From contig NC_087384.1 in the NCBI RefSeq assembly GCF_963675165.1, positions 1,262,501 through 1,326,500 on the forward strand: a stretch of DNA of 64,000 nucleotides. The letters run 5' to 3'. Shown in pieces: positions 1 to 64,000 of the stretch. Under the pieces are notes generated by a model that made no database searches, was not told the origin of the DNA, and worked only from the letters and a program-made list of their open reading frames with translations. A program made the translations under genes and the position numbers. Position 1 is the stretch's first letter. Each line of letters starts with the position of its first letter. This DNA comes from Halichondria panicea. Its lineage: Eukaryota > Porifera > Demospongiae > Suberitida > Halichondriidae.

Positions 1-157
1 CTTGTTATGTTACCCTCCATTGTGTGTGATGCCACATTCGATAAAAATAATAGTTTCTCTATAATTGTATTCTATAGTGTTTCACAATTTATGATTATGT
101 TCCTACTAACTTATAATCTTGCGTTATATTAATAAAATTAAAAGTAATATCTTGCAG

Positions 158-834
158 GAGTGGATGCTTCCCCCCTCATGACCTGGGGCACTATTGATGG
201 TACCCCCCTCAGACTAGAGACTGACATCCTCCCCACCTCTGCCCCTGCCTTCAAGATCATGGACGTCTCCAAGAGAGATGCTGTTGGATTGAGACTGGCT
301 GAGAGTGCGGCCAAAGCTACCAAAGAGAGGAAGAAGGCAGCTTCTCTGGCAGCCAGGTAAGAGTACTGTCTATTAAAACTATCTCCTCTTTCTTTTCCCT
401 TTTCTTCCCACTAAAACAGTTTTAGGATGTGCCCACACTAGTCTTAAATTTGTGTGTTGAATTGATTGAAGTTTGTAAATAGCCACCACTGCATGTATGT
501 GGGCTGTATCACTGATACGCTAACTTCATTTATTACTAGTGTATAATGATGATTCCTCCCCTCCTGCAGTCCCGCTGTGTTGAGGAAGAAGCTCGGAGCC
601 ACACCCACTGTCACTCATCGATTACAGATGCTCTCCCCGGCTGCTCGTAAACTAGCCTCTCGTACTACGACCCCCAGCACTCACCACGCCCTCAGAGCAA
701 GCTACACACCCACACACAGGAGCAGTGGATCCACCCCTAGACTGACCACGCCCACTACTGCTGTGACCACACCCGTTGACTCCACTCCCTCACTAACAGA
801 CAATCTACTCAAACTGTCTAGCAGAGTTAAATAA
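158..834 (+). CDS. ESS2: ESS2 (DGCR14/Es2) C-terminal part, last two exons
   Basis: These are the two final exons of the nuclear spliceosome-associated protein ESS2, which takes part in pre-mRNA splicing. The exons are 158-356 (acceptor cttgcag, donor gtaagag) and 570-834 (acceptor ctcctgcag, stop TAA at 832-834). The family hallmark SPLMTWGTIDGTPLRLE lies at the start of the first exon. It is followed by the basic region around LRLAESAAKATKE and, in the second exon, by SPAARKLASRT, RASYTPTHRSS and the terminal SLTDNLLKLSSR, all in ESS2 family order. The first exon enters in phase 1 and the exons join in phase 2 (AG+T). The rest of the gene lies before the window. The 3' end is close to a damaged copy at 20257-22134 and to fragments at 28705 and 36667. 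This copy shows no frameshift. Confidence 0.9.
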
Positions 835-2417
835 TGACATTAAAAATTAATCATTAATTTTTGCTATTCTGCACATTGTACTGTTATTAAATTTTATACA
901 CCTGTAGCTGTAAACACATTGTCAAAAACAACAAAAACTAAGATTATAATCTTACAATTACTATAACCATAGATTAAAGAGGCAGAGGGATTGGAAACGG
1001 AAGTAGTGTCACATGACATTTTACAGTGAATTTGCAGCATGGCACCAGAGTATAGGTAAACAGAGTTGTAGGTAAACTGCTCAGTATAGGTAAACAATGG
1101 CGACCTGACCTCTGCACCTATTAAAGAGGGCGTAGCGTCCATCCTAGCAAATTTAATTTCGAGGGAAATACATGTAGATTTGTTAGGGACGTACCCAAGA
1201 CGACAGAGTACAGTAATATGTCGCTACTTGGTGCTGTAGACCTACAGTTCTCTAGATTGATCTCGCGGAAGAAACTGAGACTCTGAGGAAGATATAGAAA
1301 ATTATGTTGTTTTTGTAGTTTTACTGTTATTACAATGTATTATTAGTTATGTGTTTTAACACTTAGACTTAATTACTGTAGTTGTTTAGTTACCATGGTT
1401 TGTGTTAGGAATGTTTATTAGTTAATTATGTCTGTACAGTTTCCTGGAGCAGAGCCTCCCTTAGTCTTTTGTTCTGTACAATAGTTCTTGCATGGTTGTA
1501 AAGAGGCCCTGCGCGTTCTGTGTACCATACCCTGCATGCATGTTCAGTTCTATCAGTTGCTCTCATTGTTCTCTAATTGTTGTGTGAAGCTAAACTAAGC
1601 TCGAAGATACGCGCTGTACCGCTGGTGCTTGTTTAAATACTCTTGCCAACATGTATAACTTTTTCATACAATGTTCAATTCAGTTCATATTTCACACATT
1701 AATGTCACAAAATTAATGATATGGGCAACATAATATATAAACTCAAAATAACTTTGTCTTGTGTCAGGGCTTTAATTTGCTGTTTTCGATCCAACCTACT
1801 ATTAGACTACCGTCCTAATGATTATGTCTTGTGTCAGTACTGTGTGTTTATATCCATGTCTTCATTTTGTCTATAATTATTATTGTCACATTTTTTGAGA
1901 ATTAGATTTTTTATGAGGCACATTTTTCAAGAATTAAAGAATAAAACAATAGGTGACAAAAACGCATAATTATCAGGGCCTAACAAGAACTCTGTTGCTA
2001 AGAGAACAATATTATTATACACTGACTTGCAGCATAATTTTATGTATCACTATGCCTTCTCTGGGTGTACGTAGTTACTTTAAACCACAATCAAAACTCG
2101 GCCAATCCTATCAATTTTTCACATTGCACGTTTTTCTAGTCGGATACACTGACTTGTAGCATTAATTTTATGTATGTGTTCTCTGTGTAAACGTGGTTAT
2201 TTTAAACCACAATCGTTGTTTCAATATCACATTGACATTGTTCAAACTGTTCATTTTATCCCCTTTGACAATACTAATGAGATTGTACGAATGTATATAA
2301 ATTAATAGAACTTTATAATTATAATAAAATTTATAATTATTATGTTCATGAAAAGCCTGAAAAGCAAGTAAGGGGAGGCAAATTGCATTTAAAAGATTGA
2401 GAATACAAAACACAGAG
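835..2417. other. Spacer between ESS2 and the ankyrin-kinase gene
   Basis: No gene is visible. Downstream of the ESS2 stop, the sequence to about 945 still aligns with that after the second ESS2 copy, so it is probably 3' UTR. Around 978-1030 lies AGAGGGATTGGAAACGG, which matches the terminal repeat of the 1.9-kb element at 39943-41826; this looks like a short relative or fragment. At 2095-2150 there is a diverged end of the foldback family ending TTTTTCTAGTCGGATA, seen in full at 32487-33044. The rest is AT-rich sequence in which I see nothing. Confidence 0.6.
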
Positions 2418-5400
2418 TCACTGCAAATGCAAAAGTTCACAGACTTGAGAGTGTTTATTCCAACGAGCCAAGTCGTAGGCAGTGCGACCATCCTGTGTAT
2501 AAAATGAGCATGAGTAGAGGGAATCTGGCAAGAATCAGTATCAAATTAGGTGAATCTATACACAAAGTATGTAACTATTATCTCTCATAAGTACACGACT
2601 CACATTAGTTTTAATGTTGACGTCAGCATTGGCCTCCAACAAAACTTTTATAACTTTAAAGTGACCAATCAGACTGGCTATATGCAGTGTTGTCCACCCA
2701 TTCTGTATATATAATAATATGGAGATAAGTGAATTAATTATTGCTGCAAGAGTAATGAAAGCACCGCGGGTGCTGATGCCTCTGGTGGAGGCACCAAACA
2801 TGAAGCTATTATTATACTATAGATCTATACCTATTAAATTTACATTGGTGCAAAAAGTGAGAAATAATCGACCATAATCGTTGCTAAAAGCTAAAAGGAT
2901 GCCAAAAGTTCAAAATTTATAAAATTCATAGCTATAGGGCTATACATGAAACAGCTAGCTTTGCAGCTCTCTTGCAGCTATACCAATAGCTAGCATTCTA
3001 TAGTGCAGTGCAGAGCTATAACTACTAAGTAGAGTATACATAGCAACACTCCATGGACAAGTTTTGCTATGCACTGTTCTAGCTGAAAAGGCTTTCCAAG
3101 TAAGCAAACCATAGACTCGCTGGCCAATCTTACATCCGCAAGGGAAGGAAGGGACTGGTCAACTGCCGATCATCGATCTTTTCTAGTGTTAGTTGTATGA
3201 CATCATCACATGGTTTGTGCAGTAGAACAAAGATCAGGTGAATGTGGGGTTTGTCCGTGGTTATTCTAGCACAACATAGCTCCAGCCAAACTATATACTG
3301 AGCAAAATATGTCATATAACATTGCTTCTGCACTGTGATTGGTCATTACCGATTTCTGTAACGAGAACAACTTGTTGATTGGCAGTTGACGGATGTAGGT
3401 CTGGCCAGTGAGTCAAAACAGAGGGATAGGCAACACCCAGAACTTCCGTTGGATCAAAAAGGGGTGTGTGCACTCAAATGGAGCCGCCAGTAAAGATTTA
3501 TAGCTTATAGTATTCTGGATACACCAGATACATTTAGATTATAGGCTATTAATCTTTTAGAGCTACTTATGCAAAGTGATGAGAAAGTGAGCTACAAAGG
3601 CCTATATAGGGGATGTCAGTACTCTCTATAAGCAAGTCCTTCTTTTGATCACAATACCTAACCTGTGTCTTAAAACTAGATAACCATATACAGTAAGAGC
3701 AGGAGAGGTATGGAAACTTTGTGGACTTTGGACAAACGTTTCATGGTGCTGCCACTATACTTCACTGTATCATGAGCTGGGAAATATGCTTTGTCCCATG
3801 CATGCAGTTATAAACATACTTCAATTCTGTCAAACTATCACTCGAGTTTCCTCCATCTCTGACAGTGAAACTTACACGTTATAAAACCATGGAGATAGAG
3901 GTACCAATTTCAAAATCAAGCTAAATAAAAGAACGCTCTGCACTAACATAGCAGCTGTAGCTATCAGTAGTGTTGGGTGTATGTGCATGTGCATGCATGA
4001 TGCAGGATTGCTTTGAATTTCTCTTTTAGGCCCCCTACAAGAAAACTAAGCAGATATCAGGTGCAGTGTGTACTTTCTTGAGCGCAACAAGCCTCCAACC
4101 ATGCAGAGGGTGTGACGTCACACACTGCATTTACCTAGCATCACATGACCTATCTCTCTCTTTTGTTTATCTATAAGTAAACATGGCTATAACACTGCAT
4201 TTGCCTAGCATCATATGACCTATCTCTCTCTTTTGTTTATCTATGAGTAAACATGGCTATAACTCGAGAATGACAAATTACAATCCAAGAAAATGTGACT
4301 AGAAGCCTATAGAAACTCTTACTTGCACTTCGTATCCTTGGAGCAGCTGTAGCAGTCTACACAGATACACAGACAGACACACAGACAGACATACAAACAC
4401 ACTACCGTATACTTTGCTGCGCATGCGCAACCGAGGCGTGATATTTATAATAATAAAACTCACCATCTCCTGAATGTCAACCTGAGCCTTAGCCGCAATC
4501 AACAGTTCAACTACCCTCAAGTGACCATTTTGAGCAGCTGCATACAGTGCAGTGGCTCCAGTCTGTATAGAGTTAAGTAAAAAGTGATGAGCAGCTGAAC
4601 ACACCATAAACACCAGCTCATGCATATAGGCCAATTATTTTCTTATAATGTTTCTAAAGTCACGCAAGTAACATGCAAAACAGAAGAGGGAACTCTATGT
4701 TATGGTTAGATAATGGGCATGAGGTATCTATGTGTTATAGTGTCCCAAAGCTCGAGGGATGAGGGACACTATAACCCTGATAGATACCGAATGCACATTA
4801 TCTATCCCATTTAGATCCCAAAACCTATTGGCTACTAGAAATGCACTAGCTTAGCAACAGTCAACCAGCCAACATAGCAACTGCATTATTTCTTTTGAAA
4901 ACTAGTTGGCATCTCTGTGTCTCTACTAAATCTGTGGTCTCTATTCAAGTCAACCCTGTTCCTCCACCTCAGTTTAATGAAAATTATAGTCCTAGCTCCA
5001 CCCACAAAACAAAACATCCAGCTCCTCCCCCAGTTTTGCAGCAAACAAGCCCAGCACACTTCCCAAGAAACGAGCGGCTTGTACTACTCTCACAAAGCGA
5101 AATGAAGACACCTAAGCTAGAATTTGCAGCAAACAAGCCCAGCAAACGAGCGGCTCCTATACTACTCTTGAACAAAGCGAAAGGAAGAAGCCAAAGAGAA
5201 TCCCAGCACTTCCATACATCCAGGTCCTCCCCCATACAGCCTTGCAGCAAAAAAGCACAGCACTACCCAAGAAATGAGTGGCTCTTACTACTCTCAAACA
5301 AAGCCAAAACAAGAAACTAGAGCTTCTCTCTTTCATTCTAGTTCTATTATTATGTTACTAGACAAAGCATCTAGCTACAATAATTATTATGTGTATCTTC

Positions 5401-8400
5401 TTGTAAATGACAATACAATGTACAATGTTGTAGTTTGTAGCCCAGAGCAATCTATAGTACTGGTACTATAGCTCATAGTTCCCTGCTAAATACACTGAAA
5501 TGGGATCTAAGGCTACCTAATCTCTGCATGTATAGATACCCTCACCTCTTCTTGCAAATTAACATTGGCTCCAGCATCGATTAGGAGCTCCACACATTTC
5601 TGGTGACCTTCGAAACTGGCTGACCAGAGAGGGGACTGTCCCCCCTGTATACATGTGCATGAACAGCACGTGCAACAAAATTAATGTTTGCCAGTGTAAA
5701 TAAATATTTAACTGACCTCGTTCTGAGTGTTGATTGTAGCCTTGGCTGCTAAGAGGACCCTCACCACCTCATCATGTCCATTTTTACTGGCTGTGTGGAG
5801 AGCTGTCCTGTTGTCCTGTAGTTTTAGTTGAGAGTATAGACATTTGATAAGGTGCATCGAGCGCCAAAGGCGGGAGAAAGCATGCAACTCAGCATCTATC
5901 CAACGTACTCATCGAACTTCAAATGAGTACCATAAATAAATAAAAGTGACACGAATTTTTTCCGCAGTTTACAGAGTATTTCATAACTAGTGTAGCTAGT
6001 AGCTAGCTAGCTACGGATCGTGCTAGTGAGTCTAGGACTTTCAGCGATGAGTTACAGACGAGAGAAGACTACGCCATAAGTCTCAAACTCAGTGGGAGTA
6101 TAGTGAGGAAGTACCAGCGTCTCAGAGCGCAACAATTGCCTCTTAAAGATCATGTCAAGAGGCGTTTGCTTGCCAAAATTAGGGCCAGGACTGTTCAGTC
6201 AAGGAAGTCTGAAGTAACTGGTAAGTTCCATACAGCATTAGATTTACTTAGTGATCATGTATAACAAGTCAAGTAATAGTCTACTATAATTATAGAAAGG
6301 TCTGAGAGTGGCCCTACCTTGGACCATCTCCAAGATATAGCAGCTAACGGCCCTGAGGCACTAATTTTGTCTCTGTACAACATTTTGGCTATCTGATCGA
6401 GGGTTAAAGGTCAAAAGCCAATCGCGTAAGCGATGTTGCTAAAAATAGATACCTATGAATAAATTTGAATTTTGATGATATTGCCTTCTTTTCTACATAC
6501 ACCCTTGATAAAATATCAGTGGCGTAGGAACAGTTAAAAGGTTGGGGGGGCCACTTGGGTGGTGCAAAGCACTACTGAAATGGAACTGCCCCTGGCGCGG
6601 AGCGCTGGAAAATTTGAGACAGGAAGCCGCACCTCCTCATTATGACATCATAATTAGATGCAGCCTATCTTATTAGCTCTGAACAAGAACTAAAGTCTAT
6701 TATCTCAAAATCCACACACGTAAACGTTCATAAAACATGTTACAAGAGTATTATCATTCAAGAAAAAGCAATCTTTCTTTAGCCTCAATTCCAGGCCGCA
6801 TAAAAAAGTATTTTAATCAGCCTGGGATCGATGCTTACAAATTCAAGCTTACTCCTCGTCAATTAATTAATTAGAACACCTATATGTAACTCAGGAAGGG
6901 TGGACCCATTCAATGTTGGGGGGGCCAGGCCCCCCTTGCTCTGAAGTTGGGGGGCCCCCGGCCCCCCCCCTGTTCCTATTGCACTGAATATAATTATGTA
7001 CATGACATGAAATGTTGTAATCACTCTTAAGAACATGATTCACTCGTTGACAGAGAGATGAGAGTATAATTATACATGTATACACACACAGAGCTCACAT
7101 TAGTCTTGATGTTGATGTCAGCTTTGGCCTCCAACAATATTCTGACAACTTCACAATGACCATTCCAACTTGCTACGTGTAGTGCTGCCCATCCATCCTA
7201 TACAGAGACAGATAAAGTAATGCTGGTGATAATACGTGTACAATAATATTTTATGTAACAGTGGTATGAGCAACTAAAGCTCACCTTCCATTGAACGTCA
7301 ACCTGAGCCTTAGCCGCAATCAACTGTTCAATTACCCTCAAGTGACCATTCTGAACAGCTACAGACAGTGCAGTGGTTCCATCCTGAGCAGTGTATGAAC
7401 ACTTGTTACATATTTTAGACTATATAAGAAGGGGTATGTACATATATAGGTATAATTATATGTACACTATGTATATAATTATACGTACATAATGCATGTT
7501 CCCTCAACGTGACTCACATTAGCCTTGATGTTGACGTCAGCATTGGCCTCCAACAACATTCTGACAACTTCACAGTGGCCATTCCGACTGGCTATGTGCA
7601 ACGCTGTCCACCCATCCTGTACAGAGACAAGTAAATTATTAATTAATACTCCTGAGAAGGTATAAGCAATTAAACTTCACCTCGTCTTGAATGTCAACCT
7701 GAGCTTTAGCCACAATCAACAGTTCAACCACTATCAAGTGACCATTTTTAGCAGCTACATACAGCGCAGTGGTTCCATCCTGTACCGAGTCAAGTGAGGA
7801 GTAATGAGCATGCAGGTGAACACACAGTGTGTTGTCTATAAAGACTACCATGCAGTAACAGACACAAAACTGATCACCAGGACATGTGGGGAGAAAACTC
7901 TATATATGGCTATATAGCCAATCTCTGAGATGTGTACAGGTAGATACACTCACTTCTTTTTGCACATTAACATTAACTCCAGCATCGATTAGAAGCTCCA
8001 CACATTTCTGGTGACCCTTTTCACTGGCTATGTGGAGATAAGACCTGTTGCTCTGTGAAAAAAGTTAACTTTTAATACCATAGAAAGTGCTCTCGCAATA
8101 CTATAGCAGTGATATGAGCAAATAACCTCACCTCTTCTTGAATGTCAACCTGAGCCATAGCCGCAATCAACAGTTCAACTACTCTCCAGTGACCATTCTG
8201 AACAGCTACATACAGTGCAGTAGTTCCAGTCTGTGAGGAGTGACAAGCAGGTGGATATAATTATAATATATATATATATATATATAATAATATACAGCTC
8301 ACAAAACAACTTTATTAACCTGAGGCACATAGACAGGGGCTGATCTCGAGGTGGGGTTGCCCCTAGAAAAAGTTTCCCCCGGAAAATTTTTTTGAATGGT

Positions 8401-11400
8401 GCTCGCTGGCGCATTCTGACAATCGCAAATATTGTGTAAGAGAGACATTTTCTTCGGACTTGCAGCTAGATCTGACACTAGATATAGTCTGATCATGCAG
8501 CACTGCTATTACAGTATCTATTACCAGTTGTCAGTAAGGCCAAACCGAATAATTTTTCATTTTTAATGTTAACGACCGTTACCAAATAAATAAGTGAACG
8601 CGAAAAAAGTGGTCCGGTTTTGGCCTGACCAACCGGAGTGGTTCCGCCGGCTCTGCAATACCCTAGTGAAACCCCTCACACATATAATGGCGGAAAATGT
8701 GTAGGGGATTCTTGAGTTCTCCAAAGTACTCTTGGAACTCAGGACATGACGAGATTGGTACCGAACTGTAACATACACCCCGCCAAACAATGTCTCAGGG
8801 GGTGCTGAAACCTTAAAAGTGCCAAAACAAGGCAAGGCGCACCAAAACACTGGCTAAAATTTACCCTTTACTATAATTATGCCTTTTAGCAACAACATTT
8901 CAATGTCACCATTCTGAGCTGTACAAATATTTAGAGGACCAACCAAAATTATCTGCTCTAATAACAGCGAGCATAAGCTAAGAAGCTTGCACTTTGGTTA
9001 GCTAGCGGTTTTGATTCTAGTATGCATGTTTTGCTAGACCAAGTGAACCATGTGTTCTAAAAATTATCCTAGCGCTTCAGTGCAACGTAAGTGAAACTTG
9101 AAAATTGCATATTTACGATCAAAATTCAAGAGAACGTGGCTAGAAGCCATTACTTTTCATCGCATTGCAACTGGAATAGACACACACGCACACACGCATG
9201 CACAGTTAGCTTTTTTAATTACTGTATTCCTTGTGTGGCTACGCTTCTAGGCATAAATACATGACATGGAAAGTGCTCATTGACAGAGATGAGAGTACAC
9301 AAACAGAGCCACAGTATGTTGCAAAAAATATTTGCGACAGGCAGAGTCATGAACTCCTCATGAGGGTTTGCAATAGGGGCTTGTGGCGACATTACTCGAG
9401 GTATATGTACGTACGTTGGTAGCCTTGTGACCTCATCCTGTGCTCGCAAGCACATGCACATATAAGCATAGTTTCAGAGTTTGAGCAGTTTGAGTATGAA
9501 CTAGTAGCTAGCTAGCTATAATTATAGCGTGATGGCTATGCCTACGGCTAAGACTGACACTGAGACTGATGGAGCCAGTCAAATTACTGCTTCTCCTACA
9601 CCGGTATATATCTGCTAAGCTTCCATCAAATGAATATTGTACTAGATACGAAGAAAACTGATAACAGCAAGGAGATAATAAATAAATATTAACAAGAGGG
9701 ATAGCAAGGAGATCTTAGTCAATGGAGAATGGATAGAGAGCCTCTACATTCCAGATGACTTGGTCATAGGTAATTAAAGACATGTTGCTACTTATATAGG
9801 CTGGCAAGAAAGGCAAAGTAAAAGAGTGGAAGGCAGTCCTTGTTTGCCACAAATCTAGTATGTTTTCTAGCCCTAGCTTAATGAATAGCCTTTAATTTGG
9901 TTTCTTAGCTTTATATAATCCATGCATGCATGCATGTACTTGTATACATGCATACGTATTAAACTAGCTTATTGTATCGGTTCAATCTTCTTTTCTGATT
10001 TCATAATTCGCACAGACAAACAATCTTAACAAGCAACATCAGCTACGCCAGTTTCGCTCAAAAAGAAAAGAAAAAGAACAAGGATGCCATGGTAAGTTGA
10101 TTGACGTGCATTGGTGATACCCTTAAGTTATTTTTTCGTTCATCTATACATGCACGCCTAGGTAAACCCCTATAGAGAAAATAATCACATCACTGATTTA
10201 TTGATCCAGAGAAGCTCAACTATACCAAGAGTCTGGTGAAGTCAAGAGTGCCTATGAAACCAACTATTGAGTTGAGCACATTTGGTCAAAGCGCAGAAGT
10301 TCACTAAGCAAGTTTTGCCAGACTATTCGAGACAAAGAACATTTTTTTCGATTTTCGAGATTATATAATATTTTATGGTGTTGTGTTTTTTTCCCAATCA
10401 AGGGTGCAGCATGTTTATCTACTGTATGTAAATATTAAGCTTACTTAATACATGTGTAGTCCAGCAAAATAATTTGCTATTCCTAGCAAAAAAAAGCTAT
10501 GAATTTCAAGCTATTGAACTTTTGCATATTTTTACCTTCTCAATGCTTGAAACTATCAATTAACATGGCGCCTGAAAGAGCAAATATATAGTACTATAAA
10601 GACTAGCAACCATTCTGTGACCATTATAGTAGTGTACCTTTAACTAAATATGTTTGAAATTGGACTTCCATTGATCATATAAACTGCTGAAACTTTAAAT
10701 CATACTTATGTTTGCTAGCGCTAACCCGAGGTGAAATGAATATACTGCCAAACTTCATACTAAATTGACATTATAATAAGTCTTTCAGAAATAAGAATAA
10801 GAGACTTATGAGTATAATATTATCATTATATGAAGTGCCACTATATGTAGCATATATAGGTGCTAAATGTCCCGGAACTCCCAGGACAGTCCCGCTCTGC
10901 AGTCCTGTGTCCTGTCCGGAAATTGCTATTTGCCTGAAATGTCCCGGGTTGCTGCCCAAAAAAGCAAAAGCTTTGGAAGCAATCCAGATCCCTCTTTTCT
11001 AGCAATTGTTCCACGCTCACCGTAGTGCTTTAGAAACATCCGAATGCCTTGCTTGGATACAAGTATTTGATCCTTGAGGACGAGACACTAGTGTGATCAC
11101 TAAAAACCATGGCTTAGAGTAGCCGCTGGTAAGTAAATAATCCTGTATTATAGCACTGATAATCACGATGCTCACAAACTGTTAACATTAGTATAGTCAA
11201 TTAAGTAAGGCTTGAAGCCCTTCAAAGTCACGAATCTCGTGAGCTCTTCACAAACCTTTGAGAGCCTGTCGCGAACCTTCCCCACAAAAGTGCAAAGTTT
11301 TTTTGAAAACGTACTGGTATAGTGCACTGTATAACACCAACACCATCAATGTGACTCACATTAGTCTTGATGTTAGCATGAGCCTTTGCCTCCAGCAAAT

Positions 11401-14400
11401 TTCTGACAACTTCACAGTGACCATTTCGACTGGCTATGTGCAATGCTGTCCACCCATCCTGTACAAGTGAATTAATAATATTTATGAGAATTGAGTGGTA
11501 TTAAACTTCACCTTTCGTTGAATGTCAAAACGAGTATTAGCCGCAATCAACTGTTCAACTACCCTCAAGTGACCACTTTGAGCAGCTACAAACAAGGCAG
11601 TGACTCCATCCTGTAGAGAGATAAGCAGATAAACAGGTGAACACTCAACATCAGCTCACAGACCAATTTTTGTCTTGTGATGCATCAAAGGTCACGAAAA
11701 CCATGCATTAACATGCATGCATGCATGCGCAATACTGGCCTATCCCTGAGATGTGTACACTATACAACGTATAGAAACCATGCAGCTACTCACCTCTTTT
11801 TGCATATCAACATTGGCTCCAGCATCGATTAGAAGCCCCGCACATTTCTGGTGACCATAGTAACTGGCTGAGATGAGAGGGGACTGTCCCAACTGTATAC
11901 ACAAATACATGGTATGTATGTTAGTGTTTGCTTTTAACTGACCTTGTCCTGAGTGTTGACTGTAGCCTTGGCCGCTATGAGAACCCTTACCACCTCATCA
12001 TGATCATTCTTACAGGCTAGGTAGAGAGCCGTCACATTGTCCTGTTTTATTACACGACTTGGAAGAGTATTCGCTTTCAAGCATAGTGGAACCTCAATAT
12101 ACAACGAACAACATTGGGGAACAGTATTTCTGTCGTAGTCTTAGTTTGGAGGTTTCGACATGTATACTTTATTAGCCAATTCATGCTACAAGTGAATCTT
12201 TCTAACTGCTTCTCCAGGTCATACGAAAAGGACAAGCTGCAGCTGCCTAGGATTTAAGTAAATAATGCAAGAATTTTCTACTGTCTGTTTTGGAGGTTAT
12301 ATTCAATTGCTGATCTGGGACTAAAAAGCTGCTCATTGTACAGAGTAGAAAGGTGGCTGTTCCTGGCCTGAGAGGTTGCTTTACATTGATCATAAAGTCT
12401 ATTCAAGCAGGACCCGAATTCTTGGCCGTTTTATAAAGGCTAATGGTTAACCACTGTACACAGTTTACTCAATAATAAGTTTGAGTGCCATCCATGTACA
12501 CCATCAATGTTACTCACACTAGTCCTGATGTCGACGCTAGTCTCGGCCTCCAACAACATTTTGACAACTTCACAGTGGCCATTTCGACTGGCTATGTGCA
12601 ACGCTGTCCACCCATCCTGTGCAGATATACAGAGACAAGTGAATTAATCTTAAGAGAATGCAATATTAACAGGGGTATTACTTCACCTTTCGTTGAATGT
12701 CAACATGAGCCTTAGCCACAATAAACAGTTTGACAACCCTCAAGTGATTATTCTGAGCAGCTACAAACAGCGCTGTGGCTCCATCCTGTACAGATTCGAG
12801 TGACAAGTAGGTGACACAAACACATACCAGCTCACTCAGCCACCACATGCTATTATATAAACTGTGAAATTTTAAATTAGGAACTCTGTAATGAGTACTA
12901 ATGTTATTCATTGCCTATACCTACTGTAGCAGGACCTTTACACGTTAGCAATAAAAGACTCTAAAACAGCACTTGGAACCTATAACTTTACTGGAATGTC
13001 TCTTTTACTGGATGTGGTCAGTCATTAGCAAATACTACACGTGGCTCACAGATTAGACATATCTTTCATATCTAAAAGATATTATGTCTCGAGGAAACAT
13101 ATTTGAGATAGTTACCCGGCAAAACAGCATAGCAAAAATGTTTTGAAAGAGGGGACAAAGTCTACACACACAGACACGGACACAGACACACATGCACAAA
13201 CACAGTACCGTATACCTCGCTTGCGCAAATTGGGCTGGCAGGCAACAGACAACTGTTGACTGGAAGCCATTCCTCTTAATAATGATGTCATTCTCTACCT
13301 AGTTGGGTGTGGCCTGATGTTCTATTTGCATACTGTAAAAGAAGTTATTTTAGCTAACGGAACAAGAGCTAGTCTATAACATGCATGCAGTTTAGAGACT
13401 AAGTCGTTTTGCTTGCCAGCAAGATTCAGTGGTGCTCAGCTAAATAACCAGATACACTAACCTGAGCTGAGTATAGTAGAGATTCAGGAGGGGGGTAGTT
13501 GCTCTTTCCCACCCTCTGGCTATGCCACTGCATAGAGGATGAGGATAGTTTTCGAGGCCCCAATGCAGATTTATTGTAAAAGAAGAGTATCCAACTGTAG
13601 CAGTTGTAGTGTAAACCATTTATTCATTTATTCATGGCTAACAGTTTAGACAACTACAAGTGTTAGTGACGGAATTCCGTCCGAGATATAGCTAGAATGG
13701 AACGTGCGTGGGAGTTGCATACTCCTCTTCATACACTCCTGTTATAGCCAATCTCTGAGATGTGTACAGCTAGATACACTCACCTCTCTTTGCATATTAA
13801 CATTGGCTCCAGCATCAATTAGGAGCTCCACACATTTCTGGTGACCTTTGAAGCTGGCTGACCAGAGAGGGGACTTTCCAGTCTGTAAATTATGTTGTAC
13901 TGCAACAAGTGCGTGAACAAAACATTTAACTGACCTTGTCCTGAGTGCTGACTGTAGCCTTGGCTGCTAAGAGGACCCTCACCACTTCATCATGTCCATT
14001 GTCACTGGCTAAGTGGAGAGCTGTCCTGAAGTTGTCCTGTAATTAGGAATAGACATTATAATAAGTGCATGTACATGGAAAAAACTCTCAATAACTCATT
14101 TCAAGAGATGTTACACACAGATATTGCACACAGTGAATCTTACCTCATTTTTCTGGTTTGGATCTACTCCTCCTTCCAGTGCCAACAGAACCACACCCAC
14201 AATACCTGTCTCGCAAGCTTCCATGAATGACTGGAGAGAAAAGTACATTGTTAGCAAATCTGCTGACCAATTTACATTATTATACGTACATATTCCGCTC
14301 ACCATCCTGGGGTTCTTGTGACACAATTTTCTGAGTGACCTACTCATATACTCGGTCATTGGTCTCTGTTCAGGTCGATCACGAAGACATTTTTCAGCAA

Positions 14401-15199
14401 GTGAATATAGACAGTGATTTTTTCCCATCTTCTTATGCACATCTTGATTTCGTCGTTTTAGCTCCATTTTTCCCAGCAAGTTGTAGAAAAATGATGAAAG
14501 AGTGGATAAGTCATAAACATTAGGAACATTGCCGATGATAGTGTGAATAATTAAAATACCAAAAGAAAATATGTCCAGCTTGATCGTGTACTTTGGGCGT
14601 TCTATTCGACACTCAGGTGGCATGTAGAAAGCGTTACCAGGGTTAGTTGTCAAATTTGCTATTGCAGAGGGATCCATATACCTAGACACACCCAGGTCTC
14701 CGATCTTGGCCGTAAGGTCCTTGGTGAGCAGGACGTTGGGAGCAGTGAGGTCACGATGAATGAGGGGAGGGGTCAGCGAGTGAAGGTACTGAAGGCCCTT
14801 GGATACATCGTACAAAATGTGGATTCTAATGGCAAGGTCAGTGTCTGGATTCTTTTCAACAAAATTGGCCAAATCGGAATGAAGCCTCTCCATTATTAGA
14901 CTGATGTCATTCTTGTCATGGCCGTAATGGACTCCAATAAAGCTGACTACATTGGGATGATTCAAGCGACTCAAAATGCAACACTCATTTCGAAACTTTG
15001 TCAAAATGTAATCTCTCTGTAAAAAAGATCTTTCTTGGAGCAAAATGTTATGAATCTTCTTTGCTATGCAGTCCTTTCCATCGACTGTCACTCCAAAGAC
15101 ACAACCATAAGCTCCAGAGCCAGCTTTGTTACCATCCAGATCCAATCCTTCCACCTGGACCACCAGAGTGTCGAGATTCACCTCAATTCTTGTAGCCAT
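2418..15199 (-). CDS. TKL-type protein kinase with C-terminal ankyrin array (about 947 aa, 20 exons)
   Basis: Exon 1 (14303-15199) encodes the kinase: glycine loop [10 protein letters not shown] (27-36), lysines AKK at 46-48, HRD at 148-150 within [15 protein letters not shown] in place of DFG at 168-170, and MPPE. These mark the TKL group. A 72-bp phase-0 intron follows, then exon 2 (14144-14230). Ankyrin exons, high to low: 13935-14036, 13784-13882, 12687-12785, 12518-12616, 11943-12041, 11794-11892, 11512-11610, 11360-11458, 8132-8230, 7954-8052, 7681-7779, 7518-7616, 7285-7383, 7099-7197, 5717-5815, 5546-5644, 4464-4562, 2604-2702, and a 25-codon terminal exon 2418-2492 ending TGA. Seventeen of them are exactly 99 bp, phase 0, one 33-residue repeat each. 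Substrate and partners are unknown; a cytoplasmic signalling role is inference. The kinase and each exon are certain, but whether all exons enter one transcript is inferred. The 3-kb gap at 8231-11359 could hide a gene boundary. Confidence 0.82.
4122..4261. repeat. Two-copy tandem repeat, 70-bp unit
   Basis: Two head-to-tail copies of a 70-bp unit begin with ACACTGCATTT at 4122 and 4192. Each runs through CTAGCATCA, GACCTATCTCTCTC and AACATGGCTATA. They differ at only a few positions, so the duplication is recent. It lies in an intron of the ankyrin-kinase gene. Confidence 0.75.
4700..5515. repeat. Inverted-repeat and degenerate tandem-repeat patch in an intron
   Basis: An imperfect palindrome spans about 4735-4800, with TATAGTGTCCC facing GGGACACTATA. 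It is followed by about three degenerate tandem units of roughly 100 bp at 5030-5325, each containing a form of TGCAGCAAACAAGCCCAGCA and then ACGAGCGGCT. CCCATTTAGATCCC at about 4808 is mirrored by TGAAATGGGATCTAAGG near 5500, so the patch may be one transposon-derived block. The open frames across it have no protein features I recognise. Confidence 0.45.
5995..6395 (+). other. Possible small two-exon gene or gene fragment, intronic, opposite strand
   Basis: A plus-strand frame from about 6006 to 6222 reads through basic sequence including [20 protein letters not shown] and [16 protein letters not shown], then meets a good donor (GGTAAGTTCC). A second segment from about 6297 (acceptor-like tatag) reads [20 protein letters not shown] and stops at about 6395. 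I see no in-frame start and do not recognise the family. It could be a decayed gene, a transposon fragment or chance. It sits between ankyrin exons of the minus-strand gene. Confidence 0.25.
6517..6986. mobile_element. 470-bp non-autonomous DNA transposon (MITE)
   Basis: The ends are inverted: CAGTGGCGTAGGAACAG at 6517 faces CTGTTCCTATTGCACTG ending at 6986. The flanks carry AATAT on both sides (6512-6516 and 6987-6991), a likely target duplication. Next to the ends are G-rich and C-rich tracts that also pair. CAGTG-type ends are common in hAT-like elements of invertebrates, but five bases is short for hAT, so the superfamily is uncertain. No transposase frame is seen. It lies in an intron of the ankyrin-kinase gene. 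Confidence 0.75.
8231..11359. other. Three-kilobase stretch without ankyrin exons
   Basis: This is the widest gap in the ankyrin array. It holds an (AT)n run at 8268-8286, transposon-like sequence at about 8335-8860, and a short decayed ankyrin-like piece near 8885-8925 (minus-strand [11 protein letters not shown], too short to be a working repeat). It also holds the possible plus-strand exons at 9534-10308 described separately. I see nothing else coding. Confidence 0.5.
9534..10308 (+). other. Possible short multi-exon gene, unrecognised
   Basis: Plus-strand segments with plausible splice signals follow one another. ATGGCTATGCCTACG at about 9532 opens a 25-codon frame ending at CCG/gtatat. 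A segment reads [20 protein letters not shown] and ends at gtaatt (about 9769). Another starts after atag at about 9801 and reads [21 protein letters not shown] fourth, about 10015-10092, reads [20 protein letters not shown] and ends at a gtaag donor. A last segment (about 10209-10308) reads [20 protein letters not shown] and reaches a stop. I do not recognise the protein, and splice phases were not all reconciled. It lies in an intron of the minus-strand kinase gene and could be a decayed gene. Confidence 0.28.
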
Positions 15200-16480
15200 C
15201 CAAGTAGATCTATATTAAATTAATATCTAGGGCGTAGTACATATCTCATGTATATATTATGGTCTGCAGCACAGACTGCCTTCATGTCATTCCTGCCTAA
15301 GGTGTGGGTTGGGTGGCTCCCCCAGGAGTATGCGCATGCTAGCCTCGATTCCAGGCCGCTCTCAATTGAGAAAGACGGTACACTGTCTGCGCATGCGTCA
15401 ATTGCCCTAAGATTCTTGGGGATCGAGATATCTTAGAAAAATTAATTAATTATTGTATATTTTACAATGATGTCATTGCACAAATCACAGCAGTTTTAAT
15501 AAAATAACACAGCTACTTACAACATTTATGACCTAGACTAGTGACTAGTTTTTGTTGTGATGGCTTCTACTTCTGTTCTGCTCTTGCTCTAGCCTCGATT
15601 CCAGGCCCCTGGAATCGAGGCTACTCTTGCTCAAGCTCTCTCCAGTCTGAAAAGTCCGGTTTTGTCTTCTTTTGTACTGTGGTAGAGTAGTGGGCGTTTT
15701 TCTGTCAGTACCTACCGGCTCTGGCAAGTCTACTTGCTTCCAGACGCTTGTTTGATGCCATCTCAGTAAGATCAGTGCTCCTTGTATGAGCATAGAGTTG
15801 TGATGGCGATTTCTCTCTCTTGACACTAGATAATAATAATAGTTTAGTTAATTAGTTTTTTTAATGATAATAGTTATATAATAGATAATAATAATAGTTT
15901 AATCAACCATGTGGGTGACCATAGTACAAAAGGTTAATTGATAAATTACAAAGAGTTTTACTAACAAATTTACAATTGAATCCACCCACGCACATGGTGG
16001 TTACCAGGCCCTCTAGTGAGAGGGGCTGGGATCGAGGCTATGCGGATGCTTGTTTGTTCCTGCCAATGTTAAAAAGAAGAAGTCATTTTGTCTATTCTTT
16101 TTTGCACCTTCTATTTATGGATAAACAGCAAGAAAAAGTACGGCCTGAGAACGAGGTTAACGGTCTGTCCAAAAATTCGTAATATCACATGACCACAATG
16201 ACATCAATGCACTGAACTTGCACTTGTCAAGTCATAATCAGAGGAGGTACGACAGGCGCGGTGCCGCTCAAGCAATTAGCCTTTGATCTGGCGCCTTCCC
16301 CTTTTCCTATGCGCATCTTGCTCAGAGAATGTGAAGCCTTTGCAACTGAGTTTGAGTTATCATAGACTCATTTAATCCTAGCAAAACACAGCTGATATGC
16401 TTTAGTCACAACATTTCTCGATCATTACCGTCTGGGGTTTTCCAATTTATTGATAGTGCTCTTTGTTTCGGAGTCTATTA
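15200..16480. other. Spacer with palindromic MITE fragments
   Basis: No gene is seen. The word AGCCTCGATTCCAGGCC occurs at about 15343 and as a near-perfect palindrome at 15592-15624, where it meets CCTGGAATCGAGGCT directly. Related copies lie near 6782, 32700, 41240 and 57570, so this is a small inverted-repeat family. At 16246-16290 lies half of another family, with TACGACAGGCGCGGTG, whose whole copy is at 19417-19564. Sequence just above 15199 should hold the ankyrin-kinase promoter, but I see no clear core element. Confidence 0.55.
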
Positions 16481-16489
16481 CCCATCTGG

Positions 16490-17650
16490 ATCACGTTCTA
16501 CATTGCAAGTTAGAGGATAATGTTAATGTTACTCGGGTCACTGCAGCAATGTGCAGGCAAGCCAACTACCTGCTTCATACTTTTGTGGGGTGTGATAATT
16601 ATGTTAGAAATTAAGTCACACACTGCCTCTCTATGTATATGGTTGGGTTCTGTGGAAAAAAATCCGTTCGATGGAAACCTCTTTCAACAATATTTTAAGA
16701 AAAATTTGGAAATTACCCCGACAATGCCACACGCGTATCCTTCACTGTGTTGCTGGTGTTGAGAGCTTGTTCAATACTATACCCAATCGATTCTCGTCAT
16801 TTGTATCTCGTGGTCTTGAATCAAACTCCTTGCTCATCAGGTCTGTTTTTTGTGGGCATCAAGCCACGCATACACGGCAATTGGCGTTAACTCAGGGGGG
16901 ACTTTATGAAAGTTTACAGCAAGCAGGGCCGTAAGAACCAGGGGGGCTGGGGGGGCAACTGCCCCCCTGGTTTCAGACAGTGAAATGGGATGGGGATCCT
17001 CTGCAGAGTCCAACAGATCACAAGTCCTGCATGATGATAATATTATATTTAGTGCCTTTTAATCTAGTTAAAGTGGTTTGTTGCAACAACACTGTACAGT
17101 AACTAAAGTAAGTTGATCCACATGCAGCTGAAATTTTAGAGCTCACTATGGCACAATATTCATGCCTCAGCCTGCCCATGATGAAGAAGGTAGGCGAACT
17201 AAGACCTTCTTCACGAAGCTCGATGAATCCACAGCGTCTATTCTTACTTTATCACAAGTTGCTAACTGATTCGCTTGACTTTGAAGCAGTTGCTCGTGAC
17301 TTTGCTTCCACTAACACATGTCGAATAAACTATTTTGCTATAGCTCTCACATGCAGATTATTTCATTTATGTATCTTTCTCCTGTTTATCTCTGAGAACA
17401 TACAAAATGTAAAAAGTTCGCCTCCAGCGGGACGGGAGGGGGAATTCCCCCTCCCGGACCCACCCCCTGCGTCGCAAGGAGAGGGCCCATTCCTTTTTTC
17501 TGCCCCCACCTAAAAAATCTTCTTACGGCCCTGGCAAGGATGATTTTGCATGTGCAGAGTTTGTCCGTGACATCAGATTTGGTCGCATGATTGGCTCACC
17601 AGAAACTACATGTACCAACTCAATCCTCCATTCTGTCTGCTGTGACTGAT
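16490..17650 (+). pseudogene. LINE reverse-transcriptase C-terminal relic, split by a DNA element
   Basis: The frames before and after the insertion at 16924-17533 read as the end of a non-LTR retrotransposon polymerase. They include AAMCRQANYLLHTFVGCDNY, KIWKLPRQCHTRILHCVAGV, RFSSFVSRGLESNSLLIRSV and, after the insertion, CAEFVRDIRFGRMIG, followed by a stop at about 17648. The order matches the region downstream of the RT fingers and palm in many LINE proteins. Several frameshifts are needed, so it is inactive. The assignment rests on pattern similarity read by eye; the clade (CR1- or Rex-like) is not certain. Confidence 0.55.
16924..17533. mobile_element. 610-bp non-autonomous DNA transposon inside the LINE relic
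   Basis: The ends are inverted: CAGGGCCGTAAGAA at 16924 and TTCTTACGGCCCTG ending at 17533. GCAAG is duplicated on both sides (16919-16923 and 17534-17538). Removing the element rejoins the LINE-like frame. Near the ends, G-rich and C-rich tracts pair. No full transposase is visible. The CAGGG ends suggest hAT, but the visible duplication is five bases rather than eight. Confidence 0.8.
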
Positions 17651-17878
17651 CATGACTGTAACTATGCATGTTATAACTGTGTTATATCACATTACTATAC
17701 CTCTACCTATTCTGTACATGCACCTGTTCTGTGAAAGTTATTGTGTGAGCAATAATTATCCGCCCACGCCATGTGTTTTTGCTGAGTCACAATTAAGCGT
17801 TGGGAAGTCACACACACACCCAGTTAATTACTTTTACACTGAAAGCAGTACAGTCACAATAGGATTGTCCCTGTGAAA

Positions 17879-19124
17879 ATGGGAAAGGTAAGTGTATTGA
17901 CCTATTAAATAGCTAGAAGGCTGTAAGACATCCACAATGCCATTGCAATGAGCCACGTTAAACAATGTTTTCTGCACATTCACATTACAGTCAAAGCCAA
18001 TCCCAGAAAGTAGGGGGCTGTTTGTTATCCTGCTGCTAGCTGACATGCTCAACACTCTTATACAAGAAATCATCTTATTGGTCAATGGCAATCGAAGAGA
18101 GAGTGCTATCGCTGCTTTTTCGATTTTTGGAATTATTGCTGTTTTTTTCTTTGGATCGTTAGTTGTTGCCCATTTTCTTTATCTATGCTTTCTTAGAGGG
18201 CGTCGCATAACATTCTTAACATCTACTATCCAAACAATTGGTGCACTATTCTTCTTCTATGGAAATAACATTAACATTTTAGTTGACAACTATGGTGCCG
18301 ATCTTGGATGTAGCACAGTGTGTGCTGTAAACAGTGGCATCATATCTTCATTTGCTCTGGGAATTGCTCTTATTATCTTCTACGTTGTCCCTCTTGTTGT
18401 AAAGAGTTTATTGAAGCTCCTCGAATTTAAGCGGAAACTAACTTCTGAATCGATTGTCACAGTCGTAAACAAGGTTCCTGATTGGTTTGCTGCTATTGAT
18501 ATGATAACGATATTTGTGAAGATTAATACAGTGTACTCTGCTGTAGTAGTCATGGTGCAGACCACTGAGTACTGTAACAGCACTGACATTGCCACAAGCA
18601 CAACGTTTCTGTTATTTTGCATATTCATTGGAATTTTTTCAGAAGTGGTGTATTTCTTGACCGCAATGACAACCAACAAAGACAACAACAAGTTGTACTC
18701 GATCTTGGTGACATTTGGTTTCATCTCCATGATGATTTGCCTTCCCCTGTACCTTCTCGCTGATAACCGTCAGCCTCTGGACTGTGCCTTTGGGTGTGAC
18801 ACGTTCACGTTCAATACGACTGCTAATGCTGCTACCTGTAACAGCGTTGCCAACGAAGGTGTGAGACTTGGATTTATCATTGTATCACTCATTTTTATTG
18901 CCACAATCCCAGTTGTGTATTTCATCCTTAATCAAAATGCAAGAGATGAATTAACGCAAATTCATTCGGAAATAAAACATAAGATTACGGAGGAATTCAA
19001 TATTTCTAAAGTTGGTGTGGCGATTAAAGATACAGTCACTAATCTGGGCAGAGCTGCCAAGGACAAGCTGGATGATCTTGGAGAAACAATAGAAGAGGCG
19101 ATAGATGACGTCAAGTACTATTAA
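17879..19124 (+). CDS. Seven-helix membrane protein, unrecognised family (380 aa, two exons)
   Basis: Exon 1 is only nine bases (17879-17887, ATG GGA AAG, then gtaagtg). A 103-bp intron ending ttacag leads to exon 2 (17991-19124), which is open from its first base, so the protein starts MGKSKPIPESRGLFV. A later ATG at 18045 is the alternative start. Seven strongly hydrophobic helices lie near residues 44-71, 76-95, 119-145, 170-192, 205-229, 238-260 and 294-315. A shorter hydrophobic stretch at 10-30 may be a signal or extra helix. Loops carry cysteine-rich segments (LGCSTVCAVNSG, DCAFGCDTF) and N-glycosylation sequons. The last 50 residues are charged and amphipathic (IKDTVTNLGRAAKDKLDDL) with no helix-breaker, probably a cytoplasmic helix. 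I do not recognise the family; it lacks the DRY and NPxxY motifs of rhodopsin-like receptors. Confidence 0.75.
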
Positions 19125-19239
19125 ACCCAGTTTTGCCTCTATATAACTATCAGTTATGCTGCATGTGTATATAGTCAGTGATAGTGATAACAATGCTGCA
19201 TAATAAATTTCAACCAGAAAGTATCTGCTCCAAAACTAG

Positions 19240-19577
19240 TACTGTATAGCGGGTAATTTTCTGGGGGAAAAAATATTCGTGCATGGTTGAGTCATTTCGT
19301 GGATTGCTGCTTGCACTGCAGGTAAAAGTAGGCAAGGTCACTTCATTTGTGGGTAAAATATTCGTGGTCAGACCTTCAACCACGAAAACCACGAATATTT
19401 TGCCCCACCGCTATACCATGGAGAGGAGGTCCGACAGGTGTGGTGCAGCTCAAGCAATTAGCCTCAGCAAAACATACGACATGGGCGAGGTGTGGGCAGA
19501 TAATTATTGCTCATAATCAAAGGCTAATTGCTTGAGCTGCACCGCGCCTGTCGTACCTTCTCTGCCGCTATACGGTA
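19240..19577. mobile_element. TACCGTATAGCGGG-family MITE carrying a nested insertion
   Basis: The outer ends are TACTGTATAGCGGGTAATTT at 19240 and the inverted form ending CTATACGGTA at 19577. Internal arms also pair (GGTAAAATATTCGTGG against CCACGAATATTTTGCC). Whole or partial relatives lie at 53325-53526, 54285-54431 and about 63130-63309. The right end is interrupted by the 148-bp element described next. Confidence 0.75.
19417..19564. mobile_element. 148-bp foldback element with 9-bp target duplication
   Basis: The arms are long inverted repeats: the left has CCGACAGGTGTGGTGCAGCT and AAGCAATTAGCCT, the right has the complement. CCGCTATAC is present on both sides (19408-19416 and 19565-19573), and it belongs to the outer element's terminus. 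A 9-bp duplication fits Mutator-like elements. A half copy of the same family is at 16246-16290. Confidence 0.8.
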
Positions 19578-20256
19578 TCAGAAACCCATTAGTCCTGCCC
19601 ATTTACCATGGATTCACTGACGGCTCCAAAATTTCACATAATATCCAAAGAACCGGTGTAGAGACGTGGGCGTATATATACGTATACTGCTAAGAAAAAT
19701 AATAGTCTCACATGTACATGTACATTTGTTGCCCAGTGAGTGGGCAGATCAAAGCAATCCAGTGCTCTGTATATGCATGTTGCATCCTACCATAGCAACC
19801 ATATATTGCACTGCATTATATGGCATAATGTACTGGGATTATATGCACTTGCACTGTGTGTAGATTTGGGAAAGACATCTACTTTTGAGACTTATGCCCC
19901 ACCATCCCACCCAATAACTCATTTAGTCCGTTTTATATAGGCTACTACCTTTCCATTAGTTGTGGGAACAAAACCTAAGAATTTACTATGAAATTCAACA
20001 AAACTAATGAATTCACTAAAATCCCACTCAAAACACATGTCTTATTAGTAATCAATCAGAAGAATTTGATGTCATTGGGCAACAAATTAGTTATTGCAGG
20101 CGCCCTCATGCAACATGCCATATATTGCACTGGATGACATAATGCCCTCGGGACCTGCGATGTTGCACTCGTGCTGGGCAATAACTAATACATGTATAGT
20201 ACCGACGCAGTTATAAGGACAGTGTTACCCAAATACACACTGGTTTCTTACAAAAG

Positions 20257-22134
20257 ACGTCGGCTGCTTTGGCTATAAGGCTACTGGAGAGGGAGAGAGT
20301 GCTGGGGGGGGAAAAGGATAGCGAAAAGGTTGGTGTGGATGGAAAGATTATCACTGAATCTGATGAGACCCCTAAGGTCAATGGCTTTGGCTTTGTGGCT
20401 ACTCCTCAGATACACCCAGGTGAGTGCTCTAAATTGATGTACCAATATCACATGTACATACATCATTAGGCTTATATCTTGTTATGTTACCTTTGATGCC
20501 AAATACATGTATTCGATACAGATGGTTCTCTATAATTAGGCTATGTTGAGCTCTTATCTTGGTGTAGAGGGATTCTAGACAGGCTAGACAAATTAGCTAG
20601 AGACAGGCTCCTAGCTATAAGCAACAACAACTAGTTATAGACAAATTGACTTCACAGTGTAGCTTAACCAAATTCTTAGATCGAGGAGCAAAACATCAAC
20701 TGACAATACAGGTAAAGTGAGAGTAAAACGAAGTTAAAGTGAAGTGAGGCAAAAAAGGTAAACAAAACCTTAAATACGTGGAGCGGGGCCCCAGAGGCTC
20801 GCACAACAACAAAGGGGTGATCTGTGTTCCTACTAACTTATAATCTCACATGCATGTGTATTTGTTTTATCTCCTCATTTACTATAATAATCTCTCCCAT
20901 GAGTTGATGTTTCTCCCCTCATGACCTGGGGCACTATTGATGGTACCCCCCTCAGACTAGAGACTGACATCCTCCCCACCTCTGCCCCTGCCTTCAAGAT
21001 CATGGACGTCTCCAAGAGAGATGCTGTTGGATTGAGACTGGCTGAGAGCGCGGCCAAAGCTACCAAAGAGAGCAGCTTCTCTGGCAGCCAGGTATATATA
21101 AGATATAAAACTATCTCCCACTACCTTTCCCTCGACACTATATTTGGCTAGATAAAATTAATCTTAGACAATACCACATGTTATGTATAATTGTTTTTAT
21201 GATGTTTAATATGACCGGGAACATCACTGATGCATGATATCTCCCCTTTTCTTTTTCTAGTCCCGCTGTGCTGAGGAAGAAGCTCGGAGCCACACCCACT
21301 GTCACTCATCGGCTACAGATGCTCTCCCCGGCTGCTCGTAAACTAGCCTCTCGTACTACTATGGTGTGTAATCAGTGCCAAAATAGGAATGCAAAAATTA
21401 GAAGCAGAAGTTCACAAAATTATGACCACAACCCACAGAACTGCAACCACAACTGACAAAACTGTAACCACAAACTGGGTGCATCAATGAAACTGGATGC
21501 ACGGGCAGTGATAGCTGTGGGCTTGAAATGGGAAAGTACATATAGGAAAAAGTACATAGGAAATGATTGGAATTGATTCAGTTACATGGAATGGAGACTT
21601 CGGGCACATCAGAGGATGTAAGACACACTTAACCTTTGGTGACCTTTTAAAAGGAGGCTATAAAAAGAAAAGAGAAGATGGATGTTTCATGCATCATACA
21701 ATTATGAAAGCACTGCGGGTGCTGATGCCACGGTGGAGGTGCCAAAGTCTCCATTCCATGTAACTGAATCAATTCCAATCATTTCCTATGTACTTTCCCA
21801 TTTCAAGCCCACAGCTATCACTGCCCGTGCATCCAGTTTCATTGATGCACCCATTTTTTGAGTTGTGGTTACAGTTTTGTTAGTTGTGGTTGCAGTTCTG
21901 TGGGTTGTGGTCATAATTTTGTGAACTTCTGCTTCGCATTCCTATTTTGGCACTGATTACACACCATATACTACGACCCCCAGCACTCACCACGCCCTCA
22001 GAGCAAGCTACACACCCACACACAAGAGCAGTGGGTCCACCCCCAGACTGACCACGCCCACTACGGTTGCGACCACACCCGTTGGCTCCACCCCCTCACT
22101 AACAGACAATCTACTCAAACTGTCTAGCAGATAA
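20257..22134 (+). pseudogene. ESS2: Broken second copy of ESS2 (last three exons)
   Basis: Three exons match ESS2: 20257-20419 (through FGFVATPQIHPG, donor gtgagt), about 20900-21090, and 21261-22134 without the insertion at 21360-21968. Compared with the copy at 158-834, the acceptor of the middle exon has changed from CAG to CAT. A shifted AG three bases on would keep frame. The middle exon lacks eight bases in the run after AAAGAGAG, which shifts the frame, and the last exon is split by a 609-bp transposon. The end is SLTDNLLKLSSR then TAA at 22132-22134. No exons before 20257 are visible, so the copy is 5'-truncated. It converges on SEC14-like copy A. Confidence 0.85.
21360..21968. mobile_element. 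609-bp foldback transposon in the ESS2 pseudogene exon
   Basis: Long inverted arms of about 230 bp begin TATGGTGTGTAATCAGTGCC and end with the complement at 21968. The host hexamer TACTAC is duplicated on both sides (21354-21359 and 21969-21974). The uninterrupted ESS2 copy has a single TACTAC at the same place, so the empty site is in this window. The unpaired centre holds GCGGGTGCTGATGCCAC, which resembles CGCGGGTGCTGATGCCTC near 2767. No transposase is encoded. Confidence 0.92.
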
Positions 22135-22349
22135 AATAATCATGATTTTTGCTATTCTGCACATTGCACTGTTATTAAATATTTGTTACACCTGTATATA
22201 CATACACATCGTCAAAAAACACAAATTTATCCCTTATAACCTTCAAGGCCCTCACGTCGGATCATGCTGTAAAGCACGTCAGAATTAAAAATAGTAAAAT
22301 CTTTAACAAACGCAACAGTTATAATAAAAAAAAACCAACAGCTAATAGT

Positions 22350-24977
22350 TTAAGTGTTTTCACAGTCATGAAACTCGTCGTCACTGTTATTATCTGTATC
22401 CATGGTAACAGTGGCAGCCTCGTCCCCCGTTGCTACGTTAGGAAGGCAGGGCTCCGTGTTGGGAGGGAGCACTTGAATAGAAAAGTACACCTCTTTAGAG
22501 CGAGTCCAACTGTATGAGTTGTCAAACTTCACCACATCTGTATAGCAAAAGAAAACAATAAGAGTGAGCTCATAATTGCAAACAAAAATTTACATTTCCC
22601 AGCTGCAGTACAGGTGTAGGTCCCGACCTCAGGCACTACGTGACTGTCTGCCTTCTTCATTGGCATCTAATGACAGGATGCCATAATAATTATAGTGATA
22701 ACACGGAAGCTCTAATCAACCAACCACTGGTTCCAGTTTTGGTTTCTTCTTGGAAGAGACATCTCTGTAGAACAGGCCATAGCTGATGTTGTAGCCAGTA
22801 CTGATAAACTCCCACCGGATAAGTGATCCCTCCAACTCAACCTGATACTCTAGCTCACAGCAGCCCCCTCTCCCCACTACCACCCTGTCCATCTCCTCTC
22901 TCTCAGTCTCTGTCTGATTGGTCAGAAAGTACTCGGGAGGTACGTCCCCTGCATGAATAATCTGAGAAAAAATTACATGTAAGGGGGGAGGGGGTCAGTA
23001 CTGATTTAACTCACATAATCAGAGCACCATGGATCAGGCTCACATCTGGTCCCACCATAGGCTTGAGGAAGCTGGTCAGGACTGATGTACTTCTGGAGCT
23101 CTTCCTGCCAGTTGTCAGAGAGTATAACAAACTTGTCTCTGGTTCTCTTGTCAGTGAACGGCTTGAGGAGGTTGTAGAAGAGAGGGAATACTTTTGGAGC
23201 TTTGACAATCACCAATCGATGAAGAATCTCAGGATAGTTTGACTCCAGTATACCCATCGACTGTGTGTGTGCATGTGGGTGTGGGTGTGTGTGGGTGTGT
23301 GTGTGTGGGGGGGGGTAGTAATGATAGTAGGCGTACTGACAGAATGGTGTGGCTATATTTCAACGGACCTGTCTTGAGAGTTGAATGCCAGGCCAGTAAT
23401 AGTGCCTCTGAAAGCTGAGCTTTTCCGCGTCTAGAATAATGGTGATTGACTCAATCTGGGGTCCGTTCTGTGGGAGGGGCAGGTGGGTGTGGTCAATAGT
23501 ACATACATGTGGTTGGTAATGTACCTTCTCAGAGTACTCTTTGATGAGTTTCACAATCTTTTCCAACATATAGTGCGTGAATTTCAACAAATCTTCTTGT
23601 GTAACAGACTTGAGAATACCTGCAGAACCAAGAAGAAATGTAAATCCACATACCATAATAATTATAATTATGCACATTATTGTACCTAGGCTACCATTGT
23701 AGCTAGTATATAGTGAAGGTCTAGCACCTACCTCTGATATCAAGGTTTCCGAGGTTGTAATACCAGACTGGGTGTCCCATCCTGTCCTCTCCAAAGTGAC
23801 CTTTGGGGTAGTACTTGGTCATCACCTGAGGCATGCTCCACTGTAGCAGTGCGTCCACGCCCACCTCTTCACGATACGCCATATGCTGTGTCAGGATGAG
23901 AGAGGAGCTCTTAGACTGGGTTTTATGGGGCTACATACTTCATGTAATATAATATTATGTGGGGCTAAAAATAATTATAATGACCATTATGAGCTATGAT
24001 TAGTGAAATTCAATAGTGATCGAATTGACATCAGCAATACTACCAACTCACATTTCGAAGCATTTTTATTGCTTTTTCCACATCGAATTTTCGTGCTATA
24101 ACAGCGGGAAGAAGAAGATGCAACATGTAAAGGGATTAACAGTTAACAGTAACTTATCACACCATCTGAAACAGCTCTCTCTAAGCTTTCAGCAGCGTAT
24201 AAAAATAATGAAATTAGAGCACTAGAACACAAGTTAGGGCTATCAACAGATGCTACACTAGACGCTGGGACCTACAAGAACGGTGTACTGTATGCAGCCA
24301 ACTCTTCGGACAGCCATAACTTATGTTTTGGTGACCTAATTTCAATTTCTGATTTTCTGAAAGCTTAGAAGAGCTTAGAAGAGCTCTTTCAGATGGCATA
24401 TTCAACGCTTACATTTATAACATACCAAAATGTCTTATAGCCATGGTATTTTACCAAAATTTGAACACACCACTACTACCACTTGATCAGAACATGAGTT
24501 TATGGCTTATTCGAATATGCTACACTAGATGCTGGGACCTATGCACTGTCAACAACTTACAAGTATGAATACGAAGCTTATAAATGCAACCTAGTACAAA
24601 CTGAAATCATACAATTGACATTCAGTATATGCAGTTGTATACATCTGCATCCATAGTAGTATAGCACAGAGGAAGTGCATACTCTCACTATTCAAGCGTG
24701 CAAACTCCTGTCATGTGTGTCAATGGATATATATCGGATGGCCACCCGGTACCCATAGATTGTCTGGCTATACAGCTATTACAGATATACCTACCTCTGA
24801 GCCATTTCAGATAGTAGCGATCATTGTCCTCTGGTTTGTTGGGAATGTCTGCCACTGCTGCTCTGAACTGCAGGAGACCAAACATAGTTTCAACAGTAGC
24901 TGAACCATAATTATTATACTTACCTTCCCTAACTCCTCAGCTTGCTGAGGGGTCAAGTCTTCCAAGAATCCACTCAT
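22350..24977 (-). CDS. SEC14L: SEC14-like protein, copy A (CRAL-TRIO + GOLD, 420 aa, 10 exons)
   Basis: Exons, high to low: 24924-24977 (ATG), 24795-24867, 24052-24095, 23732-23885, 23525-23619, 23369-23467, 23015-23260, 22725-22961, 22594-22666, 22350-22537 (TAA). All phases agree and the coding length is 1,263 nt. The start [16 protein letters not shown] and the segment [20 protein letters not shown] form the CRAL-TRIO N region (about 1-57). The lipid-binding CRAL-TRIO domain covers about 58-255, with [17 protein letters not shown] and [17 protein letters not shown] domain follows ([20 protein letters not shown] to [19 protein letters not shown]), then an acidic tail [10 protein letters not shown]. 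Vertebrate SEC14L2-4 have the same order and length and bind hydrophobic ligands such as tocopherols, squalene or phosphoinositides. The ligand here is unknown. It is tail-to-tail with the ESS2 pseudogene. Confidence 0.9.
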
Positions 24978-25292
24978 GTTCACTTGTACTCTGCAGTGTT
25001 AATGTTAGGGCCTAGCCGGCCCAAGCTCTGGAAAGTGTTTTAGCTGTTCGTCTAAGTACACTGCCACGCCCATCTGGTAATGGAAATGATCACCTCATAA
25101 AAATATCACAATCAAGCAATGCCTATGGTGATCTCTCAATAGTGGTTTATTTAGTTAACAATCTTTACTCTATGAATTTACCAGGAGCAGATTACTGCAT
25201 TACACAAGTGACTTTTGCTGTGCAATCTCATTCTGTAAATGCACAAGCATATACAAATAAATAATGTTGAAAATACACTTCACTTGTGCAAA
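24978..25292. other. Spacer between SEC14-like copies A and B
   Basis: This should hold the copy A promoter. The same sequence lies before copies C (33629-33938) and E (42211-42518). It includes GGGCCTAG at about 25008 and the paired words AAAGTGTTTTAGCT and CTAAGTACACTGCC. No gene is seen. Confidence 0.6.
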
Positions 25293-25751
25293 TCACACTG
25301 TAGTTGATGTTTTCTCTACATTGTTCATTCTGAGACGCCCCTCCTCTGAATCTGAGTCACAATCAAAGAACTCCTCAGTGTCACTGATCTCCTCCATCTG
25401 ATTGGTCGCCTGTGACTGGGGGTCGGTATCCGGGGGCAACACTTTGATAGAGTAGAATACTTCCTTGTAGAGCGAGTCCAACTCTGGGAATTATCAAACT
25501 TGAGTATATCTGAGGCGGATAAAGTAGAATATATATAGCTGCATGAGCATTGAATACATGTGAGGGTATTTAAAGTATGTACAGGTATCCAATGGTACCT
25601 ACAGCTTAAAAATAGCGTTTATTATGTCAGGCACTTACAAGTTCCTGTGGAATCACATGCATGTGTTCCCTGCTCTGGGGCCAGATGGCTGTCTGTCTGT
25701 TGTGTTGGCAGCTGCAGAATTACACAAATGACGTTTCCTTCCCAAGTACTA

Positions 25752-25859
25752 GCATCTCTAGGGCATTACATTACTCCATTGATTGCCAATATTAATTTTG
25801 TTATAGTTATTATTGCTCTTGTGCCCATGCAAGAACTGACCCCTAATTGTTATACGTTG
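25752..25859. repeat. Segment shared with an intron of the kinase-Claw gene
   Basis: About 108 bp here, from CATCTCTAGGGCATTACA to ACCCCTAATTGTTATACGTT, match the reverse complement of 49060-49170 with few differences. It replaces the GOLD exon in copy B. It could be a dispersed repeat or a copied patch; only these two copies are seen in the window. Confidence 0.75.
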
Positions 25860-26059
25860 AGAGAGCTGGTTAGGACTGATGTATTTCTGGAGCTCTTCCT
25901 GCCAGTTGTCAGAGAGTATAACAAACTTGTCTCTGGTTCTCTTGTCAGTGAACGGCTTGATGAGGTTGTAGAAAAGAGGGAATACTTTTTTGGAGCTTTG
26001 ATAATCACCAATCGATGAAGAATCTCAGGATAGTTTGACTCTAGTATACCCATCGACTT

Positions 26060-26061
<2 letters not shown>

Positions 26062-26119
<58 letters not shown>
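26062..26119. repeat. (TG)n microsatellite at an intron end
   Basis: A nearly pure TG run lies directly before the conserved acceptor of the CRAL-TRIO exon (CA-rich on the gene strand). The same site carries TG runs in copies A (23262-23315), C (29919-30060) and E (38519-38690). Confidence 0.9.
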
Positions 26120-26121
<2 letters not shown>

Positions 26122-27394
26122 GGAGAAGTAATTAATAGTAGGCGTGCTATACGTAAGTGTACACAGAATAGAGTGGCTATTTCAATGGACCTGTCTTGAG
26201 AGTTGAATGCCAGGCCAGTAATAGTGCCTCTGAAAACTGAGTTTTTCCACGTCTAGAATGGTGGTGACTGACTCAATGTGGGGTCCATTCTGTGGGAGGG
26301 GCATGTAGGTGTAGTCATATAGAGTGCATACATGTGGTCAGTAATGTACCTTCTCAGAGTACTCCTTGATAAGTTTCACAATCTTTTCCAACTTAATTAT
26401 AGTGCGTGAATTTCAACAAATCTTCTGGTGTAACAGACTTGAGAATACCTGCAGAACAGCACACAATCATACGCACACAATAGTGAAGGTATGCGTAGCC
26501 TTACCTCTAATATCAAGGTTGTAATACCAGACCGGGTGTCCCATCCTGTCCTCTCCAAAGTGACCCTTGGGATAGTACTTGGTCAACACCTGAGGCATGC
26601 TCCACTGTAGCAGTGCCTCCACGCCCACCTATTCACGATACGCCATATGCTGTGTCAAGATGAGAGAGAAGCTCTTAGACTGGGTTTTATGTTTATTTAC
26701 ATAATTGTAATATAATATATTACGTTGGGGCTACAAATATTATAATAGCTATAATTATCAATAGTGATCAAAACGACCTCAACATCACAAGCAATAATAT
26801 TATTATACCAACTCACATTTCGAAGCATTTCTGTTGCTTTTTCCACATTGAATTTTTGTGCTATAATTATAAAAGATACAACATGTAAAGGGATTATTTT
26901 TGGTAACAGTTAACTTATCACACCGTCTGAAACAGCTCTCCCTAAGCTTTCAGCAGTGTATAAAAACAATGAAATTAGAGCACTAGCTAAAACACAAGTT
27001 AAGGCTATCAACAGATAATACACTTGACGCTGGGACCTATACAAGAACTGCATGTACTGTATGCCGTCTTCGGACAGCTATAACTCATGTTTTGGTGACC
27101 CGATTTCAATTTCTGATTTTCTGAAAGCTTAGAAGGAGCTCTTTCAGATGGCATCTTTAACGCTGAAATAATGTACCAAATGTCTCGGCCAATGACATAA
27201 TTATAGCCCATGGTATTTTACCGAAATTTAGAAAAATGAAGACACACCACCTTTAAGCTCACAAAATCATTGTCATCAGAACATGAGTTATGGTTTATTC
27301 GAATATGCTACACTCAACGCTCTATGCACTGTCAAAAAATATTATACAAAGCATTTGTATCAACCTTGAAATCATACAAGTATAGGATATACAA

Positions 27395-27925
27395 CACCTA
27401 AAAGGAGGATATGGGGTGCATATCCTCCGAGTAGGTGTGGCATATCTGACTTATACCACATGACCGCAGCACTATAAAAGGACCTCCCCCTAGCAACAAT
27501 TCAATCCACGCAGACTGCAAAAAACAACAAGACTATGCCTAGTTTTGCAGCCGTCAAAGAGCTAGTTGAGCAACACGCCGACTCCTACAGATGCTCAAGA
27601 GCTTTCTTGGTCCACCATTCGACGTCCTTTACTGGAGTTGCAAGCTCTTCTTGGATAAAATGTATCTAAACCGACCCATGGAAGCTTAGCCATCTTGTTG
27701 GAGAGCACCTTTTGTGTTTCTGCCGTCGCTTTGAGTCTTATAGTACCGTCAAGCATGGCTCTTTTCTTTTTGCTTACTTTCTTAAACAAATGAAAAAACT
27801 AAAAAACAACTTGAAAAACTGTGCATGCTTGGGGCTGTATGCTAATATTCTATATATCCTACAGCTGTTGACCAATGAGATCAATTAGTGGTGACGTAAG
27901 TGGTATAATTGACATTCACTATAGG
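27395..27925. mobile_element. Possible small element with hairpin, TATA box and short frames (copy 1)
   Basis: A hairpin GGAGGATATG/CATATCCTCC, nested within ACACCT/AGGTGT, lies at about 27407-27455. CACTATAAAAGGACC, a good TATA-box match, is at about 27470. About 65 bp on, an ATG (27535) opens a 44-codon frame MPSFAAVKELVEQHADSYRC. On the other strand a 64-codon frame starts MFKKVSKKKRAMLDGTIRL (27595-27789). Neither protein is recognised. The block is absent from the matching intron of copies A and C and is repeated at 35352-35882 by the local duplication. It may be a non-autonomous transposon or a captured promoter and gene fragment; the ends are not sharply defined. Confidence 0.4.
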
Positions 27926-27951
27926 CAGTTGTATACATCTGCATCCATAGT

Positions 27952-28330
27952 ATAGTATCTGACTATAAAAACACTTTACAATGTGAAAAATTCCTAGGAT
28001 TGGCCAGGGGAAACATAAAAAAGCGTGGGAACAAGAAATCAGACGAGAGCATAACTCCAATCCGTTACAACGTCATTCACATGTACTTGTTTTCGTTGGT
28101 AGTTTTTCCCGGCCAATTCTATAGCAATTTTTACTGGTGGGGTGGTGACCAATCCCTACATGCATTTTTGAATGCGAGTATATATATATAATCCATGTGA
28201 TGATTTGTGATGAATTAATGTTCTCTAAATATATAGTGTTGAGCACAAGCATACACAGTCCATCCATGGATGATGATGTGGTGGTGGATGGAAGTTGGTA
28301 GATGGATCTGGAACACAGTCATGCAGCGAT
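27952..28330. mobile_element. Truncated copy of the foldback family (one arm and loop)
   Basis: From TATCTGACTATAAAAACACT onward this matches one arm and the loop of the foldback element at 32487-33044, read from its right end: AATGTGAAAAATTCCTAGG, GGCCAGGGG, then GCATAACTCCAATCCGTTAC. The second arm is missing. It lies in the long intron of pseudogene B. The duplicated copy is at about 35910-36290. Confidence 0.65.
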
Positions 28331-28704
28331 CTCCTAGTATTGTTCCTCAATTGTGCATGATGCTATAATGTAACGTATCAACACTAGTTGTACATGTTCA
28401 TGACGTTGTAACGTTGAAGTGCATACTTCTACTTCTCAAGCGTGCAAACTGCTGTCAGTGTGTCAATATGGATGGCCAAGAGATTAACTAGCTATACAGC
28501 TATTATACAGACATACCTACCTCTGAGCCATTTCAGATAGTAGCGATCATTGTCCTCTGGTTTGTTGGGAATGTCTGCCACTGCTGCTCTGAACTGCAGG
28601 AGACCAAATAGTCGAACCATATACACGTACATTTCACAATTAACCTTCCGTAACTCCTCAGCTTGCTGAGGAGTCAAGTCTTCCAAGAATCCACTCATGC
28701 TCAC

Positions 28705-28905
28705 TTCAATACACCACGCCCTCAGAGCAAGCTACACACCCACACACAGGAGCAGGTTAGTACAGTGGATCCCAGATTAGCCTCGATTAGGCCTCACTGA
28801 TAGACAATCTAATAGATAGTCAAATTCTTCAAGCTGTTCTGCACATTGCACTGATGTTAAAAATCAATAATAAAATAATGTTGTACATCTGTACGTACAT
28901 ACACA
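28705..28905 (+). pseudogene. ESS2: ESS2 last-exon fragment 1
   Basis: The sequence CACCACGCCCTCAGAGCAAG followed by CTACACACCCACACACAGGA is ESS2 last-exon sequence. It is followed, after changes, by remains of the SLTDNL codons and the 3' UTR (GCTGTTCTGCACATTGCACT, then TACATACACAATGTCAAAAA). It lies between SEC14-like copies B and C in the orientation that ESS2 has before copy A. This shows that ESS2's 3' end was duplicated together with the SEC14-like gene. The single CTACACACC at 28732-28740 is the empty site for the element at 36701-37323. Confidence 0.85.
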
Positions 28906-28998
28906 ATGTCAAAAAAACCTTCAGAAGTGATAAGCTCCTTGTAATCTATAACAAACACAACAATTATGATAAACACTAACAGCTAGTAAATTATAGTT

Positions 28999-29930
28999 TC
29001 AAGTGTTTTCACAATCATGAAACTCGTCGTCACTATTATTATCTGTATCTATGGTGACAGCGGCAGCCTCGTCCCCCGTTGCTAGGTTAGGAAGGCGGGG
29101 CTCCGTGTTGGGAGGGAGCACTTGAATAGAAAAGTACACCTCTTTAGAGCGAGTCCAACTGTATGAGTTGTCAAACTTCACCACATCTGCAGCAAAAGAA
29201 AACAAAAGAGTGAGCTTATAATCGCCAAAAAAAGCAAACAAACATTTACATTTCCCAGCTGCAGTACAGGTGTAGGTCCCGACCTCAGGCACTACGTGAC
29301 TGTCTGCCTTTCTCATAGGGATCTAATGACAGGATGTCATAATAATTATAGTGATAACACGGAAGCTCATCTATCAACCAACCACTGGTTCCAGTTTAAG
29401 TTTCTTCTTTGAAGAGTCATCTCTGTAGAACAGGCCATAGCTGATGTTGTAGCCAGTGCTGATAAACTCCCAGCGAATGAGTGATCCCTCTAACTCGACC
29501 TGATACTCTAGCTCACAGCATCCCCCCCTCCCCACTACCACCCTGTCCATCTCCTCTCTATCAGTCTCTGTCTGATTGGTCAGAAAGTACTCGGGAGGTA
29601 CGTCCCCTGCGTGATTAATCTAAGAAAAAATTACATGTAAGGGGGGAGGGGTCAGTACTGATTTAACTCACATAATCAGAGCACCATGGATCAGGCTCAC
29701 ATCTGGTCCCACCATAGGCTTGAGGAAGCTGATCAGGACTGATGTATTTCTGGAGCTCTTCCTGCCAGTTGTCAGAGAGTATAACAAACTTGTCTCTGGT
29801 TCTCTTGTCAATGAACGGCTTGAGGAGGTTGTAGAAGAGAGGGTATACTTTCGGAGCTTTGATAATCACCAATCGATGAAGAATCTCAGGATAGTTTGAC
29901 TCCAGTATACCCATCGACTGTGTGTGTGCA

Positions 29931-29971
<41 letters not shown>

Positions 29972-29977
29972 CTGTGG

Positions 29978-30052
<75 letters not shown>

Positions 30053-33000
30053 TGTGTGTTTGCGGGGGCAGTAATGAATAGTAGGCGTGCTGGAAGAATG
30101 TGTGGCTATTTCAATGGACCTGTCTTGAGAGTTGAATGCCAGGCCAGGAGTAGTGCCTCTGAAAGCTGAGCTTTTCCGCGTCTAGAATGGTGGTGACTGA
30201 CTCAATGTGGGGTCCATTCTGTGGGAGGGGCAGGTAGGTGTGGTCAATAGTACATACATGTGGTCAGTAATGTACCTTCTCAGAGTACTCCTTGATAAGT
30301 TTCACAATCTTTTCCAACATATAGTACGTGAATTTCAACAAATCTTCATGTGTAACAGACTTGAGAATACCTGCAGAACCAAGAAGAAATGTAAATAATA
30401 ATTATAATTAATCACATTATTGTACCTAGGCTACCATTGTAGCTAGTATAGTGAAGGTCTAGCACCTACCTCTGTAATCAAAGTTTCCAAGGTTGCAATA
30501 CCAGACCGGGTGTCCCATCCTGTCCTCTCCAAAGTGACCTTTGGGGTAGTACTTGGTCAACACCTGAGGCATGCTCCACTGTAGCAGTGCGTCCACGCCC
30601 ACCTCTTCACGATACGCCATATGCTGTGTCAGGATGAGAGAGGAGCTCTTAGACTAGGTTTTATGGGGCTACATACTTCATGTAATATAATATTATGTGG
30701 GGGTAAAAATAATTATAATGACCATTAGCTATAAGCTATGATTAGTGAAATTCAATAGTGATCGGAATGACATCAGCAATACTACCAACTCACATTTCGA
30801 AGCATTTTTATTGCTTTTTCCACATCGAATTTTCGTGCTATAACAGTGGGAAGAAGATGCAACATGTAAAGGGATTAACAGTTAACAGTAACTTATCACA
30901 CCATCTGAAACAGCTCTCTCTAAGCTTTCAGCAGCGTATAAAAACAATGAAATTGGAGCACTAGAACACAAGTTAAGGCTATCAATAGATGCTACACTAG
31001 ACGCTGGGACCTACAAGAACGGTGTACTGTATGCCGTCTTTGGACAGCCATAACTCATGTTTTGGTGACCTAATTTCAATTTCTGATTTTCTGAAAGCTT
31101 AGAAGAGCTCTTTCAGATGGCATAATCAACGCTTACATTTATAACGTACCAAAATGTCTTATAGCCATGGTATTTTACCAAACCTTGAACACACCACTAC
31201 TACTACTTGATCAGAACATGAGTTTATGGCTTATTCGAATATGCTACACTAGATGCTGGGACCTATGCATTGTCAACAACTTACAAGTAAGTATGAATAC
31301 GAAGCATTTGTATTATAAATGCAACCATGTACTTCAGGGGGAACTGGAGGCCACATATACGAGTGCTGGTGCATGGTCTATCGGTTGACCATAGATAGAG
31401 TAGAGAGGGATTGGAAACGGAAGTGATTCACGTGATGTTTTACAATGAAGTCTACGTAGTGGCTCTGGGACCATCCATGTATCTCCTCATAACTCCCGCA
31501 AAAGCCCGGGAAACTTATTGTGTCCAAAGCATACATCTCATGCAGAGCTACCCCCATTATACTGAATCACATGCCCCCTGATAGTAGGTATCAATTGGAA
31601 AGAAAGAAAATATAATCTCGATTGTCGTGAAGTAGCTAGAGGTACACAGAGCGCTTTTTCATGCTTGTGTTCCTATAGTACCTTTGATTAGTAAAACCAG
31701 TAGGTTTTACATAGGATTGGCAGTGGGTTTGCCCGTGTTTTCAATTATTTTGACTCATGTTCAAACTGTTCTATCTCTGCAGGGAAAGGCCACATCAAGG
31801 AACTGGCTAGACAGATAGTTTATTTAGCCTTTTCTCTCTTTGTATCTCTCATTTCATAATCCATGAACATTTTAATGAATGTATATTGTCATTTTAAAAA
31901 TTGCACTATTTAGACGTTTCACCGCTCTTTGTCTGACTGACTAAGTAAGTAAGTGAGTAAGTTTCTTGCCCAGCATTTGCTCCAAGTACAGCCATCTCCA
32001 GGACATTCTGCACAGGGTTTCCAAACGACTACAACCTGGATTACAAAGCGCTTCTTCAGATTTGCGATTGCTTCCACGAGGCAGATGACTTCTCAGTCTC
32101 TATTTCTCTTACCTAGACAATTCCGCCATCTTTAATGACTCAGCAATTGCGTTGTGGCCAAATAATAGACAGGCGTGGCTAAGAAACCGTGCGCCTAAAA
32201 TCAGAGTCTGCTTTTCTTCACACTGTTCAGGTCTAGCTCCCTTTCTCTGACAGGCATGCTATATGCACTGGCTAGATATCATGCTCTTAAATTGGCTGTC
32301 ATTTAATACTGATTCACAAATTCAACATATCAGGCAATAATTACTCATTACTATAATTATTAGTACAGAGATATTCTAGAAGATATCTGATTAGTCCTGT
32401 CTTCTCTTCTTGAACTTCTGTACTGCCTCTTGACGTTCCACTTATGCATGTCATGATACGTAAACTGTACTGAAAAAGAAAGGGAATCCGACTAGAAAAA
32501 CATTTGCAATGTGAAAAATTGCTAGGATTGGCCAGGGGAACCACCAAAAAGCGTGAAAACAAGAAATCAGACCGAGAGCATAACTCCAATCCGTTACAAC
32601 GTCATGAACATGTACATTATAGTGTGTTCCATCCACCACATCATTCCATGCAGGTCACCAGTACGGTCCGTGCATGTCCCTACGCATGCATGGATGAGCT
32701 TAGCCTCGAGACGAGGCCGGATTCGAGGCTAGGATGGACCATACATGTACATACCTGTGCTCAACACTACATGTATTAGGAACATAAATTCATCACAAAT
32801 CATCATGATTATGTGCCCGCACATTCCAAAATGGATGTATAATAAATATATAGGTTGGCCACCACCCCACCAGTAAAAATTGCGTGGATTGGTGGGGAAA
32901 ACATGGAAACTACCAATACATGTGAATGACGTTGTAACGGATTGGAGTTATGCTCTCGGTCTGATTTCTTGTTTCCACGCTTTTTGGTGGTTCCCCTGGC

Positions 33001-33628
33001 CAATCCTAGAAATTTTTCACATTGCAAATGTTTTTCTAGTCGGATATAGCTAAGGCTTTGAAACTAAATAGTGTCCTGTGTCCCAAATGGCCTCAAGTAT
33101 TAGAGAAAGTTGATGTTTAGCAGCAGAACTGCTCGTGGACTTTTTACAGAGAGCAAAACAATTCTCGTGAATTATTCCTGTTTAGCCCTCGTGTTAAAAA
33201 GTAAGCCTCGATTAAAACTGCAATCCCTCTTTACTCTATCTATGATGCAACCTAGTACAAACTGAAATCATACAATTGACATTCAGTGTATGCAGTTGTA
33301 TACATCTGCATGCACAGAGGAAGTGCATACTCTCACTATTCAAGCGTGCAAACTCCTGTCATGTGTGTCAATGGATATATATCGGGATGGCCACCCATAG
33401 ATTGTCTGGCTATACAGCTATTACAGACATACCTACCTCTGAGCCATTTCAGATAGTAGCGATCATTGTCCTCTGGTTTGTTGGGAATGTCTGCCACTGC
33501 TGATCTGAACTGCAGGAGACCAAACATAGTTTCAACAGTAGCTGAAACCATAATTATTATACAGTACAACTTACCTTCCCTAACTCCTCAGCTTGCTGAG
33601 GGGTCAAGTCTTCCAAGAATCCACTCAT
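28999..33628 (-). CDS. SEC14L: SEC14-like protein, copy C (420 aa, 10 exons)
   Basis: Exons, high to low: 33575-33628 (ATG), 33437-33509, 30794-30837, 30470-30623, 30276-30370, 30120-30218, 29672-29917, 29383-29619, 29250-29322, 28999-29186. Every exon has the same length and phase as in copy A, and none is disrupted. Differences are substitutions, such as FRSAVADIP for FRAAVADIP and HYSWPG for HYYWPG. Intron 2 is 2.6 kb because it holds the element at 31390-33244, whereas it is about 700 bp in copy A. A long TG run (29919-30060) precedes the acceptor of the main CRAL-TRIO exon. A lipid-transfer role follows from the family. Expression across the enlarged intron cannot be judged from sequence. 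Confidence 0.87.
29919..30060. repeat. (TG)n microsatellite before a splice acceptor in copy C
   Basis: About 140 bp of nearly pure TG with small interruptions (GGCTGTGGGTATG) reach the acceptor at 29917/29918. On the gene strand it is a CA repeat ending in the AG. Confidence 0.95.
31390..33244. mobile_element. About 1.86-kb DNA transposon in intron 2 of copy C
   Basis: The terminal repeats are ATAGATAGAGTAGAGAGGGA on the left and the complement CCCTCTTTACTCTATCTATG on the right. The target ATGCAACC follows at 33245-33252 and also occurs at 31319-31326, with an extra 63 bp between the left target copy and the left end. Copy A has one ATGCAACC at the same intron position (about 24580), so the empty site is known. 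No long transposase frame is present. It contains the nested foldback at 32487-33044. Confidence 0.85.
32487..33044. mobile_element. Foldback MITE nested in the larger element
   Basis: Arms of about 115 bp pair almost perfectly, from TCCGACTAGAAAAACATTTG on the left to the complement ending CTAGTCGGA on the right. Between the arms is another small palindrome (TAGCCTCGAGACGAGG facing GGATTCGAGGCTA). Other copies or pieces are at about 2095-2150, 27952-28330, 35910-36290 and 41026-41583. Confidence 0.85.
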
Positions 33629-33938
33629 GTTCACTCGTACTCTGCAGTGCTAGTGTTAGGGCCTAGCCTAAGGCTCGAGCTCTGGAAAGTGTTTTAGCTA
33701 AGTACACTGCCACGCCCATCTGGTAATGGAAATGATCACCTCATAAAAATATCACAATCAAGCAATGCCTGGTGATCTCTCAATAGTGGTTTATTTAGTT
33801 AACGATCTTTACTCTATGAATTTACCAGGAGCAGATTACTGCATTACACAAGTGACTTTTGCTGTGCAATCTCATTCTGTAAATACACAAGCATATACAA
33901 AACTAAACCAATAAATAATGTTGAAAATGCACTTCACA

Positions 33939-36658
33939 TCACACTGTAGTTGATTTTTTTTCTACATTGTTCATTTTGAGACCATCCTCCTCTGAATCTG
34001 AGTCACAATCAAAGAACTCCTCAGTGTCACTGATCTCCTCCATCTGACTGGTCGCCTATAACTGGGGGTCGGTATCCGGGGGCAACACTTTGACAGAGTA
34101 GAATACTTCCTTAGAGCGAGTCCAACTCCGGGAATTATCAAACTTGAGTATATCTGAGGCGGATAAAGTACATGTGTATAGAATATATATAGCTGCATGA
34201 GCATTGAATACATGTAAGGATATTTAAGGTATGTACAGGTATCCAATGGTACCTACAGCTTAAAAATAGCATTTATTATGTCAGGCACTTACAAGTTCCT
34301 GTGGAATCACATGCATGTGTTCCCTGCTCTGGGGCCAGATGGCTGTCTGTCTGTTGTGTTGGCAGCTGCAGAATTACAAAAATGACGTTTCCTTTCCAAA
34401 TGCTAGCTAGCAGTAACCATATCACTTCCTCCTTGCTTTGTTTTGCTTCTGAGTCCTTATAGAGGATGCTATAGCTGATGTTGTAGCCAGTACTGATAAA
34501 CTCCCAGCGAATGAGTGAACCCTCCAACTCGACCTGATATACTCTAGCTCACAGCATCCTCCTCTCCCCACTACCACCCTGTCCATCTCCTCTTTCTCAA
34601 TCTCTGTCTGATTGGTCAGATAGTACTCAGGAGGTACGTCACAGCCAGGGTTGAGCTATATTACTATATTACGTTGGGGCTACAAATATTATAATAGCTA
34701 TAATTATCAATAGTGATCAAAACGACCTCAACATCACAAGCAATAATATTATTATACCAACTCACATTTTGAAGCATTTCTGTTGCTTTTTCCACATTGA
34801 ATTTTAGTGCTATAATTATATAAAAGATACAACATGTATATATAAAGGGATTATTTTTGGTAACAGTTAACTTATCACACCATCTGAAACAGCTCTCCCT
34901 AAGCTTTCAGCAGTGTATAAAAACAATGAAATTAGAGCACTAGCTAGAACACAAGTTAAGGCTATCAACAGATAATACACTTGATGCTGGGACCTATACA
35001 AGAACTGCATGTACTGTATGCCGTCTTCGGACAGCTATAACTCATGTTTTGGTGACCCGATTTCAATTTCTGATTTTCTGAAAGCTTAGAAGGAGCTCTT
35101 TCAGATGGCATCTTTAACGCTGAAATAATGTACCAAATGTCTCGGCCAATGACATAATTATAGCCCATGGTATTTTACCGAAATTTAGAAAAATGAAGAC
35201 ACACCACCTTTAAGCTCACAAAATCATTGTCATCAGAACATGAGTTATGGTTTATTCGAATATGCTACACTCAACGCTCTATGCACTGTCAAAAAATATT
35301 ATACAAAGCATTTGTATCAACCTTGAAATCATACAAGTATAGGATATACAACACCTAAAAGGAGGATATGGGGTGCATATCCTCCGAGTAGGTGTGGCAT
35401 ATCTGACTTATACCACATGACCGCAGCACTATAAAAGGACCTCCCCCTAGCAACAATTCAATCCACGCAGACTGCAAAAAACAACAAGACTATGCCTAGT
35501 TTTGCAGCCGTCAAAGAGCTAGTTGAGCAACACGCCGACTCCTACAGATGCTCAAGAGCTTTCTTGGTCCACCATTCGACGTCCTTTACTGGAGTTGCAA
35601 GCTCTTCTTGGATAAAATGTATCTAAACCGACCCATGGAAGCTTAGCCATCTTGTTGGAGAGCACCTTTTGTGTTTCTGCCGTCGCTTTGAGTCTTATAG
35701 TACCGTCAAGCATGGCTCTTTTCTTTTTGCTTACTTTCTTAAACAAATGAAAAAACTAAAAAACAACTTGAAAAACTGTGCATGCTTGGGGCTGTATGCT
35801 AATATTCTATATATCCTACAGCTGTTGACCAATGAGATCAATTAGTGGTGACGTAAGTGGTATAATTGACATTCACTATAGGCAGTTGTATACATCTGCA
35901 TCCATAGTATAGTATCTGACTATAAAAACACTTTACAATGTGAAAAATTCCTAGGATTGGCCAGGGGAAACATAAAAAAGCGTGGGAACAAGAAATCAGA
36001 CGAGAGCATAACTCCAATCCGTTACAACGTCATTCACATGTACTTGTTTTAGTTGGTAGTTTTTCCCGGCCAATTCTATAGCAATTTTTACTGGTGGGGT
36101 GGTGACCAATCCCTACATGCATTTTTGAATGCGAGTATATATATATAATCTATATGTGATGATTTGTGATGAATTAATGTTCTCTAAATATATAGTGTTG
36201 AGCACAAACATACACAGTCCATCCATGGATGATGATGTGGTGGTGGATGGAAGTTGGTAGATGGATCTGGAACACAGTCATGCAGCGATCTCCTAAGTAT
36301 TGTTCCTCAATTGTGCATGATGCTATAATGTAACGTATCAACACTAGTTGTACATGTTCATGACGTTGTAACGTTGAAGTGCATACTTCTACTACTCAAG
36401 CGTGCAAACTGCTGTCAGTGTGTCAATATGGATGGCCAAGAGATTAACTAGCTATACAGCTATTATACAGACATACCTACCTCTGAGCCATTTCAGATAG
36501 TAGCGATCATTGTCCTCTGGTTTGTTGGGAATGTCTGCCACTGCTGCTCTGAACTGCAGGAGACCAAATAGTCGAACCATATACACGTACATTTCACAAT
36601 TAACCTTCCCTAACTCCTCAGCTTGCTGAGGAGTCAAGTCTTCCAAGAATCCACTCAT
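33939..36658 (-). pseudogene. SEC14L: SEC14-like copy D, duplication-junction pseudogene
   Basis: The 3' part is F-type: 33939-34153 (acidic tail), 34293-34365 and 34423-34655 (GOLD). The donor of the last of these has changed (GTG|atatgg where F has gtatgg), and two extra bases near 34543 shift its frame. At about 34660 the sequence jumps from the edge of the F-type GOLD exon to the middle of B-type intron 3, so all CRAL-TRIO core exons are missing. Upstream remain the short exon at about 34768-34812, one at about 36482-36556, and the first coding exon ending at 36658. The join is the boundary of the recent tandem duplication of about 8 kb. Confidence 0.88.
35352..35882. mobile_element. Possible small element with hairpin, TATA box and short frames (copy 2)
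   Basis: This is the duplicated twin of 27395-27925, with the same hairpin, TATAAAAGG box and two opposed short frames (the 64-codon one at 35552-35746). The two copies are almost identical because they lie in the recent tandem duplication, so their agreement is not evidence of selection. Confidence 0.4.
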
Positions 36659-36666
36659 GCTTACTT

Positions 36667-37515
36667 CAATACACCACGCCCTCAGAGCAAGCTACACACC
36701 TAGTCTCGAATACCCGCCTCAACCTAAAAGCTTGAGTCTGGTCCAACTCACATAATTATGAACTTTGTTCTGCACAGTCAGCAAAGTCAAGTGGACTACA
36801 CGCCCACAAGCATAGTGATAAAGCCACAAGCCACCGCATGTTAGGGACAGAACATACACAGAGGGCTATATCAGACAGTGTATCAATTAAGGCTAGGAGT
36901 TGAAAGCCTACGAGAAAAACACTGAGCTTGAAGCCATCATTGCACAGAGCTAGAGGGCCATGAAACCATGGTCGACGGTCACATTCACATAAATGAGCAT
37001 TTAGGCTGTTAATTTCGACAAGGTGTTCCAAAGGTCCTGTTGCTAGTCTGGAGAGTTCTAGTATCATATCCTTACAACTCTCTCCATGAATTTTCCTACG
37101 TCGCCTTCTGCATGTCTGGGGCTAATTCTTTCTACTAGTAACAATCCATGCTGCTGTGGCGGTTAGCTATAATGATATTCATGTAGACTATAATTTTATT
37201 CATGTTCCACACCCACTTGTGGCCAATTAAATGTCCAAGAAATTCCTGGACACACTTGAACCAAACCACAATGTGAGTTTGACCAGACTCAAGCTTTTAG
37301 GTTGAGGCGGGTATTCGAGACTACTACACACCCACACACAGGAGCAGGTTAGTACAGTGGATCCCAGATTAGCCTCGATTAGGCCTCACTGATAGACAAT
37401 CTAATAGATAGTCAAATTCTTCAACAGATAATTGCTGTTCTGCACATTGCACTGATGTTAAAAATCAATAATAAAATAATGTTGTACATCTGTACGTACA
37501 TACACAATGTCAAAA
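36667..37515 (+). pseudogene. ESS2: ESS2 last-exon fragment 2, split by a transposon
   Basis: This is the same ESS2 remnant as at 28705-28905, lying between SEC14-like copies D and E. It is interrupted after CTACACACC by the 623-bp element at 36701-37323 and resumes at 37324. Confidence 0.85.
36701..37323. mobile_element. 623-bp MITE with 9-bp target duplication (Mutator-like)
   Basis: The inverted ends are TAGTCTCGAATACCCGCCTC at 36701 and its complement ending at 37323; pairing extends for more than 40 bp. The nine bases CTACACACC flank it at 36692-36700 and 37324-37332. The paralogous fragment at 28705-28905 has one CTACACACC and no insertion, so the element landed after the local duplication. 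A 9-bp duplication is typical of Mutator-like transposons. No transposase is encoded. Confidence 0.95.
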
Positions 37516-37599
37516 AAACCTTCAGAAGTGATAAGCTCCTTGTAATCTATAACAAACACAACAATTATGATAAACACTAACAGCTAGTAAATTATAGTT

Positions 37600-42210
<4,611 letters not shown>

Positions 42211-42518
42211 GTTCACTTGTACTCTGCAGTGCTAGTGTTAGGGCCTAGCCTAAGGCTCGAGCTCTGGAAAGTGTTTTAGCTAAGTACACTGCCACGCCCA
42301 TCTGGTAATGGAAATGATCACCTCATAAAAATATCACAATCAAGCAATGCCTGGTGATCTCTCAATAGTGGTTTATTTAGTTAACAATCTTTACTCTATG
42401 AATTTACCAGGAGCAGATTACTGCATTACAAGTGACTTTTGCTGTGCAATCTCATTCTGTAAATACACAAGCATATACAAAACTAAACCAATAAATAATG
42501 TTGAAAATGCACTTCACA

Positions 42519-44516
42519 TCACACTGTAGTTGATTTTTTTTCTACATTGTTCATTTTGAGACCACCCTCCTCTGAATCTGAGTCACAATCAAAGAACTCC
42601 TCAGTGTCACTGATCTCCTCCATCTGATTGGTCGCCTGTGACTGGGGGTCGGTATCCGGGGGCAACACTTTGACAGAGTAGAATACTTCCTTAGAGCGAG
42701 TCCAACTCCGGGAATTATCAAACTTGAGTATATCTGAGGCGGATAAAGTACATGTGTATAGAATATATATAGCTGCATGAGCATTGAATACATGTAAGGA
42801 TATTTAAGGTATGTACAGGTATCCAATGGTACCTACAGCTTAAAAATAGCGTTTATTATGTCAGGCACTTACAAGTTCCTGTGGAATCACATGCATGTGT
42901 TCCCTGCTCTGGGGCCAGATGGCTGTCTGTCTGTTGTGTTGGCAGCTGCAGAATTACAAAAATGACGTTTCCTTTCCAAGTGCTAGCTAGCAGTAACCAT
43001 ACCACTTCCTCCTTGCTTTGTTTTGCTTCTGAGTCCTTATAGAGGATGCTATAGCTGATGTTGTAGCAAGTACTGATAAACTCCCAGCGAATGAGTGAAC
43101 CCTCCAACTCGACCTGATACTCTAGCTCACAGCATCCTCCTCTCCCCACCACCACCCTGTCCATCTCCTCTTTCTCAGTCTCTGTCTGATTGGTCAAATA
43201 GTACTCAGGAGGTACGTCACAGCCAGGGTTAAGCTACACACACACAGGTAGACAGCGTATACACTCGACTATAAAACATGATAGGGCAATCACACTCACA
43301 TGATCAGAGCACCATGGATCAGGCTCACATCTGGTCCCACCATACGCTTGAGGGAGCTGGTCAGGACTGATGTACTTCTGGAGCTCTTCCTGCCAGTTGC
43401 CTACACAAGGAAGCAGCATATACATGTAGTTACAGGTTATTAAATTACGTATCTAGCTACTCACTGCCAAGCACATCAATTTTGTCTCTTGTCTCAGACT
43501 TGAGGAAAGGTTTGATGAGATTGAAAGCAACTGGAAAAGCTTTGGGAGCTCTCACGACAATTATCCTTTTGCTTCTCTCGGGATAGTTGGCTTCAAACAT
43601 CGCCAAAGCCTACAGAAAAACAATGTGTAATTAATTGTCTTAATTGTCTTGCGTGCGTACCTCTCTGAACAAGTTGATCCCCGGCCAATAATAGTGTTTC
43701 TGAAAGCTGAGATGTTCGAGATCAATTACTGAAGTTATTGTGTCAATATGTCTTCCTTTCTGAGGAGAGAATATAGAAGTCATAAACGTGCAGCTGCTTT
43801 CAACCATAATAGCTTACTGTTTTGGAGTATTCTTCGCAAACTTTTGCAGTGGTTTCCAAGTGGTACACTTTTAGTTTAAATACATCTTCTTTCCTACAGG
43901 ATCTTTGAATTCCTATGTAATCATGGCATAATTATGAACGACACGATTGCAGACTACATACCTCCTCCAGATAGTGCTACATAATTAACCACTTACCTCT
44001 AAAGTCCATGTTTCCATAGTTGTCATACCAGACTGGGTGGCCATCTCTGTCCTCTCCAAAGAACCCTCCAGGGAAACACTTCTGCAGCACCTCGGGAGGG
44101 GTCCAGTCTTGCAGAATCGTGTCTACCCCTTGCTCAGCTCGAAATGTCATGTGCTGTTGGTGGAGTGTTAGGAACATATAAAATGTTATATTTTCACTTA
44201 CATTCCTCAACATTTGCTCTGCTTTGTCGACCTTGAACTTTCTGGCTGCAAAAATGACACACACAAACTAAACCACCATTGTTCAGTGTCACATTGTATG
44301 AACGTACCTCTGAGCCATCTCAAATAGAAGTAGTCATTGTCCTCTGGTTTGTTGGGAATGTCTGACACTGCTGATTTGAACTGCATGGGAACAATGCAAT
44401 CACCATACTAGAATTATTATATACAAAGGAAGTGTGCATGCGTCTTTAGGAGTGGCATTTACCTTTGAAAGAGCTTCTTCTTGCTGGGGAGTTAAGCTCC
44501 CAACGTGGCCACTCAT
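42519..44516 (-). CDS. SEC14L: SEC14-like protein, copy F (428 aa, 11 exons)
   Basis: Exons, high to low: 44463-44516 (ATG), 44308-44380, 44202-44245, 43997-44153, 43818-43912, 43661-43759, 43465-43609, 43300-43400, 43003-43233, 42873-42945, 42519-42733 (TGA). Coding length is 1,287 nt with consistent phases. It begins [26 protein letters not shown] segments include [20 protein letters not shown] and [22 protein letters not shown] and an acidic tail ([15 protein letters not shown]) follow. Unlike A, C and E it has an intron just before the NWQEELQKY segment. It is the only F-type copy with its own 5' half; B and D keep only F-type 3' ends. It is head-to-head with copy G. Confidence 0.9.
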
Positions 44517-45079
44517 ACTGCACAGATATTATAATAATTTTATTATGAGCTTCTGAGATAGATACAGCATGATATGGCTGGCTACACACCCCAGCCACTC
44601 CCCCCAAAACTTGCTGCTAGCCTAGTTGCTTTAGTTTATGGATTATCATAACGCTAGCAGAACACCATTATAGCATACAAAAGAGATAGCTTACCTCTAG
44701 CTAATTTAGTCTGCTGGCTTTCGGGACAGTTTCTCTGGAGTTGTCAAGGTACTGGGTCTGTTTATCCGGAATTTCCAATCAATTAACCACACAAAATTAA
44801 TTCGTTTGATGTGGTCAAATTTACTATCACCCCGGCACGCCCAAACAGCTCACTGGCATATAACAATCAGAATCCCTGTGGTGTGTTGACACAAGCATAG
44901 TAGCTAGTTGTGTTGCCTGACTTGACAGTTTGTTCTATTAAAGACTGTGCTATAAGGTCGAGGTGAGTGATGCAGGCTGTAGCTAGCTAGCTAGATAGTT
45001 AACTAATTTAATAGCTAGAGGCAAGTCAACACACACACACACACACACACAAACTATTATACACAGATACAGAGGCAGA
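44517..45079. promoter_or_regulatory. Head-to-head intergenic region of SEC14-like copies F and G
   Basis: The start codons of F (minus) and G (plus) are 563 bp apart, so this region must hold both promoters and both 5' UTRs. I see no canonical TATA box at an obvious spacing. A (CA)11 run lies at 45031-45052 just before the G start. Shared control of the two genes is inference. Confidence 0.5.
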
Positions 45080-46344
45080 ATGAGTGGTCATTATGGAGAT
45101 CTGAGCAAGGCACAAGAAGAAGCACTGGCTGAGTTCAAAGCCAAGGCTGACCCTCTACCAGACAAACCATCCAGTGATGACTATTACTACCTCAGGTTGC
45201 TAAGGGCACGGAAGTTCAATGTCAAGAAAGCAATCACCCATTTGCATAAAGTAAGTTGCTTTATCATAGCACAATAGTAACGTAGGTTTCAAATCCCCCC
45301 TTCTTGATTTGTTCTGTTGTTCTGTTGTTCTGTTGTTCGTTCACAATTAAGTGTTAATATTGAACTAACGTGTCATTTATAGATACGAGAATTTACTGCT
45401 TGAGAAAGTAGGAAATGTTTTAGCACTATTCTTGGTGTTTTGCACACATTTTATATTTTGCTCCTTTCAATTCCTGCATGTCAATTGCTCTAGACAGTAT
45501 ACAACACTCTTCTCACACCCACCACACACCTCCCCTCCTCACACTCACACCCACCACACACCTCTCCCTCCTAACACCCACACCACACCTCCCTTTCATG
45601 CACACACAGCATTTGGAGATACGGAGAAAGTATGGAGCTACCACCATTCTGCAAGACTGGACCCCTCCCGAGGTGCTGCAGAAGTGTTTCCCTGGAGGGT
45701 TCTTTGGAGAGGACAGAGACGGCCACCCAGTCTGGTATGACAGCATTGGGAGGTTAGACTTCAGAGGTGAGTTAGTGGGGAGGAAGTAACATCATGGCTA
45801 GCTGCTTCAATGGTGGAGCTCCTCTTACACATGTAGCCTAATTTAGGCATATGATTTAATTGATTTCCTCCTTTGAGGATGGCCCTAGCTGTATTTACTA
45901 CCATAAGTTCATTAGGTACTGCCCAGAAATGGAGGGCTTGACTCTATGGCTACTTGCCACATGCCTTCATGCTTCTGTATTTTGAGCCACGGAACATTTA
46001 TACCACCGTGGTTTTTGCTGATTAAGCATGTACCACCGCAAACATTTATACCCACACATTTAATATCGCATGCATTCATACATACATGCTAGTATATAAG
46101 AATACTTCCCCACAGGCCTCCACAGGTCCTGCCAAAAAGATGACGTACTGAAGTTTAAGATCCTTCACCAAGTGCAAGGAGGTCTCAAACTGAAGGAGTT
46201 CTCTGAAATGGTACACTAACGTCAATATGTGGTTACATTACGACTTTAATTGGCATTAATGAATCTCTGTAAAGGATACGCTACCAGTTTCACTGTATTA
46301 GCCCTTGGCATTGTCCATTGAATTGTGTATTGTGTGGTTTGGCA

Positions 46345-46378
<34 letters not shown>

Positions 46379-48120
46379 TAGAAAGGTAAACACATTGAAA
46401 CATTGACTGTTGTGATGGACTTTGAAGGCCTATCGCTACACAAGCACTACTACTGGCCTGGCATTGAGATGGTTAAGGAGGTGAGCATCTGTCATGTACA
46501 CTGTTGATCAGTTTAATTAATGTACATTCACAAAGTTTGATTATGTTAGCCAGGCAACCTTGGCTTCATATCAACACTTCCTTATTTGCACCTATTCTGA
46601 CTGTTGGAACTATGTAGTCAGTCCTAGTGGCCCTTACAACCTCAGATTGGTGTTTCCTAACACATGTTGTGTTTGTGTGTCCACAGGTATTAGCGTTGGG
46701 AGAATCATCTGACCCAGAGTGTGTCAAGCAGGTGTTCATTGTCAAAGGTTGGTTAACTTTCCCTGTGTGTGTGATACCTAGTGCTCAAGTTATAGGCAGT
46801 CAATGTATTTTTTTGTACAATACTATACGATAATTATACTGTTTGTCTCCAGCCCCACCCTTTTTCCCGATGTGCTACAATGTTGTGAAGCACATATTGG
46901 GTGAAAAAACGCGACAGAAAATGCACATTTTAGGAAGTGAGTGTATCCTGTTATTAGGTAGAGTGTGTCTATTATTACACTTGTTCCTTGTGTACAGGTA
47001 ACTGGGAGGAGGAGCTCCAGAAGTACATCAGTCCTGACCAGCTCCCTCAAGCCTATGGTGGGACCAGATGTGAGCCTGATCCATGGTGCTCTGATCATGT
47101 GAGTGTGATTGCCCTATCATGTTTTATAGTCGAGTGTATACGCTCTCTATACCTGTGTGTGTGTAGCTCAACCCTGGCTGTGACGTACCTCCTGAGTATT
47201 ATCTGACCAATCAGACAGAGACTGAGAGAGAGGAGATGGACAGGGTGGTGGTGGGGAGAGGGGGGTCACACAAAGTCAAGATAGATGTAACAGATGCGGG
47301 GAGCACTCTAAAATGGGAAGTGGTCTCGTGCGGTTATGACATCGGCTTTGGAGTATACCTCAAGACTGATCGTGAGAATGGGAAAACTCAGAAACAGGAA
47401 ATGGTATGTTATTACAATTCTAAATATAGAATATTAAAATGCGTGTTTTGTGTCTATACAGATGTGTTATTGTTATCACTCGACTACCCCCCCCCCACAC
47501 ACACACAGCATCCGTTAACTCGTAAAGACAGTCATATTGTACCAGAAGTTGGGACGTGTGTTTGTGACACAATTGGAGCATGTAAGTGGAGGCCTCAAAA
47601 CTAATTGATGCATTCAGTAGCTCTCAGGATGATGTCTATTGATGTGTTTATGGTCTATACAAGTTCTGTCGAATATCATAACCGGACGAGACCACCTCCC
47701 ATTAGTCGAAATCCGAAGAAACAATGCCTGCATGTATTAGCTTAGCCTTGTGTTCTTTCAGCCATTTTGATAGCTACCTTCTGTAATTTGCAGATTTTAT
47801 AATAATGGGAACTGCTTAATGTACATGAAGCAAATGTCATCTGCTCTTTTGTTGATCGACTAATTGTTTCCATAGATGTGGTAAAGTTTGACAACTCATA
47901 CAGTTGGACTCGCTCTAAAGAGGTGTACTATTCCATCAAGCTACTCCCTCCCTCTGAAAAGCCACTCCCACCTGCCACTCCCACTCCGACGTTCAATACA
48001 ACGGAGGAAGATGAGTTCTTTGATTGTGAGGAGACTGAACTGGCAGATCCTGTGGTCCAGATATTGGACACTACGAGCAGAGACACAGTAGCCACTGTCA
48101 ACAGTACAGAGGAGTTTTGA
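45080..48120 (+). CDS. SEC14L: SEC14-like protein, copy G (440 aa, 10 exons)
   Basis: Exons: 45080-45250 (ATG), 45610-45766, 46116-46210, 46382-46480, 46687-46747, 46853-46936, 46998-47098, 47167-47403, 47509-47581, 47876-48120 (TGA). Coding length is 1,323 nt and phases agree. It starts [19 protein letters not shown]. The first exon combines what are three exons in the other copies, and an extra intron splits the VFIVK/APPFFP segment. CRAL-TRIO motifs include [19 protein letters not shown] and [14 protein letters not shown]; the GOLD part has [19 protein letters not shown] and ends with the acidic stretch [13 protein letters not shown]. It is the only copy on the plus strand and the most diverged. 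Expected role: cytosolic binding or transfer of a hydrophobic ligand. Confidence 0.9.
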
Positions 48121-48817
48121 GTTTAACTTCGTTCAGACAACATTTTTAAAATCTTATTTATTATTTATTTTGTGTGAAAGATTTCATGGATTGTAATTAA
48201 TGCATAATTATAAGTCTGCATGGCAGTTATGTTCAACTACACCCCCCCCCACCCGGCCCCCCCGGGACTTAATTTCAGCTGCCATTTCTTAAATTCTGTG
48301 CATGTATCCAACTAATTTTCTGAAAGCATCATAATTATGTAGATGAAAGAATTTGCCATTGCATGTGGACTGTAGCCCATGCATATGGTTCAATGGTTCA
48401 AGACTGAATTATGGCCCCAACGAAATTAAGTTGGGGCCATAATTATAAACACATAATTTGAATAATTTGTAAGCTTTCAGAAAATTCTCCAAAATAATGA
48501 GTTACGGCTGTTGAAAGAAGTTCAACTACCCTCAGTTTAATAAATAGAGAAAAAATTAATTTTTTTTACTTATTTAATTGATAAATATCCTTCAATGGCT
48601 TCATTGATCCCTTTCTTGCAAGGTCTCTGAGTAACGACTGTAAGTGCACAGCAATAATAATTATAGCATGTTATACAAAAAACAGTTATCAGTCGAAATC
48701 GAAGACAAAATAATACTGTAAAATTACTACAAAACAAATCGATTTTGTGCAAACACATTCACAAGCAGTCAGTCAACAACTAGGGCTAGTCAAGTTCCTT
48801 TAGTCTGTGACGTGTGT
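48121..48817. other. Spacer between convergent genes, with a strong hairpin
   Basis: SEC14-like copy G and the kinase gene end toward each other here. At about 48409-48444 a 14-bp perfect stem (ATTATGGCCCCAAC facing GTTGGGGCCATAAT) has an 8-base loop. It sits inside a wider inverted repeat (TTTTCTGAAAGC at about 48315 facing GCTTTCAGAAAA at about 48474), so it is probably a small MITE. A C-rich run is at 48241-48265. No gene is seen. Confidence 0.6.
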
Positions 48818-51800
48818 TCAAACAAACTCTTTCTTGCTACTCTTGTTTCTAAGGCCTCCGCCAAACGTGTGCTTCTTCTTATCACTGGGGGAGGGGGGTG
48901 GGGGACGTGCGGGGGCGGCATGTGGGGCAGAGAACTTGAGGACGGTAGTCTCGACTTTGACTTTGTAGAAGTCTCCAGACGGACAGCCAAAGTCTTCAGC
49001 CAACGCCGGGTGGTCCTGCATGTACATGTACATACATACTCTCACAAACACATAACAATACGTATAACAATTAGGGGTCAGTTCTTGCATGGGCACAAGA
49101 GCAATAATAACTATAACAAAATTAATATTGGCAATCAATGGAGTAATGCAATATATACCCTAGAGATGCAATGTTAAAATGAAGCTATACAGTTAGGATT
49201 TGTCATTGTGTCATTGGTACACGTTAAGTACATGTAAGTGTTATATACAGTGTATTGTACACACCTCAAACGCCAGACGTCGTGGTTTCTCTGAAAGTTT
49301 TCCAAGAATCAGTTCAGGCCTGCATAAAATTATATACACGTATAATTATACACATGTACAGTAGCTAGTGTGCTTAGATCAGTGATTGCTTTTGGGCCCA
49401 AATTTTCCGTTTGAAATGGGCCTGTTTTCAGAGCTAACTTTGAGGCCATAACTTAGGTTAGGAATGTAGCTGCATTTAGTAGCTGCTTAAATATCTATGA
49501 CATACAGTACTACAATTAATTATAATTACATGCAAAACAAGAAACTTTCAATTCACAAAATTTTCAAAATGCAGTCAAGGGATTAAACTTAGCTCTGGGT
49601 TTCATGCACTAGAATGTACAGTAGTGATAACTTACAATCGCTTGTCCTTCCCTTTAAAGTTGGCCACACTGGACTCCTCCATGATGATGTATGGGCGTGG
49701 CTTCTCCAAGTGGAGCACAACAGGAACGCTGACCTTGCTTTTCATGAGCCTCACCTGACGGGAAGATATCAAGTTAGTACCAGTGGCATCCACAATAATC
49801 TGATTGTACGGTCCTCTTAACAAAATAATACTTCTAGACACTATTATTGATTCAAGTACGGTCGTACGTACGTGTATTGTATAGTTAGACAATCGCATGT
49901 ACCTGATGGAAGATGACAATATCCCCCTCCTCATACTCAGTTGGTCGACCTATCTTCACCAGTCCACAGTTAGCAGACAATGTCATTGTGCCTGTACAGG
50001 GAGCAGCACACAAGTAACAACACATTAGTGCCAGCAGGAGTACTCCTGAAAGACTGAAAGGCTATAAGTTATAAGTCTATCAACGATTGAAGTGAATAAG
50101 TAAAATGTTTAGAGTATTTACGTTCAATTGAAAACGGTCAATTCAATCCTAAAATGAAATTTGAACTAAGCATGTGGTACAGTATACACATACAGTACCT
50201 CTGGCAGATGTCTTGACAATTCCATCCAAGTTGGTTGTGTGTAGCAGCTCGGCCATTTGGAGTGCATGGGGGAGGAGATCGTCCAGGTTGTCAGAGAGAT
50301 GGGCGGGGGTGGACGGAGAGGGGGCGTCGGCCATTGAGATGACACTGTATCCCTCGAGGAGACTGGGGTAAAGGGTGTTCGGAGGCTTCGAGGGAGAGAG
50401 GGGAGAGGTCGCCATGCTCGCAGTAATACCAGGTCTGTAAAGACAGGGGGGGAAGAATCAAGCTATGTAAGTCGGTAGCTAGTGTCACACGCAAACACTT
50501 CATTTGGGAAAGAACAGTTAAAAAAAAGTGCCAACTTAATATGTCAACATTGAATTGTAGTACATGTACAGCTACTTATTTCAGTTTCTCTGCATGCTAC
50601 TGAGAACCAGGCTACATGCACATGAGAAGTTCAATCCATATGTATAGAGATGTACACACATGCACGTGATACTTATGTACAGAACTCACTTGAGCTTCTC
50701 AGCAGTGGTACAGAACTTCTTGAGGTGTCCTGTCAAGCTCTCAAAGGCCCTCATACTGTCATCACTCACAGAACTGAGAGAGAGAGGGGGGAGAGAGAGA
50801 GAGGGGGGGAGGGAGAGGAGGAGAGAGAGAGAGGAGGGGAGATAGAGGAGGGGAGAGAGAGGAGGGGAGAGAGAGGAGGGGAGATAGAGAAGGAGAGAGG
50901 GAGGGGGGAGAGAGGGGGAGGGAGGGAGAGGGGGGGGAGAGAGGAGGGGAGATAGAGAAGGAGAGAGGGAGGGGGGAGAGAGAGGGGGAGAGAGAGAAGG
51001 GGAGATAGAGAGGGAGAGAGGGAGGGGGGGAGAGATAGAGAGGGAGAGAGAGAGGGGGGGGGAGAGGGGGGGAGAGAGGGGGGGGAGAGAGAGGGGGGGA
51101 GATAGAGAGAGGGGGGGGGGGGAGAGAGGGGGGGAGATAGAGAGAGGGGGGGGGGGGAGATAGAGAGAGAGGGGGGGGGGGGAGAGAGAGGGAGAGGGGG
51201 GTTAGCACAGCATATCAGCTCTAAAATAACTACAATGGCTGATTGCAAGCTTGACACAATGCAGAACTGTATACGTACATACGATGTACATAATGTTGAA
51301 AGTATTCTTCATAGCTACATGTACAGCCAGTAGGAACACAGAATGCTATTACTCACCGTCCTGGTTTGACAGTGCTCTCTGGGTCACCAGGAGAGCGAGG
51401 TCTGAGATGGCCCAACATTCCGGGTTGAATAGTGGCCTCCTCTTCACAAATGCTACTGCCCTGTTGGTCACTCTATAAGCAGTGAGACAAGTGCTCAATG
51501 AACACGTACACGTACATCATTACAAGCAAGTAGTAATTTTAAGCACCGATCAACAAACACAAGCCCCTCCCTCCCTCCCGTACACCACATACTTACAGAG
51601 GATAATTTCAGAGTAGTTAGTTCCGAGGTGAGCAGCTGCACTTGACTCTGGAGGTTTTCATTTTCTCTCTTTATTGCCTCCATGTTGGGCGGGGTTGGAG
51701 AAGCTCCCCAAGTGCTCATATGTGGTGGTGGTCCAGGAAATTGTCCATTATTCCACAAGCTGCTGGGAGGGGTCACGAGTACAGGGGGTGTGGATGCCAC

Positions 51801-54041
51801 GCCCCCCTGAGCCAGTGTAGCCGCTACTGTACCACCCTATGGGGTACAAGAATAATTATGCTGAATCTTGCCAAAAAAATATTGAATCTGCCATATTGTA
51901 TAAATAAAACTTACGGATATGGACCTGAGCAGCATAGCTCTCTCCATGGAGACCTGCTCCAGCACAGCGTCCAGAGCAGAGCATCCCGTACGCAGGCCAT
52001 CAGAGGTTTGGTTGAGGGACCACACTTGAGACAACTGGGACCACAGTGGGCGGAGCTGACCTCTGACCTTTTCCGTGACCTCTCTGATGAGCTTCTGACA
52101 GTCTTCATTGATGCTCTTACAGTTGTTGTAAATCTGGTCTTTCTGTGGAGACGAAAAACGGTTAGACACTTGAAGCAATAACAAGTTTATAACACTTATA
52201 GTGTTAAACAAGCTTAGCCTGCAAAACACAAACATGCATATTTGTACACCTTCACGCCCACTCCACCCACTCACCCTTAGTTTCGGGAGTCTCTTTGTTT
52301 CGTCTGAGAGAGTGGCTGCAGCTGTAGTGAGGTCTTCCTCTTTGAGGTCTATGCTCACGGAGGTGTCAGCTCTATTGTTGAATCCACTCAACTCTCGAAC
52401 CAACTTCTCGATCTGCACAAGGGGGGAGCATAATAAATAAATTATTACCCAAAATTATGATAAAATTCATATTAACAAGTCAACAGCTGCTCTACAACAT
52501 TGTATGCACTAGCTAATACATGTAATACATGGGGCCTGGTGGTGTTGGTGACTCACTGTTGCTTTGTGCTGCTGCACTATGGCTAGTTGGGCCCTCAACT
52601 GTCCCTGGTTCTTGTCCGACAGAGAGGAGAGGTCTTGCATGATCCTGCATTGGGAATAGTACAGGGAGGCAATTATCAATAGGCAGATGCTGTCATAATG
52701 GCACATGTACATGTGTGTACAGACACCCTGAACTACACACACTTCCTCCTACACACACACACACACGTGTACATGTACACATACAGTACACATGTCATTG
52801 GAAACAGTACAGGGAAGTAATTATCAACATGCTATCATAGTGGTACAGATAACACACTTCCTACACACACACACACGTATACATGTACATGCATACATAC
52901 ACATGTATGTATAGTACACATAATATATACACACAGACCTTTTCCCATCTATAAGAACTACACACATCACTCCTACACACACGCACACGCACACGCAGTC
53001 CTTACCACTGAATGGCGAGGGTAGCCTTTGCCAGAGCCTGGTGCCCTATCTCAGTGAGCTCCTTGTAACCACGACTACTAAACAGAGTCACCTCTCTGGA
53101 CACAAACTTAGAGAGCTCCTCCAGCCCCTCTAGCTGAGACTTCTGCTGAGCACTCATGTGGTGGATCATGTGGACCATCTCATCAGCTAGCTTGTGCTGC
53201 ATAGGGAGGGGATTGAATATATCATCCAATAGAGGCAGGATTGTGCTGTACAAGTGTTGTATTACTAGGAGAGGCAGAATCATTATAGAATTATCAATAG
53301 AAGCAGGATTGTATTGTAACAAAGTACCGTATAGCGGGTAATTTTCGTGGGATAAAAAATTCGTTCAACTCGAGAAACGGGTGGTTTTCGTGAGTGTTTA
53401 ATCTCGTTGCCTGCCTGCATTTCTACGTTCCGGTAAGCCACGCCTACGTTAAAATTTCGTGAAGGTCAGCTTGCCCACGAAAATAACGAATATTTTACCC
53501 CACGAAAAATTACCCGCTATACGGTATGCACTTACATCCACTATCTGAGATACACACAGGTTCACATCGTGGATCACAAATCCTGCAAAGAGAAAAAAAT
53601 AATTATACAGAGCAATTATAAGCTATGGCTTCCTCGTTACGTATTGAGCACCATCATTACATCATCATATACACTGTATTACTACAATAGCTGAACGCAT
53701 GCCAAGGAGGGGTTTCCCCCACCCACCCACTCACCCAGTCCGGCAAGGCAGTTGTAGTCTGGATTCAGTGCTTCTGTCTCCATCAGGTTGATGGGCAGGA
53801 GGTACAGTTTAGCGTGGCCCCCACTGCCACCAGACTCCTTTAATAGTTGGGCAAAATGTTCTGAGGAGAGAGGGGAGAGGGGAGAGATGAAGTGGTGGGA
53901 CAGCATGGAGAAGAGGACCTGGGAGCGCATCGGGATGTGGGTGTGGCTAAACACCTCGTTCATCAGACTATCAGCACTGTGTGTGTGTGTGCGTGTGTGT
54001 GTGTGTGTGCGTGTGCGTGCGTGTGTGTGTGTGTGTGCGTG

Positions 54042-54085
<44 letters not shown>

Positions 54086-54111
54086 CGTGCGTGTGTGTGT
54101 GTGTGTGTGCG

Positions 54112-54162
<51 letters not shown>

Positions 54163-55552
54163 GTGTGTGTGTGTGTGCGTGTGTGTGGGGGGCACAATTA
54201 ACTAAATAACATCCAGTAAAATATAGAGGTCTCATAGTACCAGTACATGTAGGAAGACACATCCTTTGCTCCTGATATACAATGTACCGTATAGTGGGTA
54301 ATTTTCGTATGAACTGTCCAATTAAACAATCAACAATTTAACTATGTGGTAGAATAATTTGCATTTAATGCTCCACAATACGAAATATACTAAAATGTCC
54401 ACCATACGAAAATAACTTGCTATATGGTGTAAAGGCTCTTTTTAGGCTATTCCCTAAGTTACTTTCAACTGAATGAAGATTGTGCTAAAAAGTTTCTGTG
54501 TACTCACGTGATTAGTGGATCATTCATGACCTTCATGGAGGTCCCGTGCAGGAGGTTGATGATCTCAATCTTGGACGTGATGATGTCGTCCACGGCTAAG
54601 TAGAACTCACTGAATGTCATTCTCTCGGCTGGGTCTAACTTGAGCTCGGCTCTCAACAGCTGGTTCATCTTTTCCCGGAAGGGCCTGTTGATATCACACC
54701 ACCACATTCAGTGATCAACATCTGGACAATAGTTACTCAACTACCCAAAACCACTCAGTCAAAAAGCCTCAAAAACAGCTAGAGCATTTAGACTGAAAGG
54801 AACCCTTGATTTACAGTTTGTAAGCACATCATACTTATGTACATGTAACATAAAGTGTATTTTAATTTTCAAATTGAAGAGTCTTAACTAAAGTTATGGG
54901 CCAATCAAATCCCTCCACCCACTCACTCTGAGAGTCTGTCGTTGACGACTGCGGGCAGCTCATTGATGTAGTTGATCTTCCTGGAGTGAGGCACTCTCTC
55001 AAAGGCTATGGCATCTCCCTTGTGCTTGAGGATGCGTGGAATGTCTTGCAATTGCTGTAAGAACACAAACATGGACACCTGTCAATCATGGATAACTATT
55101 CCACCGTGTACACTCTTGCTATAACTATACCTACACAGGAATTATTTTAGTGCGGGTTACAATTTTCTACCACCCGATTGGAGAAAGTAAATTTCCTACT
55201 TGCTTTTCAACCACCCGCTTAATATTTGGAACCAACATTTTCACCCACTTGTGCAAAATTCCCACTAATTGACCTTAAGTATCACATGCAAGGTGTGTAA
55301 TAATATTAACTTACAGCGTAGAAACCGCACTGCCCCACGATGACCTTGTAGAGGAGTGCTCCAATGGACCAGATGTCCACCTTGTCATCGTAGTGCTGTA
55401 CAAAAGACAGTAGGTACACGCATGACACTCAACTGTAGCGCTAGATTATTTCCTTAGATGGAATTTGCACTTTTTAATATAATATGGGAAATGAAACTGT
55501 TAGAATCACCTCTCCGGGATGGAAGACACATCGCAGAGCTTCTGGGGCCTGT

Positions 55553-55583
<31 letters not shown>

Positions 55584-57442
55584 CACAGCATTAAGTAAAA
55601 GAATACACTCGTTTTGTGCAACAACAAACCATTATGTCATCACTAAAAATAGCAAAAGGCCATTAAAATGTCACATGGTTCAGAAAGCAGAACTACCCGA
55701 GTGCACAGTATCGGGTTACACTCAGTACAGGTGCTAAACACACAGCGTAGTCTAAATACGGGCATATGACCTAGCTAGCATAAGAAGAATTTGTTACTGG
55801 AACTAGGTAAGCGATTCATTCTCAACAACTGCTCAAATGAATACGCTTAGACACAACCCCACCTGACCTATGGTTGATATTTTAGGTGTAATTCCCAAAT
55901 CCTGTGTTTGTATCATATGTACATGTGTCAAGTCTATTTATGGGCATGCAGTGAAACATTGCTATCATTCTAAGCTGAGTGTTGTGTGATAACAGTAGTG
56001 ACAAGGGACTCGGTGTTGCAAGCATCGCATGATGTTATGGATCCATTTCATTCCTAGCTAGTTATTGGAATGGGGACTGTGTGTGTGTGCTCACCATGAA
56101 CACAGGGGTCCCAGCCAGAGAGGTCATATCAATCGGCTTCATACCCTCGTCCTTGAAATGGCGAGCAAACCCAAAGTCAGCCAGCTTGATCTGTAAGGAA
56201 TAGACACTGTTGACATAGCTGTCCCTTTAGTAACAGTGTGTGTGACTAGGCAGAGGTGAGTGATTCATGGCTGACATTGTTCTCTTTACAATACATAGTT
56301 GAGCAGCAGCATTGTTCCTACAGTGTACTATATACGGCTATAAGCTTCCTTGTCGGAGACTGAGTTCTCACCATCATCTTGCCAGTGGTGGGGTGCTTCT
56401 TGATGAGGATGTTGCCTGGCTTCAGATCACGATGGACAATGTTCTGCTCTCTCAGTGCCTTCATGCCTTGGGCTGAACGGGCATATAATATCAACTACAA
56501 TTGAGCATACAGCATAGTTACATTGTGCATACATGTAGAAGTAGCCTATTCAAACTATTTTGTATGCTAACACTACATGCAAAAGAGGATACAATAATGG
56601 TCAGGGGGGAAAGAAATCACTAGATCGAAAGGACAACAGTACTAAGCTGTTACATGTACTCACCAAGTTGGTATAGGAAGATAATGATGTCATACTCTTT
56701 GAAGGGCTTGATCTTGACAAGATGGTCGAGGTCAAATTCACAGAGCTCCATCACCAGCACAATGTGTTGCTTCAGCTCCTATAATGAAGGAGGGAGGGTA
56801 CCAATATTATAATGAGGTTTCTGACGTGTTTGCATGAGATAAATAACTACAAGTATAAGTAGACCAGTTAGGGTGTCAAAGTCAGCTTGTGCCAAATGTA
56901 TCCATATCTATTAACTCTATTATATAGCGAGACTGTTGGCATTACGTACCTGGACATGGAATAGATGGACCACGTACTCACACCCTCGGAGAAGCTTCAT
57001 AATTCTTATCTCTCTCTCCAAATTCTCTCTGACTTTCGGGTCTTGCTTGAAAAACTCTTTACGAACGACCTTCACGGCGACCTCTGAAGACCCATCCTAC
57101 AAGACACACAGCTAGAGTCAACGCTATGGCCGGCTATACCCAGTGTGTCAGTGTGTACGTGTGTGCACTCAGACTATTGCACCTTAAGCCTAACCTTATA
57201 CGTACTTATACAGTGTATGCATGCTTATAGTATAGTCATATAACTCTCGTGCAGTTAGGCTAGTGACTCACTGAGGTCCATCCAAGATAGACCTCTCCAA
57301 AGGATCCCTTGCCCACTCTGCTGCCCAAGTGCCAGACGTAGCCTTCACAGTGAGCTAGGTCTTGTGGACACACTCGCTTGAGCGTAGACAGGTTGGGCCG
57401 CTGCTTGGGCTGAGCCAGTACTAAGTTAATAGACTCTGACAT
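48818..57442 (-). CDS. TBK1/IKK-epsilon-like kinase with a FIP200/ATG11 Claw-like C terminus (1,041 aa, 23 exons)
   Basis: Exons, high to low: 57272-57442 (ATG), 56950-57096, 56664-56778, 56372-56472, 56095-56190, 55510-55548, 55315-55395, 54927-55054, 54508-54684, 53735-53976, 53536-53582, 53006-53196, 52557-52644, 52275-52412, 51915-52142, 51597-51836, 51357-51472, 50690-50773, 50199-50434, 49903-49991, 49636-49754, 49265-49319, 48818-49015 (TGA). They sum to 3,126 nt, and every junction keeps phase. Kinase about 37-327: glycine loop VGKGSFGEVYLG (43-54), VAVK lysine 66, HRDLKPGN with Asp160, DFG at 183-185, activation-loop SLAGT with Ser202 at the place of TBK1 Ser172, and an IKK-like C lobe. 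A probable ubiquitin-like domain (about 330-410), a helical and proline-rich middle, a coiled coil (about 715-743) and a Claw-like end (about 889-1000: EEGDIVIFHQ, LILGKLSEK, GDFYKVKVE) follow. The kinase is firm; Claw identity is by motif. Confidence 0.8.
50774..51199. repeat. Polypurine/polypyrimidine tract in an intron
   Basis: About 425 bp of almost pure G and A on the plus strand, in units such as GGGGGGAGAGAGAGAG. On the gene strand it is a pyrimidine tract that ends exactly in the acceptor (ctctctcag) of the exon at 50690-50773. Such tracts can form triplex or H-DNA and are length-unstable; the effect here is unknown. The long frames across it are composition artefacts. Confidence 0.95.
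52650..53000. repeat. Intronic minisatellite with CA runs
   Basis: About three diverged tandem units of roughly 110-180 bp share GTACAGGGAGGCAATTATCAA or close forms, TGCT(G/A)TCATA, then ACTTCCT and a CA run with TACATGTACA. It fills the intron between the exons ending at 52644 and starting at 53006. Confidence 0.7.
53325..53526. mobile_element. TACCGTATAGCGGG-family MITE, complete 202-bp copy
   Basis: Near-perfect terminal inverted repeats: TACCGTATAGCGGGTAATTT at 53325 and the complement ending CTATACGGTA at 53526. The middle includes AAGCCACGCCTACGTTAAAA and GGTCAGCTTGCCCACGAA, shared with the copy ending at 63309. It lies in an intron of the kinase gene, ending nine bases before the exon at 53536-53582 (donor side on the gene strand). 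Confidence 0.88.
53977..54187. repeat. (TG)n/(GTGC)n microsatellite reaching a splice acceptor
   Basis: About 210 bp of TG with regular GC interruptions. On the gene strand it is a CA repeat that ends in the acceptor AG of the exon 53735-53976. Long open frames exist in several phases, all artefacts of the dinucleotide. Confidence 0.95.
54285..54431. mobile_element. TACCGTATAGCGGG-family MITE, short diverged copy
   Basis: The left end is TACCGTATAGTGGGTAATTT at 54285. The right end is a diverged complement (TACGAAAATAACTTGCTATA then TGGTGTA) ending near 54431. It is about 147 bp and lies in a kinase-gene intron. Confidence 0.75.
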
Positions 57443-57750
57443 GCTTTAGTATCTCTGCTAGACTGTACTATACTATACTGTACTAAGAACAAAGCTACCT
57501 TTATAACTATTAGTCTGGCCGGCCGGCCATGCAGGTAGTTGTAATAGGTAAGGGTCACCTGATTAGGTAGCCTCGATTCCAGGCCGCTAAGAGAGGCCTT
57601 GAGAAGGAGGCTACTGATTAGGCTGTGGTCAAGTTGTGTAATAATGTATAGGGGAAATCTCTTGAAATTAATGCGAACACACACAAAGAACACAAAGAAC
57701 GCTGTATAAATCACAAAACAAAAATTACTATGTGTCGGGTCTATAGACAG
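57443..57750. promoter_or_regulatory. Upstream region of the kinase-Claw gene, with a palindromic MITE
   Basis: These 308 bp lie between the kinase start codon and the stop of the next gene on the same strand, so the kinase promoter should be here or overlap the OSBP 3' end. At 57568-57619 is a short palindromic element: GTAGCCTCGATTCCAGGCC facing GGCCTTGAGAAGGAGGCTAC. GGCCGGCCGGCC is at about 57516. No clear TATA box is seen. Confidence 0.45.
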
Positions 57751-60700
57751 TTAGAATAGGTCAGGTAAGTTGAGTTTGTCCCAGTCTCCAGTTTGCTTGG
57801 CCTCCCAATAACCTCCTTTGTACACATGAAACATTGTGTTGGTGAGAGGGTCGTATTCTTTGTTAAACCACACTGGCTTGTAAGTGGCCTCCTCTTTGAG
57901 TCTCTCTGCCTCCTCAACATCTCCTCTTGCTGCTGCCTTTGCTGCACGTTCTGCTAGTGCCTCTCTCTTCCGACGCTTGGCTCTTTGTTTCTCTTCAAGA
58001 CGTATCTGGAAGAACAATGGATACACAGTTACTATACAACCAACAGCATACAGTTTAGTATAGGCGTGCAATCCAGTTGATATCTACCTAAACAATTGTG
58101 GCTAGTTTCAGACCTCTAAAATCCCCAACTTGGATTGCGAAATCTTGCATCTATGTAGTCCTTGAAGCTAGCTTTGCTAAGCTATTTGAATTCTAAGCCC
58201 TTACATATAACACGTACAGTGTAGAACAACACAAAGGTATACTCATGCATCCTCACCTTCTCCTCACTGGCTTTAGTGAAGTCCCCCTCCTCCATGATCC
58301 TCTGGTCTGGTCTAAAGCGGGAGTCAGTGGGGGCGACCCCAGCTTCGTGTTCGTTGAGTGTGCACGAGAAAGGAGTAAATTCATGATTACCAGGTCTGCA
58401 GGGGAGAGAATTATTACTATTATCAAATTACAAGCAGTTTTTATTTACCAAAACAACACACAATTAGTTAAAGGTTAATATGTACCATCCACTTACTCTG
58501 ATTGTTCAGCTTTCCACAGTGTCTTGTAAGGACCTGTCGTCAACTTCCTCCCCTCTCCACCTGTTACCTTGGCAACATCGTACTGTTGATCCCAGTAACC
58601 CTTGACAACATAACGAATAGTCCCATCAACATCCTTCATATGCCCAGTGACCTGGGAGGGGATTACAAAAAATTTTATGTGTATGGAAATCTTGAAGCCT
58701 TGAAAAATGAAAGTAGCATTTATATTTTAAGTACCTTTCTCTGTTGTTCCCTGGATAAGTAACTGTAGGCATGGAACTTGAGCAGCCCCTCTTCTCTTGT
58801 GGTGTGATTAGTTATCTTGATATCGCCAGACTATAGGTGTGCAGTACATGTCAATCACATATTATGCTATACACACAAGCTACAAGGAATAAGATAACTC
58901 GAGAGCTACTTTGTATTTCAGGGATATGCTTAGGCTATTATATAAAAGGCAAATTTGCGAGTTGGATGAGACTAGTTATCACTTGGGCACATGGAGACTG
59001 TTACAAATGTACCTGGTCAATCCACAGAGTCCCTACTATGATGTTGTGGATGGTAGTGACACACTTGCACCAGGTGTAGTGACTCTTGGTCTTGTGGAAC
59101 ACCACATGACAAGTGCCCAATGGAAGAATGGTGAAATATTTGCCTCTAAACTGTGAGGCTGCTGTGTACTCCTGCCAGAATGTCCAGTCCTTGCTCTCTG
59201 TGTACTCAGCAAACATGGGGGGATGGTGACTCACCTACGCGTGTAGCGGGAGGGGACAAAGGTCAAACCAAGCAGCAATATATACATTACCATCCAATGC
59301 ACAAGTTTAAATACGGACAGAGTACAGACTAACTTGCTCAAAGAGGCATCTCCATCCCATCTCAGCTCTCCTGTCACACTCGTAGGTTTCTCCAAGCATG
59401 GGGTTGAAAGGTTTGTTGGCTCTTGCACCAGCAGTGGCAGCATAGGGGGACGTCACAAATGCACCCACGTACGCCATCTCCTCCAGTGTGTCCCGGGCAT
59501 TCACTGCTCTATCAAGTATATCTGTATACACCAATTCTTCTGTTATTCTCTGAAGCATGGACAGGGGCTCATTGAAGTGGACCTGGAGGGAGGGGGTGAG
59601 GGGTTATTAACATTGCAAATGGAACCCACCAGTAGCTCTGGCTAGCAACACAATACATGCTACATTTCAAGTGCTTTTACTTCTGTTAGCTCTAGCTACC
59701 ACTAAAATATAAACGATACCAGCATACGTATTGTGAGGTGGTCTTACTGGCATGGATATCTTGGAAAGGTCTTTGCCGATGCAGTTCTTCATGACGGACC
59801 AGAGACTGAATCTAGTGTTGGGTCGAGGGGGAACAACTGTCCTCCTCTGGGGGAGGGTGGGCCGGGGATCAACAAAGAAGCTGGGAGCAGGCTCATCAGG
59901 AACCTAGCAAATAAGGAGAAGTTTTAAATGAGGTAGTTGCAAATAATTATATATGCTACAATGGTTCTGAACACAATAGAATCAGGCCATGTTTCGTGGG
60001 TATACATGTATAAATAAACTTACTGTTATCTTCCTGTCTGAGCTCACGGGGTGTTTCCTATCAGTGGACGGAGATACTAGACCATGAGCCTCATTCAAAG
60101 ACCTTGTGTCAGGGCTTGTCTTGGTCTCAGCAAGAGTGGGTGTGGTAGGGCTGGAGCTTGTTCTGACCCAGTCTTCGTCAGAAATCTCAGGGGCATCAAA
60201 GAATTGATCATCATCGTCTAGTTCTAGAGACCTTGCTACAAAATTTGTATTTGCTCCACTTCTCTGAAATTGTTGCCTTGCTTGATTTTCCATACGTGTC
60301 ATTTGCTTGGCCAGTGTCTCCATGTTTTCCTCTAGTTTAAGTCGACGAGAATGCTCTTGTTGACGAACTCGAGACCACCTCCTCTCTGTACTTCTCGCCT
60401 GAACCACAAACTCATCTGCTGCCTGGAGAGGAAGAGAAAGTGTTTCACAGCTAGCTAGAGCTATATATTACAGCAACGTGTCATGTGATCATCAGTCAGG
60501 GCAATGTGAGGTTTACTTTCATACACTGGCAGGTTGTGTTTGAGTGTTTGGGTCTATTGTGCTGTCCTCCAACACATCAGTAAAAGTACATCAGAAAATG
60601 TTGAAACATTATTAAAACGTGGGGTGAATACACTATACTATACAGTACAATGCAACACATTTATCAATAGGACTAACTCTACAAATATTGTAGTGTTTAG

Positions 60701-61574
60701 AGCGCTCACTTTAAGCATTCCTAGGGCAGTGAGTTTAAAGAATGCCAGTTGCTCAGAGGTCTTCCCCCCACCACCCTCCTCATTGGCCAGTCCACGTCCA
60801 CTCTTGACCACAGTTTCATGGGCTGTATCCAACTCAGCCAGCTTGTCTTGTAGGCTCGTGAGGAGATCCTCACTGGCACCGTCTGTACCCTCTTCCTCAC
60901 TGCCTCCCTCACTATCTGTGGGGATGGGGGGGGGGGAGTGTACTTATCAACACTACTATATTTAATATATGCTGCGAGTAATTTTATTTAACCCACGCAA
61001 CAGATATCTTGCTCTCCATTTAGACCTGCACAATAATCACATGAGATAGAACAGGGCCACCTCTGTATAATGGCCAAAACTTTGTTCTGCTAAAATAATG
61101 TGTTTTTTACTTAATAAGAGAGGTTTCACCGTATAGCTACTTGATGCGTACAGTGTAATACAACACGTGCTCATACTGCAGTCTCACCAGACTCCATGCT
61201 CTTGATGGCCTTGGCTTTGGACAGTTGCAACATTGTCAGCCATTTCTGCTTCTCCACATTATTGGATGCTCTCAAGTGGTATACTTGCGACTGACCGTTT
61301 GAGATTACAAAATGTGTAGCATCTACAGGATCGATAAAAGCTCCAGCAAGATTCACCGTGCCCCGGCATGTGTGAGACATCTCCTCTTGTGTCCTGCAGA
61401 ACAAATAGTACTTTTATAAACAGTGCTGTATAAACTCTTCTCATACCTGTAATAGGAGAGGAGACCATTGGACAACACGAACCAGCGCCGCTGGTAGCCT
61501 TTGATATAGTTGGTCCATTTGAGAAGCCATCCTTTGAGCTGCTCTGGGCTGCTGTTGCTTCTTCCTTCAGCCAT
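57751..61574 (-). CDS. OSBP: Oxysterol-binding protein (PH + FFAT + ORD, 736 aa, 11 exons)
   Basis: Exons, high to low: 61447-61574 (ATG), 61188-61393, 60710-60915, 60024-60422, 59748-59903, 59334-59582, 59013-59234, 58735-58830, 58497-58651, 58257-58395, 57751-58005 (TAA); 2,211 nt, phases consistent. The PH domain covers about 14-105 ([20 protein letters not shown]). A coiled stretch and an FFAT motif QFFDAPE with acidic flank (253-259) follow; FFAT binds the ER protein VAP. The lipid-binding ORD has [13 protein letters not shown] (421-433) and EQVSHHPP (447-454), the family signature, and ends in the basic helix and [15 protein letters not shown]. Family role: sterol/PI4P exchange at ER-Golgi contacts, with PH binding PI4P on the Golgi side. 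Human OSBP is 807 residues, mainly longer at the N terminus. It is followed by a tandem duplicate. Confidence 0.93.
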
Positions 61575-61851
61575 TGCAAGTGCAGTGCATGCATGCAGTA
61601 CACATGTAATTATCATTGACCTTTTGATTGTAATGAACTCTTGCCCTAGCCCTATATATAGCTGACACACCTACGCAGGGTTCTGAGTACACAAGTACAG
61701 TAGGAAGTAATACGGGAAATGTGTTGGCAATCGAGGTCAAACTGCAAGCAGTTGTGGCTTATATTTCGAGGCACACAGTTAAAATTAAATATTGTACAAT
61801 TATACACTGTGTACACCACTCTTGATAGAAAAAAACAAATAAAAGAAATGA

Positions 61852-64000
61852 TCAATACAAGTCGGGTAAGTTGAATTTGTCCCAGTCTCCAGTTTGCTTG
61901 GCCTCCCAATAACCTCCTTTGTACACATGCATCATCGTGTTGGTGAGAGGGTCGTATTCTTTGCTGAACCACACTGGCTTGTAAGTGGCCTCCTCTTTGA
62001 GTCTCTCTGCCTCCTCAACATCTCCTCTTGCTGAGGCTTTGGCTGCTTGAGCTGCTAGTGCCTCTCTCTTCCGACGCTTGGCTCTTTGTTTCTCCTCAAG
62101 ACGAAGCTACAAGGAAGGAGACAATACAGACATTACACAATGCATGAAAAATATTCAAAATGCTCAAATTAAGATTGCAACCATAATCTTATACATTTTT
62201 GTATCCAGCTGAAGACACAACCTCTAGCAGCCTAATTACTACAGTAGGTATACTGTGCATGGAACACCATACTTTTTCTTTGTCTGCTCTAGGGAAGTCC
62301 CCCTCCTCCATGATTCTCTGGTCTGGTCTAAAGCGACAATCAGTGGGGGCTATCCCCGGCTCAAGTTCATTGAGTGAGGATGTGAAGTGAGCAAACCCAT
62401 ACATTACCTCATTCCCAGGTCTGCAGGGGAAGGGAGGCCATGTGAGGTATATAGTAGACACCACACACACACACACACACACACATAGGCATGATGAAAC
62501 ATTTTGATAATAGATAACAATTAATAATGATGTGGTTGCTGATAGCCACAACACAGATGCTACCAACATCACAACAAACCACTTACTCTGGTTCCTGCAC
62601 TCTCCACAGTGTCTGGCATGGCTCTGTCTCCAGGTTTTTCCCCTCTCCACCTATCACCTTAGCCATATCGAACTGTTGGTCCCAGTAGCCCTTCAATACA
62701 TAGCGTACGTTACCATCAACATCTTGTACATGACCAGAGATCTGTGAGTGTGTTTAAGAGACAAGTTAACACTGTCCCAGCTGTTGTTTAATGCATACAC
62801 ATTCCCACGCAAACATGCACACGGTGAGTACCTTTCTCTGTTGTTCCCTGGAGAAGTAACTGTAGGCATGGAACTTGAGCAGCCCCTCTTCTCTTGTGGT
62901 GTGATTAGTTATCTTGATTTCTCCAGACTAAAGAGTCAAGGGTACACTCATTATCATCATACCAACCACATAACCCTACAACCTTACCCACAGCTCAATG
63001 GCTAAGCAGCACATGCATGTTGGCCTGAAAACATTGTACAATGCTATTAGAGAGGACACTATCCTTTGATCTGCAGTAGCTACCAATGCTCACTTTCACT
63101 AGTATATTCCCCTACTATATATAGCAGTAGCCCAACGTGTGGTAAACAATTTGTAACAGCGGGGATTTTGGTGAGTCAAAATTTGCTTTCTTATAATATG
63201 TGCATTGCATGGTTTACTAACGATGAACCACGCCTACGGTAAAATGTTCATGTAGGTCAGCTTGCCCACTAGAATTTTTCACCCCACAAAAATTATCCGC
63301 TATACGGTAATACTCACCTGGTCAATCCACAGCTTCCCCACAATGATGTTATGCACAGTGGTGACCGCCTTGCACCAAGTGTAGTGACTCTTGGTCTTGT
63401 GGAACACCAGATGGCAAGCTCCAATCGGGTAGACAGTCAAATATTTGCCTCTGAACTTGGAGGACACTGTGTACTCTTGCCAGAATGTCCAGTCCTTTCC
63501 CTCACAGTACTCAGAGAACATGGGTGGATGGTGACTCACCTAAAAACAGAACATTTGATTGAGTTAATAGGTAGATATACTTTACTTGAGCATTGGGGGG
63601 GGGATTTTTTGTACAACCTTTTCACCTCATGCACTTGAAATGCAAACCTAATTAGAGAAAACATAAGTCAACCACTATACGGAAGGCTCTGTACATGTAC
63701 ACCAGTCTACACACTTGAGGTCATTCTGCTTAAAATGTAATTTCAAGTGAGGCGAAAAGGGTTCCTTGTAACAATAATACAGAGGTTGTTATCGTTGGAC
63801 AGTTGGTTTGTAAACTATCATTTATTATGCAAACAGAGAGTATATATACACAACAATAGACGAGGAATGATTTGGCGAGTTACTTGTTCAAATATGCATC
63901 TCCATCCCATCTCAGCTCTCCTGTCACACTCGTAGGTTTCTCCAAGCATGGGGTTGAATGGTTTGTTGGCTCTTAGACCAGCAGTGGCAGCATAGGGGGA
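61852..64000 (-). CDS. OSBP: Second oxysterol-binding protein gene, 3' half (runs past the window)
   Basis: Exons in view, high to low: 63884-64000 (continues), 63318-63539, 62832-62927, 62587-62741, 62273-62420, 61852-62106 (TGA). Exon lengths match the neighbouring OSBP gene, apart from one three codons longer (148 against 139 nt), so it is a tandem duplicate. The ORD signature [12 protein letters not shown] and then EQ/VSHHPP spans the 63884/63539 junction; the end [16 protein letters not shown] is kept. The protein ends NLPDLY, against NLPDLF in the neighbour. No frameshift is seen. PH and FFAT parts would lie beyond 64000. A MITE end at 63309 stands eight bases from the donor of the exon 63318-63539. 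Confidence 0.9.
63130..63309. mobile_element. TACCGTATAGCGGG-family MITE next to a splice donor
   Basis: The right end is AATTATCCGCTATACGGTA at 63309. The left end is diverged, near GTAACAGCGGGGATTTTGGTG (about 63152). The internal CACGCCTACGGTAAAATGTT and GTCAGCTTGCCCAC match the copy at 53325-53526. The exon of the second OSBP gene begins at 63318, so the element lies just inside the intron. Confidence 0.65.

Follow-up and report, generated by a model that had tools for sequence, protein, structure and literature searches.

In vertebrates, the kinase TBK1 and FIP200 (RB1CC1) act on the same receptors, and residues K1569 and R1573 of FIP200 contact the phosphate and the acidic residues of the receptor motifs. 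As described in parts of Shi et al. 2020 (PMC7337493), TBK1 and FIP200 are alike in their ULD-scaffold, a shared origin was suggested by this structural likeness, and TBK1 was proposed to be a chimera of a kinase and FIP200. In searches of open-licence papers, no description of a kinase-ULD-Claw protein was found among the papers listed.

Here, a gene from a 64,000-nt window of the Halichondria panicea genome (NC_087384.1) was analyzed. It is probable, in our estimation, that its product belongs to a sponge-wide third kind of IKK, named Claw-IKK (kinase, ULD, helical scaffold-like region, short coil and FIP200/ATG11-type Claw), acting as a receptor-docking dimeric kinase, with the mechanism as the less certain half of this proposal. 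What is established at the level of sequence is the presence and order of an IKK-family kinase, a ULD and a Claw, their conservation in sponges and their coexistence with separate TBK1 and IKK-alpha/beta genes.

Gene structure and orthologues

The exon chain was rebuilt from the window sequence, which gave 23 exons on the minus strand from 57442 down to 48818. All exons are flanked by AG/GT, all 22 introns are GT...AG, and the exons together make up 3,126 nt with the stop codon counted, encoding 1,041 aa without internal stops. The 23 in-phase minus-strand exons of 3,126 nt given in the initial annotation were thus reproduced exactly. The motifs HRDLKPGN and TSLAGT were located at residues 158 and 201, and the C-terminal motifs EEGDIVIF, LILGKLSEK and FYKVKV at residues 909 (exon 20), 961 (exon 22) and 992 (exon 23). 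The features of the gene are as follows:

48818..57442, minus strand: whole coding region, 23 exons, 1,041 aa (one-frame chain flanked by AG/GT; full-length orthologues)
54508..57442, minus strand: protein kinase domain, residues 38-319, exons 1-9 (Pfam Pkinase E 2.2e-54; catalytic residues and activation-loop Ser)
56095..56190, minus strand: DFG and activation loop with SLAGT, exon 5 (Ser invariant in 12/12 members, alignment A1)
53735..54684, minus strand: ubiquitin-like domain (ULD), about residues 320-425, exons 9-10, directly after the kinase (profile-profile match to the TBK1 ULD)
51915..53582, minus strand: helical scaffold-like region, exons 11-15 (position; weak profile match to the TBK1 scaffold)
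50199..51836, minus strand: Pro-rich linker and short leucine-zipper-like coil (about residues 715-736), exons 16-19 (HALZ E 0.0065, below its cut-off; sequence reading)
49903..49991, minus strand: Claw, EEGDIVIF strand, exon 20 (19.6 bits at exon level, window sequence part of the profile)
49636..49754, minus strand: Claw, PRPYIIMEESSVANF strand, exon 21 (26.9 bits at exon level, window sequence part of the profile)
49265..49319, minus strand: Claw, LILGKLSEK strand, exon 22 (11.4 bits at exon level, window sequence part of the profile)
48818..49015, minus strand: Claw, EDFGCPSGDFYKVKV, then Pro/Lys-rich tail, exon 23 (18.9 bits at exon level, window sequence part of the profile)

A protein search revealed a clear score gap between 15 sponge-type proteins (727-1129 bits) and the next match (390 bits). 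In the orthologous sponge proteins, one chain runs from the kinase through to the C-terminus, and the sponges carrying them presumably span all four sponge classes. The same domain order was found in other sponges, with the Claw present in 14 of the 16 sponge-type kinases and absent from the other 204 of the 220 proteins listed. One orthologue, P0003, is an uninterrupted reading frame of 998 aa with 77% identity across 81% of the kinase part. In the multiple alignment it follows exons 2-23 (per-exon identity 4/27 to 27/27), and 62 of 139 positions are identical over exons 20-23 jointly. Its longest contig has 3,843 nt, against 22 introns over 8.6 kb in the window gene, so it is probably cDNA. 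A protein search with residues 250-1041 gave no match, although orthologues exist, and is thus of little weight; the 12 pattern matches in GTDB contigs contained no relative. Judged from the full-length orthologues, the predicted Claw kinase is a single gene with kinase and Claw on one protein, as initially annotated.

NCBI names orthologues IKK-beta-like or TBK1-like. The "IKK-beta-like" proteins of Amphimedon, Sycon and Oopsacas are accordingly not plain IKK-beta, which bears on accounts of sponge NF-kB signalling.

Claw, ULD and kinase domains

The C-terminus of the window protein did not show significant similarity to the human Claw in pairwise comparison (shuffle p ~0.08). When the whole window protein was compared with the Claw, the best local match fell in the kinase and not in the C-terminus, and Pfam and PDB searches with the window protein or its pieces alone revealed no Claw match. 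Claw homology is secure only after the orthologues are added. A Claw profile was built from 11 sponge-type sequences, including that of the window and without FIP200. In a search of the whole PDB, 8 of 8 matches at E < 1e-6 were FIP200 Claw chains (E 3.4e-8 to 1.9e-7), and the next match had E 0.37. Profile comparison of the sponge-type Claw with human FIP200 gave 96.9% (E 1.4e-10). In addition, 4 of the 12 members were matched by the ATG11 profile at E <= 1, the best of them at 1.3e-6, and Pfam PF10377 is annotated on the Sycon and Corticium orthologues by the database itself. According to these profiles, the C-terminus is a predicted FIP200/ATG11-type Claw; this part of the initial annotation held with the orthologue profiles, whereas the ATG11/Claw comparison was negative for the window protein alone. 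A search of the H. panicea genome with PF10377 and the human Claw gave 0 candidates and likewise missed the window's own Claw.

Profile-profile comparison assigned the ULD to that of TBK1 with a probability of 97.2% (E 2.9e-11), and the post-kinase part matched human IKK-beta at E 2.8e-6. The scaffold compared with the TBK1 scaffold without the ULD gave a weak match, with E 0.0023 and a probability of 12.7% against 0.041 for the reversed control, and the match of the FIP200 N-terminal domain to the sponge protein was weak and limited to the ULD (E 0.011). The best PDB profile matches of the ULD region were ubiquitin variants (E 0.003). No TBK1, IKK or FIP200 chain was found in the PDB with the ULD-scaffold piece as a single sequence, which gave chance matches only, or among the best 60 of 98 matches of the ULD-scaffold profile.

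The window kinase contains all of the catalytic K, E, HRD, N, DFG and APE and the activation-loop Ser; we take the SLAGT serine to occupy the place of TBK1 S172. It was revealed that the H. panicea genome carries a separate canonical TBK1 and a separate IKK-alpha/beta gene, and in the regions read around these two loci, Claw-like exon scores did not exceed 5.3 bits. Two other matches in the same genome that extend past the kinase were set aside as other kinases, not IKKs, by reading. In a kinase tree to which both own paralogues had been added and from which three long rows had been removed, the Claw kinases, TBK1 and IKK-alpha/beta formed a clade with a support of 99/98. The same grouping was obtained in other trees (97/95 and 92/87) and after omission of rows (88/82, 91/79 and 98/94). 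The TBK1 clade without the Claw kinase had a support of 100/100 and included the sponge's own TBK1, and in the best tree the Claw kinases lay outside TBK1 plus IKK-alpha/beta (97/89). Holding the Claw kinases together with own TBK1 alone gave p 4e-16, and with own IKK-alpha/beta alone p 6e-4. Thus, the Claw kinases look like a third and early IKK-family branch, sister to TBK1 plus IKK-alpha/beta. Of the initial "TBK1/IKK-epsilon-like" label, the IKK-family membership was retained, but this is not the sponge's TBK1/IKK-epsilon.

Possible role and origin

Positions F1574 and F1582 of the FIP200 Claw are F in the window protein and R1584 is K; other pocket positions differ. R1573 aligns with D and K1569 with A, both varying among sponges in a loop that is hard to align, so that only F1574 of the FIR-binding set (K1569, R1573 and F1574) is kept. 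The R1573 to D substitution in FIP200 almost abolishes p62 binding, as stated in part of PMC6477179, and the receptor binding given in the initial annotation is putative for this Claw. However, parts of PMC7946963 indicate that yeast Atg11 also has neither K1569 nor R1573 and may bind by another mode; loss of both residues therefore does not exclude receptor binding.

Claw-IKK is likely to be a dimeric kinase brought to cargo via its Claw. The coil and the Claw would make the chain dimeric, and the Claw would bind cargo receptors or adaptors through their short acidic-hydrophobic motifs, so that the kinase gathers on cargo or condensates. Kinase domains crowded in this way could then phosphorylate one another at the SLAGT serine, as well as nearby receptors. 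One molecule would thus perform both FIP200 docking and TBK1 phosphorylation, which are separate in vertebrates. Fission-yeast Atg11, which acts mainly through dimerizing Atg1 according to PMC7511232, is a precedent.

Several other explanations were considered. In favour of two adjoining genes having been wrongly chained, a long simple repeat lies in an intron upstream of the Claw exons, but orthologues are continuous in several independent data sets, including contigs of 2.8-3.8 kb filled by one frame; such an artefact is refuted at the family level and is extremely improbable. A fusion between a ULK/Atg1-type kinase and FIP200, the partner of such kinases, is very unlikely as well. ULK2 and ULK1 did rank first in the single-sequence PDB search with the window kinase (115 and 114 bits vs 84 for TBK1), and joining ULK was not rejected in two earlier trees (p 0.072 and 0.172). 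However, it was rejected (p 0.005) in the tree with both own paralogues and the IKK clade at 99/98, the kinase is succeeded by a ULD, as is the case for IKKs, and Pfam found no ULK C-terminal domain in the window protein; the ULK identity was set aside on the tree test despite the top score. The Claw may also be kept merely for dimerization or a non-autophagy partner in a protein that signals as an ordinary IKK, which we find rather unlikely. The FIP200 Claw dimerizes via strand beta-0, D stands in the place of the phosphate-binding arginine in the alignment, the adjoining lysine is not retained, and the database names would suit this reading. Against it, yeast Atg11 also has neither residue and may bind in another way (PMC7946963, in part), and canonical IKK-alpha/beta and TBK1 are already present in the same genome.

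The kinase-Claw arrangement is no younger than the sponges sampled. The initial annotation had left a choice between a lineage fusion and an old arrangement; this minimum age is supported, and the Claw may have been gained in sponges or may be older and lost elsewhere. Tentatively, Claw-IKK may be the surviving original IKK form: a ULK-like kinase and a FIP200/Atg11-type protein (ULD-scaffold, coil and Claw) would have fused before animal diversification, TBK1 and IKK-alpha/beta would be Claw-losing descendants, and sponges would have kept all three. It is just as conceivable that an IKK-family kinase acquired a Claw, e.g., from FIP200, in the sponge ancestor and that other IKKs never had one. 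Such a gain agrees with the Claw occurring solely in sponge-type members of the 220 proteins, and the tree test rejected neither a sister relationship of the Claw kinases with TBK1 (p 0.105) nor one with IKK-alpha/beta (p 0.104). On the other hand, their place outside both in the best tree argues against it, and the similar ULD-scaffolds of TBK1 and FIP200, as given in parts of PMC7337493, point to a possible joint arrival of scaffold and Claw. If Claw-IKK is ancestral, innate-immune IKK signalling arose from a selective-autophagy scaffold. A living protein with kinase, ULD and Claw on one chain is the intermediate type that the idea of Shi et al. 2020 needs and makes this idea testable.

Comparison with known systems

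Like TBK1/IKK-epsilon, the Claw kinase has a ULD directly after the kinase and an SxxGT activation loop, and it belongs to the same kinase clade. Unlike them, it has a Claw, which was found in none of the TBK1/IKK-epsilon proteins listed, and TBK1 is a separate gene in H. panicea; Claw kinases also keep APE (12/12 members) where human TBK1 has HPD. With IKK-alpha/IKK-beta, the kinase-ULD order and the kinase clade are shared, but the sponge's own IKK-alpha/beta is a separate gene at a locus without Claw exons in ~19 kb. ULK1/Atg1, a partner of Atg11/FIP200, resembles the Claw kinase in its high single-sequence kinase score; however, the sponge kinases group with IKKs in the tree (ULK grouping p 0.005) and have no ULK C-terminal domain. 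Finally, the C-terminal Claw is shared with FIP200/Atg11, and the ULD-scaffold of FIP200 is N-terminal, as described in part of PMC7337493. The sponge protein differs in carrying a kinase, in not keeping K1569 and R1573, and in its size of 1,041 aa vs 1,594 aa for FIP200.

Gene structure and sponge orthologues

The exon chain of the Claw-IKK gene, rebuilt from sequence, agrees exactly with that of the initial annotation (23 exons, 3,126 nt, in phase), and the motifs named there were found in their places. AG and GT flank every exon edge adjoining an intron.

48818..57442, minus strand: Claw-IKK gene, 23 exons read in one frame from 57442 to 48818, 3,126 nt, 1,041 aa
57751-58500 and beyond, minus strand: end of a gene which we take to be oxysterol-binding-protein-like

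The latter ends about 310 nt upstream of the Claw-IKK start codon, a very tight head-to-tail spacing on the same strand. Introns 9 and 17 of Claw-IKK contain long CA/GT and C/T simple repeats (window 53990-54190 and 50790-51200). A Pfam search located the kinase at residues 38-319 (E 2.2e-54); the other models above the cut-off were kinase-like ones only.

The kinase part of the protein was used as a query and returned orthologues from six sponge species, along with further relatives.

Sponge orthologues of Claw-IKK (identity in the kinase part)
Ephydatia muelleri (P0001, gene model Em0015g1136a; species presumed from the gene name), 75%
Amphimedon queenslandica, 67%
Dysidea avara, 56%
Sycon ciliatum, 51%
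Corticium candelabrum, 50%
Oopsacas minuta, 39-43%

These species presumably cover demosponges, calcareous sponges, homoscleromorphs and glass sponges. The same domain order, kinase plus Claw, was present in 14 of the 16 sponge-type kinases, i.e., members of this family (P0001-P0010 and P0012-P0017). No non-sponge member was found among the best 120 of 3,127 matches with E < 1e-10 (7,999 candidates scored).

The continuity of orthologues in other sponges upholds the proposal that kinase and Claw belong to a single gene, and on sequence grounds this holds for the family. The orthologue P0003 (998 aa) was aligned with the window gene along exons 2-23. A single frame fills its longest contig (3,843 nt), and likewise the contigs of P0004 (918 aa; 2,885 nt) and P0006 (854 aa; 2,837 nt); these contigs (2.8-3.8 kb) are read as cDNA contigs. 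When the post-kinase part was searched against the sponge's own genome, all 14 matches fell at the window locus.

Claw identity of the C-terminus

The window C-terminus alone gave no significant result against the Claw in any test (Pfam, PDB, pairwise alignment), whereas a profile of 11 sponge-type C-termini, with the window sequence included and FIP200 left out, matched human FIP200 as a single target with E 3.4e-13. The same 11 sequences were re-aligned and compared with 177,635 distinct PDB sequences; eight matches had E < 1e-6, all of them FIP200 Claw, and the remaining three listed had E >= 0.37. Profile comparison with the FIP200 Claw gave 96.9% (E 1.4e-10). The ATG11 family (PF10377) is assigned to the Sycon and Corticium orthologues by the database's own Pfam labels, and our scan found it in 4/12 members at E <= 1. 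Judged by sequence, the C-terminus is a Claw, which becomes clear once orthologues are included; this part of the initial annotation stands on the orthologue profiles and not on the window sequence by itself.

When the 220 listed proteins were scanned with a Claw profile including human FIP200, 14 carried the domain; all of these are sponge-type, and their scores are partly by construction since ten of them trained the profile and four are near copies. The best E among the rest was 0.096; counted there is P0122, which belongs to this family but is a fragment (375 aa) ending short of the Claw region. The two sponge-type kinases without the Claw are the Ephydatia model P0001 and P0009, a 669-aa partial protein. 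P0001, which also lacks the ULD start, is probably mis-predicted at its end, because this aligns poorly with the other orthologues. The last 20 residues of P0009 resemble one Claw strand (PYMYLTPHCYYFGL), and its ending is perhaps a splice form or a truncated model.

Kinase placement and separate TBK1 and IKK-alpha/beta genes

Single-sequence kinase scores were 115 and 114 bits for ULK2 and ULK1 versus 84 for TBK1. In the trees, the sponge Claw kinases formed one clade (100/98 to 100/100) that grouped with TBK1 and IKK-alpha/beta (97/95, 92/87, and 99/98 in the final set; 88/82, 91/79 and 98/94 with rows left out). Joining them to ULK gave p 0.072 and 0.172 in earlier sets and p 0.005 in the final set. 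Three trees paired TBK1 with IKK-alpha/beta, leaving the Claw kinases outside (96/87, 93/88, 97/89), and both are long-branched and possibly attract each other; holding the Claw kinases beside either one was not rejected (p ~0.1 in two trees, the final set among them, and ~0.3 in one).

As in IKKs, a ULD follows the kinase (match to the TBK1 ULD, E 2.9e-11), and the post-kinase part matched IKK-beta with E 2.8e-6. The putative scaffold beyond the ULD is strongly diverged and matched TBK1 weakly (E 0.0023, reversed control 0.041). With the post-kinase part as a PDB query, TBK1 and IKK were absent from the single-sequence matches and from the best 60 of 98 profile matches.

The sought separate TBK1 gene was found in the same genome, as was an IKK-alpha/beta gene.

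G000:C13:3568600-3578500: canonical TBK1 gene (L031), exon identities of 27-60% with human TBK1
G000:C6:2209000-2218500: canonical IKK-alpha/beta gene (L050), exon identities of 34-62% with human IKK-beta
G000:C2:4711500-4721000: second, partial near copy of the C6 gene (L051), matching exons almost identical

The C13 gene nests in the TBK1 clade and the C6 gene in the IKK-alpha/beta clade. These genes rule out Claw-IKK as the sponge's own TBK1 or IKK; thus, of the label "TBK1/IKK-epsilon-like", the IKK-family grouping (99/98) was retained and the TBK1 identity was not. Three IKK-family lineages therefore occur together in this sponge genome. At the C13 and C6 loci, where ~19 kb each was scored for Claw exons, no exon-level score exceeded 5.3 bits; those of Claw-IKK itself gave 26.9, 19.6, 18.9 and 11.4 bits for its four Claw exons, by construction.

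After the kinase exons of the C13 gene, an open frame reads like the TBK1 ULD, with a PITVF stretch. The C2 copy may be a recent duplication, a haplotig or an assembly duplicate. Elsewhere in the sponge's own genome, kinase genes that resemble one another and have long open frames lie clustered (G000:C9:535466-620945 and C17:814306-825090).

Possible mechanism and comparison with known systems

No report of a kinase-Claw protein was found among the papers listed by searches of the open-licence literature. Published work comes nearest with the proposal of Shi et al. (PMC7337493) that TBK1 is a kinase/FIP200 chimera. An IKK is included among the Amphimedon genes in work on how TLR pathways evolved (PMC3517549), and IKK sites on the sponge NF-kB are mentioned in an NF-kB review (PMC13042239); in the passages concerned, neither names a Claw.

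Claw-IKK keeps its catalytic residues, as well as the SxxGT serine in the activation loop, which is conserved in 12/12 aligned orthologues. The protein may dimerize through its coil and Claw, the Claw would dock on receptor motifs, and crowding would activate the kinase. This mechanism is supported by analogy, since the FIP200 Claw forms a dimer and binds motifs in p62, CCPG1 and optineurin (PMC6477179, PMC7946963), the main role of fission yeast Atg11 is dimerizing Atg1 (PMC7511232), and phosphorylation of optineurin by TBK1 strengthens its binding to the Claw (PMC7946963). However, FIP200 R1573 and K1569, which align with D and A in the window, are not kept across sponges. A FIP200-like phospho-motif mode is therefore disfavoured, as R1573D in FIP200 is described as almost abolishing p62 binding (PMC6477179). 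Yeast Atg11 is described as having no such basic pair either (PMC7946963), so a docking mode other than that of FIP200 is possible for the sponge Claw.
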